A stretch of DNA of 64,000 nt from Chytridium lagenaria (lineage: Eukaryota > Chytridiomycota > Chytridiomycetes > Chytridiales > Chytridiaceae), in assembly GCA_025449115.1 (NCBI GenBank), contig JAHLKC010000086.1, positions 1-64,000 of the forward strand, read 5' to 3'. Numbering within the stretch: position 1 is the first letter of the stretch; every line of letters begins with the position of its first letter. Below are positions 1 to 64,000 of the stretch, piece by piece. The notes beneath the pieces were generated by a model, which saw only the letters and a list, made by a program, of their open reading frames with translations, was not told the origin of the DNA and did no database searches. A program made the position numbers and the translations under genes.

Positions 1-1327
1 CCATGTACCCGAAGGCCTACAACAGGCAGATATCTGTGAAGAGAGCAGCAAACAACAGAGCCCTCAAGAGGGTAGAGACAGCCTTATTCAACATCACCTC
101 CTACCTTCGTGGCAACCAGGACAAGATTTCTGGCATCAGGGTAGAGATACGGTACGGTGGGGGCAGCCTGAGTGATTGTGTGCTGGTGCCAATAGGATCA
201 GGATCTGGTCCATGCAAGATTTGTCTTTTCTTGGCTTTGAGTTTCATCATATCCGACTGATGCATACATTCAAGATATCACCATGGCCTTGCAGAGCTCT
301 ACAGCGCAGCAGCTTTTCAATGGAAGAAACCATGAAGAACCATCAGAACGAAAGCAGCAAATGTTGAAGGCTCTCATTAACAATTTTGGGTGGAATGACA
401 ATGACACTCTGAGTACCAGGAGACGATTTCAGCAATTCACTGAGAGGCACTTTGGCTCCACAGAGTTTCTTCCTGGAGATGTCATTCCAATGGATCAGGA
501 GTTCCCTGCTGGGGAAGATGGAGATATTTGCAGGCAGGCTAAGGACTTGGAGTTGGATGCAGTAAAGACACTAGTACTAAGATACAAGTCGCGTTTCAGA
601 TGCAGGGATTGTGGTGGAAAGCTTCATAGTGTTGGATGTAAGATCTCCTGCCATTCTCTCCATTTTCTATTTTTTCATCTGTATTAATCCTTCTTTTTGA
701 ACAGCTGAAAGGCAGTTGAGATTTAGGTGTGCAAACAGGTCAACATGCGCAAGGCCCAACTATGCCCTCAAGAGGATTGTGGATGAGCTCTTAGAAGACA
801 CTGCCTTTGCATCTTTGCGTCAGCCACTTCAAGGACATTCACCTTCACTTTCACCTTCACCTCAAGAACATTCACCTTCACCTCCACCCATGCCTCGCAG
901 ATCACATCAACTTCAACCACCACCATCTCCCCATCACCTTAATCACCATCCACCCCAATCTAGTCCAACCAATTCAGTTCATCATCCATTACCTCCACAA
1001 CGATCTCATTCTCCACCCAGGGCAACCATCCATGATTCTACCATCTATGTGGTGGATGACAGTGACGATGTAGATATGGATGTGCAAGGTCATGATTCCG
1101 ATTCCGACTTGAGTGTGGTTGTTGGCCCTCCCATGAAAACATTTGGGAAACAGTTTGGTGGTCATAGCCATCCTGCTACCCAGATAGTGCTTATTGACGA
1201 TTCTGATTCAGACCACTTGAGTGATATTGCAGGCCCATCCTTTGATCTTGTTGGTGAAGGTGATGCAACTACAACCAAACCAGGTACCCGCATTAGAGGT
1301 TTCAGGGGACGGTTTGGACACAAATAG
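1..1327 (+). CDS. Subtelomeric Cys-knuckle family protein, copy A (5' end outside window)
   Basis: Function unknown. The 5' end lies beyond the window. The first part (to about 200) contains KAYN and GIRVEIR stretches that resemble KAYN and YRIEARL in the copy at 5258-7178. Reading then moves to another frame from about 241 (unresolved intron or indel). A Cys knuckle CRDC follows (about 600-612), then a phase-1 intron (GTAAGA at about 639, acceptor CAG at about 705). The second half reads LRFRCANRSTC followed by an ALKRIVDELLEDTAFASL helix. The tail is Ser/Pro/His-rich, then acidic, with two motifs shaped like SUMO-interacting motifs: IYVVDDSDD and QIVLIDDSDSD. The family and its shared intron are seen directly; zinc binding and SUMO binding are inferred. 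Confidence 0.6.
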
Positions 1328-1479
1328 TCAGCACAACTTATGTCATAACTTTTAAAATTAATAAACTTTATAAAATCTATTCTATCTTTTGTCTTGACTT
1401 GATCTGTTCAATATTGAAACCCGTTTACAGAGAACACTTTCACTCCATAAGGGAGATACATAATACCCACACTTTGTAC
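1328..1479. other. Spacer between copy A and tandem array
   Basis: AT-rich spacer downstream of the copy A stop codon. It contains AATAAA-like sequence soon after the stop (about 1360), which could serve as a polyadenylation signal. No coding potential is seen. Confidence 0.4.
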
Positions 1480-2220
1480 CACACCAATCTGATACCAGTG
1501 TATTCTTCTCAATATCGAAATCTATACGTTTGCTGAGTTTCACAAACATCTGATCACCCAATCTAACTCAATTTTCCCAATAGGTTTCCGTTTACTAAGT
1601 CACATGCACTCGGGAAGTGAGTACCTTAATACAGTCTACTTGTATCACCCCAATCTGAGACTTGCATATTGTTAGGTGATCCAATATCTATATGTGTGCA
1701 AAGTATCACAAAGTTCTGACCATTCATTCTCACTCAAAATCACCTCAACATTCCCGCAATTATGTATACCATCCCGATTCCTAAGTACTCTGGCACGCGG
1801 GGAGGGTGGACCTTAATAGAGTCACTTTGTACCACCCTATTCTGAGATGCATATCGTTCTGGTATCGATATCTATGCTTGTGCAAAGTATCAGCAAATTC
1901 TGACCATTTGTTTCCATGTTATACAGACTTAAAGTTTGAAATCTCCCGATTTTTTCGGAAAATCCGCCAATCATATAGTAAACATAAATTCCATGCTACC
2001 ATTTGAGTCATACAATATATTTTGACACTGTTTCTGACATCTCTGCAAAATTTGAGCAAGATCTGACCATTAGATCTTGCCGCAGGACAGCGACAAGTCT
2101 ACTAATTATTACTTAAGAAAATTTGAAACTTCCGACGCTTGTACGTCGCTCAATTTTGACAATTTGATTGAGGGTTAAACCGGTTTCGAGATCGTCGCAA
2201 CAGGGCTACATTTCATATTA

Positions 2221-2279
2221 AGTCAAGTCACAAAAAAAATCGATAACCCTGTGGGGACCCCCATGTACCCTAACCCTAA
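2221..2279 (+). repeat. Element terminus with telomeric motif, site 1
   Basis: Shared terminus: AAGTCA, an A-run, GTGGGGACCC, CATGTA, then CCCTAACCCTAA at 2268-2279. This is the end of the first array unit before the 114-bp duplication. Confidence 0.85.
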
Positions 2280-2334
2280 GATGGAGGTTAAACCGGTTTC
2301 GAGATCTTCGCAACAAGGGCTACATTTCATATTA

Positions 2335-2394
2335 AGTCAAGTCACACAAAAAAATCGATAACCCTGTGGGGACCCCCATGTACCCTAACCCTAA
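2335..2394 (+). repeat. Element terminus with telomeric motif, site 2
   Basis: Second copy of the terminus, 114 bp after the first, ending in CCCTAACCCTAA at 2383-2394 and followed by the start of the next 824-bp unit. Confidence 0.85.
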
Positions 2395-3158
2395 ATGCCC
2401 GTATAACGTTAACACCCCAATCTGATACCAGTGTAATCTTCTCAATATTGAAATCTATACTTTTGCTGAGTTTCACACACATCTGACCACCCAATCTAAC
2501 TCAATTTGCCCAATAGGTTTCCGTTTACTAAGTCACATGCACTCGGGAAGTGAGTACCTTAATACAGTCCACTTGTATCACCCCAATCTGAGACTTGCAT
2601 ATTGTTCGTTGATCTAATATCTATATGTGTGCAAAGTATCACAAAGTTCTGACCATTCATTCTCACTCAAAATCACCTCAACATTCCCGCATTTATGTAT
2701 ACCATCCCGATTCCTAAGTACTCTGGCACGCGGGGAGGGTGGACCTTAATAGAGTCACTTTGTACCACACTATTCTGAGTAGTGCATATCGTTTTTGGTA
2801 TCGATATCTATGCTTGTGCAAAGTATCAGCAAATTCTGACCATTTGTTTCCATGTTATACAGACTTAAAGTTTGAAATCTCCCGATTTTGACGGAAAATC
2901 CGCCAAACATATAGTAAACATAAATTCCATGATACCCATTTGAGTCATACAATATACATTTGACACTGTTTCTGACATCTCTGCAAAATTTGAGCAAGAT
3001 CTGACCATTAGATCTTGCCGCAGGAGGCGACAAGTCTACTAATTATACTTAAGAAAATTTGAAACTTCCGACGCTTGTACGTCGCTCAATTTTGACAATT
3101 TGATTGAGGGTTAAACCGGTTTCGAGATCTTCGCAACAAGGGCTACATTTCATATTAA

Positions 3159-3217
3159 GTCAAGTCACACAAAAAAATCGATAACCCTGTGGGGACCCCC
3201 ATGTACCCTAACCCTAA
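3159..3217 (+). repeat. Element terminus with telomeric motif, site 3
   Basis: Third copy of the terminus, 824 bp after site 2, ending in CCCTAACCCTAA at 3206-3217. Confidence 0.85.
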
Positions 3218-3983
3218 ATGCCCGTATAACGTTAACACCCCAATCTGATACCAGTGTAATCTTCTCAATATTGAAATCTATACTTTTGCTGAGTTTCACA
3301 CACATCTGACCACCCAATCTAACTCAATTTGCCCAATAGGTTTCCGTTTACTAAGTCACATGCACTCGGGAAGTGAGTACCTTAATACAGTCCACTTGTA
3401 TCACCCCAATCTGAGACTTGCATATTGTTCGTTGATCTAATATCTATATGTGTGCAAAGTATCACAAAGTTCTGACCATTCATTCTCACTCAAAATCACC
3501 TCAACATTCCCGCATTTATGTATACCATCCCGATTCCTAAGTACTCTGGCACGCGGGGAGGGTGGACCTTAATAGAGTCACTTTGTACCACACTATTCTG
3601 AGTAGTGCATATCGTTTTTGGTATCGATATCTATGCTTGTGCAAAGTATCAGCAAATTCTGACCATTTGTTTCCATGTTATACAGACTTAAAGTTTGAAA
3701 TCTCCCGATTTTGACGGAAAATCCGCCAAACATATAGTAAACATAAATTCCATGATACCCATTTGAGTCATACAATATACATTTGACAGTGTTTCTGACA
3801 TCTCTGCAAAATTTGAGCAAGATCTGACCATTAGATCTTGCCGCAGGACGGCGACAAGTCTACTAATTAATACTTAAGAAAATTTGTAACTTCCGACGCT
3901 TGTACGTCGCTCAATTTTGACAATTTGATGGAGGGTTAAACCGGTTTCGAGATCTTCGCAACAAGGGCTACATTTCATATTAA

Positions 3984-4036
3984 GTCAAGTCACACAAAAA
4001 AATCGATAACCCTGTGGGGACCCTCATGTACCCTAA
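3984..4036 (+). repeat. Element terminus with single telomeric repeat, site 4
   Basis: Fourth copy, 825 bp after site 3. Only one CCCTAA (4031-4036) remains before unique sequence. It marks the left edge of the 6.2-kb gene-bearing segment. Confidence 0.8.
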
Positions 4037-4057
4037 GCTCCAATAGTCCTTGAGGGC

Positions 4058-5012
4058 ATGGCGGGGAAGGATGAAGCTCCAATAGTTGTTGAGGACGAGG
4101 ACGACGACGACGATGTTCAAGTCCTAAGCATTCAGATAAAGGAGCCAGAGTCTGAAAAGGGAGAAACCACTGGGTTTAAGGCCCTCGAACGACTTGTCTT
4201 GGAGATAAAGAATTTGAAGTCGGTGAAGGCGTCGGCGAAGGCGGCTGTTAATGAAAAAATGTGGAATGAAAGTCTATTCCATTTTGGCGACTTCTTAGAC
4301 TTGATTCAGATTAATCTTCATAATGAGGTTTGTACTGTGTACTAATGCATTTTATTGAGGCCAATACTAAAATTATTTTACTTTTCAATACACAGGTAAT
4401 GAGCCGTCAAAACAGCGGAAACGGAAGTCAAGTTCCGAGCTAATCGCGCCTACGCCCAAAAAGGCCGCCACACTTAAAGATTCTGACATTGATTCGGAAT
4501 CAGAATCATCGTCAGAATCTTTATCTCCGAGACTGCAAGACCTGAAGATTCCCTGCCCGTTCGTTCAAAAACCCTCCAAGCCATCCAAGACTCACAACCC
4601 GGTCGGTGCAAAACCCAACGTAATTGAGTATTCCGAAGCATCGTCTGATGATGGATCTCCTCGAATCAGGCTTTCGGCTTCTAACCCTGTCCAAAAGAGG
4701 AAATATTCTGGGCAAGCGAGTTCTCAGGCTGCTCGAAAAAGGGGGCGACTGGTTAAAGATTCTTCTGACGGGGAAGATTCTTCTGATGGGGACAGCGGCA
4801 CGGGTCACGAAAGTACTTTGACGGAAAATTCCGAAGAAGATGAACCAGATGAACCAGCTGCGAGGAACCCTGAAACGGAAGATACGGGGAAGACTTCAAA
4901 AACAGCTGAGGCGGACACTGAGGGGGACACTGAAATGGAAGATGCGGGGAGTACTTCCAAAGGAGCCGAGGGCCGGCAAGGAGGCTTGAACCAAGGCTCT
5001 AACGGAATATAA
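4058..5012 (+). CDS. Acidic, low-complexity nuclear-type protein with SIM-like motif
   Basis: I do not recognise this gene. The ATG lies 21 bp after the last telomeric repeat. Exon 1 begins MAGKDEAPIVVEDEDDDDD, a hydrophobic run followed by acid typical of SUMO-interacting motifs, and later has a helical segment (LERLVLEIKNLK). A short intron lies at about 4328-4402. Either GAG/GTTTGT with acceptor ATGAG/CCG, or a donor a few bases later with the upstream CACAG acceptor, restores one frame. Exon 2 opens with a basic KQRKRK stretch (possible nuclear localisation signal) and continues as a Ser/Asp/Glu-rich tail with repeated SSDGEDSSDGD-type blocks. No enzymatic domain is visible. It could be a chromatin or SUMO-pathway interactor, but that is inference. 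Confidence 0.6.
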
Positions 5013-5063
5013 ATCTCATAAAATGTAGCATGAATGTATTAAAATTTTAGTACTTTTTAGTCT

Positions 5064-5090
5064 ACTACCAAACACAACCTGTTCGGTAGT
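5064..5090. repeat. ACTACCGAAC/GTTCGGTAGT palindrome, copy 1
   Basis: Arms ACTACCAAAC and GTTCGGTAGT with a short loop. One mismatch from a perfect inverted repeat. It lies just downstream of the acidic-protein stop codon. Confidence 0.8.
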
Positions 5091-5211
5091 TACACAAATT
5101 GTAGAAGCATGTATCGGACATCTCAGGACATGTAACACGAAAGTATCAAATAAGATATATAATGTAACAGCATTAGAAAAAATTTAGCCTTTTTAGTTTG
5201 AAAATATTTTG

Positions 5212-5238
5212 ACTACCGAACAAAATCTGTTCGGTAGT
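5212..5238. repeat. ACTACCGAAC/GTTCGGTAGT palindrome, copy 2
   Basis: Perfect 10-bp arms ACTACCGAAC and GTTCGGTAGT with a 7-bp loop. It sits immediately upstream of the copy B coding region and could be a protein-binding site or an RNA hairpin. Confidence 0.85.
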
Positions 5239-5257
5239 TACAAACATTCTTTGAAGC

Positions 5258-7178
5258 ATGCATCCATCATTTCATCCATATATATCCGGGTTTGAAAACG
5301 GCTCAAGCCCTTCAGCAAACACGCAGTATGTGATTCCTGATGGTGAATCTGACGATGATTTGAGCGAAGGTATTCTCTCGCAGTTTGATATTGATTTCCT
5401 TGCAATTACGCTTTCATGCGACACAATCTCGTCTCTGTTCCCTGATGACTGCGTTGGCCTTTGCAAAACCTGGCCAAAGCATAACGACACTGGTTTTGCC
5501 CCTGACGCCCTTGTCGTTACATCCTTTCCCTTCATTTTAAAAATCAAAGTCATCTGTACGATTGCGCGGAACTGAAGATCGCATTGGCAGCCAAATTACA
5601 CCAGTTATTCTTCATATCTGTTTGTACATCACCATCTTACGTCAAAACAACGCAGCGTTCGCGCTTTAATACGTCCTTTATAACTGGCACGGAATTCATG
5701 GCACTACCGGATCTGTGCACCGCCATTAAGGCCCTCGGAATCAGCAAGATTCGTTTGGTGCAATTTGGGCAAAAATCGAAACTGAAGAACTTTCGCAACT
5801 TTCCTTTTCGTCTGGCATTGCCCTCAAGTGAAGATAACGGTGAAAATGACGGACCCAACATAGAAACATATGTTGATGTCGGCAAGTTTGTTCAAACGGA
5901 GTCAATCGCTCTTATCAACTGGGCACCTGTTTCCGACAACATTCAGAGCCATGTCGGGCAACTACAGGGTGTCAAAATCTTTCCTGTACTGGGTCCTGTG
6001 GGGGATGGGGCGGGATGGGTGCAGGCTAAATTTCGCAACACCTCATTTAAGGTGTACCCTCATTTGACGCACTCTGTGAAAGCCTACAATTCGAGTCTTG
6101 GATACAGTGCCCCAAAAAGCATCAAATCTTTGCGTGGGTACTCGGGAATATTTTTAGGCATGATGAAGGTTATGAAGCCTCACCTCTCCAGCTTTCACAT
6201 TATCGAATTGAAGCTCGACTCAAGGTTTCCTCACTAAGCAATTTGATGAGCCAAGTGCTGGAACTGCCTATCTGGTCATCCAATCAGCTTCGCCATCTGG
6301 GCATTACAATCAAAAGTGTTCCGACTGCACTGTATTTTCAACAGTTTGATGCGGCACTTCACAATGCAGGAAAAAACAGACTCTTTCAAGGTTTGCTTCA
6401 AATATCATAACTTTAATAACCCTTTTAATAGGTGACAATGGAGCGAAACCACGTGAAAACCAACTAGTTGGTTTACGATCTTTGCTGAACCTTGTGGGTA
6501 TCAACAAGGACTATTCACGAACACATTCAATGCCCTTCAAAAGCTTCTTTGCCAAATATTTTGGTGGATTTCAATTTTCTATCGGCGATGGCGGACTTGG
6601 TGTGTACCCAGACACAAATTGGGGCCGCCTGGCTAAAGAGGTAGAGATTGGTGACAGCAACGCACGAAAACAAATGGCAGAAATCTTGAGGTCACGATTG
6701 AAATGTCATACTTGCCAATCAAAGCTTACCACCAACCGTAAGACCATCTCTCATGTTAAATTTAACAACTGACTAAACAGATGAACCCAAGAATCGTCGA
6801 CTACGATGGCGATGCGCTGGCTGCAAATCAAGTTACACAATTGACAATGTCGTAGACTGTGCACTTCGACCCTTTTTGGCCTTAATATCCAAGGATCAAG
6901 GACGGGAACGTCATGGTTTGCCTGCAATCGATCATCTTTTCAACCCTCTCAGCGCGGAGTCAGCGCGTGTTTTCCGAACACGGTACATCCCTCATAATGT
7001 GTCACTTGTACACGTTAACCCATCACAAGGAGAGAGATATGCCGAGAGTGATGCTGAGAGCGATGCCAATCCCGGTCCGGGTCCAGATACGTACTGGAAA
7101 GTAACTCGGAACAACATCCGCATCAGAGACTACAGCATTTCAAGGCCTATTATTGACATCAGCCGTCGCCAGGAATAG
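5258..7178 (+). CDS. Subtelomeric Cys-knuckle family protein, copy B (fullest member)
   Basis: Function unknown. This is the most complete family member here. The first segment has an acidic patch (GESDDDLSEG). A frame change near 5521-5545 leads into HLYDCAELKIALAAKLHQLF. A globular part of about 250 residues follows, containing LPDLCTAIKALGISKIRLVQF, NWAPVSDNIQSHVGQLQGVK and HSVKAYN; another frame change comes near 6200 (to YRIEARLKVSSL). A phase-1 intron lies at about 6393-6432, then LLNLVGINKDY and KSFFAKYFGGFQF. The first Cys knuckle CHTC is followed by a phase-1 intron (about 6738-6780) and the second knuckle CAGC, then a short tail ending in a basic stretch. The two frame changes may be indels or missed introns. 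No transposase or polymerase motif could be recognised. Confidence 0.6.
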
Positions 7179-7376
7179 GTTTTTTCCAATTCTGCGATAC
7201 GTGTTGGTCATGGATTATCATCGAGGGATGGTTCTAGCATAAGGTAGTTATTAGATTTCATAAAAATTTAACTACCGAACTCGTGTTGTTGGTAGTAAAA
7301 ATTTTAACTACCGAACTCATGTTGTTGGTAGTAAAAATTTTCTTTATTTAATATCAAGTTCTGCGTAACGTTTAAC
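7179..7376. other. Spacer between copies B and C
   Basis: AT-rich spacer carrying two tandem palindromes (7271-7332). No coding potential is seen. Confidence 0.5.
7271..7332. repeat. Palindrome copies 3 and 4 in a 36-bp direct repeat
   Basis: Two head-to-tail units about 36 bp apart (7271-7296 and 7307-7332). Each reads ACTACCGAAC then GTTGTTGGTAGT, so the right arm is slightly degenerate. They lie downstream of the copy B stop. Confidence 0.8.
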
Positions 7377-9103
7377 CAACTTTTAGACGTGCTACTCCTT
7401 ATTTGCGTTTAATCAATCGCATTGAGTCATCCGACAAGAATGCGATGATGATATTCAAAAATCTTCTCAGCCGCACGGGAATCCTTTGTACGCACTGCAA
7501 AAGGGCTTCAAACTTCCAAGATATCAGTATGTATTTACTTAAGAATTGATTTGAACCGTCTATAGGTGAAACAAAACCAACACTACGAATACGGTTAAAA
7601 TGCGGCCAATGCAAGAAGACCTACAGAAATGAAGAAGTTTTCAATGACCTTCTCGCACCTTTGATATCTGTCATTCGCAAAATTATATCCCAAAATCTTG
7701 AGGACACATTTCTTCCGCGAATCCCTAATGAGACGTATTCAGCTGCCACCCGACTTCATGCTCCTACACCATTTCTTTCAGCCTCGTAAATGGAGCTAGC
7801 AAAAAATACTAGTCCACCGTCACATCAAGCTTCTTACAGCAGGAGCGCTTTTAATGACAGTGAGGCTGAAATTGTGGTTGATGATAACTTTGTGCAACTA
7901 CCGAACTGGATCTGTTCGGTAGGTAAATTTTTCCTTTCCCACATTACTAAATTTTTAAGGACATTGAGGCTGAATCCAATCTGGTTGTTAATAATAGCTT
8001 TGTGCAACTACCGAACTCGATCTGTTCGGTAGGTAAATTTTTTTTTTGTAACATCTAAATTTTTCAAGGACATTGAGGCTGAATCCTTTGTGCAACTACC
8101 GAACTCGATCTGTTCGGTAGGTATTGATGAATGTGTTGAAGAGAGTAGTGAAGCATGTGTTGAATTTGTTGATGAGAGTAGTGACGAAGGTAAATCTAAA
8201 ACCATTAGATAACATCTAAAGCATTGTTAGAACCGCTCCTCCGACACAGCTTTTTGAAACTAGTGGGAATTCCGGATACTGTGCGAGACATTATATGCGC
8301 AATCTATTTTTACAACGTCAGCAACGATGTCAGCTACTCCCAAAAGGGGTTTATCCACCTCACGAACAACCTGCTGCTCCCAACCGTGAAGCCCATACAT
8401 CCTTCATCACTCAGTTCTCTGTGGAGGCAGGTACACCATTTGACTCGGGTATGGGTATGTCGGCGGCGGATTCAACCTTTGACTCGGGTATGGATGCGTT
8501 GGCAGTGGATGAGAGTTTGAGTTGGGTATGGATGACTCGGGTATGGATGCGTTGGCAGTGGATGAGAGTTTTGAGTTGGGTATGGATACGTTGGCGGTGG
8601 ATACAAGTTCTGAGTTGGGGTATGGGATACGTTGGGCAGTGGGATACTAGTTTTGAGTTGGGTATGGATACTTTGGCGGCAGATACAACCTTTAACTCGG
8701 GTGCGGATATGTTGGCGGTGGATACAATCTTTGACTCAGGTATGGATACACTGGCAGAACCAATTAAGTATCAACCTAACAATGTTCAATCTATGTAGCT
8801 GAACTCGAAGACGGCACCGATCCTCTACTCGTTAATGAGTATCAAACTAACAATGTTCAATCTGATGTAGCTGATATTGATGAACACCAAGACGGCACCG
8901 ATCCCCTACTCGTTAATCCCCGACTTCTTACGGAGCAAGTGACCAATAATCCCCAACTGGTTGATGAGCAACTGATCAATATGGACATTGACATTCCACT
9001 ACTCGATACTGCCCCTACATCTGTTACAAACATACCATCCCCTATCATGGAGTTTGATCTCGACGGACTTTTTGACTGCAACGATGACCTCAATCTTTTT
9101 TGA
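7377..9103 (+). CDS. Subtelomeric Cys-knuckle family protein, copy C (5' incomplete, exon duplications)
   Basis: This is the third member of the family. It opens after an in-frame stop or a possible splice acceptor near 7376 and lacks the long N-terminal part of copy B, so it is 5' truncated or its upstream exons are unseen. Knuckle 1 is LCTHC; a phase-1 intron (about 7529-7565) precedes knuckle 2, KCGQC. Another intron (about 7789-7840) removes an apparent stop and leads to DSEAEIVVDDNF. Two further exon-intron modules repeat this stretch. Next come tandem FDSGMDxLAxD repeats with several frame breaks. The end has two DGTDPLLVN repeats and closes in EFDLDGLFDCNDDLNLF, an acidic/hydrophobic sequence like a transcription activation tail. 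A G missing near 8795 breaks the frame relative to the second DGTDPLLVN repeat. It could be a decaying gene or an active gene with sequencing errors. Confidence 0.5.
7857..8121 (+). repeat. Tandem exon-intron modules containing palindrome copies 5-7
   Basis: Three head-to-tail modules begin at about 7857, 7960 and 8069 (about 103-110 bp). Each has an exon piece (EAE... FVQLPNxICSVG) whose 3' end is the palindrome (7897-7923, 8007-8033, 8095-8121). The first two are followed by GTAAATTT and a 40-50-bp AT-rich intron ending in AAG. The third palindrome runs on into exon sequence instead of an intron. Confidence 0.75.
8438..8760 (+). repeat. Minisatellite coding FDSGMDxLAxD repeats
   Basis: Repeats of about 42 bp (TTTGACTCGGGTATGGAT... 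GTTGGC... GTGGAT) within copy C. In the open frame they read FDSGMDxLAxD, an acidic Gly/Ser/Asp repeat. In the middle (about 8518-8650) single-base shifts turn them into a Trp-rich out-of-frame translation, which shows recent indels or consensus errors. Confidence 0.8.
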
Positions 9104-9538
9104 ACATTTTGACATTTCGTATAACTTGTTTTTTGATTCAGAATAAATAAATTTTGTTTTTAAAATTGTCAAAGTTAAATTCGAACTTCAAAGTTAAATT
9201 CAAAAAATTTCGAAGTCAATAAATTTTTCAAAAAAAAAATTAATCAGACTAACCAGCTCGGTGCTAACCCTAACCTAACTTTAAGGCTAATGGTAGCTCC
9301 CTCAAAACACGTAACCCAGGGGTGGCCCAAACGTTTTTCTAGTAGTATTTTCGATGCTCTATCCGATGCACCTTTAACCCAGGCATGTTTATAAGTGCAA
9401 AAGTTTGGCCAGTCCCTAAGTGTAACCCGTAACCGCTCAGAAAAATTACGCCCTCGGGAATAGTAAAACTGTATAGCATAACTTCGAGGCAAAGTATTGA
9501 AAAATATTTAAGGTGGTCTTACCGAACGCTAAAATGCG
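9104..9538. other. Noncoding, AT-rich with a degenerate telomeric motif
   Basis: Noncoding region downstream of copy C. It contains CTAACCCTAACCTAAC at about 9273-9288, a degenerate telomeric motif in the same orientation as the others. No gene is supported. Confidence 0.5.
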
Positions 9539-10065
9539 TTATCTGTAGCTGTTCAATCTGAGCATGATTTATCCGGCCGTTTTTTTTCGGATTTACGTTC
9601 AAGTCACCGACTGATATACGATTAACCCTTCGGGAGGCCAATGTCATTGAAAACATAATTAATAAGGTGGTACAGGGGGTTACAAACGCTCAGAATGCTG
9701 TTATCTTAGCTGTGCAAATTTGACATGATTTATCCGGCCGTTTTTTTTGGAATTTACGTTTCAAGTCACTGAACTTGATATACGGATTTCTTTCGGAGGT
9801 CAAAGCATTAAAACATAGTTAATGTGACGGTTACCAAGTCCAGAAATGCTGTATCTATAGCTGTGCAAATCTGAGCATGATTTATCCGGCCGTTTTTTCG
9901 GAATTTACGTTCAAGTCACCGACTGATATAGGATTCACCCTTCGGAAGGCCAATGTCATTGAAAACATAATTAATAAGGTGGTACAACAGGTTATCGAAA
10001 CGCTCAGAAATGCTGTTATCTATAGCTGTGCAACATTTGAACAGGATTTATCCGGCCGTTTTTGC
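9539..10065 (+). repeat. Imperfect tandem repeat, about 150-165 bp, about 3.5 copies
   Basis: The segment GATTTATCCGGCCGTTTT recurs near 9564, 9727, 9878 and 10046. Each is preceded by an imperfect copy of TAGCTGTGCAA...GAGCATG; the first three are followed by copies of TTTACGTT...AAGTCAC and AATTAATA. Copies differ by small indels. Confidence 0.85.
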
Positions 10066-10082
10066 GTTACATTGGATTAAAG

Positions 10083-10259
10083 TCGACTAATTTTTAATTA
10101 ATAAATTTTTTGAACTTTGAATGCTCATACGGCAGTCAATTTTGCGAATGTCGACCGGGTAAAAAGCATTCCAGCATCGTGACGGTATGTACGACGTTTC
10201 TTACTAAGTCACCAAAAAAAAACCCCTCGGGGACCCCTATGTACCCTAACCCTAACCCT
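10083..10259 (+). repeat. Element terminus with telomeric motif, site 5 (right boundary)
   Basis: This stretch of about 170 bp aligns loosely with 2094-2279 (GTCxACTAATT..., CAATTTTG, AAGTCAC, an A-run, CGGGGACCC, ATGTA) and ends in CCCTAACCCTAACCCT (10244-10259). It repeats the end of the array units and marks where repeat-rich sequence meets a gene. Confidence 0.75.
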
Positions 10260-10270
10260 CCCTGAATCTT

Positions 10271-11293
10271 TCAGGCTTTGTTCGGCAGCATGATTGCCAA
10301 ATTGATCTGCGCGTGACCCTCTTCCACAGCCGTAAGTATTGAATTCATCAAAGTCATTGAGCGATCAACGTTTCGCACATGAGATTCTAGTGAAGTTGGA
10401 TGCCGTCTCAACAAAGGAACAATCTGACGCATTGGTGGACCTTGAATTGCGGCTTCTTGCTGAGGGACCGGAAGACGTGAAATCTCGTTTGCCCAAATGG
10501 TCCACACAAAGTCGTGACGTCAAACGTATTGGAATGGAGAGTCTTTAGCCGTTCTGCAATTTCAGTTTGGATAGATTGTGCGGGGGCTCCGGCTCTGTCC
10601 ACGGCCTGTGGCTGCAAGCATTTTGTTTCGAATAAAGCGTATTGCGACGAAGTCTTCAAGTTCTGTCCGTATTGAAAAATGTATAGAGTGATGGGGCCAG
10701 GCTGTCCACGACCTCTAGGAGAACTCCAATTTTGAAGAATAGCTGTTGTCAAGGTAGCTAATAAATTGATTAGCGACGCGCATCACATCTCATAAAAGTA
10801 TTTAAATGATAATTAAAAACTCACTTAACGACGAGTCCAATGTAATCCCATAAGCAGGGCCAAACATAAAATATCGATTGCTCTTCTTGAATATTATGTA
10901 GTGATTAATATTCTCAATGGTTGGTGGTACGTCAATGCATGAGTACTTTGGTGGATCTGACTCATCAACCTCAGCAAGCCCACTAATATGAGATCTGTAT
11001 CGTTGCCACAAGAGCTCAGAAAGGTTGTCCAGTCCAGAACAGGTCACACTCCAGTTTTCGAGGATGTTGTATGGCTCTTTTGGTTGTAGTATTTCTTGAC
11101 AGTAGGTACTAGCAGAAAACTGAAGAGAGTTTCCGCGCGTTGGGAAGTTGAGCGTTTGATTGGACAGACTGATCAAACTACATAACGGATGCAGGAATAA
11201 CTGTCTGATCAGACTGCTCTTGTGATGCTGCATTCCCATCGTCACCATGGAGTCCCTCGTCATGATCTCTTCCATGCCGTTGATGCTGTCCAT
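10271..11293 (-). CDS. Hypothetical protein adjoining the subtelomeric boundary
   Basis: I do not recognise this gene. On the minus strand the ATG at 11293 starts a frame of about 155 codons. A GTGAGT donor (near 10825) and a TTATTAG acceptor (near 10757, with a GCTAATC branch-like site) join it precisely in frame to an exon reading TLTTAILQNWSSPRGRG. A frame change near 10505 is then needed to continue to a stop at 10271 (VWTIWANEISRLPV onward), leaving about 300 residues. No signal peptide or membrane segment is evident. The stop codon is only 12 bp from the telomeric motif at 10244-10259, so the 3' end might have been replaced by the subtelomeric block. Confidence 0.5.
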
Positions 11294-11997
11294 GCCGATA
11301 AGGCTTACCCTTAAATAGTATAATGTTTAATTATTTATTATTTCTTAATAGACATTCTAAGACAGTCACGTGCCTTCATCCAATCATATGCACTGTTTGG
11401 AGTGCGATATTCACTGCGACGATGAGTGCGATATCGCTCTGCGACGAACCGTTTGTACCACCGAATCCAATTTGAGATGAAAGCAGCAATATTTAATACT
11501 TTATTTATATATTTATCATTACTTCCTTAATACTAATTTATTTTTTAATTTTGTTTATTTATTCAAATACTTCATCGCGGTGTCCGCACATACAGCGCGT
11601 TTAGGAGCGCTTTGACCTTCATTTATTTTTATTATTACTTTATTGTTCTTTCTTATCTTATATAATAATATTAATAATATTTAAATTTGTATTAATATAC
11701 ATTTTCTTCATCCTCTTTATTATTACATGATTATGTTTTGTATGTTTTGTTTTTAAATCGTCGAATAAAAAATCCGTCAACTTTTAAAGAGTAAATAATT
11801 AGTCTTTCCTTGACGCTTTGTTTCCTTTACTTCTTTGCGGATTCTATTATTGCTTTTGCCTTTACTGTTTCGTTATTCTGTTGAATATTAGTTGAAGACG
11901 TTTGTTTGTTTGTATGTGCGTTTAAACCTCTCACATACATTTCTTTTAACCTTTTTACTCCCGTCAATATTATTGTGGTATATATGTTAATAAAATA
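11294..11997. other. AT-rich intergenic region
   Basis: Strongly AT-rich, with runs of TTA/TAT and no open frame of note. It separates the hypothetical gene from the chromovirus fragment. No LTR boundary could be defined. Confidence 0.5.
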
Positions 11998-13620
11998 GCT
12001 AACCTTCTAACCCACAGGCCCTTATAACATTATACGATTATTGGTTGATGTTAATCGTACTATGAATGCACCGTTGGTGTTGATACAGACCAGAGAAGAT
12101 GTGGTGTCTCTAGTTGATAATATATTAGGTGCCGCCCACGAGAGTGTGAGCACTGAAGAATCTTCTACCGTAAAGAAGAAAAAGAGTAAACAAGATAGGC
12201 TCATAGAGGAGCATCTTGCTAAAGAACGTCAGAAGATCAGGGATTATGCTGACGAGTTACCTGCGCTGTTGAGTTATGCTAGCGCATTATTGTTGAGAGA
12301 AGAGCTTAAACGAAAAGAGAAAGCTATCTCTATGAAAAAGAATGATGAGTATCAATTCGAGATAGGAGACCGGGTGTGGTTCTCTATGCCATTAAGAACG
12401 GATAAACAAGGTTGAGAAGATTCTCAGATTAAGAAGTTCCAGTTTAGATGGTCTGGGCCAATGAGAGTCATCGCGAGAAGCGAAGACTTCAATAGATACA
12501 CTGTAGTAGAAGTATTACCAGACGGTCGACTATTATCTAGGCAGGCTAATGCTGCTAGATTGAGACCTTATAATAATATACCACCTAACGATACTGCCGA
12601 TAAAGCAGCGAAAGGTGTTATAGATGATGATTTTGCTCAAGAGATTGAATTATGGAAGAAGTTTGCCGTACTTCAGCGTAGACCAAAGATGAAGGTCGCT
12701 GAAGGTGTAAATAGAGAGCTATTCCAGAGATTTGATAGTGATGTTGCTGAAGGTCAATATGATGACCCAGAGTTTTATGTCGAAAAACTAGAAGACCATG
12801 CTCTTGAAGATGGAGAGTATGAGTATAAAGTGAAATGGTTAGGTCAAGGCCCATACCATAATACTTGGTTATAGAACGTGAGATTCCAGTCGTTATCGTG
12901 AGGATTACTGGAATGATGTTGCTAAGAAAAATGTTAAAGAATACTTTAAACGATTGGCTCATGTTGAGAAACATGGCATACCAAAACGAGCAAAACCAGT
13001 TACTCGTTATACAGATGCTACAGATAACGTCGGTTTTCCCGACGTGTCAGTTAGTGATAATAAGTCTACAACAGGTGTAGATGATTTGAATAATGAAGAT
13101 ATTATCATAATGACGATTCATATGATGATGTGAATCCTGTAAAACTTGTTACTCGTCCCGTCATGGAACAAGAAGAGAGCAAAAGATGATGATATACCTT
13201 TAGCTTTAGAAGACTTCGTATTTACCACCCTATATTAGTGAAGAAGTCCTTATAGATATTTATGCTGATAAATAGTTAAAGACACTCGATAGATACGCCA
13301 TTATCAAGTGTGGGTGCATGTGAAGTTATTATAAAACCTCACCAAGAGGCATAAACGCGTCATATTTATTATAGTCGTTGTGCTTAGTTTATGTTTCCTT
13401 CATCCCCCGTTCTGTTGTTTTCCTCCCGCGGATTTATACTTTTCCGCATATGAGTTAGTCGGAGGTTTTTATTATGAACGGCGGCCACCGCGTCAGTGCG
13501 CGTGGTCGAGATGTGTGTTGTTTGTTGTTCCCCTATGTTGATAGTTGTTGTATTTATGTGTGTTTTTGGTGTTTATAATAAAGAAGAAGAAAGTTGAATA
13601 GATTTACGTTCACCCTCTGA
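11998..13620 (+). mobile_element. Degenerate Ty3/gypsy chromovirus 3' end (integrase C-terminus, chromodomain, LTR-like tail)
   Basis: The frame at about 12012-12874 encodes the C-terminal part of a gypsy integrase: a Lys/Glu-rich helix, then FEIGDRVWF, an in-frame TGA at 12413, then KKFQFRWSGPMRVIAR and ANAARLRPY. A chromodomain follows (FYVEKLEDH, YKVKWLGQGPYHNTWL) and continues after a frame change as SSRYREDYWNDVAKKNVKEY. Reverse transcriptase, RNase H and the integrase core are absent, so this is a 5'-truncated copy. The downstream 13280-13620 stretch, with AATAAAG near its end, is a plausible 3' LTR, but its ends are not defined. Confidence 0.75.
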
Positions 13621-14710
13621 AGACCTGGACTAGACCACTACACACCCCAGGCCTGGCCGCCTTTGGGCCAGCGCTATCTCTTTCTGTTTGAATATTCAAT
13701 ATTGTTGTTATGAGTTTTACCAGCGGGCGCTCAGGTAAGCGCGCCGCCGGGGGAGACTACACCTTGAACCAAGACATGAGTCTAAGAAGGCTTGAGCCCT
13801 GGATAGACGCCTCTGTGGCATGATTCCTTTGAAGGTTTGGGTAGTATAACCACCTCTGTTCTATTCTTGATGGCTATGACAGGCTATCTAGCTGCCTGTG
13901 AGTAGGAGAGCAACATAAGCAGGGCCCTAGGTAGATGAGATCAGATTAGAACATGTTAAAACGGCTTACTGCGGTGATTTTGAGGCTTGGTAAACTCCTA
14001 GGAGCGTGGATGGACTCCCTCCTTGAGCACTTTCCACCTAGGTATGTGTGATCCCCGACCTAGGTTCTTTTGTTATCGTTTTTTGTTTGTTTTTCCTGTT
14101 TATCATAGTAGAACTTGTTGGGAACAGTTAAGCTGTACAGCAAACAAAATCCTTGCCTCAGCAAAAGAGGAGTTGCGGGCACCTGCAGACTTGGAGAACG
14201 TCCAAGGATGAGTATGGCGCGACATAGTGATTTCTCTCTCCATGGTGCTCAAGGCTTGAACCATGGAGGGCCAAAGAGGGAAACTCACAGTGAAAATCCT
14301 CATTCAAAACGACGAAGAAACTCCAACCACAAGGAATATAGCGAAGTTATGCAAACGCAGTAATGTGATACCCACAAAGTCTTTATATATATTTGTTTTA
14401 AATGCATAACTTCAGTGACACCAACAATCACATTATTCAATCCCGCTGCTTCGCCACTAGTACATACATAAATAAAGATTTACATCATTTTTAAATCAGC
14501 TTGCAACACTCACCGTTAGTTCCCAACTGCGATCGAAAGGTATGCTAGGCTGTAGATAGTTATCATCCATTAGCATACAACGCAATCAGTCTTACCTAGA
14601 TCCGTCCTGTCCCTTCCCGTCTCTTCTTCCCTTTCCCCACCGATACCCAGTTGACCCCCCCCCCCCCCCCCCCCTTCACCTCCGAATTTTTGATTCTATA
14701 ATTTTTGATT
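13621..14710. other. Noncoding interval with long poly-C tract
   Basis: No gene supported. Small open frames at 14023-14363 have no recognisable domain. A run of about 26 C lies at 14656-14682. Some sequence may be retroelement debris between the two chromovirus fragments. Confidence 0.4.
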
Positions 14711-15175
14711 ACTTGCTGTGGTACAGTATGGTAAGGGGGCCTATTATTTCGTTCGTTGGAAGAATCTTGGTCCCGGAGAAGATTCCTGGGAACCGTATGA
14801 GAATTTTGACGACGTTCGCCTGCTTCGGGAATATCATTTGGCTAATCCCAAGCTTCGTGGTGCACCCACTTTCTCCTCTGACGCTGAGTCCTAGTTTCTT
14901 TGTTCCTTCTTTTTTTCGTTCTTTTCTTTTCTTTTCATTTTTTTTTTTTTTTTTTTCCTTCCTCGTTTCTTCGGTTCCTCACCTCTCAAGGGGGAAGGGG
15001 CGGTGACGTCATGGGATCCCTGACAAGGCCCCCGACATTCCCTATAAAAGCTGCTCAGAAACCTCTCATGTAATAAATACAACAATAAAAAGTTTGGGTT
15101 TTCACGCACTTCAGTCTCATTTTTATCGTAGGCCTCATAGGAGACTTCCGTCTTCAATCTCTTCTTTCATGAAAG
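14711..15175 (+). mobile_element. Second chromovirus relic: chromodomain end plus LTR-like sequence
   Basis: The frame ending at 14894 reads YYFVRWKNLGPGEDSWEP followed by LLREYH, the hallmark of the second half of a chromovirus chromodomain, ending in a stop after FSSDAES. It differs from the 12.8-kb copy, so it comes from another element. Nothing upstream of it is recognisable. Downstream are a T-rich tract, TATAAAAG at about 15041 and AATAAA at about 15074, as expected of an LTR promoter and polyadenylation region, but no terminal repeats could be paired. Confidence 0.65.
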
Positions 15176-15636
15176 GAATAATGAAACGTTCTTGACTGCG
15201 AGTTTGTTGGAAACCGCAATGACCACTTTTTTATTCTTATGTGACGAGAGGAAGTTTATACAATATGGATAAAGAGAGCATTTTGGCCTAAATAGGGAGC
15301 GTCGGCTTAAGTGCGGCTGATGTTCACTTATGGGAAGAGAAAAATCTACTTATCCACTAAGGAAATCAAAAGTCGTGCCCTTACGGGCTCCGTGACCGGT
15401 CAACATTCGCGCGGGAAACTCGCGTTATCCGGCAAGCGCGTTCTTAATGTTACTTTTCCAACTCTTTTCCAACAAGCACGAGTATAAATATCCGAGATAC
15501 TTCTTCCTCTTCACCTCACCTTCTCACTTGAGATACACTCTTTCATATAATAGACTCTGCTATTACTACTTATATCGGTGTTTATACTTCACGTCAGCTA
15601 CACACGCCAGTTGTCAACACATCCATCCACAACTCA
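15176..15636. other. Intergenic, probable promoter region of KCTD-like gene
   Basis: No coding feature. The last 200 bases are C/T-rich with CACA runs, as is common upstream of fungal start codons. Confidence 0.4.
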
Positions 15637-17345
15637 ATACCTACTACACAACTACTCTACTTACACACACATCACTTGATACATACAATGATGGCCTCCT
15701 CAGCTACCTATGATCAGCGTGTGGTCTTGAACGTCGGTGGGGTGCGCTTTGAGACCTTGCACAGGTAACCATCCATAACAACCCCATGCACTTTGCATCC
15801 CCATGGCAGCATACATCCCATTAAATAAACACCTTGATACTTATCTTCCGTCAACCTTCCCAATCCCCCATCCGTCGTCATCACAGCACTCTCCTGAACA
15901 TTCCAGATTCACTCCTTGGCCTCATGTTCTCGGATCGCAACTCCAACATATGCAAGCCAGACCCTGACGGTGTCTACTTTTTTGATCGCAACTCTGCCTG
16001 TTTTAGTGCCATCCTCGACGGTTACCGGTCAAATGGGACATTGTAAGTTGCTTCGTTCTTTCGTTGACTCCTCCACATCTACGCGTTCCTCCACCAGTGT
16101 CCTTATCATTTCAAAGCATCGCTTTAATCATGGCTTCTCTTCCTTAACCATAGATCTGTCCTCCAACTGTTGCAGAAAAGACCTTTCAACAAGAACTCGA
16201 CTTTTGGCAAATCCCTAGGAACGACCTTCAGTACTTCTCCTCCTCCATCCACTCCACAAGCCCGTCCAACCTTCTCTCCCCCTCTGACCGCAAAACACTG
16301 GAACGCACCCTCATGGTCATGGACAGAGCTAAATCCTGGGGTGACAATAATATTGTGGTCCACGTCGACCTTGATGGTAACATTTTGACGACGACCTGTG
16401 ATAAATACACACAAAAACTGTGGGGGACAGGGATTGGAGTCATCGTAGCAAGTGTGCTTGAAGAAGATGTACAGAAAAGAGAGGATGGGAATCGTCAAGT
16501 CGACTTGTTCGAGAAGGCATTGAGGGAACGCACTGGTTTGGGGAAGGTATTGAGCATCTCAGAGATTAGAAAGACGTTGACAGTTAGAAGACCCGCTGTC
16601 ATAGCTCCCTCAACCGATATGGAAGATGAAGTTGACGCTTCTCCACCAGCACCTGTCCAACCTTCTTACATTACTCACTGGGAATGCAATCTAGTTATCC
16701 CTTGAATTGTTCAACATCCTCCAGTTTTCTCTCGAGCACCCATCCTCGCATTTCCTCTCGAGCACTCTAATTAACAGTCGCATCATCTTCCTTCATATGA
16801 TTTAAATGTTTACATTCATCTATTTCGTTGACTCAAATAACCTTCTTTCGCACCTTCCCTACTCACGTGCCATTCGCTGTATTTTTGAGTTACATTCCCC
16901 TTTCCCCTTCTTACCTACCCCGTTGCAGACTGCACATGCGTATGAGACAATATCATCAACTGATGCTAAAACTAAAATAGTTTTCCTTCGTGAAGCTTTA
17001 CGCTGAATAAAGGAAATAATATATTCTCCAATCAGTTTTATTTTATTTTCATTCAATGCTAACTTACCAGTCCACATATACATAAGATTATTCGTTAGCA
17101 GAAAGATGGAGGCTATGACCACACGTAAAATTCGAACGTCAGTGAGCCCCTACTTTCAAATAATATCCGAAGGTCTCTGCGTGTTCATCCCACCCGGCAA
17201 TGCCAACACGTCGCCATATTCCCACTCCCATTGAGTATACTTGAATTCCATCACATACGCCGTTGACTGCAGTTTCTCATCAAATTCTGACCACAATGAA
17301 AAGCGCCGATCGACAAACCATAGTGACATGATGAGCTTCAGTTGA
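15637..17345 (+). repeat. Left arm of large inverted duplication
   Basis: The reverse complement of this arm matches 18650-20393. Near identity runs through the KCTD-like gene and its promoter. It continues through the 3' flank (16930-17000 pairs with 18950-19010), then weakens but stays recognisable to about 17300. For example, GTGTTCATCCCACC pairs with GGTGGGATGAATAC. Confidence 0.85.
15688..16705 (+). CDS. BTB/T1-type (KCTD-like) domain protein
   Basis: The protein probably acts as an oligomerising adaptor; known T1-domain proteins form tetramers or pentamers and often recruit Cullin-3 ligases. Exon 1 (15688-15764) encodes MMASSATYDQRVVLNVGGVRFETLH, with the diagnostic VxLNVGGxxFET start of a T1 domain. 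Exon 2 (15887-16042) reads LLNIPDSLLGLMF, then GVYFFDRNSACFSAILDGYR, matching the conserved FFDRdxxxFxxILdfYR block. Exon 3 starts near 16154 (PPTVAEKTFQQELDFWQIP); the exact acceptor is uncertain by one base. The remaining 150 or so residues are unrecognised. No membrane segments are seen, so it is not an ion channel. Two tandem ATGs make 15688 the natural start. Confidence 0.8.
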
Positions 17346-17579
17346 CGCTCGCGACAGAACAATCCTAAGCTCTGCATATGCGGTCTGCAGGTAACGGAAC
17401 ATGACGGAGATAGATACGGACAGGATGGAGTTTACGGTTCATGGGGTGGAACACGTACTCGATGCCGACAGCGCGGTTAACCAAGGGCTAGCCCTTCGTT
17501 TTCAGTCTCTCAGTACAGCTAGAAGGTGAGGAAAGATGTCTGCAAGTTTCAATCGTAAAGGAAGAACATTGGACATCTG
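16706..17579. other. 3' flank of KCTD-like gene, no gene
   Basis: No coding support. The sequence is shared in inverted form with about 18650-19200. Confidence 0.4.
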
Positions 17580-18560
17580 AATGAGACAGCAGAGAACAAA
17601 GTTCCAATGATGAAGGATGCGGGTCTGTGGCATCAGAGACTGATGCACGTAGAATATGATACAGTAGAAAGGGGTCAGGAGAGTATGAAAATGGTGGGAG
17701 GTGTTTCAAAGGAATTCTGCGAGACCATGTTAATAGGCAAAATGCATATTCGGCCATTCCTGCCTGCAAAGTCTACGTCGCCGCAGAAGCTGGTTATAGT
17801 TCACTGAACATCCCAATCATGTCGGAAAAGGATACATCGCCGGGTGGAGCAAGATACTTCCCTGGGTTCTCTGGTAGGAGCATGGGTTGTGTATTCGGCT
17901 TATATATGCCCTCAAGAAGAAGATTCATGAGGACACCAAATATTTATCGAGTTCGCTAAAAAACGGATGGAACAGCTGAGGGAGAAAACGTGGTGGAGTG
18001 AGACTCAGAGAAAGGAGGAAAAAGAATGACGATAGGTCCTGCAGCAGAACGCGTGTGCGGAGCCGGGGATTGTTCTGCCGCGCCATCGTCAACTGAAGCT
18101 CATCAACATCGAGATATTGAAAGGTTTTTGCATACGTTGCGCGCTGGAACAAGTATTAAGATTCAGCCTAATAGAAGCTGGAAAACCATGTACCTTGTGT
18201 GCTGCAAATGGTATGCTACGTTGACAACCGATAGTTATGTGCTGGGCGACGACAAGTTAGCTTACGAGAGGATGTTTGCAATTGGTAGGAAACTAACCCT
18301 GGCGGACTAACGCGTACTAAACTATCTCTCCTTATGCAAGAGTCCTCACAAAGAGCCTGAAAAGTAAGAAGCTACAGGAACCTAGAGCCGAGAAGGATCG
18401 TTCCATGGGGATGTCTAGGTACGACGGTCTGCAAGCAGTAAAAATCTTAAGGGCTACAATTGGATCCATATCAGTCAAAATCAGCCGTGATGTCTAGAGG
18501 ATCTGTTCAACACTACGATTTCGCAAACGCAGACCCATTGACTGTCTATCACGAGATGGG
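17580..18560 (+). mobile_element. Decayed Ty1/copia pol fragment at centre of inverted duplication
   Basis: The translation LWHQRLMHVEYDTV matches the copia GAG-pre-integrase signature (LWHxRLGH). CETMLIGKMHIRPF follows, like the CxxCxxGK region with a damaged zinc-binding site. Further on, in other frames, SLIEAGKP resembles the integrase segment ARTMLIEAGLP, and ISQTQTH near 18520 is like reverse transcriptase. Stops and frame changes are dense, so this is an old relic. No LTRs were found. Confidence 0.65.
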
Positions 18561-18649
18561 ACGTTTACCCTGACGACGAAACGAACTTGGACCGTCCCCA
18601 TCACGACCTCTAATAATTACAGCTGTCAGTTTTTTGTAATGTCATATTG

Positions 18650-20393
18650 GTCTGATCGGCGTTATTTATAGTGGTCAGAGTTTGGCGAGAAACTGGTGAT
18701 GGAGTCGGGGAATATGGAGACGGATATGAAGATATGTTCGCATTGGTGGGATGAATACGTCGGGACCTTGCATGGATATTAAAAAGTAGTGGTTTAATAC
18801 GTTCGCGGGAGGGATATTTACGTGGTCGTTACAGCCTCCATCTGCTAATAGGTTTCGTAAGTTAGCATTGAATGAAAACACCTTAAAAATGATGACTAGG
18901 GAATACAGTATTTCTTTATCCAGCGTAAAGCTTTAATTAGAAAACTATTTTGATTTAGAATCAGTTGATGATATTGTCTCATACGCGTGTGCAGTCTGCA
19001 AGGGGGTGGTCTTAGTAACCAACAAGGGGGAAGGGATATGTGATTCAAAAACAAAACGAATGGCACGCAGTAGAGAAGGTGCGAAAGAAGTTATATAAAT
19101 CATAAAGAAACAGATGAATGTGGGCGATTAGATCAACATGGTTATGGTATTCGGTTGAGGTATGAAAGAAGAGGATGCGACTATGAATTAGAGTGCTCGA
19201 GAGAAAACGGGAGGATGGTTAAACAATTCAAGGGACAACTAGATTACATTCCCAGTGAGGAAATGTAAGAAGGTTGGACAGGTGGCGCAGGTGGAGGAGC
19301 GTCAACTCATCTTCCATAGCGGTTGAGGGAGGTACGACAGCGGGTCTTCTAACCGTCAGCGTCTTTTCTAATCTCTGAGATCCTCAACACCTTCCCCAAA
19401 CCAGTGCGTTCCCTCAATGCCTGTTCAAACACATCGACTCGACGATCCCCATCCTCTCTCGTCTGCGCATCCCCTTCAAGCACACTTGCTACGATGACTC
19501 CGATTTCTGACCACCACAGTTTCTGGCTGTTGCCCACACAGAGCGAGGGCTTCATGCCCGCAACGTTTGCCATCGAGGTCGACGAGGAACTCAATGTTGT
19601 TGAGACCCATGGATTGAGCGCTATCCATGATCATGAGGGTTCGTTCCAGTGTTTTGCGGTCAGAGGGGGAAAGAAGGTTGGACGGGCTTGTGGAGTGGAT
19701 GGAGGAAGAGGAGTCTTGAATGTCGTCCCTCGGAATTTGCCAAAAGTCGAGTTCTTGTTGAAAAGTCCTTTCTGCAACAGTTGGAGGACAGATCTATGGT
19801 TAACGAGAGAACTCATGATTAGTGATGCTTGGAGAAGATAAGGATTCATGGGTGGAGGAGCTGAATGCTTGGCATATCGCCTTTGACGATGATGACACCG
19901 TCAAACAACTTACGACGAACATCAGGCATCATGTGCCAAAAATAATCGCAGTTGTGGAGGAAATCACCGAAAGAAAGAAACCACTTACAAGGTCCCCATT
20001 TGACCGGTAACCGTCGAGGATGGCACTGAAGCAAGCAGAGTTGCGATCAAAAAGTAGACACCGTCAGGGTCTGGCTTGCATATATTTGAGTTGCGATCGA
20101 GAACATGAGGCCAAGGAGTGAATCTGGTATGTTCAGGAGAGTACTGTGATGACGGATGGGGGATTGTGAAGGTTGACGGAAGGTAAGTATCAGTGTTAAT
20201 TTGATGGGATGGATGCTGCCATGGGGATGCAAAGTGCATGGGATTGTTATGGATGGTTACCTGTGCAAGGTCTCAAAGCGCATCCACCGACGTTCAAGAC
20301 CACACGCTGATCTTCGGTAGCTGAGGAGGCCATCATTGTATGTACCAAGTGATGTGTGTGGAAGGAGAGTAGTTGTGTAGTGGGTATAGAGCA
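18650..20393 (-). repeat. Right arm of large inverted duplication
   Basis: Mirror copy of 15637-17345. The promoter and exon 1 portion (20220-20390) are nearly identical to the left arm, and similarity falls towards the centre. Confidence 0.85.
19228..20336 (-). pseudogene. Mirror copy of the KCTD-like gene, probably disrupted
   Basis: Reading on the minus strand from the paired ATGs at 20336, the copy repeats exon 1 but has GTCGGTGGATGCGC where the plus copy has GTCGGTGGGGTGCGC. This destroys the NVGGVRF frame. Exon 2 (SLLGLMF, PDPDGVYF) and the C-terminal block (IGVIVASVLEGDAQTRED, LRERTGLGKVLRISEIRK) are retained. A frame loss follows ISEIRK, and a stop lies at 19228. Introns match in position but are more diverged and longer. 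If the exon 1 difference is a consensus error, this would be a second working paralogue. Confidence 0.65.
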
Positions 20394-21359
20394 GTAGATG
20401 GATGGATGGATGGATGGATGGATGAGGGGGGGTGATTAAGTAATGAACGTATAAAAACTTAACCCTGACGGTAATAAATGACTATGTCAGAAGGTGTTCA
20501 ATAACAATTTATCTTTTTACAAATTGAAATAAATCAGTACATATAAACGTGACTGCGTAAAATATAATTAATTCTTTGATCACCTGCATTGAACCAAAAA
20601 CAAAAACAAAAAAAAAAAAAAAAAAGATCACGCAAGAAAACCCCTTGATGGTGACAACAATTTAGTAACTCCGACACACATCTACCCACTCTGATTGGTT
20701 AATTAAATCTTCCCGATGTCACTCCGGAATCATTTCTTTTTTCATTTTATCTCGTTCCATCTCATCATAACCCTAATCACTAAATTCATTAATTCTCATC
20801 CAATTCCTTTGTGCATGCGGGACGTGTTGGGATCCCCTGATGACACCTTCATGCAGGACACCATTATACGTGCTGTCGTGCTTGGGTTACGGAAGAACAA
20901 CACTCTTATACAAAACACAGTTTGTGTATTATCTACATAGGTATATTTAAATACAAGGGGGTATCCAGTGATGCGATGATGAGGCTGCTTAATATTCTCT
21001 TCATCATGAGCTAACGGACTATTTTTGGGATTCGCAATCCACTCGTCCTGCTCATTCAAGTGGCGTATCCATAAAAACCGTGTCCTCAATCAAATTCGCC
21101 TTACACTAACCGCCTTATACAGTCTCAATCGAGGTGGCGTACCAAGCCTCCAAAATCGTGAAAAGCAAACGTGTATATTGCATGAGGTAAAAAGTATATT
21201 GTAATCACGATAGAAATTTCTGAACCGAACCATCAAAAAGAATAAATGTTGAACGAAAAAAATGTCAACCCGTTAAACAAGAGCCCTCATCTGAATTGAA
21301 TATAAGATGTACAGTCAAAATCAAAACCGAAACAAAGAAACCCAAAAAACCCGTCCACA
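20394..21359. other. Intergenic with GGAT microsatellite and poly-A tract
   Basis: A (GGAT)n run of about 7 units lies at 20397-20424, and a poly-A tract near 20607-20625. Weak open frames on both strands near 20716-21089 have no recognisable domain. Confidence 0.4.
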
Positions 21360-26449
<5,090 letters not shown>

Positions 26450-26669
26450 TTGGATGTGTCCGATTTCAAGCAGGTTTGTATGTAGTCAGTCGTGACACAC
26501 TATCAAAGCATTCAAGGGTCTAGCACTTCAAAAAAAAGGAGGAATATTGAAGTTCGCTTATTCGTAATATTTTACTCAGACTGCATTTTCTCGCAGGGAC
26601 GTCACTCCCTCATCAGAGCTCATACGTGTACCTAGAGAGGTGGATATTTAAATATCGGAACAATTATCT

Positions 26670-27892
26670 TTATTTCCCAGACTTTATCGAATTTACAATG
26701 GCTTCAAACGCCCTCCTCTGTGCCGGCGGCAAGTCAGCAGGCTCCCCGCTCGCCTTCAAACCAAACCGACACTCGTCCAATGCCAAAGGCATCCCCGATA
26801 TCCTTATTCTATGCACCACCTCCGACAATAATCTAAAGTGGTTCTCAAAGCTATCCCCCCTCTCACAATAACCCGATCCAGCCTAACCGTCACAAGATCA
26901 TCAGGTCCAGGTTCACGCGCTCCCATCGGATGAGTGCTTGCAACTAAGCCTTCAAACACGCCTTCCTCCAACACGTTTTGAATGGCGGCGTTCGTCCCCG
27001 GCATGTCGATAGGAACTACTTTAAACCGGTATCGTTTACCCAGAGGAGAGGAAGAAGGGAACGGAGGTTGGAATGAAGTTTTCGGACGATCGGCTTGGCT
27101 TAAAGGGATGGGCCAAGCACTTCGTAAGTGGCGAATCGAAGTTCAGAGTGTATAGCTGAAGGAGATGAGGAGGGGAGCAGAGCGGATTCGGGAGGAATAG
27201 GCATAGTGGATTTCAGGGATCGTTCCCCTTAAAGACGAAAAATCAAAGTAGATGCCTTCCTTTCCAGACAGGTCTCTTGCGACGTAGATGCCGGCCGACC
27301 AGGTAACGTCGTCGGCTGGGCAAGGTTCATAATACCGAGTTGCTCCGACTTTGTAAGGAAGTTGGCGATTCTCTCTAGCTCGGAGCTGGTGACGCGGGGT
27401 CCGTCGTCTTCTTCAAGAAGGGTTTCTCTTGCGAAGAATGGCGTCGTCCTTTTCAATCTTTCTGGGGCTTGTACGAGGTGTGAGCTAAATAACCACAACA
27501 ATCAAACTTTAGTACGAAAAACTACATAGTTTAGTAATGTCTTCTATGACGCAAGAATGGTCAAAAAGAAAGACTTTTAATGGATAACCACACAATAAAG
27601 CATGCAGAAAGGGCAAATTCCCAACATAAAATATATAACGGAAAAGATAGTAACGAAGAATTACAATTGAAAAGCGATCATTACTCACGTCTTTCGCAAT
27701 CTTGTCACACCAACCTCTCACTCTTCTTCCCTGCAACCGTTGGAAACATGAGCATCTCCACTTCTTGTCGACTGCAACCGGCGCAGCGGCCCCACCGCCA
27801 CCCTCCTGCAACGCCCTCAACTTCATCATCACCTCCCCAGCAGTCTTACACAACTCTGCCTCCTCATCACTCACGGATCCACCTCCCGCCAT
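26670..27892 (-). CDS. Hypothetical protein
   Basis: I do not recognise this gene. The ATG at 27892 starts MAGGGSVSDEEAELCKTAGE, with a helical segment and an Ala/Gly-rich stretch. An upstream non-ATG extension of the frame (GTLNRIREIQRR) suggests the true start may be further 5'. An intron lies between about 27690 and 27500, followed by an exon with APERLKRTTPFFARETLLEE. A middle part with frame change(s) precedes YRFKVVPIDMPGTNAAIQ and a conserved-looking block EPGPDDLVTVRLDRVIVRGG. A last frame step near 26855 gives FENHFRLLSEVV and ends AFEAIVNSIKSGK at 26670. It is divergently transcribed from the ACSF3-like gene. Confidence 0.5.
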
Positions 27893-27981
27893 CCGTCTCT
27901 GAATCTCCCTGATCCTATTCAACGTCCCCTCGAGCTCTTTCTCTCCATTTTTTGCCCCATCAGATTTGCGACAAGTCTGTG
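27893..27981. promoter_or_regulatory. Very short bidirectional promoter
   Basis: Only about 90 bp separate the first ATG of the minus-strand hypothetical gene from the first ATG of the ACSF3-like gene. A shared promoter is inferred from the layout; no TATA box is evident. Confidence 0.4.
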
Positions 27982-30554
27982 ATGCTCATAAGGTTGAGAA
28001 AACAGCTCTTCGCGGCGATACGTCCTACATCAACTCGTATACAATGTGTTGGTGTACGTGCTGCACTGTTGTCGACAAAGAGGATTACTTTGCCTGAATT
28101 TGCAGTGTTTCACGGGTCTGCGGAGAGGGCAACAAGTGAGGATGATGGGGTCAGAGCACATCCCGCTGTGCTGGATTCTGAGGGGTCGTATTCGCATGGA
28201 AGGCTTTTGAAGGATACATCTACCTTTGCAGATGTGCATTTAAGGGACATGTGAGTTTAGTCTCTCAGAAAACGTCCTTATTTCGGTTTTGTTGCTCTGG
28301 CATTTTTAATTTGCATGGAAACCCGTTTCTTTCAGCTTTAACTACAACTTGTGTTGTTTTGAGTTTCCTTTTCACCTGCAATAATATTCAATAACATTCT
28401 TCTCCATTCACCTTTTCACCGTGCCTTCACTGTCTGTTTCATCTTCATTCTGACGATTCATTATCCGAAGGGATAGAAATACTATGCGCAAAACTAACGC
28501 CACTATAACAAAGCAACCCCAACGACCGTATCGCCTTTCTCACCCCCCGCACCTACCTTCATCCTCTCATCCAATTCTCCATCTGGCAAAAATCCGCCAT
28601 CCCAGTTCCTCTCTGCACCTCCCACAAATCCCCTGATCTTCTCCACGTCATCAACGACTGTACCCCACGTATCGTCTTCTACGCGCCCCAGTTCACGTCC
28701 ATCATTGAAACCGTCCGGGCCTCCAAAACTACTGTAGAAAAATGGATCCAAGTCACGGATGTGGATTTTGGACATGCCGATGAGAGGGTTGAGGTTGAGT
28801 GGAGGAAAATGGATAAAGGGAATGGAGGGTTGATTATTTATACAAGGTATGGAATGTGTGCAGGATTGGTTGTTGATAAAGTTTAAGTGGGACGACGGGA
28901 AAACCGAAAGGTGTTTTGTCAACGTATGCCAACATCGAGGCCAGGTGTTATCATTACTAAAGGCATGGGAATGGACTCGAAAAGACAAAATTCAATTACT
29001 TCTTCCGCTTCATCATGTTCATGTACGTCACAAGCTCCTCCTTGCATCAATTGGATACTGATGAGGTTGTTTTTAGGGTCTGATCAACGTGCTTACTTGT
29101 GGGATTGCTGCTGGCGCCACGGTAGAGATGGTACCAGGAAAATTTGATCCAGAGGCCGTTTGGAACAGATGGATGGAGAAACGGAGGGATCTGACGTTGT
29201 TCATGGCCGTGCCGACTATTTATGGTATTGTAAAATAGTTTCTTTGGTTTAATTCATTTAACTTTACTTTTTTTTTTCCTTCCTCTTTTTCCCCAACGCT
29301 TTCTCATATTATTACAAACAGCAAAATTGGCAAGATATTTCAAGGAATCTTTGACGGAGACGGAGAAAGAGAAGGCAACGGCGGCATGTTCACAATTTAG
29401 GTTGATGGTCTCGGGTAAGTGAGGTTATTCGGAAATTACTCCTTGACTAGCTTTCCACTCAACGGCGCGCTGGTTACTTGTGACTTACTAAATCTATTTC
29501 ATGTGTGATATTCAAGGATCAAGTGCCCTTCCAGACCCCCTTTCTCAACAATGGACTAGCATCTCCAACCACACTCTCCTCGAACGGTAAGCAACCATCC
29601 TCCAACTCTTCCTAACACACGGCACCAGCTACGGCATGACTGAAATTGGGATGGCACTTGGGAACCCACTTTATGGAAGTCGAATTGCTGGGACAGTTGG
29701 GAAACCGTTTCCAGGGATGCAGTGTAAAATAGTGAATGAGGATGGGAAGGAGGTTGAAAAGGGTGGGGTTGGTGAACTTTTGGTGAAAGGGCCGCAGGTT
29801 TTAAGGAGTGAGTGTTTTTGTTTGTGGGGTTGATGATGTTGATTATTGTTTTTTAGGTATTGGGGACGCCCTGATGCGACGAGGGAGAGTTTTACAGAGG
29901 ATGGATGGTAAGAGTGTATTTTTTTGTATTGGTGTCCTTGTCTGTTTTAAGATTGGTCTTCTATACTTACGGAATAGCCTGGTTCCGTTACCTCTTTTTT
30001 TTTTTTTGTCCTGCTGTTTTTTGTCTATCCCGTTCCACGCTTCACTATGGGGTTTTCCAGTCCGTTTCCCCACTTTAAGTCATTTGGATATTTCTACATG
30101 TACTAGATCTGCCATTCACATCCACAGACTTTTCTCCCACTCTCACTCCACCCCTCCACTTCTCCATCAACATACTCACCCCATCCCAGGTTCCACACCG
30201 GCGACATAGCCACCCTCCTCCCGAACGCCCACCAAAGATCCTCGGCCGAGCCTCCATCGACATAATAAAAAGCGGCGGCCACAAGATCTCTGCTCTAGAT
30301 GTTGAACGCCACCTCCTTTCACATCCATCTGTCCGGGATGTCTGTGTTGTCGGGATACCCGATGACGAATGGGGGGAACGTGTTGCAGCTGTTGTTGTGA
30401 TGGATGGGGATGTGGAGGGGTGAAGGAGTGGATGGGGGGACGGTGTGCGGGGTGGGAGGTGCCGAGTGTTTGGAGGGTTGTTGGGGAGGTACCGAGGAAT
30501 GCTATGGGGAAGGTGAATAAGAGGGAGGTGAGGAGAGTTGTGTTTGGGGAGTGA
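27982..30554 (+). CDS. ACSF3-like (malonyl-CoA synthetase type) AMP-forming acyl-CoA ligase
   Basis: It probably activates malonate or a short-chain acid to its CoA thioester in mitochondria. The start [19 protein letters not shown] is basic and amphipathic, like a matrix-targeting sequence. Exons then give [20 protein letters not shown] (about 28530), GLIIYTR (28840, the start of the P-loop motif; the next exon boundary is unclear), [20 protein letters not shown] (29090), [10 protein letters not shown] (29200), [22 protein letters not shown] (29630, the adenylate-binding YGMTE motif), [14 protein letters not shown] and [13 protein letters not shown]. Later come [31 protein letters not shown] (30270) and the C-terminal [13 protein letters not shown] with its catalytic Lys. 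A frame break near 30415 separates the last two blocks and is probably an indel. The family is clear; ACSF3 rather than another AMP ligase is inferred from motif wording. Confidence 0.85.
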
Positions 30555-31884
30555 TGGTTCGGGTACCTTTTTTTTTTTTGTTTGTGTCGTGTTGGGAGTG
30601 GTGGTGGGGGAATGACACCTTCTTTTTTAATTGGTTTGTGTCGTGTCTTTTTTTTTATGATGATGGATAAAGGGGTTTTAAAGTTCAGGTCTGACTCTGA
30701 AGGATGCATGCTTTAGAGTTTAAACGCGCTTGTTCCATTTTTTCACTTTTTTTTTTACCTTTTCACTTTTCACCTTTTTTGTTAAAACCTCTAGCCACAT
30801 TTTTCATCCCATTTTTTTACCTTTTTCTTTTTGTTCATTGTTTCATTTATGTTCTTTCTTGTCCTTCTTTGCTTTTTTTTTCCTTTTCTTTTTCTTTTTT
30901 TGCCTGTTGAAAAGCAACCATGACGTTTTTCTGAACGTTGACGTCCTGCAACACAAACTTGAGGCCCAAAAAACAAACACTTTGAACCTCGGTACATACC
31001 TCAAAAGACAAACACGGGAAACCATTCTCACTTCTATCGATTGATGTTAAGAAAGAAAAACGGCTTTGATAATTAATCACTCTGATTTAAATAAAGAAAA
31101 AACGGCTTTGATAATCACTCTAGTTTTTTTTTTATCTTTTTCATTTCTTGGAGATACATGCAACATTGGAGACAGCCACAGCACGAGTCTGGGGTGCAGC
31201 ACGAGTCCAGGCGGGTCCAGGACATTGTCTTCACGACGGCGAGTCTTTAAAACAACACAAATTATTTTTTTATCATTCTATATTTTAAAGGGAAGGGGAA
31301 AAAAAAAAAACCACAAGTTTATGAGAAGGGGAAGAAACCAGCACAACAAAAGGGTAAAATAAAGGAACATTGACAGGTACCGAGCAAAAAAAAAGAGAGA
31401 GAGCTGCCCCCACGCTTCATAAAAAAGAGGTCGTAAATTTTTTCGAGAAGGGTTTTTTTTCAAAGAACTTGGATATTTCAGGAAGACAAAGAAAAAAAGG
31501 GGATAGGAATGTATGTAGAAAAAAGAAAAAAGAATAAGACGGTATGAAACAGAGAAAAGGGAAAAAGTTTTTCTATCGGTAAAAGTGAAAAGAGAGAAAA
31601 AAATGAAAACGCGCATGAGGGATAGGAAGAGTTCGAGCCGACAAGAAAAATTAAAGTGGAACAGAAAGGGAAAAGAACAGTTGACGAAAGGATAGTCGGA
31701 AAAAGGTAAAAAAAAAAAAGTAAAAAACGGGAAATAGATCGAGATAAAAAAAAAGGTAAAAGGCAGACGATCCGTATAAAAAAAAAAAAGCAGTGATGAA
31801 AATGAGGGGTTTAACACCTCTAAGCGATTCAAAGGCGCAGACCAGAAATGTCAGAGATAAAGTATAAAAGAGTGACAGAATCGC
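30555..31884. other. Low-complexity intergenic region
   Basis: T-rich on the + strand at 30720-30905 and A/G-rich with many A-runs at 31290-31800. A 70-bp stretch containing GGAGACATGC-like sequence and GAGTC repeats lies near 31150-31250. No gene supported. Confidence 0.5.
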
Positions 31885-34800
31885 TCAATACAAGAACTGT
31901 AAAGGATCCGCCACCTTTCTCTCCTCCTTACTCTGCGGCGCGGCATCATTAGGATCCATATCCAAACTCGGTCCAAACGACTCCAAAAAGTCCTTGACAG
32001 CCGGTTCAAACTGCACAGGTTCCGGGGCAATCATGGCAGAGAGTCTGTGGAGCATGTTGAAGAGACCAAGGGAGGAGACGGCTTCCATGACACCTCGTGG
32101 GGTGATCATGTTTTCAAGGAGTCGGATGTTGCCTGTGGCGGTGAAGACGCGTTTGAGGGAGGCGGCGGAACGGATGAAATCGAGGACGGCGTCGAGACGA
32201 GGGATTTGGACGGGGACACCTGCTGCCGCGGAGACGAGGATGTGGATGGGGACTTTGCGGCGAATGGCGAGGTAGGCAGCGTGGCCGCGAAGGAGGAGGT
32301 TACCAGTGGCCGTGGTGTACTGTAAAAAATTTTCATGAGACATTTGGATTTTTGGAAAGCTGCTCATGATGAGGTGAAATAAAGACAGAGGCGTGATTGA
32401 AGGGAATATACTTACAACATAGAACATCAATGCTTTTGCACCGTTAGACCACTCGCAGGGCTCATCCTGAACAGCGGGATCAGGCTCATCCTTTGACCTA
32501 AGCAAGAACAGCCACAACAAAAAGGCAATCGCCCTCTTTGCGTCCAAATTCTGCATCACCGACACATATTTAGGTGTGAACCCCATATGTTGCGCCAAAA
32601 AGTCATCAATCCCTTTATGCGTGGTAGGGATAGTCTTCGTCCAAGTCCCCGACTCCTTTTCAACCACCACCAACTTTTTCAAGATGGCATTGTAATCAGC
32701 AAGTCGCTTCATGCCCTTCTTGGGAACCACTTCAGCCGCTTTTGCCTTTTCAATCTCGGCAGCAGTGAATCGACCCGTCTCAGTGAAACTCTCGGGAACG
32801 TGTCGATCTCCCACCCACCCGTTAGGTCCAATTGTTCCGTGGCAAACAAGATATCATTGACACCCAACTCATCCCCACACTGTCCGTAATGGCATTGGTC
32901 CAACCCACCATGGCTGAAATACACGCAATAGCCTGAAGACCTTCCACCCCAAACCTGTTCACAACGTTCCGTTTCAATTCCGCAGTGACTTTGGACGGGA
33001 TTCTAGAGGCCGCTGTGACGAGACTAAGGGCGTCTGCGTCACGCTGGGTGTTGCGGGGATCGCTGGGGTCGATGACGGGTTTATAGGTGGATGGGGTGTT
33101 GCCGCCTCCGGGGACTGCGATGCCGGGAGTCGGCCCGTCCAACGAGGGACCTCGGAGTTTGGCGGAACTGGCGGATCGGGAGGGGGCGGAGGCGGCGGCG
33201 GTGTTTGACTGGCTGGTGACGGAGGAGGAGCCGACCTTGTCGCGAACTTGGGCACGGTATGAACCGTTAAAGACGTCTCCGATACCGGCGACTTGAGCAG
33301 CGCAGTAGTGACTAGAATGACGGGGTTAGAAATGTTGGATTATTGGAAAATAAGGTTTTGTGAAAAGAAAATGATGCTTACCATCTGTACTGCATGGACG
33401 ATACCAAGAGAATGGACCTTCTCAACTTGATGGACACTGGGTGAACCTAATGGCATCAAAAAAAAGAAAACAAAAGGATTAGAAACCAGCAGTAACTAAC
33501 AAGGTTGACGATGCAAGAAGCAGATCCGATCCCATCTCCAACACTCTGGTAAGAGAGAGCACTCGAAAAAGCGTTTCTGCCATATACAGAAAACCCGCCA
33601 ATCCACACTCTCGTATCACCCATCATTTTTTGGGTTATATGAAAATCCTTCCACCAAAACCTATTTTTCCCCCTTCGGTAAAACATCAACCTTCCTCGAA
33701 ACCACCACCCACAACAACACACCCATCTTTTCGAAAAAGATCCACCCACAAAAACCTTCCAACTCTATCTGCAAGGAAAGACCAACTCACCCCAAGATCC
33801 GTCTTTGGCATGTTAATCAACCTCGGCAAGGCAAACTGCATACCCCTCGCACAGGGGTTTCCAGTAGTGCGTGATACCTCCAGATCCACTCCCCATGAAC
33901 CACCCCATGAGTGTTTGGAAGGCCTATAATAAAATAGCAAAACAAATGAAATTTCGTTAGTTAGATTTTGACCAGGAAATACGTAAATGAAAGCGGAGGG
34001 GGCCACCGTAGTATGATTAGTGCCAACAAGAGGTGCATCAAGTCGTTGGTGGAAGAGAGTAATAAGGGGGAGAGGGGGTGGAAGAGGTGTTCAAAGAGAG
34101 ACTTACGGCAAATTCCGCAGTAGCTTGCTCGAGACTAGGAACATAAGGCTTCAACTCATAGAGCGTTCATTCTCAGTAAAAGTCAACTGATTCCCACCAT
34201 ACTGGTTCAACACGCTAGCAGGATCAACCTCCTCTTCCTCACTGTAACCAGAGTCACTTCCACTCGACATCAACGACCGTCTGTCAAGGTCGAGACTCTG
34301 CGTGCCACGTGGAGCATACTGCAGATGCGGTTGCGCCGTGATGGTGCGAGTGGGTGCGGTGGGACTGTAGAGGGAGTGACCGGCTGATGAGCCATTGGTG
34401 GAGGTGGAGTTGATGGAGGCGGGGTAAGGGGTTGTGCGGGTTGTAGCGGTGATGGTTGAGCCGGTGGCTGAACGGATGGAAGGGTTTGGCATCAAGGGGA
34501 TGCGAGGCTGTTGGTGCGAATCATGGGGATCGGGGCCATTTGGTGTTGTTGTTGTTGTTGGTGTTGTTGGTAACGGTAGTCGTTGTATTGGGGACGCTTA
34601 AAGTCATGGTGTTGTTGTTGCTGTTGTTGTTGTTGGTGGTGATCGTACATGCTGTCAAAGGAGTACGGGGGTGGAGGCATGCGGTCGGGTCTCCTGAGAG
34701 GGTGGAGCCAGTGGTGGAGGTGGTTCTTGCGGAAGCGGAACGTTGCTGACCAATGTAAGGGGAGGACCGACCACTGTTGTTGGTCATCGCGTGGTGGAGG

Positions 34801-35270
34801 ACGCTATTCTGAGATATCGAGTCGCGGTTGCTGGAGCGACTATAGTGAGAGCCTGGGGCCGAAGTGTTCTGGTTGCGATCCATGCCAGGGTTGCCATACC
34901 CCGATTGATAATGGTACGGGTCACCGGCAGCCATGGCAGCAGCTCTAGCAGCAGCATGATGGTTGGGACCGTAATCGAGACTAGGCTGCGAATCATGTTT
35001 TGTTGAAGACGGTCGAGTGCTTGATGGTTCACAATGTGTCTCTGGTGTTGGGGGTTTGGGGTGTAAGTCGCAGGGGCCGGTTGCGGGGCAGGGGCGTAAC
35101 GGTTTGGACCACGAGCGGAGCGTATGGGTTGAGTTGGCACCAGGGAGTTCGCAGCCATCTGGACCGCATGGACTGAATTCTTCAAGGTAGGTGAGGAGCT
35201 CTTCGTCCTCTGGGAGATGGACATCTAGAGGAGTAGGAGACTGAGGAGGGTTGTATTGAAGGGAAGCCAT
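31885..35270 (-). CDS. Q/N/P-rich protein with helical C-terminal region (possibly AhpD/CMD-like)
   Basis: Function uncertain. The start MASLQYNPPQSPTPLDVHLP at 35270 opens about 350 disordered residues rich in Ser, Pro, Gln, Asn and His, with CAACAA-type repeats near 34535-34640. Frame changes near 34690, 34500 and 34155 are needed to continue. An acidic SGYSEEEEVDP patch follows, then ELKPYVPSLEQATAEFA. After an intron (about 34107-33926) comes FQTLMGWFMGSGSGGITHYW. Later exons give LVTAASRIPSKVTAELKRNV and AMVGWTNAITDSVGM (about 33050-32880). The last part has LLRGHAAYLAIRRKVPIHIL and SSLGLFNMLHRLSAMIAPEP, ending at 31885. The alternating helices with FNxxxRL-like ends resemble the AhpD/carboxymuconolactone decarboxylase fold, but the CxxC active site is not visible. 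A structural match would be needed to settle this. Confidence 0.5.
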
Positions 35271-37267
35271 CGTTCTCTTCTTTCTCTTGATCTCTTGTAG
35301 GATTGATCAACAGTCTAGTTTGTAACGAGACGGAATGAGTTGAGAGAATGGATGTTTTCTTTCAGATGGATGGGAGTAGAGGTAACGGTTTTGTTCAGCA
35401 GGATCTATATAATTTTAGAGGAATTCTCTGTCTTTACCAGCAATGGAAGTAATTAAGTAAGCAAGCAAGCAAAGTACAATAAGAGGGGACATTTTTAGGG
35501 CAGAAGGAAAGCGTCTTTATCTTTTTCACTTTTTCTTTCTTTCTTTCCTCCTCCTGTTCCTCCTGATTCTTTCTTCTTCCTCTTCTTCTTCTTCCTCTTC
35601 TTCTTCCTCTTTTTTCTTATTCCTTTTGTGGCAGTGTAATGTTTGCATGACATGAGTTTTATAAAGACAAAAAAGGTAAAGAGAAATCCATTTGACACTA
35701 CTGGCTTGTCAATTAAATCATCGATTTACCTACTATTCTATAGTATTGAGTCATTCCTAATAAATACTAATAGGTCCATACATGCTAATACCTATTAGAT
35801 AATGATAATGCTATTACAGGTATATACTAGAATATACTATTATTAGCATAGAGTATTTACTGTTGATACATGCCTCTGTAGGTTATATGCAGGTAGATAT
35901 ATACTCTATAGAATAATATATAAATATTTAATGCATCAGCTAATTATTACATTTTATTAAATAATATTACATATAATTATTAGTTTTATTCAAGGAAAGT
36001 AAAGCATCAAACTGTCTTTTTTTATTATTATTTTATTAATTCCTTTATATAAATAAATAAATAAATATTACTAATAATAATATTAGTTTAATAATAATAG
36101 AATGAAAGGGGCGACATTATCAATCAATTCAACTGATAAATAAAGACAAACTTGCAGGAATTGTTATTATGTAATTATTCATTTATTTATTTATAGAATA
36201 AATTTTATTTATTCATTTTATCGGAAATGTCTTTAAAGACACATTCTCTACAACTCAAAAGACCCACATTTCCCTTGTTCTCCAGAGTTCACCCGAGAAG
36301 AGAAAAAAGTAAAAATGTCCAATCAGAGAGGTCGGACTTTTAATAAAAAGACACTTGAAAATTTGAACGTTTTCTCTTGAATTAAAAAAGTGAAAAATTA
36401 AAAGACGCGAATGAAGAGAGAGAACAAGACGAGCGTTGAGAGAGGAAGGGAAGGAGAAGAGAGGGAGGGAGGGAGAGGAAAAAAGGGACTTTGACCAGAA
36501 ACGCGTGTGTGGGCAAGAGTAAGACGAGGTAGTGACCCATGCACACAATTGTTTCCATGTTATTACGGAACTATAAACACTAATTCATCCGACTACTAAA
36601 CGATAAAAATCTCCGTTCTTGTAAAGACGCATAATGGGCGTCTACCTTTAACGTTCATCTTTCTTGTACTCTAAAATAAAAACTTAGAACATTAAAAAAA
36701 AATAGGGGGACCCCTCAAAACTGCCATGAAGAAAACCTTTTCAGGATAAGGGGATATACCAGCCTTTTTTCTTTAACACAAACGCATGGGTTTTTAAAAT
36801 ATTCTAATACATGTGTGATAGTTTTAGAAAGACACTGTAATCAGAGACAGTAGCGAGTATAAACAAACACATGAAGAGGGAAGGAGAAGAGAATTTACAC
36901 AAACACAAAGAAAGAGGGAAGAGAGGGAAGGGTGTTTCTTTCTTCGTTCCTGCCTAAGGAAGGAGGAAGGAACAAAGAAAGGAAGGAATAAAGGAGGCTA
37001 TTAGCCTCTTTTGTTTCTTAAATGATGAGAGAGTCACAACGAGCGGCAATGAGAGTCATAACCTTCGTGCATCATTTGTCTTGTGCAAGTCTTGTGCAAG
37101 GACATGTTTTATTTAACGCCGCCCTTTCCAATGAGAATATAGATCAAAGTAGCTCTTGGATCGAAGTTTTTTTATTTAAACTCCCTTTAAAACCCGGCCC
37201 ACGTTCATTATTTCCCTCCACTTGCTTTTTCTTTCCTCTACATTTCACCCCTCCCGAAGATAAGAAA
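35271..37267. other. AT-rich intergenic region between divergent genes
   Basis: Roughly 2 kb between two divergently transcribed genes. It contains a CTTCTT-rich tract (35540-35620), very AT-rich sequence with TTTA/ATAA runs (35700-36250) and an A/G-rich tract (36400-36490). No gene supported. Confidence 0.5.
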
Positions 37268-40200
37268 ATGCAAACATCACCCATCCTTCCCCGTTCGCGG
37301 TTTACGGATCTGCAAAGGCAGAGACCAGACTTGACCGTTGCTCAGATCATCAACTCGAACAACTACACTGAGGCAGAGATTGCGAGTGGGAGAGTGGACT
37401 TGAAGGCTGACCCGGTTATCCCTGAAAATGCGGACGCTGTTGTTGTCGGAGCTGGAATGGCTGGATTGATCTTTGCTATTCACCTCAAGGTAAAACTTCT
37501 TTGCCCCTACCATTCCTGTGTCCCATCCTATTCCTTTGGACATCCTTTGTGGACATACACCATCGTCCAGCTACCTACCAGTATCCCCATCACTCTTCAT
37601 TCAAAACACGCTTCATCGCTGGTCGTCACATCAACCCCAACCTGACATTTTCCTCATCAGAAAATCAAACCCGACGCCGTCATCATCGTCCTCGAACGCT
37701 CCGCCCAACCCACCTACAAAATCGGCGAGTCCACACTTAGCACATTCTCCCGGTTCTGCCAATCCCACATCATGTCATCGCAATACATGCTTCGTCTCTT
37801 CAACATCAAGGAAGGTCTTGACTTTGTCTACCTCAATGAACACAACGACCACAAAGAATACCAGGACATTGCGGTCTCGACAACAGCTTCCAACTGGAGA
37901 GAAAGGTTTCTGAACTCTTGTTCACATTGAAGGCACAGAGGATGGGTGTCAAGGTGAGCCTTTTCATTTGCCTCTTTTCTAAAACTGTCAACTCCCGTCA
38001 CAACTCCCGTCAAATTTTTCAAACATTCTAACAAAACAAAAATTTCCCAGGTGTTTTACGGTGTCTCTGTTGACGGCCGTGGCTCTGACATTATCTGCCC
38101 AACCTTGAAGACTCTCAAATACACTCTCAGCCCCTCCATCTCCTCCCCCACCGAGACTCGTCGCTCCCATGAGCACCCGAATCTATCCTCAAGCTCAGGC
38201 CATGTCTCGTTCAGCAACAAAAACCCGGCTATGAACAGGGCACCAGCACAGCACCTGTGGATGCGGACAGGTTGAAGCAAAGGGGAATTGAGGATAGAAA
38301 GAGAGCCAACTTGTTCTCAAAAATGTTTGGGAAAGAAGGATAAGGTAATATTGACAAGTTGATCCCCTGTTAGTTAGTTAGTCTCTCTCTCTTCCATCTC
38401 GTCTGTTCACCCATCTCGTTTGTCCACCCACCACCACCAACCAACCCTTTTTTACCATATCCATGATCCAAATGTCTCTTCCCCCTCGCGTGTCTTCTTT
38501 ATTATTGGATGTTAAATCTTCCGTCCTTCACCTGCTGCATAAATGTCAAAGTCTTTAGAGGAAGGAAGCCACCCACCCATCCTAAGACCCCCCCTAACAA
38601 CTCGCTCTTCCTTCCTCATACATTCCATGACCCTTTTTTTCTTGTTTTTACTCCCATTTTTCACTTTTTAAATTTTTGCCCATTTTTTGTCTCTTTTTTT
38701 TCACTTCTGGAACCATGTGTCACCACAACGGCCAAGCAAGCAACTTTGGGCTGAGGTCATGATGGGGGGTTTTTTTCCCACTCTTTGGAACACTCCCTCG
38801 TGTCTATCCAATCCACGCACTCCAAGAAACCCTCAAAATTCCTCCCTGCCACCACCCACCCTTCCTACCCTTCATGTCATTCCACTCGAATCCATCCATG
38901 CGTCTCTCTAATCCTTTGTTTATCAGTACTCAAACCCAGCCGTCGTCAATGTTCCCTCATCGGCCCCAGTTAAGGCAGTTCCCCGCCCCCCCCTCGTCAA
39001 CCGATCATCAAGGCGAAAATAGTCGCAGACGCGTCAGGGTTGACTCAGACGATTTGCGAAACAGCTTGTGAAGACGGAAAAGTTCCCTGGGATGGATTTT
39101 GATGCTTACTGGGCGTACTTTAAGGAGGATATGACCCGCATGGAGAAGAGTATTCAAGAATTATGAGTATCCTGGAAGTCTTTCATTTGTGCATGAAGGA
39201 TGGTTGGAGTTGGTGGATGAGTTGTCTTTATTATTATCTCTATCGGTAACGCTGACCCCGTTTTTTTAGTCGTCTCGTCACCTGGGAAAAGTCTCCCCGC
39301 TAACATGATGGACATGATCACCTACATCCTCGACAACGTGGACGCCGGCATCGACGAACGTCTCGTCCCCTGCATGGACAAACTCGCCGCCATGTTTGGT
39401 TGCACGCACGAACGTATCGTTTCGATTGGTTTCACGGTCCGTTCCGAAAGTGTCGCCACTCTCCCTTCCTTCCCGCACCTTTCACCCAAAGCCAGTGAAA
39501 CGAGAAACGTTCTGGGGCATTGTTCACAAGTACCCTGTTCTCGAAAAAGTCCTCTTACGATTCCGGGCGATACAGCATCCTCGAAAAATACTATGGTCCC
39601 ATTTTCGGAACTTTACTTTGCGCGAAAATCCATCTCGTACCGCCAAACCGCCATCGCAGGACCTGGATGGTTTGCCATGGGCAACGCATCTGGGTTCACC
39701 TCCCCTCTGTTCTCACCAGGCATCAACTGTATTGCGCTTTCCACAAGCCTACCTTGCTGGTAACCTAGCGAAACGGCATTTGGAGACTGGTGAAGAAGTG
39801 TGGATGAATATCAGTACCGGATGGGAGAGATTCAGATTCCGGGATTGAGGATGGTGGATCGATTCTTGTATAGTATGTTTAGGGATGTGAGGCTGTTCCA
39901 TTTGTTCCCGCTTACTTTGCGAATGGGATTGGAGAGATTAGTACGAATTATCAGCAGTACTTTTCGGAGGGTTGAGATTCATTGGAGTTTGGGATCGACT
40001 GCTCCCGTGTTCCAGAAGATGGCACCAGAGGTGAGTTTTTATATTCTTTACACACTTTTATTTTCAATCCTGGTGACTCCTTTTAAATGTTGTTTTCCCT
40101 CCCTCTTCTATATGGCTTTAAAACTAACTTTATTTTTCAAAAGCTCCTTCCCCTGATCGAAGGTCTCCCAGCGAACCCGTCTCCGACGAAACCATTGCTC

Positions 40201-40620
40201 AAGTTGCCATCATGTGCGAAGGCTACCGCAAAATGGCCGTCGACCTCTACTCCCGCCACACCCAATACTCCCGGTACATGCGTTTCATGGGTGACGATCT
40301 CAAACCCTGTCCCGGCAAAATCGGCCGATTCCCCGGTGATTTCGGTGGTCGTCGTTGCACATCCTGCAAGCACGGGAACACGCAAGACCGTGTTGAATGC
40401 ATATCATGTGGAAGTGATTCTCCCACCCATGATTCATCGACCGTTGCCTGGCGTTGAGATTGTGAAGGAGGGGAGCTGTAAGAAGGAGGTGTTGGAGGCT
40501 TATGAGAGGGCAAAGGAACGGGAGGGACGGGTTACCCCTGACTCGGCGGTGATGGTGGAGGAGCAATTAAAGAGAGAGATGAATGGGATCCAAGGGGCAC
40601 AGGTTTCGGCTGCCGCATAA
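37268..40620 (+). CDS. Flavin-dependent halogenase-like FAD oxidoreductase
   Basis: FAD-dependent enzyme of the tryptophan-halogenase superfamily; substrate unknown. The start MQTSPILPRSRF leads to the dinucleotide-binding motif VVVGAGMAGLIFAIHLK (GxGxxG). A well-formed intron (37490-37660) joins it to KIKPDAVIIVLERSAQPTY, then KIGESTLSTFSRFC (the family's KIGES motif). Next, after a missing G near 37872, comes GLDNSFQLERKVSELLFTL. KIVADASGLTQTI (39020) and WFAMGNASGFTSPLFSPGIN (39670-39730) are family hallmarks; fungal members often have GN instead of GD here. The ending has MCEGYRKMAVDLYSRH and an LPG...EIVKEGS tail to 40620. The halogenase WxWxIP motif was not seen, so halogenation is not established. 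The 38100-39000 part is poorly resolved, and several frame changes are required. Confidence 0.75.
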
Positions 40621-42127
40621 ACCTCAATCCTCCTATCACATATCCCTCTTCATTAGCCATCGCATCAGCCATCTCCCGCGCTCCCCCATTTTTTTTATTG
40701 TTATACCGTTTCAAGAAAGAAGACGTTTCCTTTCTCGTACCCCCCCCCTGAATCTGATCATTTTACTAAATCTCTTTTCCCAAGTTCCTCGTACTGATTT
40801 TTTTATAATGTCGTTTACCCGCCCTCCTCGTATATCTGTATTTCATTTCTTTGTTTTCCTTTTTTTTTTCACCCACGGGCAGTTTTAAGTAATTTGCTTT
40901 AGAGCTCAATTGTTTTTGTTTTTTATGAACCTCGTATCTCGTTTTTTTTTTTTTCTTCCGTTTTTTCAGTTTGACTCTTTTCGCTGGATTGCTTTTATCG
41001 GTTTTTTTTAGAGCATTTTAAAATAAATCAGAAACGCTAGATAATGTATTATCAGACCCTTTTCGGTTTCCGCTGCCTTACACTACAGCCTTACATTCCA
41101 ACGTTTTCTCAACTTTTTTCGCTGTCTTGCCTTAAACGTTGTGTCCTTTTTTCGCTGACATGCCTTCATCTGTACATATCAAAGATGATGTATTTTGAAT
41201 TTTCAGACCCACTGTTCTTCATTGCCGTTATCGTTTATCAATAAATGAATTTTCAGACCCCCGCTTCCGGCTACCGCACAGGTATCCGGCGTCCTCCCGA
41301 TGTTCTTCACCCACCACTCGAATCAGACGGCGTAGTATATGAATTGATTGTGTGACCATACACGTTTATGGCAGTTTTGAGACGCCCATTGCTGTGACAA
41401 CGCCCCCGCTTTGATGGAGAGCATTGATGAGGTTTTATGGAGAAGGTTTATGATTTGTTGGTGTGTTCTGATTGTGAGGGATGGAAGGTGATGGGAGGCG
41501 AGTTGTTTTTTTTTTATTCATGTTTTTGAAAAGCAAGAAGACGTTGACAGTGAAAAGACGTGCACCTTTTTTATCTCTTTACAACCTTCTTCAACAAACA
41601 GCAACAATAACACAACCATCAAGACTTGAAACAAACAACAACAACAACACAACCATCAATAAAGTCGGAAAAGAACATACCGAAAAAAACAAAAAAAAAC
41701 ACCAAAACCATAACCAAAACCACAGAAGAAAAACATGGAGGAAGAGGGGAAACACAAAAAACCGCTTGGTTCCCCAAGAGGCTTAAAAAAAAGCAAAAAC
41801 AAAGCCGCTTGACCATGAACACAAACCAAAGTTGGGTTACGGCGCGAACCCGTGATGTTTGTGTTCCAAGGGGTTAATATAAAATTTGGAGTACCGGGAA
41901 CTCGGTTCAACGGGATTACCGAGTGGATGGGGAAACCCGCTTCCAACTTTAAAACAATTTTGTCTCCCCCTTTTTTTTTTTGCCTTCGCCTTCTTTGCAC
42001 GGGATAGGGAGGCCAAAAAAGCTTCTCCACAACGCGTCCAACATAAAAGTTGAAGCATAGATAACAGAAAGAACGTTTTCTATATTTAAAAAAAAAAACA
42101 CGTTTGAAGTTCATCCTCCACTCAAAA
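40621..42127. other. Noncoding, T-rich then A/C-rich
   Basis: 3' flank of the oxidoreductase gene, T-rich with homopolymers, then an ACAACA/AAAC-rich stretch near 41590-41800. No gene supported. A duplicated phrase (TGAATTTTCAGACCC) occurs at about 41196 and 41247. Confidence 0.5.
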
Positions 42128-43123
42128 ATGATGTCCACCGTCACCACCGCGCAGATCCGTCCTCAACAAGGTTCAGGTACCTCTCCCCCACACACATCCT
42201 TTCTAATATATTACAAGAACCATCCCCAACGTCCACCCACGAAACACTCAAAGACACCCATCTCCCATCCACCCCACGCACCATCATCATTGCCGTTGAT
42301 GGTTCGAAATCCAGCCACCGCGCTCTCGCCTGGACGTTGGACCACGTCGTGCGTCCATCTGATCGCATCATTCTCTCAACGATCGCAGTGGCGCCATCTG
42401 CAACGTGGAGCGACATGATGCAGTTTTGGGAAAAAGGTGGATGGTGTCGTTTTTGTTTTGTTCTGATCTTTATTATAGGTCATTCTTATGGACTTGAGAA
42501 AGCGGCGGAGATGGAGGAAAGGGTGAGTAGATCCTTTTTTTTTGAAGGGTGTGTGGTTGTGTTAATGGGATGGTTTTTGGGACAGGCAAGGGAATTTGCG
42601 ACGCAGACTCTCATGGAGGCTTCTGGGATCATTCAGTCAAGGAACTTGCCGACTTCAGAGGCGTTTTTGGTGAGTCCCTTTCAACTCACCCCGCATCATC
42701 TTCCCAGGGTATCCTCTTGTTTGTTTTTTGTTTTGGCCGCCTCTCGTTTTTTACTCAGCCACTTTTACTTCCCACCCTCCTTATTAATAAACCTTTATTA
42801 AAAAAAAACAGATCACCCATGAAGTCATATCAGTCCCATCCACCTCCCTCACAGCCCCCCTCCCTCCAACACCCGTCCCCGACACCCCCCCGCGCCGCCA
42901 CCCAGCCCAACTCATAGCCGACCTCTGCGCAACGCACAGCGCCGACATGCTGGTGATAGGCGGCCATGAAGAAGAGAAGGGGGTGACGGGGTTCTTGACC
43001 TGGTTCAAGGGCGGACGAAAGATGAGTTTACAGGAAGCTGTGATGGGGATTGCGCCTTGCCCTGTTATTGTGGTGAGAGAGGGAGGGGTGGAAGGGTATG
43101 GGAAGAAGAGATTGAGGAGGTGA
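42128..43123 (+). CDS. Universal stress protein (UspA family)
   Basis: Small nucleotide-binding stress protein. Exon 1 begins with two ATGs (MMSTVTTAQIRPQQ). An intron (about 42177-42218) joins it to an exon reading RTIIIAVDGSKSSHRALAWT, the first beta strand and helix of the Usp fold with the conserved DGS. DRIILSTIAVAPSATWSDMM follows. Two or three further introns (near 42440, 42525 and 42670-42810) lead to ITHEVISVPSTS and then ADMLVIGGHEEEKG and SLQEAVMGIAPCPVIVVRE, the family's C-terminal hallmark. The usual GxxGxxxxxxxxxG(S/T) ATP loop is recognisable only as GGHEEEKGVTGF...GG, so nucleotide binding may be atypical. It ends RLRR at 43123. Confidence 0.85.
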
Positions 43124-43357
43124 AAGTGGGTGAGGTTGAAGGTGGGGAGGGTGATGTATCTATGACTTCATCGGTGCGTGAGTCTGAACCTCAGGTTTGT
43201 TCGAGGGCCATTGATAGCCGGACTCCTGCCCTTACCCTGAAGAGAAGGCGAGTTGGTCCTGCACAGCTGCGGAAGAATGAAGTCTTTTTTTTTTTTGTTG
43301 CAGTTTCCCTTTTTTTTGTTGTTGCAAAAAAAATAAAAAAAAAAAAAAAAGACTTTC

Positions 43358-43390
<33 letters not shown>

Positions 43391-45578
43391 CACACTGGTT
43401 GGACGCCGTTCATTTGAGACCAGCGGGAGGGATGTACGGGGCGGGAAAAGAACGTTGGAAGGAAAGAAACGTGATGGAGTTGCCGTTAAACGTGGAAGTG
43501 CTTTTTTTTTTTTGCTGGTAAGTTAATCTAGCAGGCCGAAGAAAGATGAAAGGGAAGGCGAAAAGGTACCTATATTCCTTTGACAGTGAAGCTGTCAATT
43601 GGCGTTGATCAAAAAAAGGGAAAAAAGACCAGATGAAAGGGGTAAAAATTAACTAATGCTGGCGTTAATTAGTAAAAAAGCGCATTTCACAGATACGCCA
43701 GAACAACCAGAACAGTCTTATTTTTTTTTAATCCATGTAAAGACGTCGACCTCCACTCTGTCATTGTAGAATTACGTAAAATGGGGCGGGGGGGCAGATT
43801 GTTAAAATGCCATTCATAATCCCTTTCTTCTCATCCTTACGAACGGCATTCATGCTTGAACTTTGCCATCATTGTCGAGCTTTGAAGATACAAGTAATTC
43901 TTCCTTACATCTCCTTACTAAAAAACACCGTGCATGGCTGTTTAAATACGTAAGAATATGCAATGGAGCCACCACACTGATTTTCCTTTTCTAGCTTGCT
44001 AAAATACTCTAACCGCATAGAATGTAGGATATGAACCTCCATTGCCTTCCCCGTTTTTTTTACACCCCAAAAAACAGGCTCCATAAGAAGACATTAGAGA
44101 AAGATAAAAACAGGTTTCAATTGCAGAACCTCGTCAAAAAGTGAGGGTTTACTAAAGCAGTTTACGCCGAAACAAAACTTTCCCTACAACGTCCAGCTTA
44201 GGGTTACATCTACGTTTACGCAAAAAACCAAAACGGTTCTCTTTTGACAGATAAGCGCATCACTATTGTCAACCATGGTGAAAGAAAGTGTTGACATGAG
44301 ACACGGCGATACATTAAACATTCCTATTCAACATCATCATTTTCCCGAATGTCCAACGAGGAGCACTATCGAAGAAACTCAGTATCATCACCACTACATT
44401 CTAGCATATCTTGCCTTCGCCATGGAGTGGGACAGTTTCACGTAATCCGTGCAACAAATGCAGATCGACAAAAGTACAACCCATGATCAACGAAACGTCA
44501 AAAACGCGAAAAAACAAAATAAACAGGACGATGAATAAATGGAATAGATCCTCTATATCTCATGTAAAAAACACCGGAAGGCAAGTGTTTCTCGCAAAGA
44601 CAACCGTGACACCCTACGGCTTCTCTTGAACTGTAAAGAGATAGAGGAACAAAATAAAAAAGGTTTTCAGTAATATTGACTATAAAAAAATAGAGAGCAG
44701 AACAGAAGAAAAAAGAGGGTGAACAAACTATCCTCAAGCAAGCAGACGTCACCTCCCAATTTTTCTTGACATCAATCATAAATTATTGCATGGACTAAGA
44801 AAACAACCACGGTTTACAAAGGTGATGCGCCTATCTGACAAAAGAATCCGTCTTGTTTCGCGTAAATCGTACATGTTCAAAAGCAGGACGTAGCGCAACA
44901 CCATGTTTCTCCTTCGTCCATATACAGACCATCAAAACTCCAACACCAAAAGCACCGTAAATAATCTCACCCTTTTATTAACAAGGACGTTAAAAAAACC
45001 AGGGTTAAAAACACCATCACGCAGCGCAACAAACTTCCCCAAAAAAACAAAATAAAAACCATTCCCTTTTTTAAAAAAATCGATAACATACGGTCCATCA
45101 CAAAATCACAGAACCCAGACACCCAATCCAAAAAGGTTTCAAGACCAACAACCAAAAAAAAAAAGTTAAACAACCACACCCCCCCACCATCTCCCCCCAA
45201 AAAAGCAACAACAAACGTAACAAAAAAAAAAAGGAGGGGGAAAAGACGTCATAGAAGCGTTTTAAAGAAAAAAGGTCAAAGGTGATAAACAAAGAAAATG
45301 AGGTGGACAGCACCGAAATGAAAAAGGGGGGGGAACAGAGGGGGGAAGAAACAGAAACAATGTCGTGATAACGAAAAGAAAGAAAAGAAGATGGAAGCGT
45401 TATCAAAAACCACAAATATGAGTGCCATGAAGCGACGAAAAAAAAAAAAAGGAAAAACGGGAACCTCATAAAAAAAAAAGGAGCGTGTAGGAGGTAGACA
45501 ATCACATAAAAAGCTTTAAAAAAAAAAAAGACAGAAAAAAAAAAAAGGCGAAAAAAAAAACCGATGAAACAACCGCAT
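43124..45578. other. Noncoding, homopolymer-rich
   Basis: Contains long A-runs (43328-43388) and scattered T-runs, with a C/A-rich stretch from 44960 to 45560. Open frames here are low-complexity translations. No gene or RNA supported. Confidence 0.5.
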
Positions 45579-48500
45579 CTACTGCACATACACATTCAAC
45601 ACCCCCCGTTCTCGAGTACTCCTCCTCGCAACATCAAAAGCCAACGCCACATCCTCATCTCCATTCACCCCAATCATATCCCATCCTCATCGCGATACCT
45701 GATTTTGATCCGTCGTCCCAAATCCGCAGGACTCGCGCTCCCACAAAGTCGAATCTTGCGTTCAATCCGTTCCTGGAGTTCCGCAAACGTGGCCCCACGG
45801 AACGGGATCGCTATGACAAACACGTCTTGATCGTAATGCGTCCGGACTTTAAAGTACCCTGCGCCAGGTTGAGGCGGTGGGGTTGGGTGTCGGGGAGGGC
45901 GGGGAGGGGGGCGGTTGGGGCGCGACGCATGGGTGGAGGGGTTGGGAGGGGCATTTGAGGGGGGGGGTGGGAGGGTTGGGAGGGGGGAGCGGGGAGGGGC
46001 ATTTGAGGGGGACCTGAGGGTTTGAGGGGTTGAGCGGACATGGAAGGGGAACGGGTCATGAGGGAGTGAGGGGGGGCGAGGGAGGATTCGTAAGGGTTTG
46101 TGGGTTTTGGGTTTGGGGAGTATGTTGGACGTTGTTGTTGTTGTTGTTGAGAAGACATGAATTGGGCTGTTGGGGGGGATGTGGAGGGGTAGGGTTGCGG
46201 GTAGGGTTGTTGTTGTTGCTGTTGTTGTTGTTGGGCAACGTAGGCTTCGGCGTCGGGGACAGAGGCGGATCGAGCAAACATGGCGGCAGGGATGGGTGGA
46301 ACGGGTGGAGGAGGTGAGAAGGTGGGGGAGGACCTCTCCAAGCGCTTTCCAGCGAATGGGTTTCCCGGTGTAACGGGACTGTTCCCCTCCGGTAGGTTGA
46401 GCCTCGTTATCGGAATGCACGGATTGCTTCCGAGATGTATTGATGTTGGGCACACCCCTTTGCGAAAAGCGGCAGCAGCGCCTCCATTGGTGGTTTGCTG
46501 TCGACGAGGTTGGTAAGAAGGTCCAACGGATGGGACCTGCTGATTCTGTGAGAGTTTCGGGGATTGCGGGGTAGGTGAATCATTGAATCGATTGAAATGC
46601 GGGATCTGTTGTTGTTGTTGGGAGGCGAGCCGTTGACGTTGTTGAGCGGCATAGTATTCGTCGTCGCTTAAATCATCGTCACTGTACCCTGCTGGTGGGG
46701 CACCCCCTGATGCAGCGGCAGCCAAAGCAGCGGCCGTTGCGCTGAATGTGCGTTGTGGTGGTGCGTTGGGGAGGTTCACGCCGGCTTGACCGCTTCCATG
46801 TCTATAATATCCGGCTTGAGGACCTGGACTGTTGGCATACCCACGAGCGGTGGGAGCGCCTTGGCTTTGTTGACGAACCATGAGGGGGGAATGGGGTTCC
46901 GCCGTGTTTTGCTGCATTTGGTTGAGGTAGCTCATGGAACCCTCTGATGCGTAAACGCTGATGACCCATTGGCATCATATGTTGAGGCATGGGTGGGACT
47001 GGAGGCGGTGGCGAGGGACCGCGGTTGGCAGAGGCAGTTTGGGGGTCAGGGGAGGCGGTGGTACGCTGTTGAGCGTAGTAGGGACCGTTGGGTGGAGGTG
47101 GTGGGAGGGAGGATGACATATCGGCTTGAGAGCCATATCCACGGACATGGCGAGCTGGCTTTTACGTTGTTGTTGTTGTTGAGGTGTCATTGAAGGGAGG
47201 GGTTGTTGAGATTGGTTTTGGAGGGGGTAGTAGTTGTGTGGGATCGACCGGGACCGAGAGAGAGCTGGGGAGGGGTAACCACCTTGCTGCTGCTGCTGCT
47301 GTTGCATAGTAGGGTTGTTGCTGCTCATGGAGGAGGCGTTGCTCTCAAAAGACGGTCGCGGGTTGTAGTTGGACGACGCATAGCCCGAGTCAGTAAACTC
47401 ATCACTCTGCGCCGAGGGCGGTGGTCCACCCATCCCTCTCAACTGCCCATTCCCATTATACATCAACCCAAGCGGATTCGTTCCAGCATCACTCGACCCA
47501 GCCCTCCTCCGAATACGATCCAACTCGACCTGTTTTTCCAACCGCTCCTTCCACAATTTGACCTGCTCCTCATTCCGACATTTCAGAGAGAAACTCTCCA
47601 TATCCACAATATCCTTCCAAAACACCTTGACCCCAAACACACCAATCGTCGTGTCAGAGGTGTCTTGAACACCTGTGATCGAGTTGATGTAAATGTTACC
47701 CTTGAGCGCAAACTGAGGGGTCGAGTCCTTGTCGTTCTTTTTCGACTTGCGCTTGGATTTGCCAAGGTCCTTGCAACAAAGAAGGATACGCTCAAAAAGA
47801 TACAGGTTGTATTCGCGTTCCGTGTCGTTGGAAGTCATGGGGAACTTGTCTGCCAGCAAGAGTTCACCAAAATCATTCGCTTGGAGACCCTGGTAACAAA
47901 TGAGGAGATAAAGAGTTCAGCATATATCCGCAAGTAAGGAATAATAAATATCATAATAATGTGGAAAAATAAAAAAGAGAACGACGCGACCGATAACAAA
48001 AAGATAAATTATAGAAAGGCAAAACAAAAAAAAAAACAAAAAAAAACCAACAAAATAATCGCAAACCGAGCACGAAAAATATTTAAATGTTTTTTTCATC
48101 AAACAACCCTCAATAAAACTCATAAAAACCCTCCACAAACACAAACACAAAAAAAAAAAAAAAATATAAAAAAAAAAAATATATCAAACCACATACCTTC
48201 CAATCCTCCACCCTCTCAATCAACTCATTCTTCATATTCCTATTCTCCTCCACCCTCTTCTGCTCATTCACCCGCTCCGTCACCCTCTTCATAGCCTCAA
48301 GTCCCTCCTTCAACTCCTCCACAAAAGGGTAACTCGTGTTTGTCGACAACTTGACAAGTTCCTGCAACAGCAGCGGGTACTTGCACACTCGTTGAACGGG
48401 TTTAATAAGATAGGATTGGAGCATGTGAGGGGGGATCATGGAGGAGAGTTTCTGAAAGAGAGGGTTAGAGATATGAGGACGGAGCGGGCGGGAGGTGCTT

Positions 48501-50232
48501 ACCCCTAGACGGTCTGCTTCTCCGAGGGCAAAGGTGGTGGCGAATTGGTAGTTGGCGCAGAAGGCGTGGTAGACGGCAAAGAACTCTTCCTGTGGAATCG
48601 CCAAAGCATTATTAAAATCAAACAAAAAAAAAAGACAGAAGGCGAATCAGAACAAAAAACAAAAAAATAATAACAATAAAAGCAACAACAAAAGCAGCAA
48701 CAAAGAAACAACAAAGAAACAACAAAGAAACAACAAAGAAACAACAACAAACAAAAAAAAAACAATAACAAACGTATACAAGAAACAGCGCCAAAGTATA
48801 TTAAAAAACAAAAGAAGATGTGATAAACAAAAAAAAAAAGACCAAAACACAAAACTCACATTCATAATAAACAACTGCCCAATCCTCTGTTCATTCGTCG
48901 GCAAACTCAAAGTACTCTCCATAGCAATCAAAAACCGTCTCTGAAAATCCAACAACTCATCCAAATTCGCAAAAAGACTATGCACGCCATCCCTCGTCAA
49001 AATATTCTGATGCACCAACTCCTTTTCATAATTTTGAAGCGCTTCAAGATCATGAATGTATTTACGTTCAGTGTCAATCAACTCATTGACGAGCTTGGAT
49101 CGGTTGTCGGTCGGCGCTTCTATCTCTTGGTTGGGGACGGTGAAGGGGAGTGGTCGCCGAGGGGGGAGGGAGGAACGGGATTCTATGGTTTCGACAAGAG
49201 TGTTGACGGTTTTCATGACCTGATTTTATGGGTGAGGGGTAGCAGTTAGTATCTTATTAGTACTATAATGTATTGAGGTAATCAGGAGTCATCATCTGCT
49301 CGCTATCGCTACTGTAGAAAAAAAAATGGGGGATATGGTGCTCCGCAGCGTTCGCTCAGCATTTTAAATAGTGAAAAAAAATACTCGTTTATCCTTGCAC
49401 AAAAAACCATCCTATAGGCTACCCCACTTTGCGGGAATGTTCATACAAGAGCAAACCCGCTCCGCGGTTCACATAAAACAAAACAAAAAAAAGAGACAAA
49501 TACCTTAACAAAGCCATTGGTATCATCCTTATACAATTCACTGATAGAAAACACATCCTTCTCTCCCATCCCCAAGTCATTCTTGCAAGCAACAATGAAA
49601 TGATAGACATTATCCTTGCACACATTGGTATACTTTGGCGGTCTAATCGCACTAACATCCGACACATTCAACGGCTGACGTGGCTGCAACTGATTATACA
49701 ACATACACAGCGGCGCACCTAACCGAAAGCAACCCCACAGAATCGCCACAGGATCAATGAGGGGGGGTGGATCGGTTTGATACATATCCACACCATCTGG
49801 GAAGAGGTAGAATTCAAACAGGGGGAGACCGTAGAGTTTTTCAATGAGGAGCATGCAGGATTGAAAGAGGGATTTGATGGGGGGTGGTTTTTGGTTGGGT
49901 GTTGGGAGACCGATTTCGTTGGATGTGGGGAGAGGCATGGGTGGGATTGCGGAGACGGGGGTGGGCATATCGTGGGTGGAAGGACGACGTTGGAGGTCTG
50001 TTTGGAGGGTTGTGAGGGATGTGGAGGAGTTGGAGGCGTGGAGACCAAAGTTGGTGGGACGACGGGATAGGTTTGGGTTGGATTGCTGTTGCTGCTGTTG
50101 TTGCTGTTGTTGTTGTTGAGGGGTTGTGAAGCCGCTGAGGGCGAGTGGGCCAGAGATGGACATGTCTTCTTGGAAGTTGGGGTTGGAGTTTGCGCGCGCG
50201 GGCCCGTTACCCAGCATCATAAAGTTGTCCAT
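45579..50232 (-). CDS. CDC24: Cdc24-type guanine nucleotide exchange factor for Cdc42
   Basis: Polarity GEF that activates Cdc42 and binds Bem1-type scaffolds through PB1. The start at 50232 gives a Q-rich disordered N-terminus. The CDC24 calponin-like domain follows: LFQSCMLLIEKLYGLPLFEF, AILWGCFRLGAPLCMLYNQL and ISELYKDDTNGFVK (about 49900-49500). The DH domain has LVNELIDTERKYIHDLEALQ (49100) and LIKPVQRVCKYPLLLQELVK (48390). The PH domain has REYNLYLFERILLCCKDLGK (47800) and VKLWKERLEKQ. A very long Q/P-rich linker with several frame breaks lies at 47500-45900. The PB1 domain reads GYFKVRTHYDQDVFVIAIPF and IKIRYRDEDG, then DMIGVNGDEDVALAFDV after a one-base shift near 45685, ending LNVYVQ at 45579. 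The domain order is that of fungal Cdc24. Confidence 0.9.
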
Positions 50233-51985
50233 GTTGATGTGACAGAGAGTGAGATCAGGGGGGTGGTTTTGAAGAGACGTTGTTGATGTGGTGTGATCAG
50301 AGCCAAGAGTAAACGGATAAAGGAGAGGATCGCCGGGTTGCTGTCCTTTTGGCCTTGTTGAGGGTATGGGATGATGGATCGATCGTCAGGGATGAAGAGG
50401 GCCACAATGCAGTAGTTTCCTTTCCCCAACCTGTTTTTGGATTGATCAAGACAGGATCCGTTCCTACGATCCCAACCCTTTATTTTGCTCTTTCCTCCCT
50501 CCTCTGGATAGGTTTAGTCTTTCCACACCAAACACTAAACACAGAACACAGACACACACACACTCTCTCTCTCTTGAAAATATGAGGTTGGTTATGGAGT
50601 AGCAGTAGCAGTAGCAGTAGTAGTAGTAGTAGTAGTAGTAGTAGTTTCAGTATTAGCACTAGCAGTAAGAGTACTAGCAGTAATAGCTGTTAGAGGTGAA
50701 AGAGAATGAATGGATGAGGCTTCAAGAGAAAGGAGAGAGACGGGATCCACCGATGACACAACCCAATAATAATATAAATAATAACAATTAATAATTAATA
50801 ATTAATAAATAATAATATGTTTCAAAACTGTTTTTAATAAAAATTATTTTCTTTTTTTCATTTTCTTATTATTAATAAAATTAATTAATTATTAAAATAT
50901 AAATATACAAAAATAAAACAACGTTTTGGTGTAACACTGGATGGAACAACGTCCAATGGCAACTGCTTCTGTGGCTTCTCTGAATTCTTTTTTTGTGTAA
51001 ATATTCAGTGCACCGCGTGTCACAAAAGGTCACACTCACCCATAACATAATAATATATCAAATAAATTATAAAGTTTATTATACCGACACGTCGTTGTGT
51101 GAGCTCAAACAAGACAAATCCAGGACCATTTTGGCATGTCCGATGATAATATAAAGGTAAAGAACTGGCATGACAGAACAATACTTCAATGCCAAACACT
51201 CACGTCAACAACCACATCGAGCAAAAGACAAAAAACAAACCTTACATTCTACCGTTTTTTCATAACCATGTTCCGATATCCGTTCAATGCCAACACATCA
51301 CACGACCAACAAAGCATACATGAGACTCCAAACCTTTCAAAACAGACATCAACCTAAAACTTGCTAAAAGCGTGGCATCCAGCAACCACATGGACAAGGT
51401 AGACAAATCCAGGATGTTCCATTGTGGTGGCATGATCGGATAGAAAGGTGTTTAAATGCTGGCTGACAGAAACATGGCCAAAAAAAATATATATATATTG
51501 GCGGAGAAGCTAGGGGTTCTCTCTTTTGACAGGGAAAGCGTGGTGACATATATGTACTACCATCCTGCTTTACTGGGCGGTATGACGCAGACAGCCTGGG
51601 GGAAGTGTCTTTTAGGGGAGGGAAGGGCCTCATCATCATCATCATCATCATCATCACGGATTCAATCCTACCCCTTACCTTACTGATCTCCAAAAAAAAA
51701 AAGCACAGAGAAACCACTTTCACAAAGCTGGAATACACACTGATGATGGTTTTTTTGGAATATCATTAAGGGGATGCTCTTTTCTTTCTTTTCAATCTCA
51801 AATTCCCAATACCCACAAACACAAAAAAAGGAAACAGGGAACGGAACAGTTTCCCCTACCCCAAAAACAACAAAGATGAAAAAAGATTCGGGAGGGGAAA
51901 GGAGGGGGGGGGGGGAAATCGACATTCACATATATCCACAGACACACATAGAGAACCAAGAAAAAAAACTTCACACAAGAGAACA
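50233..51985. other. Intergenic with AGT and ATC microsatellites
   Basis: An AGT/AGC run lies at about 50600-50645, very AT-rich sequence at 50765-50910, and an (ATC)n run at about 51630-51655. No gene supported; open frames here lack recognisable domains. Confidence 0.5.
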
Positions 51986-53582
51986 TCACAACAAAGGGAA
52001 CGGAATGGTCTGCTTTAGGATTTTAAGCAACCTACGCTGCTCAGCGGGGATGGCACCGGGGGCCGTGGCGGGAGGGTAAGATTGATCCATGGCACCAGCG
52101 TGAGATTGGTGACGCTCAGGAGCAACCATACCAGCATTGTTGTTGACACCGTATTGAACACCCTGCATGGGAGCGTTGGCAGGGGGTTGTTGAATGTTAC
52201 CATCACGGTAAGCAGCTTCAGTCTGATCCGAGACGGGTTTCCTTCCCTTGCAAAAGCTGCATGAGCCTGACCTCACCAAGGAAGACGGGGAGAAAAGTCA
52301 TCAAGATGATGGAGGCGACAAAAGGCGAAAAGGGTGAAGAAGCAAAGCGGCGGGCGGCGCCAACACCGCCGCAGTTAAGGTCAGAGGAGTAGAGAGGCTG
52401 GATTTCCAAGTGTTGCACCAGGTGGAGAGGGAGCCGACAGAGGAGGCTGCGCCGAGCCAGAACCAGGTGAAGACGAAATCGTAGCCGAGGACGATGAGGT
52501 AGGAGTTGAGGGGAGGGTGTAGAAGCGGGGGAGGATGAGAAGGACTAAGGAGACGATGATGGTGACGACGGCGATAAAGTAGAGGAAGCCATTGACGCTG
52601 CCGTAAGAGTAGGTGAAGAACTTGAAGTCCGTGGCGGCTAATTCATTTGTAAAGGGCAAGGGTTAGTTGATTGTTTAGGCATTGAGGTAAATATTAAATG
52701 TAAATAAATAAATGGGATTGTCATATGACATGTCAGTGAGTGAGTCATGGAGTGAATGGATAAGACACATACGTCTTTTGGGTCAACACAAATTAAATAA
52801 AGAAATATATAAGCTCAATCATGTATCACATGACACCAAGGGTTAAGAACAAATAAAAAATAAAATAAAATAAAAAAGATGTTTGATTAAAATCTCCCCT
52901 TTGAGATATTTAATACCAAACATTACACAACGCCGCAATTTTAATGTCAAGCAAAATAATTTAAAAAAAAAAGAGGGCACGTTCCATGATTCCTCCACAT
53001 TAATCAAAAACTTGATGGATAATGCAAACGCGTGTTATCCACAACCCCTCCCTCCCTCCCCACCCCATCCCACCATTGCTAGGTAGAAAGTCACTTCCCC
53101 ACATCATTCCATCCATAACTATTATTCTATTGCCATCCTACCCTGTCGAAATCCGATGAGGTGTCATCAACCCATTCCTCTCTACGCATCCCATGCCCAT
53201 CCCATCCCTCAAACAACCACAAAAAAAAAAGGTGAAAAGGTGCATATCAAGCGCATCATAATCAAGCGCATACTCGATACAGTGATAACTACAAACTAAA
53301 GAAAAAAAACAAAAACTCACCCAACGAAATCAACGCAATCAACGCAAACACCGCCTGCAAAATCCTCAACACCATATTGACAAGGGCCTCCCTCGCCTTG
53401 ATCTGCCTGAAAAAGCTTCCAGTGTTGACATTCATCTGAGGGAGGTTGGGCTTGTCTCCGTTTGACCCCAGTGCTCCACCTTGAGGCATGGTGTTGGTGG
53501 TGTTGTGGATGTCGACGGTGGGGTGTTGACCACCTTGTTCGAGCTTGGAAGGGGTGGAGGGCGCGGTGGGGTAGGCTGACAT
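51986..53582 (-). CDS. Four-TM MARVEL-like membrane protein
   Basis: The ATG at 53582 starts MSAYPTAPSTPSKLEQGG, a disordered cytosolic N-terminus. Four hydrophobic segments follow: VLRILQAVFALIALISLGEF (TM1, exon ends near 53300), NGFLYFIAVVTIIVSLVLLI (TM2, about 52590), LNSYLIVLGYDFVFTWFWLG (TM3, in another frame near 52490) and SPFVASIILMTFLPVFLGE (TM4, about 52310). Before TM4 is a GVGAARRFASS loop, typical of MARVEL or synaptogyrin-like proteins. The C-terminal tail has AAYRDGNIQQPPANAP and PERHQSHAGAMDQSYP and ends at 51986. A long intron (about 53300-52640) separates TM1 from TM2. Frame changes near 52500, 52420 and 52265 are probably sequence errors. MARVEL assignment rests on topology and loop wording. 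Confidence 0.7.
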
Positions 53583-55739
53583 GATGTGTGGTGTGCTTTA
53601 CGGAAGTGTCTGTGTGTTATTAGAGGGATGAGGTGTCGTTCTGACTGAAACAAATAAAAAAGAGGGGATCTGTGAAGGGGAGGGGAAGTTATTCCCACCG
53701 CTTTATATACGACTATTTTTAAATAAAATATAATATATATTATATCTATCTAGTATAATGTCATTAATAAAGAACAAAAGGGACAAGAATTAAAAGATAA
53801 ATAAATAAAAGAGGAAATGGCGGAGTCCACAAAAGGGGTCTTTTTAAAAATATTTTATTTTGATTAACTCCTCTTAAGAATGAATAGCATTGGACGTCAT
53901 AAGGAAAGAGAGTATAAATAAATAAATAAATACCCCTAAATAATATTTATTATTTATTTAATGTGATGACTAAATATATTTATTATAAAACTGACCCACA
54001 CGCACACACACATCCACCCACCCACCCACCTATTTAATTTTAATTTTAAATATTATTTATTTATTAACTATTATTACCCTGATAATAATAACATACAATA
54101 AACCCCGCTTTTCCTCAAAACTATAATTAACATCATATCCTAATCAAAATAGAACCAAGATCCATTTCCCCGGGTTCACCTGTTTCTGGAAGGGTACAAA
54201 GTAACACAAACTAAACTTTTAATTTTGATTTGGATTCCACAAATGAAATAATTCATTATAATATTTAATAAGCGTTTATCATCCGCCGGAAATAGATAAA
54301 ATGCAAGACATTCCACCCTGTTCAATAAAATTAAAATCAAAAAGACACTAAAATAGATGACCGCCACGAAAAACCCATCATCGTAAACCGTCATCCATCA
54401 TCACTATTGCAAACATCAGATCCTGTCACTGAAAGCTTAACATGCAATCAGAGCCATGTAACCCCATCCATCATCCCTACAACCTACTAGCGCCGATATC
54501 AAGTTGAGTCCATCCCAATGTCATTCCATATCAAAGGGGTTAGAGGCAGTAAGTAAATACATTGTCCTTCTTTTTAATGTTATCCTCAACACATCACTCT
54601 TCATAGTCAAGTTTTCACCGCTTTCACCTTTTTTGTTCCCTTTTTTATATCGACCTTTGCGCGTGTCCATGAGCACCCGCTTTAACTCCCACGAGTCCCA
54701 CCCGCCTATCCACCCCCATAAACGTCATCGCTCGGATCAAAGACGGCTGAGCAAAAAATAAAATTGCAAATCCGCTTTACTCAGTATTCTTTAGTAAAAT
54801 AACCCTGCCCCCCACGTCACGTCACGCCTCAACGTCACCCCCCCCCCCCCCCCACCTCGTCAACCTACCACCCAAGGTATATACCAGTCTCGGATCAAAC
54901 CATGCTATTTCTACCATTAGATTTTGATAAGAAAAAGTATGTTTCTACCTCGGATCTTTAATGACGTTTCTACCTCTGGATCTTTGATCCCGTTGGATCG
55001 ATTAAAGCCCCTGCATCGGATATGAGTTGGAATGACGAGGATAAACAAAAAAAAGAACTGGCGTTTGACTTGATCGCAAAACAACATCTTTCACGTCTAC
55101 GCACTTTTCACGGTAGCTCAATGTCGACATGAATAGCTCCTTATCGCGCCTTCATCAAGTTTTTAGACACGACTCAACTTTCACAAAATGCGGCGAGGAC
55201 TCTCATCCATTCAACGCTTAAAGGCCTGCGGTTACAATCATCAACGCCCCGATAAATCTCATACGAAAACCAAATATCATCTCTAGCGTCAGAGACCCCA
55301 TCCATCCTTCCCCACAGGCTGTCTACATCCCAAAAAACAAATTTCCCCATAAAAAGCATGATAAAAACGAGTTATCGAATCGCTGCAACACCCCAACGTG
55401 TTTGTCCCGTCCAGCGTACCGTCTAGCGTTAATTTCGGTTTTTCGTTGTCTGTTTCACAAAACCAAACAAAAACAAGGTTTGTCCACACCACGAGCCCAC
55501 CTTTGACACTTTTTAAACTCCGGGGGTACCCTGGTCAACTGATATAGGACGATGGGAGAGCGACCGATAGTTGCGACGGTTTTACATCCGACACGCCAGA
55601 GTCTGTAAGCCCTGTATCTTGGAATGGAATAAACCGATGGAGATGATGATGAGGTCGTTAAAAGTGGGGATAGAGAAAGCCGAGTATATTTGTAGGATAC
55701 AATCAATAACATTAAAAGACGGAAAGCATTACAAAGAAA
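53583..55739. other. Noncoding AT-rich and poly-C region
   Basis: Contains AT-rich tracts (53700-54140), CACA/CACCC runs (54000-54030) and a poly-C run (about 54838-54854). The phrases CTCGGATC and TTTCTACC recur near 54890-54980. No gene supported. Confidence 0.5.
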
Positions 55740-55960
55740 TAGTTGGGGCATAGACGGGGGGGGGGCCAATTCGAACATAACGCAAAAATGTGGGGGGGCA
55801 TAGACGGTGGGGAGCCAATTCGAACATAACGCATAAATGTGGGGGCATAGACGGGGGTGAGCCAAATCGAGAGCATGCATAACGCATAGATGTGGGAGGG
55901 GGGCATAGACGGGGGGAGTGACCAAATCGAGAGCATAACGCATAGACGTGCTGGGTGGGA
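55740..55960. repeat. G-rich minisatellite, about 4 copies of about 55-60 bp
   Basis: Repeated GGCATAGACGGGGG, then CCAATTCGAACATAACGCA or CCAAATCGAGAGCATAACGC, then ATGTGGG. Units differ by substitutions and G-run length. Confidence 0.85.
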
Positions 55961-56757
55961 CCAGGGATGAGCCACATCGAGCCTCCCGCATAGATATAGA
56001 AAATCGCGACGGCAAAGGAAAAAAAGCGCGGTGACATGAACAGTCTAACATCAGGGAGCCGCAAACGGTACACAGAGTTCAATGACGAGACTACAAGTCA
56101 AAGCTTCAGGACATGGAGGACGACCTAGACCACAGGAGATGGGACCCGGGGAGGGACTTGGAGCTGCTCTTGGGTTTCGACCTGATGGTGTTGCGTTGGA
56201 GGGGATGGCGAGGAGGAGGAGGAGGAGGGTGGGGAGATGCATTTCGATGATGGGTTGGTTGGGTGTGTGGTTGTGTTTTTTTTAAGGTTTAGGAATTTAT
56301 TTTTTTTTGGAACACATAACCCCCACTGACCCCCTGGGCCACTACCCTGGCTGACTGTGTGCGTCAAGATGAAGGGGGACGTAGATACCCCCCTTGCTTT
56401 CAGCACTTTCCTGTAGTCTTTTTTTTTCGTTGCAAAGACTGTCGTTAGATAAAACAGCCATTCTTGTCTTTTCATATGCAAAAACGGTGTCGTTAGTTAA
56501 ACAGCCATTCTTGGTCGAGTGTTTAATGACGTCCTCATTGGCCCCATGAAAACGACTCTTTTCTTTTCTTGCGGTACATACCAGCGGCAATGCTCATGTT
56601 TTTTACGCGAGATTGGCGTAGAAAAACAAAAGAGTTGGATGTATGAGTCACGACGACCATAAGTCTCTCCATCAACGAAATCATCTACACGCTTCAACTC
56701 CATAATCCCATGAGTGACCTTAAAAATACACATACTTATTTAAAAAGCTAACGGTCT
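55961..56757. other. Noncoding
   Basis: Sequence 3' of the ABC1-like fragment. Open frames on both strands lack domains. A duplicated phrase TTAAACAGCCATTCTTG or TAAAACAGCCATTCTTG occurs at about 56449 and 56497. Confidence 0.4.
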
Positions 56758-57316
56758 CTAAGGAGACGTTGTCAAAAATGGCAAGTTGTAGCTTGAAAGG
56801 AGTAATCCATGACCCAAAGGCGACTTGACCACAAGCACATTCCCTGGATGCGGATCACAATGCACAACCATGACAAAACACCATCTCCGCAAACACCTCA
56901 CACACATCAACCGTCCCACCTCTTTCGGGTTCAACCCAAGTGATCGTAACCCACCCCCATCATTCACTTTCACGCCATCAATGTATTCCATCGTCAACAC
57001 TCGACGAGATGTCAAATCCCATCGTATGTGTGGACATCGCACCGCCGCACGTCGATGAGCGAACCGTTCATGCGTCATCGCCGCGTTCCGAGCTTCATTG
57101 GTGAAATCGAATTCCGTGGAGAGGGAGCTCTTGAATTCTGTCACGATCCAGCCGAATGAGAAATCTTGGAAGAAGAGGTTGGCAAGGTCTGAGAGGAGTT
57201 GCATTGTGGATGTGTCGACCGTGAAGAGACGCGCGACATCGGGGTATTGGATTTTTACGGCTACCGGTTCGTTGTCAAGGGTGATGGCTATTTTTTTAGA
57301 AATGGTTGAAGGGTGA
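56758..57316 (-). pseudogene. ABC1/ADCK (UbiB) atypical kinase fragment
   Basis: UbiB-family proteins are mitochondrial or plastid atypical kinases needed for coenzyme Q or lipid metabolism. On the minus strand an acceptor TAG (about 57294) precedes ITLDNEPVAVKIQYPDVARL, with the invariant Lys region. LSTEFDFTNEARNAAMTHERF follows (the ExD and NE region of the family), then RRVLTMEYIDGVKVND and VVHCDPHPGNVLV, the catalytic-loop-like hallmark. After VKSPLG the similarity stops, so the DxG-containing lobe is missing. Upstream, the KxGQ and Ala-rich nucleotide loop could not be found. It is either a truncated relic or the middle exon of a gene whose other exons are unrecognisable here. Confidence 0.7.
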
Positions 57317-60300
57317 GGGGGTACCTTTGTGGGGGCAGGATTTCCACGGATGAACGCGCACGATCGCTTCAGCCAAGTCGCCTCTGCTGCGTTATCCCAC
57401 CCGCACGGAGAAAAAAATCCAAAGATACCATCACTTTACAGCTTCCAGAGAAGTCGTCCAGAAGGCTACAAGGACGAATCTCAACCGCATAATTTATAAA
57501 CCCCGTGATCAATCTGCAACACTATGTACTTTCACCTCTTCGTCATCAATCCGCGCTCCATTCTCAACACCCCCAATAGCGTTAACCCCCATCCTCCATT
57601 TTAATAACACTCTATATCTAAAGCGTTTTTGGAAGTGCAGTGAGTGACGCGTGGATGGTTTGATGCGATTTAAAGAAAACAAGAGTGGATATAAACCATG
57701 GTGTCAGGCCTTCTCTTTTTCAAATAAATTCCACCATGATCATCTACCATAACCCCATTCACAACGCCATCTTAACAACTCCATCTTCGCAATCTCACTC
57801 CCCATCCCTCACCAATCTATTCCCAACCCCTCCCCATCCCTCAAACCACTCGCGACATCCTCAACCATAGCATAAACATCATCCATGAATCTCATACATA
57901 GTCAAAAGGGACCACACTTTCTCATGAGATAGTCAAAAAAAAAAAGAGACTCCCTATTGCCCCGTTTTCGTAATCCAACCATCCGTATACAACATTCAAA
58001 TAACAAAGTCAAACTCCATCTCCCATTCCTCATCGTTATTCTATACCCATCACTCCCTATCCTCTCCATCCTCTTCGTATTCCCTTCTCCTTCCCCGTCC
58101 CTCTCTGTCAATCAGACGGCTATGAACATTAACCCTCTCAAATCGATCAGTGTAGTGTGTGGCTGATGCGGGAGCCGTCGAAATATATATTAATTATATG
58201 GTACGACGGTGGAAGATGTTAAATTAAAGGACTGAAATCGAGGAGGCTGTGGGGAACGGTGAGACGGGTCGTGACGTAGAAAGGGGGTGAAGATGCCAAG
58301 TGGCTTATGGAATGGAGGGAGATAGCGTTCGTTGTTGGTGACGTGGAAGGTCGCAAACAAGATGTGGATTCTCTTTTCTTATCGCCCGGTTTATCACACG
58401 CCAACATACAACCCAAAGTGTATCATAGGTATCTTACTAAACACCGTCATCCATTAAAACGTGTGACCATTTTAGGTAGATCGGGTCTCTGGTTGAAGAT
58501 CTCCGCCCTTTTTTTTAAAAAATAATTCTAGGTTGGTTGCCCATGCCGCTTCGATCCTCAATAAAGACGGTTCCTTGATATTCTGAGATGAAATCCGCTC
58601 ACGACGTGGAATGACATAGTTCATAATCAAAGTCGCTCACGACGTAATGCCATTTTTCATATTAGAGTTTCCATAAGATGAAAGTGGTGTCCAATCAAAC
58701 ACCAAAGGGGTCGCTGAGAAGATACGAAACTTGGAGACATGCTGTCGGGTGGTAACCATGTGTATGATGCTAACCCGCTAAGCCCGTTTGATTTCTTTGA
58801 ATATGGATGACAACATGAGGATATGGGAGTTCCCTCTTTCGCAAAATGACCACACACAACCTTTATAATAACCCCTCCCCCGTCTCAAAGTTTTAAACTC
58901 TTGCGCTGACAACACCATCAATGCACCTCCAAAGTCGTAGCATGAGATGACCACGCATAAAATCAATATTAGAGTTCTAAGAAGCGGTCGATGAACACCG
59001 CGTCCCCCGATGCAGGTCTGATGGCATCCAGAAACAAGATTCAGCCAATGCCCATCCACCCAAGTTGCCGATCATCTTGAATAACAGAGTGAATGGTATC
59101 CATGGATCTTATTGGCTAATGCAACATGGGAGATAGGTTACACATATGAATCATTTTTGGGAAACAGAAGGAGCTGCTTCGATCTCCGCAAGGTCATTAT
59201 TCTGCCGCGGTGCCGCCTGCTTGCCCACTCAACGAGGCGGGAAGGGGAATGTTGGCGCGGGAGGGGATCTGTCACTTTTTGATTTGGTATCAGCCTTGAT
59301 TTAATCTTAGTGTATGGATGGATGCGTGGGTTGGGATGAGAGACGTTAAAGAGTAAGGCGTCTTGAGAGTAAGGCGTCGTGTGGAAGCAATGTCCTCTTG
59401 CATAATAGGTCAAAGTGGGTATGTTTTAGAGTGCTTCGCAGTGTAAAGTAAAATGTCAATGCACATCCGTCCATATTTGAAGTTTAGACGATGCGGAGGG
59501 AGTTGAGTGCGACTTATTTTTGTTCAAGTATTCACCCTCAATGCGTGATTGCTAGTTTGGGTTGTGATTAAAGAGTACGTTTAGCAATAGTTGTAGATGT
59601 CCCTACACTTTGCCATCTTGGATGAATATCAGTCAGAATGAGCACATACGTTTTGAGGGCTCCAAACAACGGTCTCCTTCGAGAGGCGGCCAACAACCAG
59701 ATCCATCCAATAAGAATTAATTTATTTATTTATTATATAAATCAGAGATAAAAGCCAAAAAAGGCAAAGAATCTTGTTCTTCTTGTTCCTCCTCTGGCTT
59801 TCCGGCGATCATCTTGAAGCAAACAAGAAATGGAAATGAATTTCATTGGTTGAATCAGAGGAGATGCATCACACAAACATTCTCGATGGACGTCAGCACC
59901 TGAACATGATCCGAAAGCTGGCAAGCATCGAGGATTCGAGACTGGCATCTGCAGATAACAACCAAAACCCAGGTACTCGGTACTTGTATTTGAACCTTCT
60001 GTTTGAATTCCGATTTTGACCAACAGGTAACACAACACCCCTCTGAACTGGAGGTTGGAACGGATCTGGGTTTGCTATGCTTTTCCGAGACTTTTCTGTT
60101 TTCCGATCGTTTTGAGAAAAAACAATATATTAGAAACGCTTAAGCTCGATCTTTTGACTTTTTATCAAACAACGGCACTTGCAGCCAGCACCTCCTCACA
60201 CTCGCACTCGCACGCACCGTCATTCGCGTATTTGATATTCCTCCACCTTGGTTACCTTCACCGTATACGCTACTACGCTGCGCACAATTACACTAACGCT

Positions 60301-60381
60301 TGCACACAACTACGTTGCTTGCTACTTTGCTTTCATTAAACCTACTCTGAACAAAAAAAAAAAAACAAAGCAACGACGTCA
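57317..60381. other. Noncoding, no gene recognised
   Basis: About 3 kb with only short open frames. It contains a CTCACGACGT phrase twice (about 58595 and 58634), AT-rich runs (about 59720-59745) and a C/A-rich stretch before the F-box gene. Nothing further is supported. Confidence 0.4.
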
Positions 60382-62619
60382 ATGACAGCAGCCTTACACT
60401 GTCGATCAGGAAGAGATCAAAGGAGAAAGAGGACGACTCATCACTCTGTTCAGACAAACCACCATCAGAACCAGAACAGCAGCACTACACATATTCGTCA
60501 TCCTTCTCCTTCTCCATCGCCTACTCGTAGCAGCGTCTTTGAACAACACAACTCTATGGCCTGCTCAATTCCACCATTCTCATCACTCGTCTCTACTGGA
60601 ATGGACACTGAAACAACATCACTAGTGGAGCCTCGTCACTTTTCGAAACACCACACCAAATTAATGACACACGTCTCCTCCACACAACAACCACAACAGA
60701 AACAACGCCAAAAGTCCATCTACATTCCTCTCGACGTCGTCTCCAACATCCTGGAATTCCTCAAAGACGACCCACTTACCCTCTCCTCCACCTCCCTTGT
60801 CTCACGTGCATGGCACGACCTCTCCAACGCCGCTCTCTGGGAATCACCCCGCGACATTTCCCTCAAATCACTCATGCTCTGCCTCGCCAATTCACGTCAA
60901 CAACGTCTTCTCCGCATCGCCTCAACAGTCTTCCCATCCGCCTCACTCCCATCACCCCTCACGTCACCCCACCCTCCCGATTCTCCCAAGGCACAACAGC
61001 AGCCATCCACCTCCCCTGGCCATCCCGCTACATCCGTCACATCACCTTCCCAACCCATCCCGATCCCTTCCTCGTCTCCTCCTCTTTCGGCATCTCCCTC
61101 CTCGCCGTCCGTCTCTCCCCAACACCCTCCACCAACCTCCGATCCATCACCATCCCAAACGCAGACGCTATCCCCCATCGATTCATCTTGATGTTGTTGT
61201 CGGCGAGCCCGAATTTGAAGAGTCTGTCGTTGGGTGGGATGGAGGTGGATTGATGCGCTTTTGGGGAGCGTGCCGGGGTTTTGTCGGGATTTGAGACATG
61301 TGAGGTTGACGGGGACCAGTGTGACTGCAAAGGGGTTTGTGAAGTTTGCGGCGAGGTTTGAGAAGGGTTTGGAGAGGATTGATTTGGATCGTGTGGATGA
61401 CGCTGAAGGATGTAAGTATAAATCTGTGTTTTGTCTTTGATCCTCTTTTTCTTTACGTTTTCTTTCGATTAACACATGTTTTTCTCTGTCTTTTTTTTTT
61501 CTATTTAGGGCAATCCGCTTTGCCTATCATTCCAACGTGCCGCTGGGACAGACTCAAGTCCCTATCAGTTCATTTCTGTGGTATCAAAGCAAAGCTCGTC
61601 CTCGCTATCCTTGCCTCAGGCGGTGGCCCTAACCTCGAAACCATCAACGTGGGCAACCTTACCTCTCTCCACCACCCTCTCTCAACACCATCCCTCACCT
61701 CCCCGCTCCCAGAACTCACCCCTTCAGCCGTAGACCTGATTCAACACACATGTCCACACCTTCGTGACGTGTGTTTCAACGATGTAGATGAAGCCATGAC
61801 GGTGCGTGTGGCCGTCAATTGTGGGAAACGGTTGAGGTCGCTTAAGTTATGTCAGGTTGGTGGGGGAGTCACGGATCAAGGGATTGACGCTGTGGCGGAA
61901 GCGTGTCCTAATTTACAAGTCTTCCGGATCGTGTTTGGAGGACCTAGAATGGATGTGGATGTCTCGCCATTGTGGGACATGGACCTTGATGACCACTACA
62001 CTCCTCTCACACCCCTTCCACCACCATTTCTCGATGACATCCCTACCCCCTACTCTGTACCCTCCCCACCTCCCGACTACCCCATCTTCACCCCCCTCAC
62101 CCCAACATCCTCCCCCAGCGTCCCACCCTCCCCACTCTCCCCGCCATAACCCCTCCATCTCCCTCCCCCTCCCACACCAAACCATCATCATCAACCCTCA
62201 CAGACCGTTCTCTCATCCACCTCCTCACCGTCTCCACCCATCTCATCGAATTCGGTTGCATCGGCGCATCAGCCCCCATCACCCCTCCTCTCCTCACATC
62301 CCTCCTCACCTCCCCCTCCTCACAAACTCTCCGTCGTATCAACCTCGCGTCAACACGTCTCAATCCACAACACCTCCTCTACAGCGTCATGAATGCAGCG
62401 TCCCTCGGATCCTTTGTATGGCCAAACCTGTTGTTCCTCGAGATCCCGTGGTTGTATGGTGGGACACCGTTGCAAATACATGAGATTGCGACGGTGGTGA
62501 GCGTGGTGAGGGATTTGAAGATGTTGGATATTAGGGATTCACTTGACTCTAAGAATGGACGGATGGAACGGATGGTGAATGGACGTGGTGGGGAGGTGGA
62601 TGTGATGATGGGGGGATGA
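60382..62619 (+). CDS. F-box / leucine-rich repeat protein
   Basis: Probable substrate receptor of an SCF ubiquitin ligase. The ATG at 60382 starts a basic, Ser/His/Gln-rich region; an inner ATG at 60556 (MACSIPPFSS) is an alternative. The F-box reads IYIPLDVVSNILEFLKDD, then TLSSTSLVSRAWHDLSNAAL (60720-60840), with the expected LP-like start and W. LRR-like segments follow in shifted frames: STNLRSITIPNADAIPH, SPNLKSLSLGGMEV, CRDLRHVRLTGTSVTAKGFV and GLERIDLDRVDDAEG. After an intron (about 61412-61509) come WDRLKSLSVHFCGIKAK, GPNLETINVGNLTSL, CPHLRDVCFNDVDEAM, RLRSLKLCQVGGGVTDQGI and CPNLQVFRIVFGG. The last part (LRRINLASTRLNPQHLL) needs another frame and ends at 62619. Frame changes near 61000, 61240 and 62140 are probably consensus indels. 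Confidence 0.85.
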
Positions 62620-64000
62620 AGAGATGTGAATGGTGTTTTGTTGTTATTTTCCCCTGTTTTTTTCTTTTGACCGCGTATTCTCCGCATACATATCCTCTTT
62701 TTTTTATTTGTTTGCATCAGGATGTTGAAAGGGCGTGATGATGATGATGATGATGAGTGGCTTCTGCGTGTTTCTCTGTGTATTATTTATCACATATTTT
62801 CTTTTTGACATAAAAATGGCGTGTATTCAAGTAAAACCCATCATCGTTGCCATTTTCATTTACATCTTCAGCCTTTTTTTTTCAAAAAAAATATAATACC
62901 GATTTCGATGGAGGACCATTGTGCTATGGATGATCGAAAAATCAACCTTTTTCAAAGTCCGCCTGCAATCGACTTTGTTCATCCGGGGTGTCATCGAACA
63001 TTTCAACGCATCCACTTGTACGTCAACACACTGTCATTGTAGATCCCTCATGTCGCCCAATGGATCCAAAATCCATGCTATTTCGTAAGTTATCACACGT
63101 GAATGCTCCCCGTTCAGCAACATCAGGCCATCGATGCTATTGTTGGCGCCTCCCCCACACATGACGGTGATTAAAAGAAAACGACGGGTTTCCGTGTTTG
63201 GCATACACCTCTCCATCACGTTACGGTGATTAGACGCAGACCGAAAAAACCGGCGCTACAGCATGCACCTCCCCATTAATTACACGTTACGGTGATTAGA
63301 CGCCCTGAGAAAACGGAGTTCCATATTCCATCGATTCAACGACCACAGATTCTCTTGGTCCGGATGGATTTTTTTCTTTGAAGACGTGTGGGAGAGTGTC
63401 CGTTTAGTTTACAGGAACCAAAAAAGCGATTGTAGACGTCGTAAGAATACGATATGATTAAGTTAAGGACGATCGGGATGGATGTTGTTTTTTTGGGCAC
63501 CGGATCATTTCAAAGGTATACTGGAAATGGCACAAGATATCCTCTTGTTTGTTGGTGTACGTGAAGGGTAACGTCTGCTCTCAAAATGTCCGTTAGAATC
63601 TTGTTGTTGCTCATTGCATCACATTTTAACAAATCAACGACAGGGAAGGAGGATTTAAAAACACTGTCATCTGGCTGGTGAACCATTAATTCCCACGTGT
63701 TAGTTGTAACGATGTCGGGTTGCTATTAAAACCATCGACGCTTTTCTTTGTTTGCAAGGACGCGTCAAGAAGATACGAAGGACTCTTAGTATCATGGATG
63801 TAAGCCGAGAATTGAAGCAAATCACCGTTGGAGGCCGGGGAAAACTTCTTTCTCCATGTTACATCTTAAGACTATGTTTTTGATTGTAGATGGGACTATT
63901 TGCGAGCGAAGGTTTGGATGGAGCTTTCAAAACGTTTGTTCTAAAAAAGGTGACGATCGACTATTGAGAAATCCTTTGCGGCATATCACAACTTTTCTTT
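62620..64000. other. Noncoding to window end
   Basis: No coding support. Includes a GATGAT run (62737-62755) and short repeats at 63147-63302. A last open stretch at the edge (63890-64000) is too short to judge. Confidence 0.4.
63147..63302 (+). repeat. Short direct repeats around TTACGGTGATTAGACGC
   Basis: Three related units: CATGACGGTGATTAAAAG (about 63161), then CACCTCTCCAT...GTTACGGTGATTAGACGC (about 63208-63238) and CACCTCCCCAT...GTTACGGTGATTAGACGC (about 63266-63302). Confidence 0.75.

What the first reader, a model, noticed from the sequence alone, without database searches (positions are those of the whole stretch)
2094..10259. Repeated element terminus that carries telomeric repeats, seen five times
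Five copies of one terminus (AAGTCA, A-run, GGGGACCC, ATGTA) each run directly into one to two and a half CCCTAA repeats, always in the orientation expected at a left chromosome end. Four close 0.1-0.8-kb units and one closes a 6.2-kb gene-bearing segment. Y'-type elements in yeast are likewise separated by telomeric tracts; here the sequences are unrelated and the encoded genes are unfamiliar. This suggests a subtelomeric element that spreads by insertion into, or recombination at, telomeres.
Basis: partly seen in the sequence, partly recalled or inferred. Interest (0 to 1): 0.88.

Follow-up and report, generated by a model that had tools for sequence, protein, structure and literature searches.

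The report
Stacked retroelement remnants at fungal telomeres
The repeated terminus is the fixed 3' end of short mobile elements that pile up, the same way round and cut short on the outer side, between the telomere and the genes of a chytrid fungus, most likely because new copies are attached to worn chromosome ends.

Summary
The five termini are real, and the telomere reading holds. The window starts at the end of contig C86 of a 41.9-Mb genome, which is Chytridium lagenaria judging by two named proteins on contig C249. The terminus recurs 87 times on 40 contigs, near contig ends and in one orientation. It is the fixed 3' end of a family (C) with freely variable 5' ends: 49 internal 5' ends of subfamily C1 fall in 39 groups, from 25 bp to 2.2 kb. 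All seven array-capped contig ends that I read run straight from the TTAGGG array into a 5'-truncated unit. Other families show the same layout: a Penelope-like reverse transcriptase (A), a gene-bearing element (B), a tail found after a LINE (E) and a short one (F). Two details of the finding are wrong: the gene-bearing segment is family B and ends at 9428, and the first terminus closes a gene-bearing unit of at least 2.26 kb. Best explanation: copies attached to worn chromosome ends by reverse transcription from the telomeric 3' end, capped by telomerase, then reshuffled by recombination. This works like telomeric PLEs and MoTeRs. No RT was found on B or C, which encode an orphan CxxC protein; what moves them is not shown.

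The parts
1..2267 (+). Family C1 unit, cut at the contig edge. It begins with the tail CCATGTACCC of a further terminus, carries a gene (coding stretches about 11-637 and 705-1327; frame broken in this copy between about 185 and 240) and ends in the terminus at 2253-2267
638..704 (+). 67-nt spliceosomal-type intron (GTAAG...ACAG) between the two halves of the CxxC motif; kept in the 7 genome copies found to span it
2268..2279 (+). Interstitial telomeric tract CCCTAACCCTAA
2280..2382 (+). About 0.1-kb 5'-truncated C1 unit with terminus at 2368-2382
2383..2394 (+). Interstitial telomeric tract CCCTAACCCTAA
2395..2407 (+). 13-bp remnant of the family F 3' end (ATGCCCGTATAAC)
   Evidence: sequence; F 3' end defined
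2408..3205 (+). 0.8-kb 5'-truncated C1 unit with terminus at 3191-3205
3206..3217 (+). Interstitial telomeric tract CCCTAACCCTAA
3218..3230 (+). 13-bp family F remnant, second copy
3231..4030 (+). 0.8-kb 5'-truncated C1 unit with terminus at 4016-4030
4031..4036 (+). Single CCCTAA
4037..9428 (+). Family B gene-bearing element, 5'-truncated inside an ORF; acidic ORFs 4037-5012, CxxC protein with introns 5255-7178, second CxxC ORF about 7438-7790, acidic ORFs 8220-9103; own 3' end ...CTAAGTGTAACCC. One frame is open over 386 aa in the C71 copy and broken in the window copy
9429..10243 (+). Family C2 unit of about 0.8 kb (roughly 180-bp internal repeats, by eye), 5'-truncated, with terminus at 10229-10243
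10244..10259 (+). Interstitial telomeric tract CCCTAACCCTAACCCT
10260..12028 (+). Family E unit, taken as 5'-truncated; its 3' end CTAACCCACAGGCCCTTATAAC lies at 12007-12028
12029..12874 (+). Fragment opening inside an ORF: end of a Ty3/gypsy-type pol with a chromodomain (Pfam Chromo 1.3e-06); most proximal piece examined

Best explanation
The terminus is the 3' end of a family of mobile elements that are copied onto chromosome ends. When a telomere is worn down, the exposed G-strand 3' end primes reverse transcription of an element RNA whose 3' end resembles the C-rich telomere strand (for example ...AUGUACCC). cDNA synthesis stops at a variable place, which gives the 5' truncation, and telomerase then adds TTAGGG to that new end. 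The next attachment leaves the old tract as an interstitial CCCTAA. Repeated cycles build a head-to-tail stack with 5' ends outward. Stacks are later duplicated or exchanged as blocks. Shown: fixed 3' end, variable 5' ends, one orientation, terminal location, telomere abutting truncated 5' ends, and several unrelated families with the same layout, including an RT-coding Penelope-like element in which no GIY-YIG domain was found. Inferred: RNA template, priming by the chromosome end, and mobilisation of families B and C (no RT found) in trans, most plausibly by the Penelope-like RT (family A).
For: Orientation and place: of 87 termini, 84 lie within 20 kb of the contig end they face away from, 87 within 34 kb; on contigs C1-C174, 60 of 60 (C), 42 of 42 (E) and 31 of 31 (F) in one orientation. 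Fixed 3' end: 128 of 128 C1 blastn matches in the 28 fetched stretches are on one strand, and 67 of 73 non-overlapping ones reach the 3' end within 12 bp. Variable 5' end: 49 internal C1 5' ends in 39 groups more than 3 bp apart, 25 bp to 2.2 kb. Array-capped ends: 7 of 7 read abut a truncated unit. 3' ends resemble the telomere C-strand, clearly in C, B and A (ATGTACCC, GTGTAACCC, CACCTAACCC), weakly in E and F (TTATAAC, GTATAAC). Overlap with the tract at 19 junctions averages 1.16 nt against 0.33 for random cut points, the largest of 2000 simulations being 1.0. Family A lies at the ends of C3 and C137, 5' outward, with CCCTAA tracts; 3 of its 40 RT relatives carry GIY-YIG. For Athena PLEs 3' telomeric stretches and 5' truncation are read in this way (PMC3846280, PMC5537684, passages).
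Against: No RT-coding element with the family C or B 3' end was seen in the stretches read. Introns are kept in every copy found that spans them (C1 7 of 7; B intron 1 in 6 of 6, intron 2 in 5 of 5), so a spliced mRNA was not the template; PLEs are known to keep introns, but so does copying at the DNA level. Some junctions are exact repeats (the 2229-bp and the 773-bp C1 cut 4 times each), which shows block duplication. Two C249 copies of B carry a copia insertion at the same place and differ in their 5' cut inside copia, which DNA copying also explains. Three of the 73 C1 matches (two on C61, one divergent copy on C56) end short of the 3' end without being cut by the fetched stretch. The 19 junctions are those of 52 where the tract reaches the next unit; the other 33 have other sequence between.
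Confidence: 0.6

Rival explanations
1. Recombination only: the units are subtelomeric DNA copied between chromosome ends by break-induced replication at short CCCTAA tracts, with 5' cuts made by erosion and telomerase healing. No RNA step, as for Y' elements.
For: Shared multi-unit blocks: C86 and C334 carry the same series of cuts, and C331 repeats one unit three times. Introns retained. The copia/B composite is present twice on C249. D-loop and BIR amplification is documented for MoTeR arrays (PMC7367193 passages).
Against: Many junctions have no telomere tract for strand invasion, yet the upstream unit still ends at ATGTA(CC) (39 of 79 termini are not followed by a full CCCTAA). BIR gives no reason for one fixed 3' end with 39 groups of C1 5' cuts, or for units of 15-25 bp. 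Unrelated families share the layout, including one that encodes an RT.
Confidence: 0.25
2. The LINE whose 3' end carries the E signature (or another endonuclease-bearing LINE) nicks telomeric DNA and mobilises all families by target-primed insertion, as MoTeR, FoTeR or TRAS/SART do.
For: The RVT_1 ORF of L041 ends about 0.4 kb before the E 3' end; LINE matches on C40 and C155 are likewise followed by an E 3' end within 0.5-0.7 kb. The E 3' end has 50 genome matches.
Against: Comparing the lists, only these three LINE loci have an E 3' end just downstream; most of the 79 LINE matches do not. LINE fragments occur in both orientations, also near contig ends. The C/B 3' ends share no sequence with E beyond telomere-like letters (by eye). 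The ORF has a C-x2-C-x9-H-x3-C motif but no RHD/N of the REL endonuclease. Its N-terminus was not available, so an APE domain was not tested.
Confidence: 0.12
3. Families B and C are RT-independent: their CxxC protein itself brings element DNA or RNA to the chromosome end, perhaps using host telomerase.
For: The protein seems kept under selection (dN 0.38 and 0.37 against dS 2.2 and 2.8, near saturation, C1 against C56), its coding matches lie near contig ends or on small subtelomeric contigs, and no RT with their 3' end was seen.
Against: No enzymatic domain found; the fold prediction was uninformative (pLDDT 32). A fixed 3' end with variable 5' ends is the signature of reverse transcription.
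Confidence: 0.08

Closest known systems
Endonuclease-deficient telomeric Penelope-like elements (Athena; Coprina recalled) and Terminons
   Same: Largely confined to chromosome ends, 5'-truncated, telomeric stretch at the 3' end, intron retention in PLEs, extra ORFs on Terminons; such PLEs are already known from fungi (PMC3846280, PMC5537684, PMC5408684, passages read). Family A here is such an element by location and RT relatives.
   Different: No PLE RT was found on B, C or F; E is seen after a LINE. Several families with different 3' ends are mixed in one stack. The extra protein is an orphan and sits on separate elements.
MoTeR1/MoTeR2 of Magnaporthe oryzae and FoTeRs of Fusarium oxysporum
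   Same: Head-to-tail stacks with the 5' end toward the terminus, TTAGGG tracts between units, many truncated copies, a partner without the RT region but with an unrelated sequence (MoTeR2), LTR elements inserted, block amplification (PMC7367193, PMC12857005, passages read).
   Different: Those are LINEs with a REL endonuclease. MoTeR2 shares both ends with MoTeR1; here B and C share neither end with any RT element seen. Another phylum, and no sequence relation was shown.
Yeast Y' elements
   Same: Subtelomeric blocks separated by telomeric tracts and exchanged by recombination (recalled).
   Different: Y' elements carry a helicase (recalled) and are not 5'-truncated series with one fixed 3' end; no helicase domain was found in the proteins scanned here.
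HeT-A/TART/TAHRE of Drosophila
   Same: Copies added to chromosome ends by retrotransposition (review PMC5537684, passages; 3' anchoring and 5' truncation recalled).
   Different: In Drosophila the elements are the telomere; here TTAGGG arrays cap the 7 array-bearing ends read.

Membership tests
EN-deficient telomeric PLE (family A) | Penelope-type reverse transcriptase | tested here: met
   40 relatives at E<=1e-3, best 39% identity, 3 of 40 with GIY-YIG; letters LPKIHK, RPIV, YIDD present (PLE motifs as recalled). Pfam RVT_1 itself was not reached, and no tree was made.
EN-deficient telomeric PLE (family A) | No GIY-YIG endonuclease | tested here: met
   No GIY-YIG match up to E 10 in the 930-aa frame
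EN-deficient telomeric PLE (family A) | Copies at chromosome ends, 5' outward, telomeric stretch at the 3' end | tested here: met
   All 5 RT matches lie near the ends of C3 and C137; CCTAACCC tracts at the 3' ends. These two contig ends carry no terminal array in what I read.
EN-deficient telomeric PLE (families B and C) | Encodes a PLE RT | tested here: not met
   No RT domain in the B and C ORFs scanned. The B copies read are 5'-truncated, so an RT farther 5' is not excluded.
MoTeR/FoTeR (LINE with REL endonuclease) | REL endonuclease (CCHC plus RHD/N) | tested here: not met
   E-LINE ORF: C-x2-C-x9-H-x3-C present, no RHD/N anywhere in 731 aa
MoTeR/FoTeR | 5' end toward the terminus, units separated by TTAGGG tracts | tested here: met
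   Orientation; a full CCCTAA after 40 of 79 termini
TRAS/SART | APE endonuclease specific for telomeric repeats | not testable with these tools
Y' element | Helicase ORF and ARS in a conserved block | tested here: not met
   No helicase domain in the B, C1 or A proteins scanned; ARS not tested

The most novel reading that the evidence does not exclude
Families B and C are a new class of RT-less telomere parasite. They spread only through a telomere-like RNA 3' end that lets any RT able to extend a chromosome end, perhaps telomerase itself, copy them, and their conserved CxxC protein helps at the chromosome end. Any transcript that ends in a telomere-like sequence could then be captured, and the chytrid subtelomere is a growing archive of such captures.
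Probability: 0.15. Interest if true: 0.85.

Novelty: new variant of a known kind. Interest (0 to 1): 0.6.

Why it matters
It brings chromosome-end retroelements to a chytrid. In the held open-access library a search for Chytridium lagenaria with telomer* found 0 papers, and one for Penelope-like, chytrid and reverse transcriptase found 1, by its title on another subject and not read; subscription papers are mostly missing there. Several unrelated families seem to converge on telomere-like 3' ends. If each unit is one event, the stacks record successive telomere losses and repairs that could be read from sequence. The intron-bearing, gene-carrying families without an RT make a direct test possible of whether a PLE RT or telomerase can move other RNAs to chromosome ends.

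Tried and rejected
Helitron or other DNA transposon: terminal inverted repeats and target-site duplications were not looked for systematically; set aside because copies have one fixed and one freely variable end. Ribozyme or known RNA at the ends: Rfam gave no match at E<=1 in window 1-14000, and in 13 loci only sub-gathering matches, mostly miRNA precursors, several on long palindromes. A conserved 3' hairpin: MFE no better than shuffles for the 5 ends folded (C1, C2, C3, B, E; z 0.64 to 0.98); A and F were not folded. Protein identity: Pfam and NCBIfam gave no credible match for the CxxC proteins and the protein search found relatives only on contigs of this genome (it needs shared 5-letter words, so distant relatives can be missed). 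The PDB sequence search was of the family A RT only and was empty. Structure prediction failed, so no fold search was made. I first thought that the PLE shared the family C terminus; it does not (on C3 a separate C2 unit of about 90 bp follows it).
Full report
WHERE IT IS. The window is bases 1-64000 of contig C86 (174,978 bp) of a 41,932,456-bp, 356-contig genome, so the finding lies at a contig end. The genome is most likely Chytridium lagenaria (Chytridiomycota): two relatives of the window's protein, P0043 and P0044, bear that name and lie on a contig of 29,612 bp, the length of C249. The telomere repeat is TTAGGG: perfect arrays lie at contig ends.

OBSERVATION. All five termini are present as described, in one orientation, with 1 to about 2.7 CCCTAA repeats. 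Two details are wrong. The first closes a gene-bearing unit of at least 2.26 kb. The fifth closes a separate unit of about 0.8 kb (9429-10243), because the gene-bearing segment 4037-9428 has its own 3' end, CTAAGTGTAACCC, which on C249 runs into CCCTAA-like tracts twice.

GENOME-WIDE TEST. GGGGACCCNNATGTACCCTAA with up to 2 mismatches has 87 matches (45 +, 42 -; reversed control 1) on 40 contigs. Measured to the contig end they face away from, 56 of 87 lie within 5 kb, 71 within 10 kb, 84 within 20 kb and 87 within 34 kb. Only C221 (34.0 kb) lies more than 21.3 kb in, and it is nearer to the other end. On contigs C1-C174 (70.7 kb or more, taking contigs as numbered by length) all 60 have the predicted orientation. 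The 3' ends of two other families behave alike: E 42 of 42 (50 in all) and F 31 of 31 (41 in all; tally). For E and F the distance to the right contig end is not known for every contig. On small contigs orientation says little. The pattern contains CCCTAA, so copies without a tract are under-counted: the C2 unit at the right end of C9, for example, is not in the list.

ANATOMY. I read 28 contig stretches (and loci; listed); they were chosen because hits lay there. The C1 reference from C249 matches them 128 times, all on one strand. Of 73 non-overlapping matches 67 reach its 3' end within 12 bp. Of the other 6, three are cut by the end of the fetched stretch, two lie on C61 and one is a divergent copy (64%) on C56. 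Aligning each of 79 termini to the best of three references gives 49 internal C1 5' ends in 39 groups more than 3 bp apart (25 bp to 2.2 kb), 10 for C2 in 8 groups and 10 for C3 in 8 groups; a few of the C2 and C3 values may be limits of my references. Units can be tiny: about 20 bp on C52 and 15 bp on C70. Of 79 termini, 40 are followed by CCCTAA, 19 by CCC, 13 by CC, 2 by C and 5 by none. At 7 of 7 array-capped ends read (C9, C15, C26, C52, C70, C71, C249) the array runs straight into a 5'-truncated unit: C2, C1, C3, C3, C1, B, and copia inside B. Among array-capped ends known only by position, C27 and C42 carry C and E hits and C93 an F hit near the end; C107 has no C, E or F hit. The listing of array matches was cut after 100 of 170, so other array-capped ends exist.

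OTHER FAMILIES. A: a 3.89-kb element with open frames of 930 and 842 aa, in tandem at the end of C137 and once on C3, with 3' end CCCCACCTAACCC. Its RT has 40 relatives, best 39% identity; 3 of 40 carry GIY-YIG, none was found in A. B: the window's 4037-9428, also on C71, C249 (twice), C129 and C103. E: in L041 its 3' end follows a LINE ORF (RVT_1 5.5e-19), and LINE matches on C40 and C155 are followed by an E 3' end; most other LINE matches are not. F: a short tail, of which 13-bp remnants lie at 2395 and 3218 in the window. Signature 3' ends in the fetched stretches are in one orientation, 112 against 1 (2 mismatches or errors were allowed, so a few may be chance, the single reverse one among them). 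The 3' ends resemble the telomere C-strand, clearly in A, B and C and weakly in E and F, as if selected for annealing to a TTAGGG 3' overhang (inference).

THE GENES. B and C1 encode related proteins (32% identity; C1 against C56 60% and 52%) that end in a CxxC-type motif split by an intron; 'zinc ribbon' is my reading by eye, no profile matches it. dN is 0.38 and 0.37 with dS near saturation (2.2, 2.8), so the protein is probably under purifying selection. No relative outside this genome was found. Introns are kept in every copy found that spans them; a spliced form was sought for C1 only.

MECHANISM. A fixed 3' end, free 5' ends, terminal location and telomere caps on cut 5' ends are the published signature of endonuclease-deficient Penelope-like elements, explained by priming from exposed chromosome ends and later telomere addition (PMC3846280 and PMC5537684, passages). 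PLEs can also move intron-bearing genes in trans (PMC3846280 passages), which fits B and C. MoTeRs show the same layout, with a partner lacking the RT region, LTR insertions and block amplification (PMC7367193 passages), and FoTeRs lie 5' outward with TAACCC at the 3' end (PMC12857005 passages). Overlap with the tract (1.16 nt against 0.33 expected, at the 19 of 52 junctions where the tract reaches the next unit) fits telomere seeding. Block duplication is also present (C334, C331, C249). Which RT moves B and C is not shown: family A is my first choice, the LINE second, telomerase third.

LIMITS. Contig ends carry many small indels, so broken frames may be assembly errors. The original PNAS 2007 paper on telomeric PLEs is not held; its content is known to me only through the passages cited and recall.

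Noticed in passing
whole genome G000: A 45-base telomere array pattern has 0 forward and 170 reverse matches: arrays sit at right contig ends only. Left ends carry the elements but no such arrays, probably an assembly asymmetry.
   Followed up: no
C249 (L079-L081), 270-16026 from the contig end: Two family B copies carry a Ty1/copia insertion at the same place, and each is 5'-truncated at a different point inside the copia.
   Followed up: partly
C71 (L077+L078), about 4960-9771 from the contig end: A 4.8-kb insertion with LTR-like edges (by eye) interrupts a family B copy.
   Followed up: no
window 16154-16705 (+) and 19476-19793 (-): An inverted pair of similar ORFs on opposite strands a few kb apart, proximal to the stack.
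   Followed up: no
L044, L040, L042 (C26, C97, C334): Units with long GAGACCGCGGTCTC-centred palindromes that give sub-gathering miRNA-precursor matches in Rfam; GGTTCGAACC motifs like a tRNA B box (recalled) occur in the C26 and C97 units.
   Followed up: no
L041 about 7.8-9.0 kb (C331): Coding-like tandem repeats (VYG...RRYTSSCGYIL, by eye) next to the stack.
   Followed up: no
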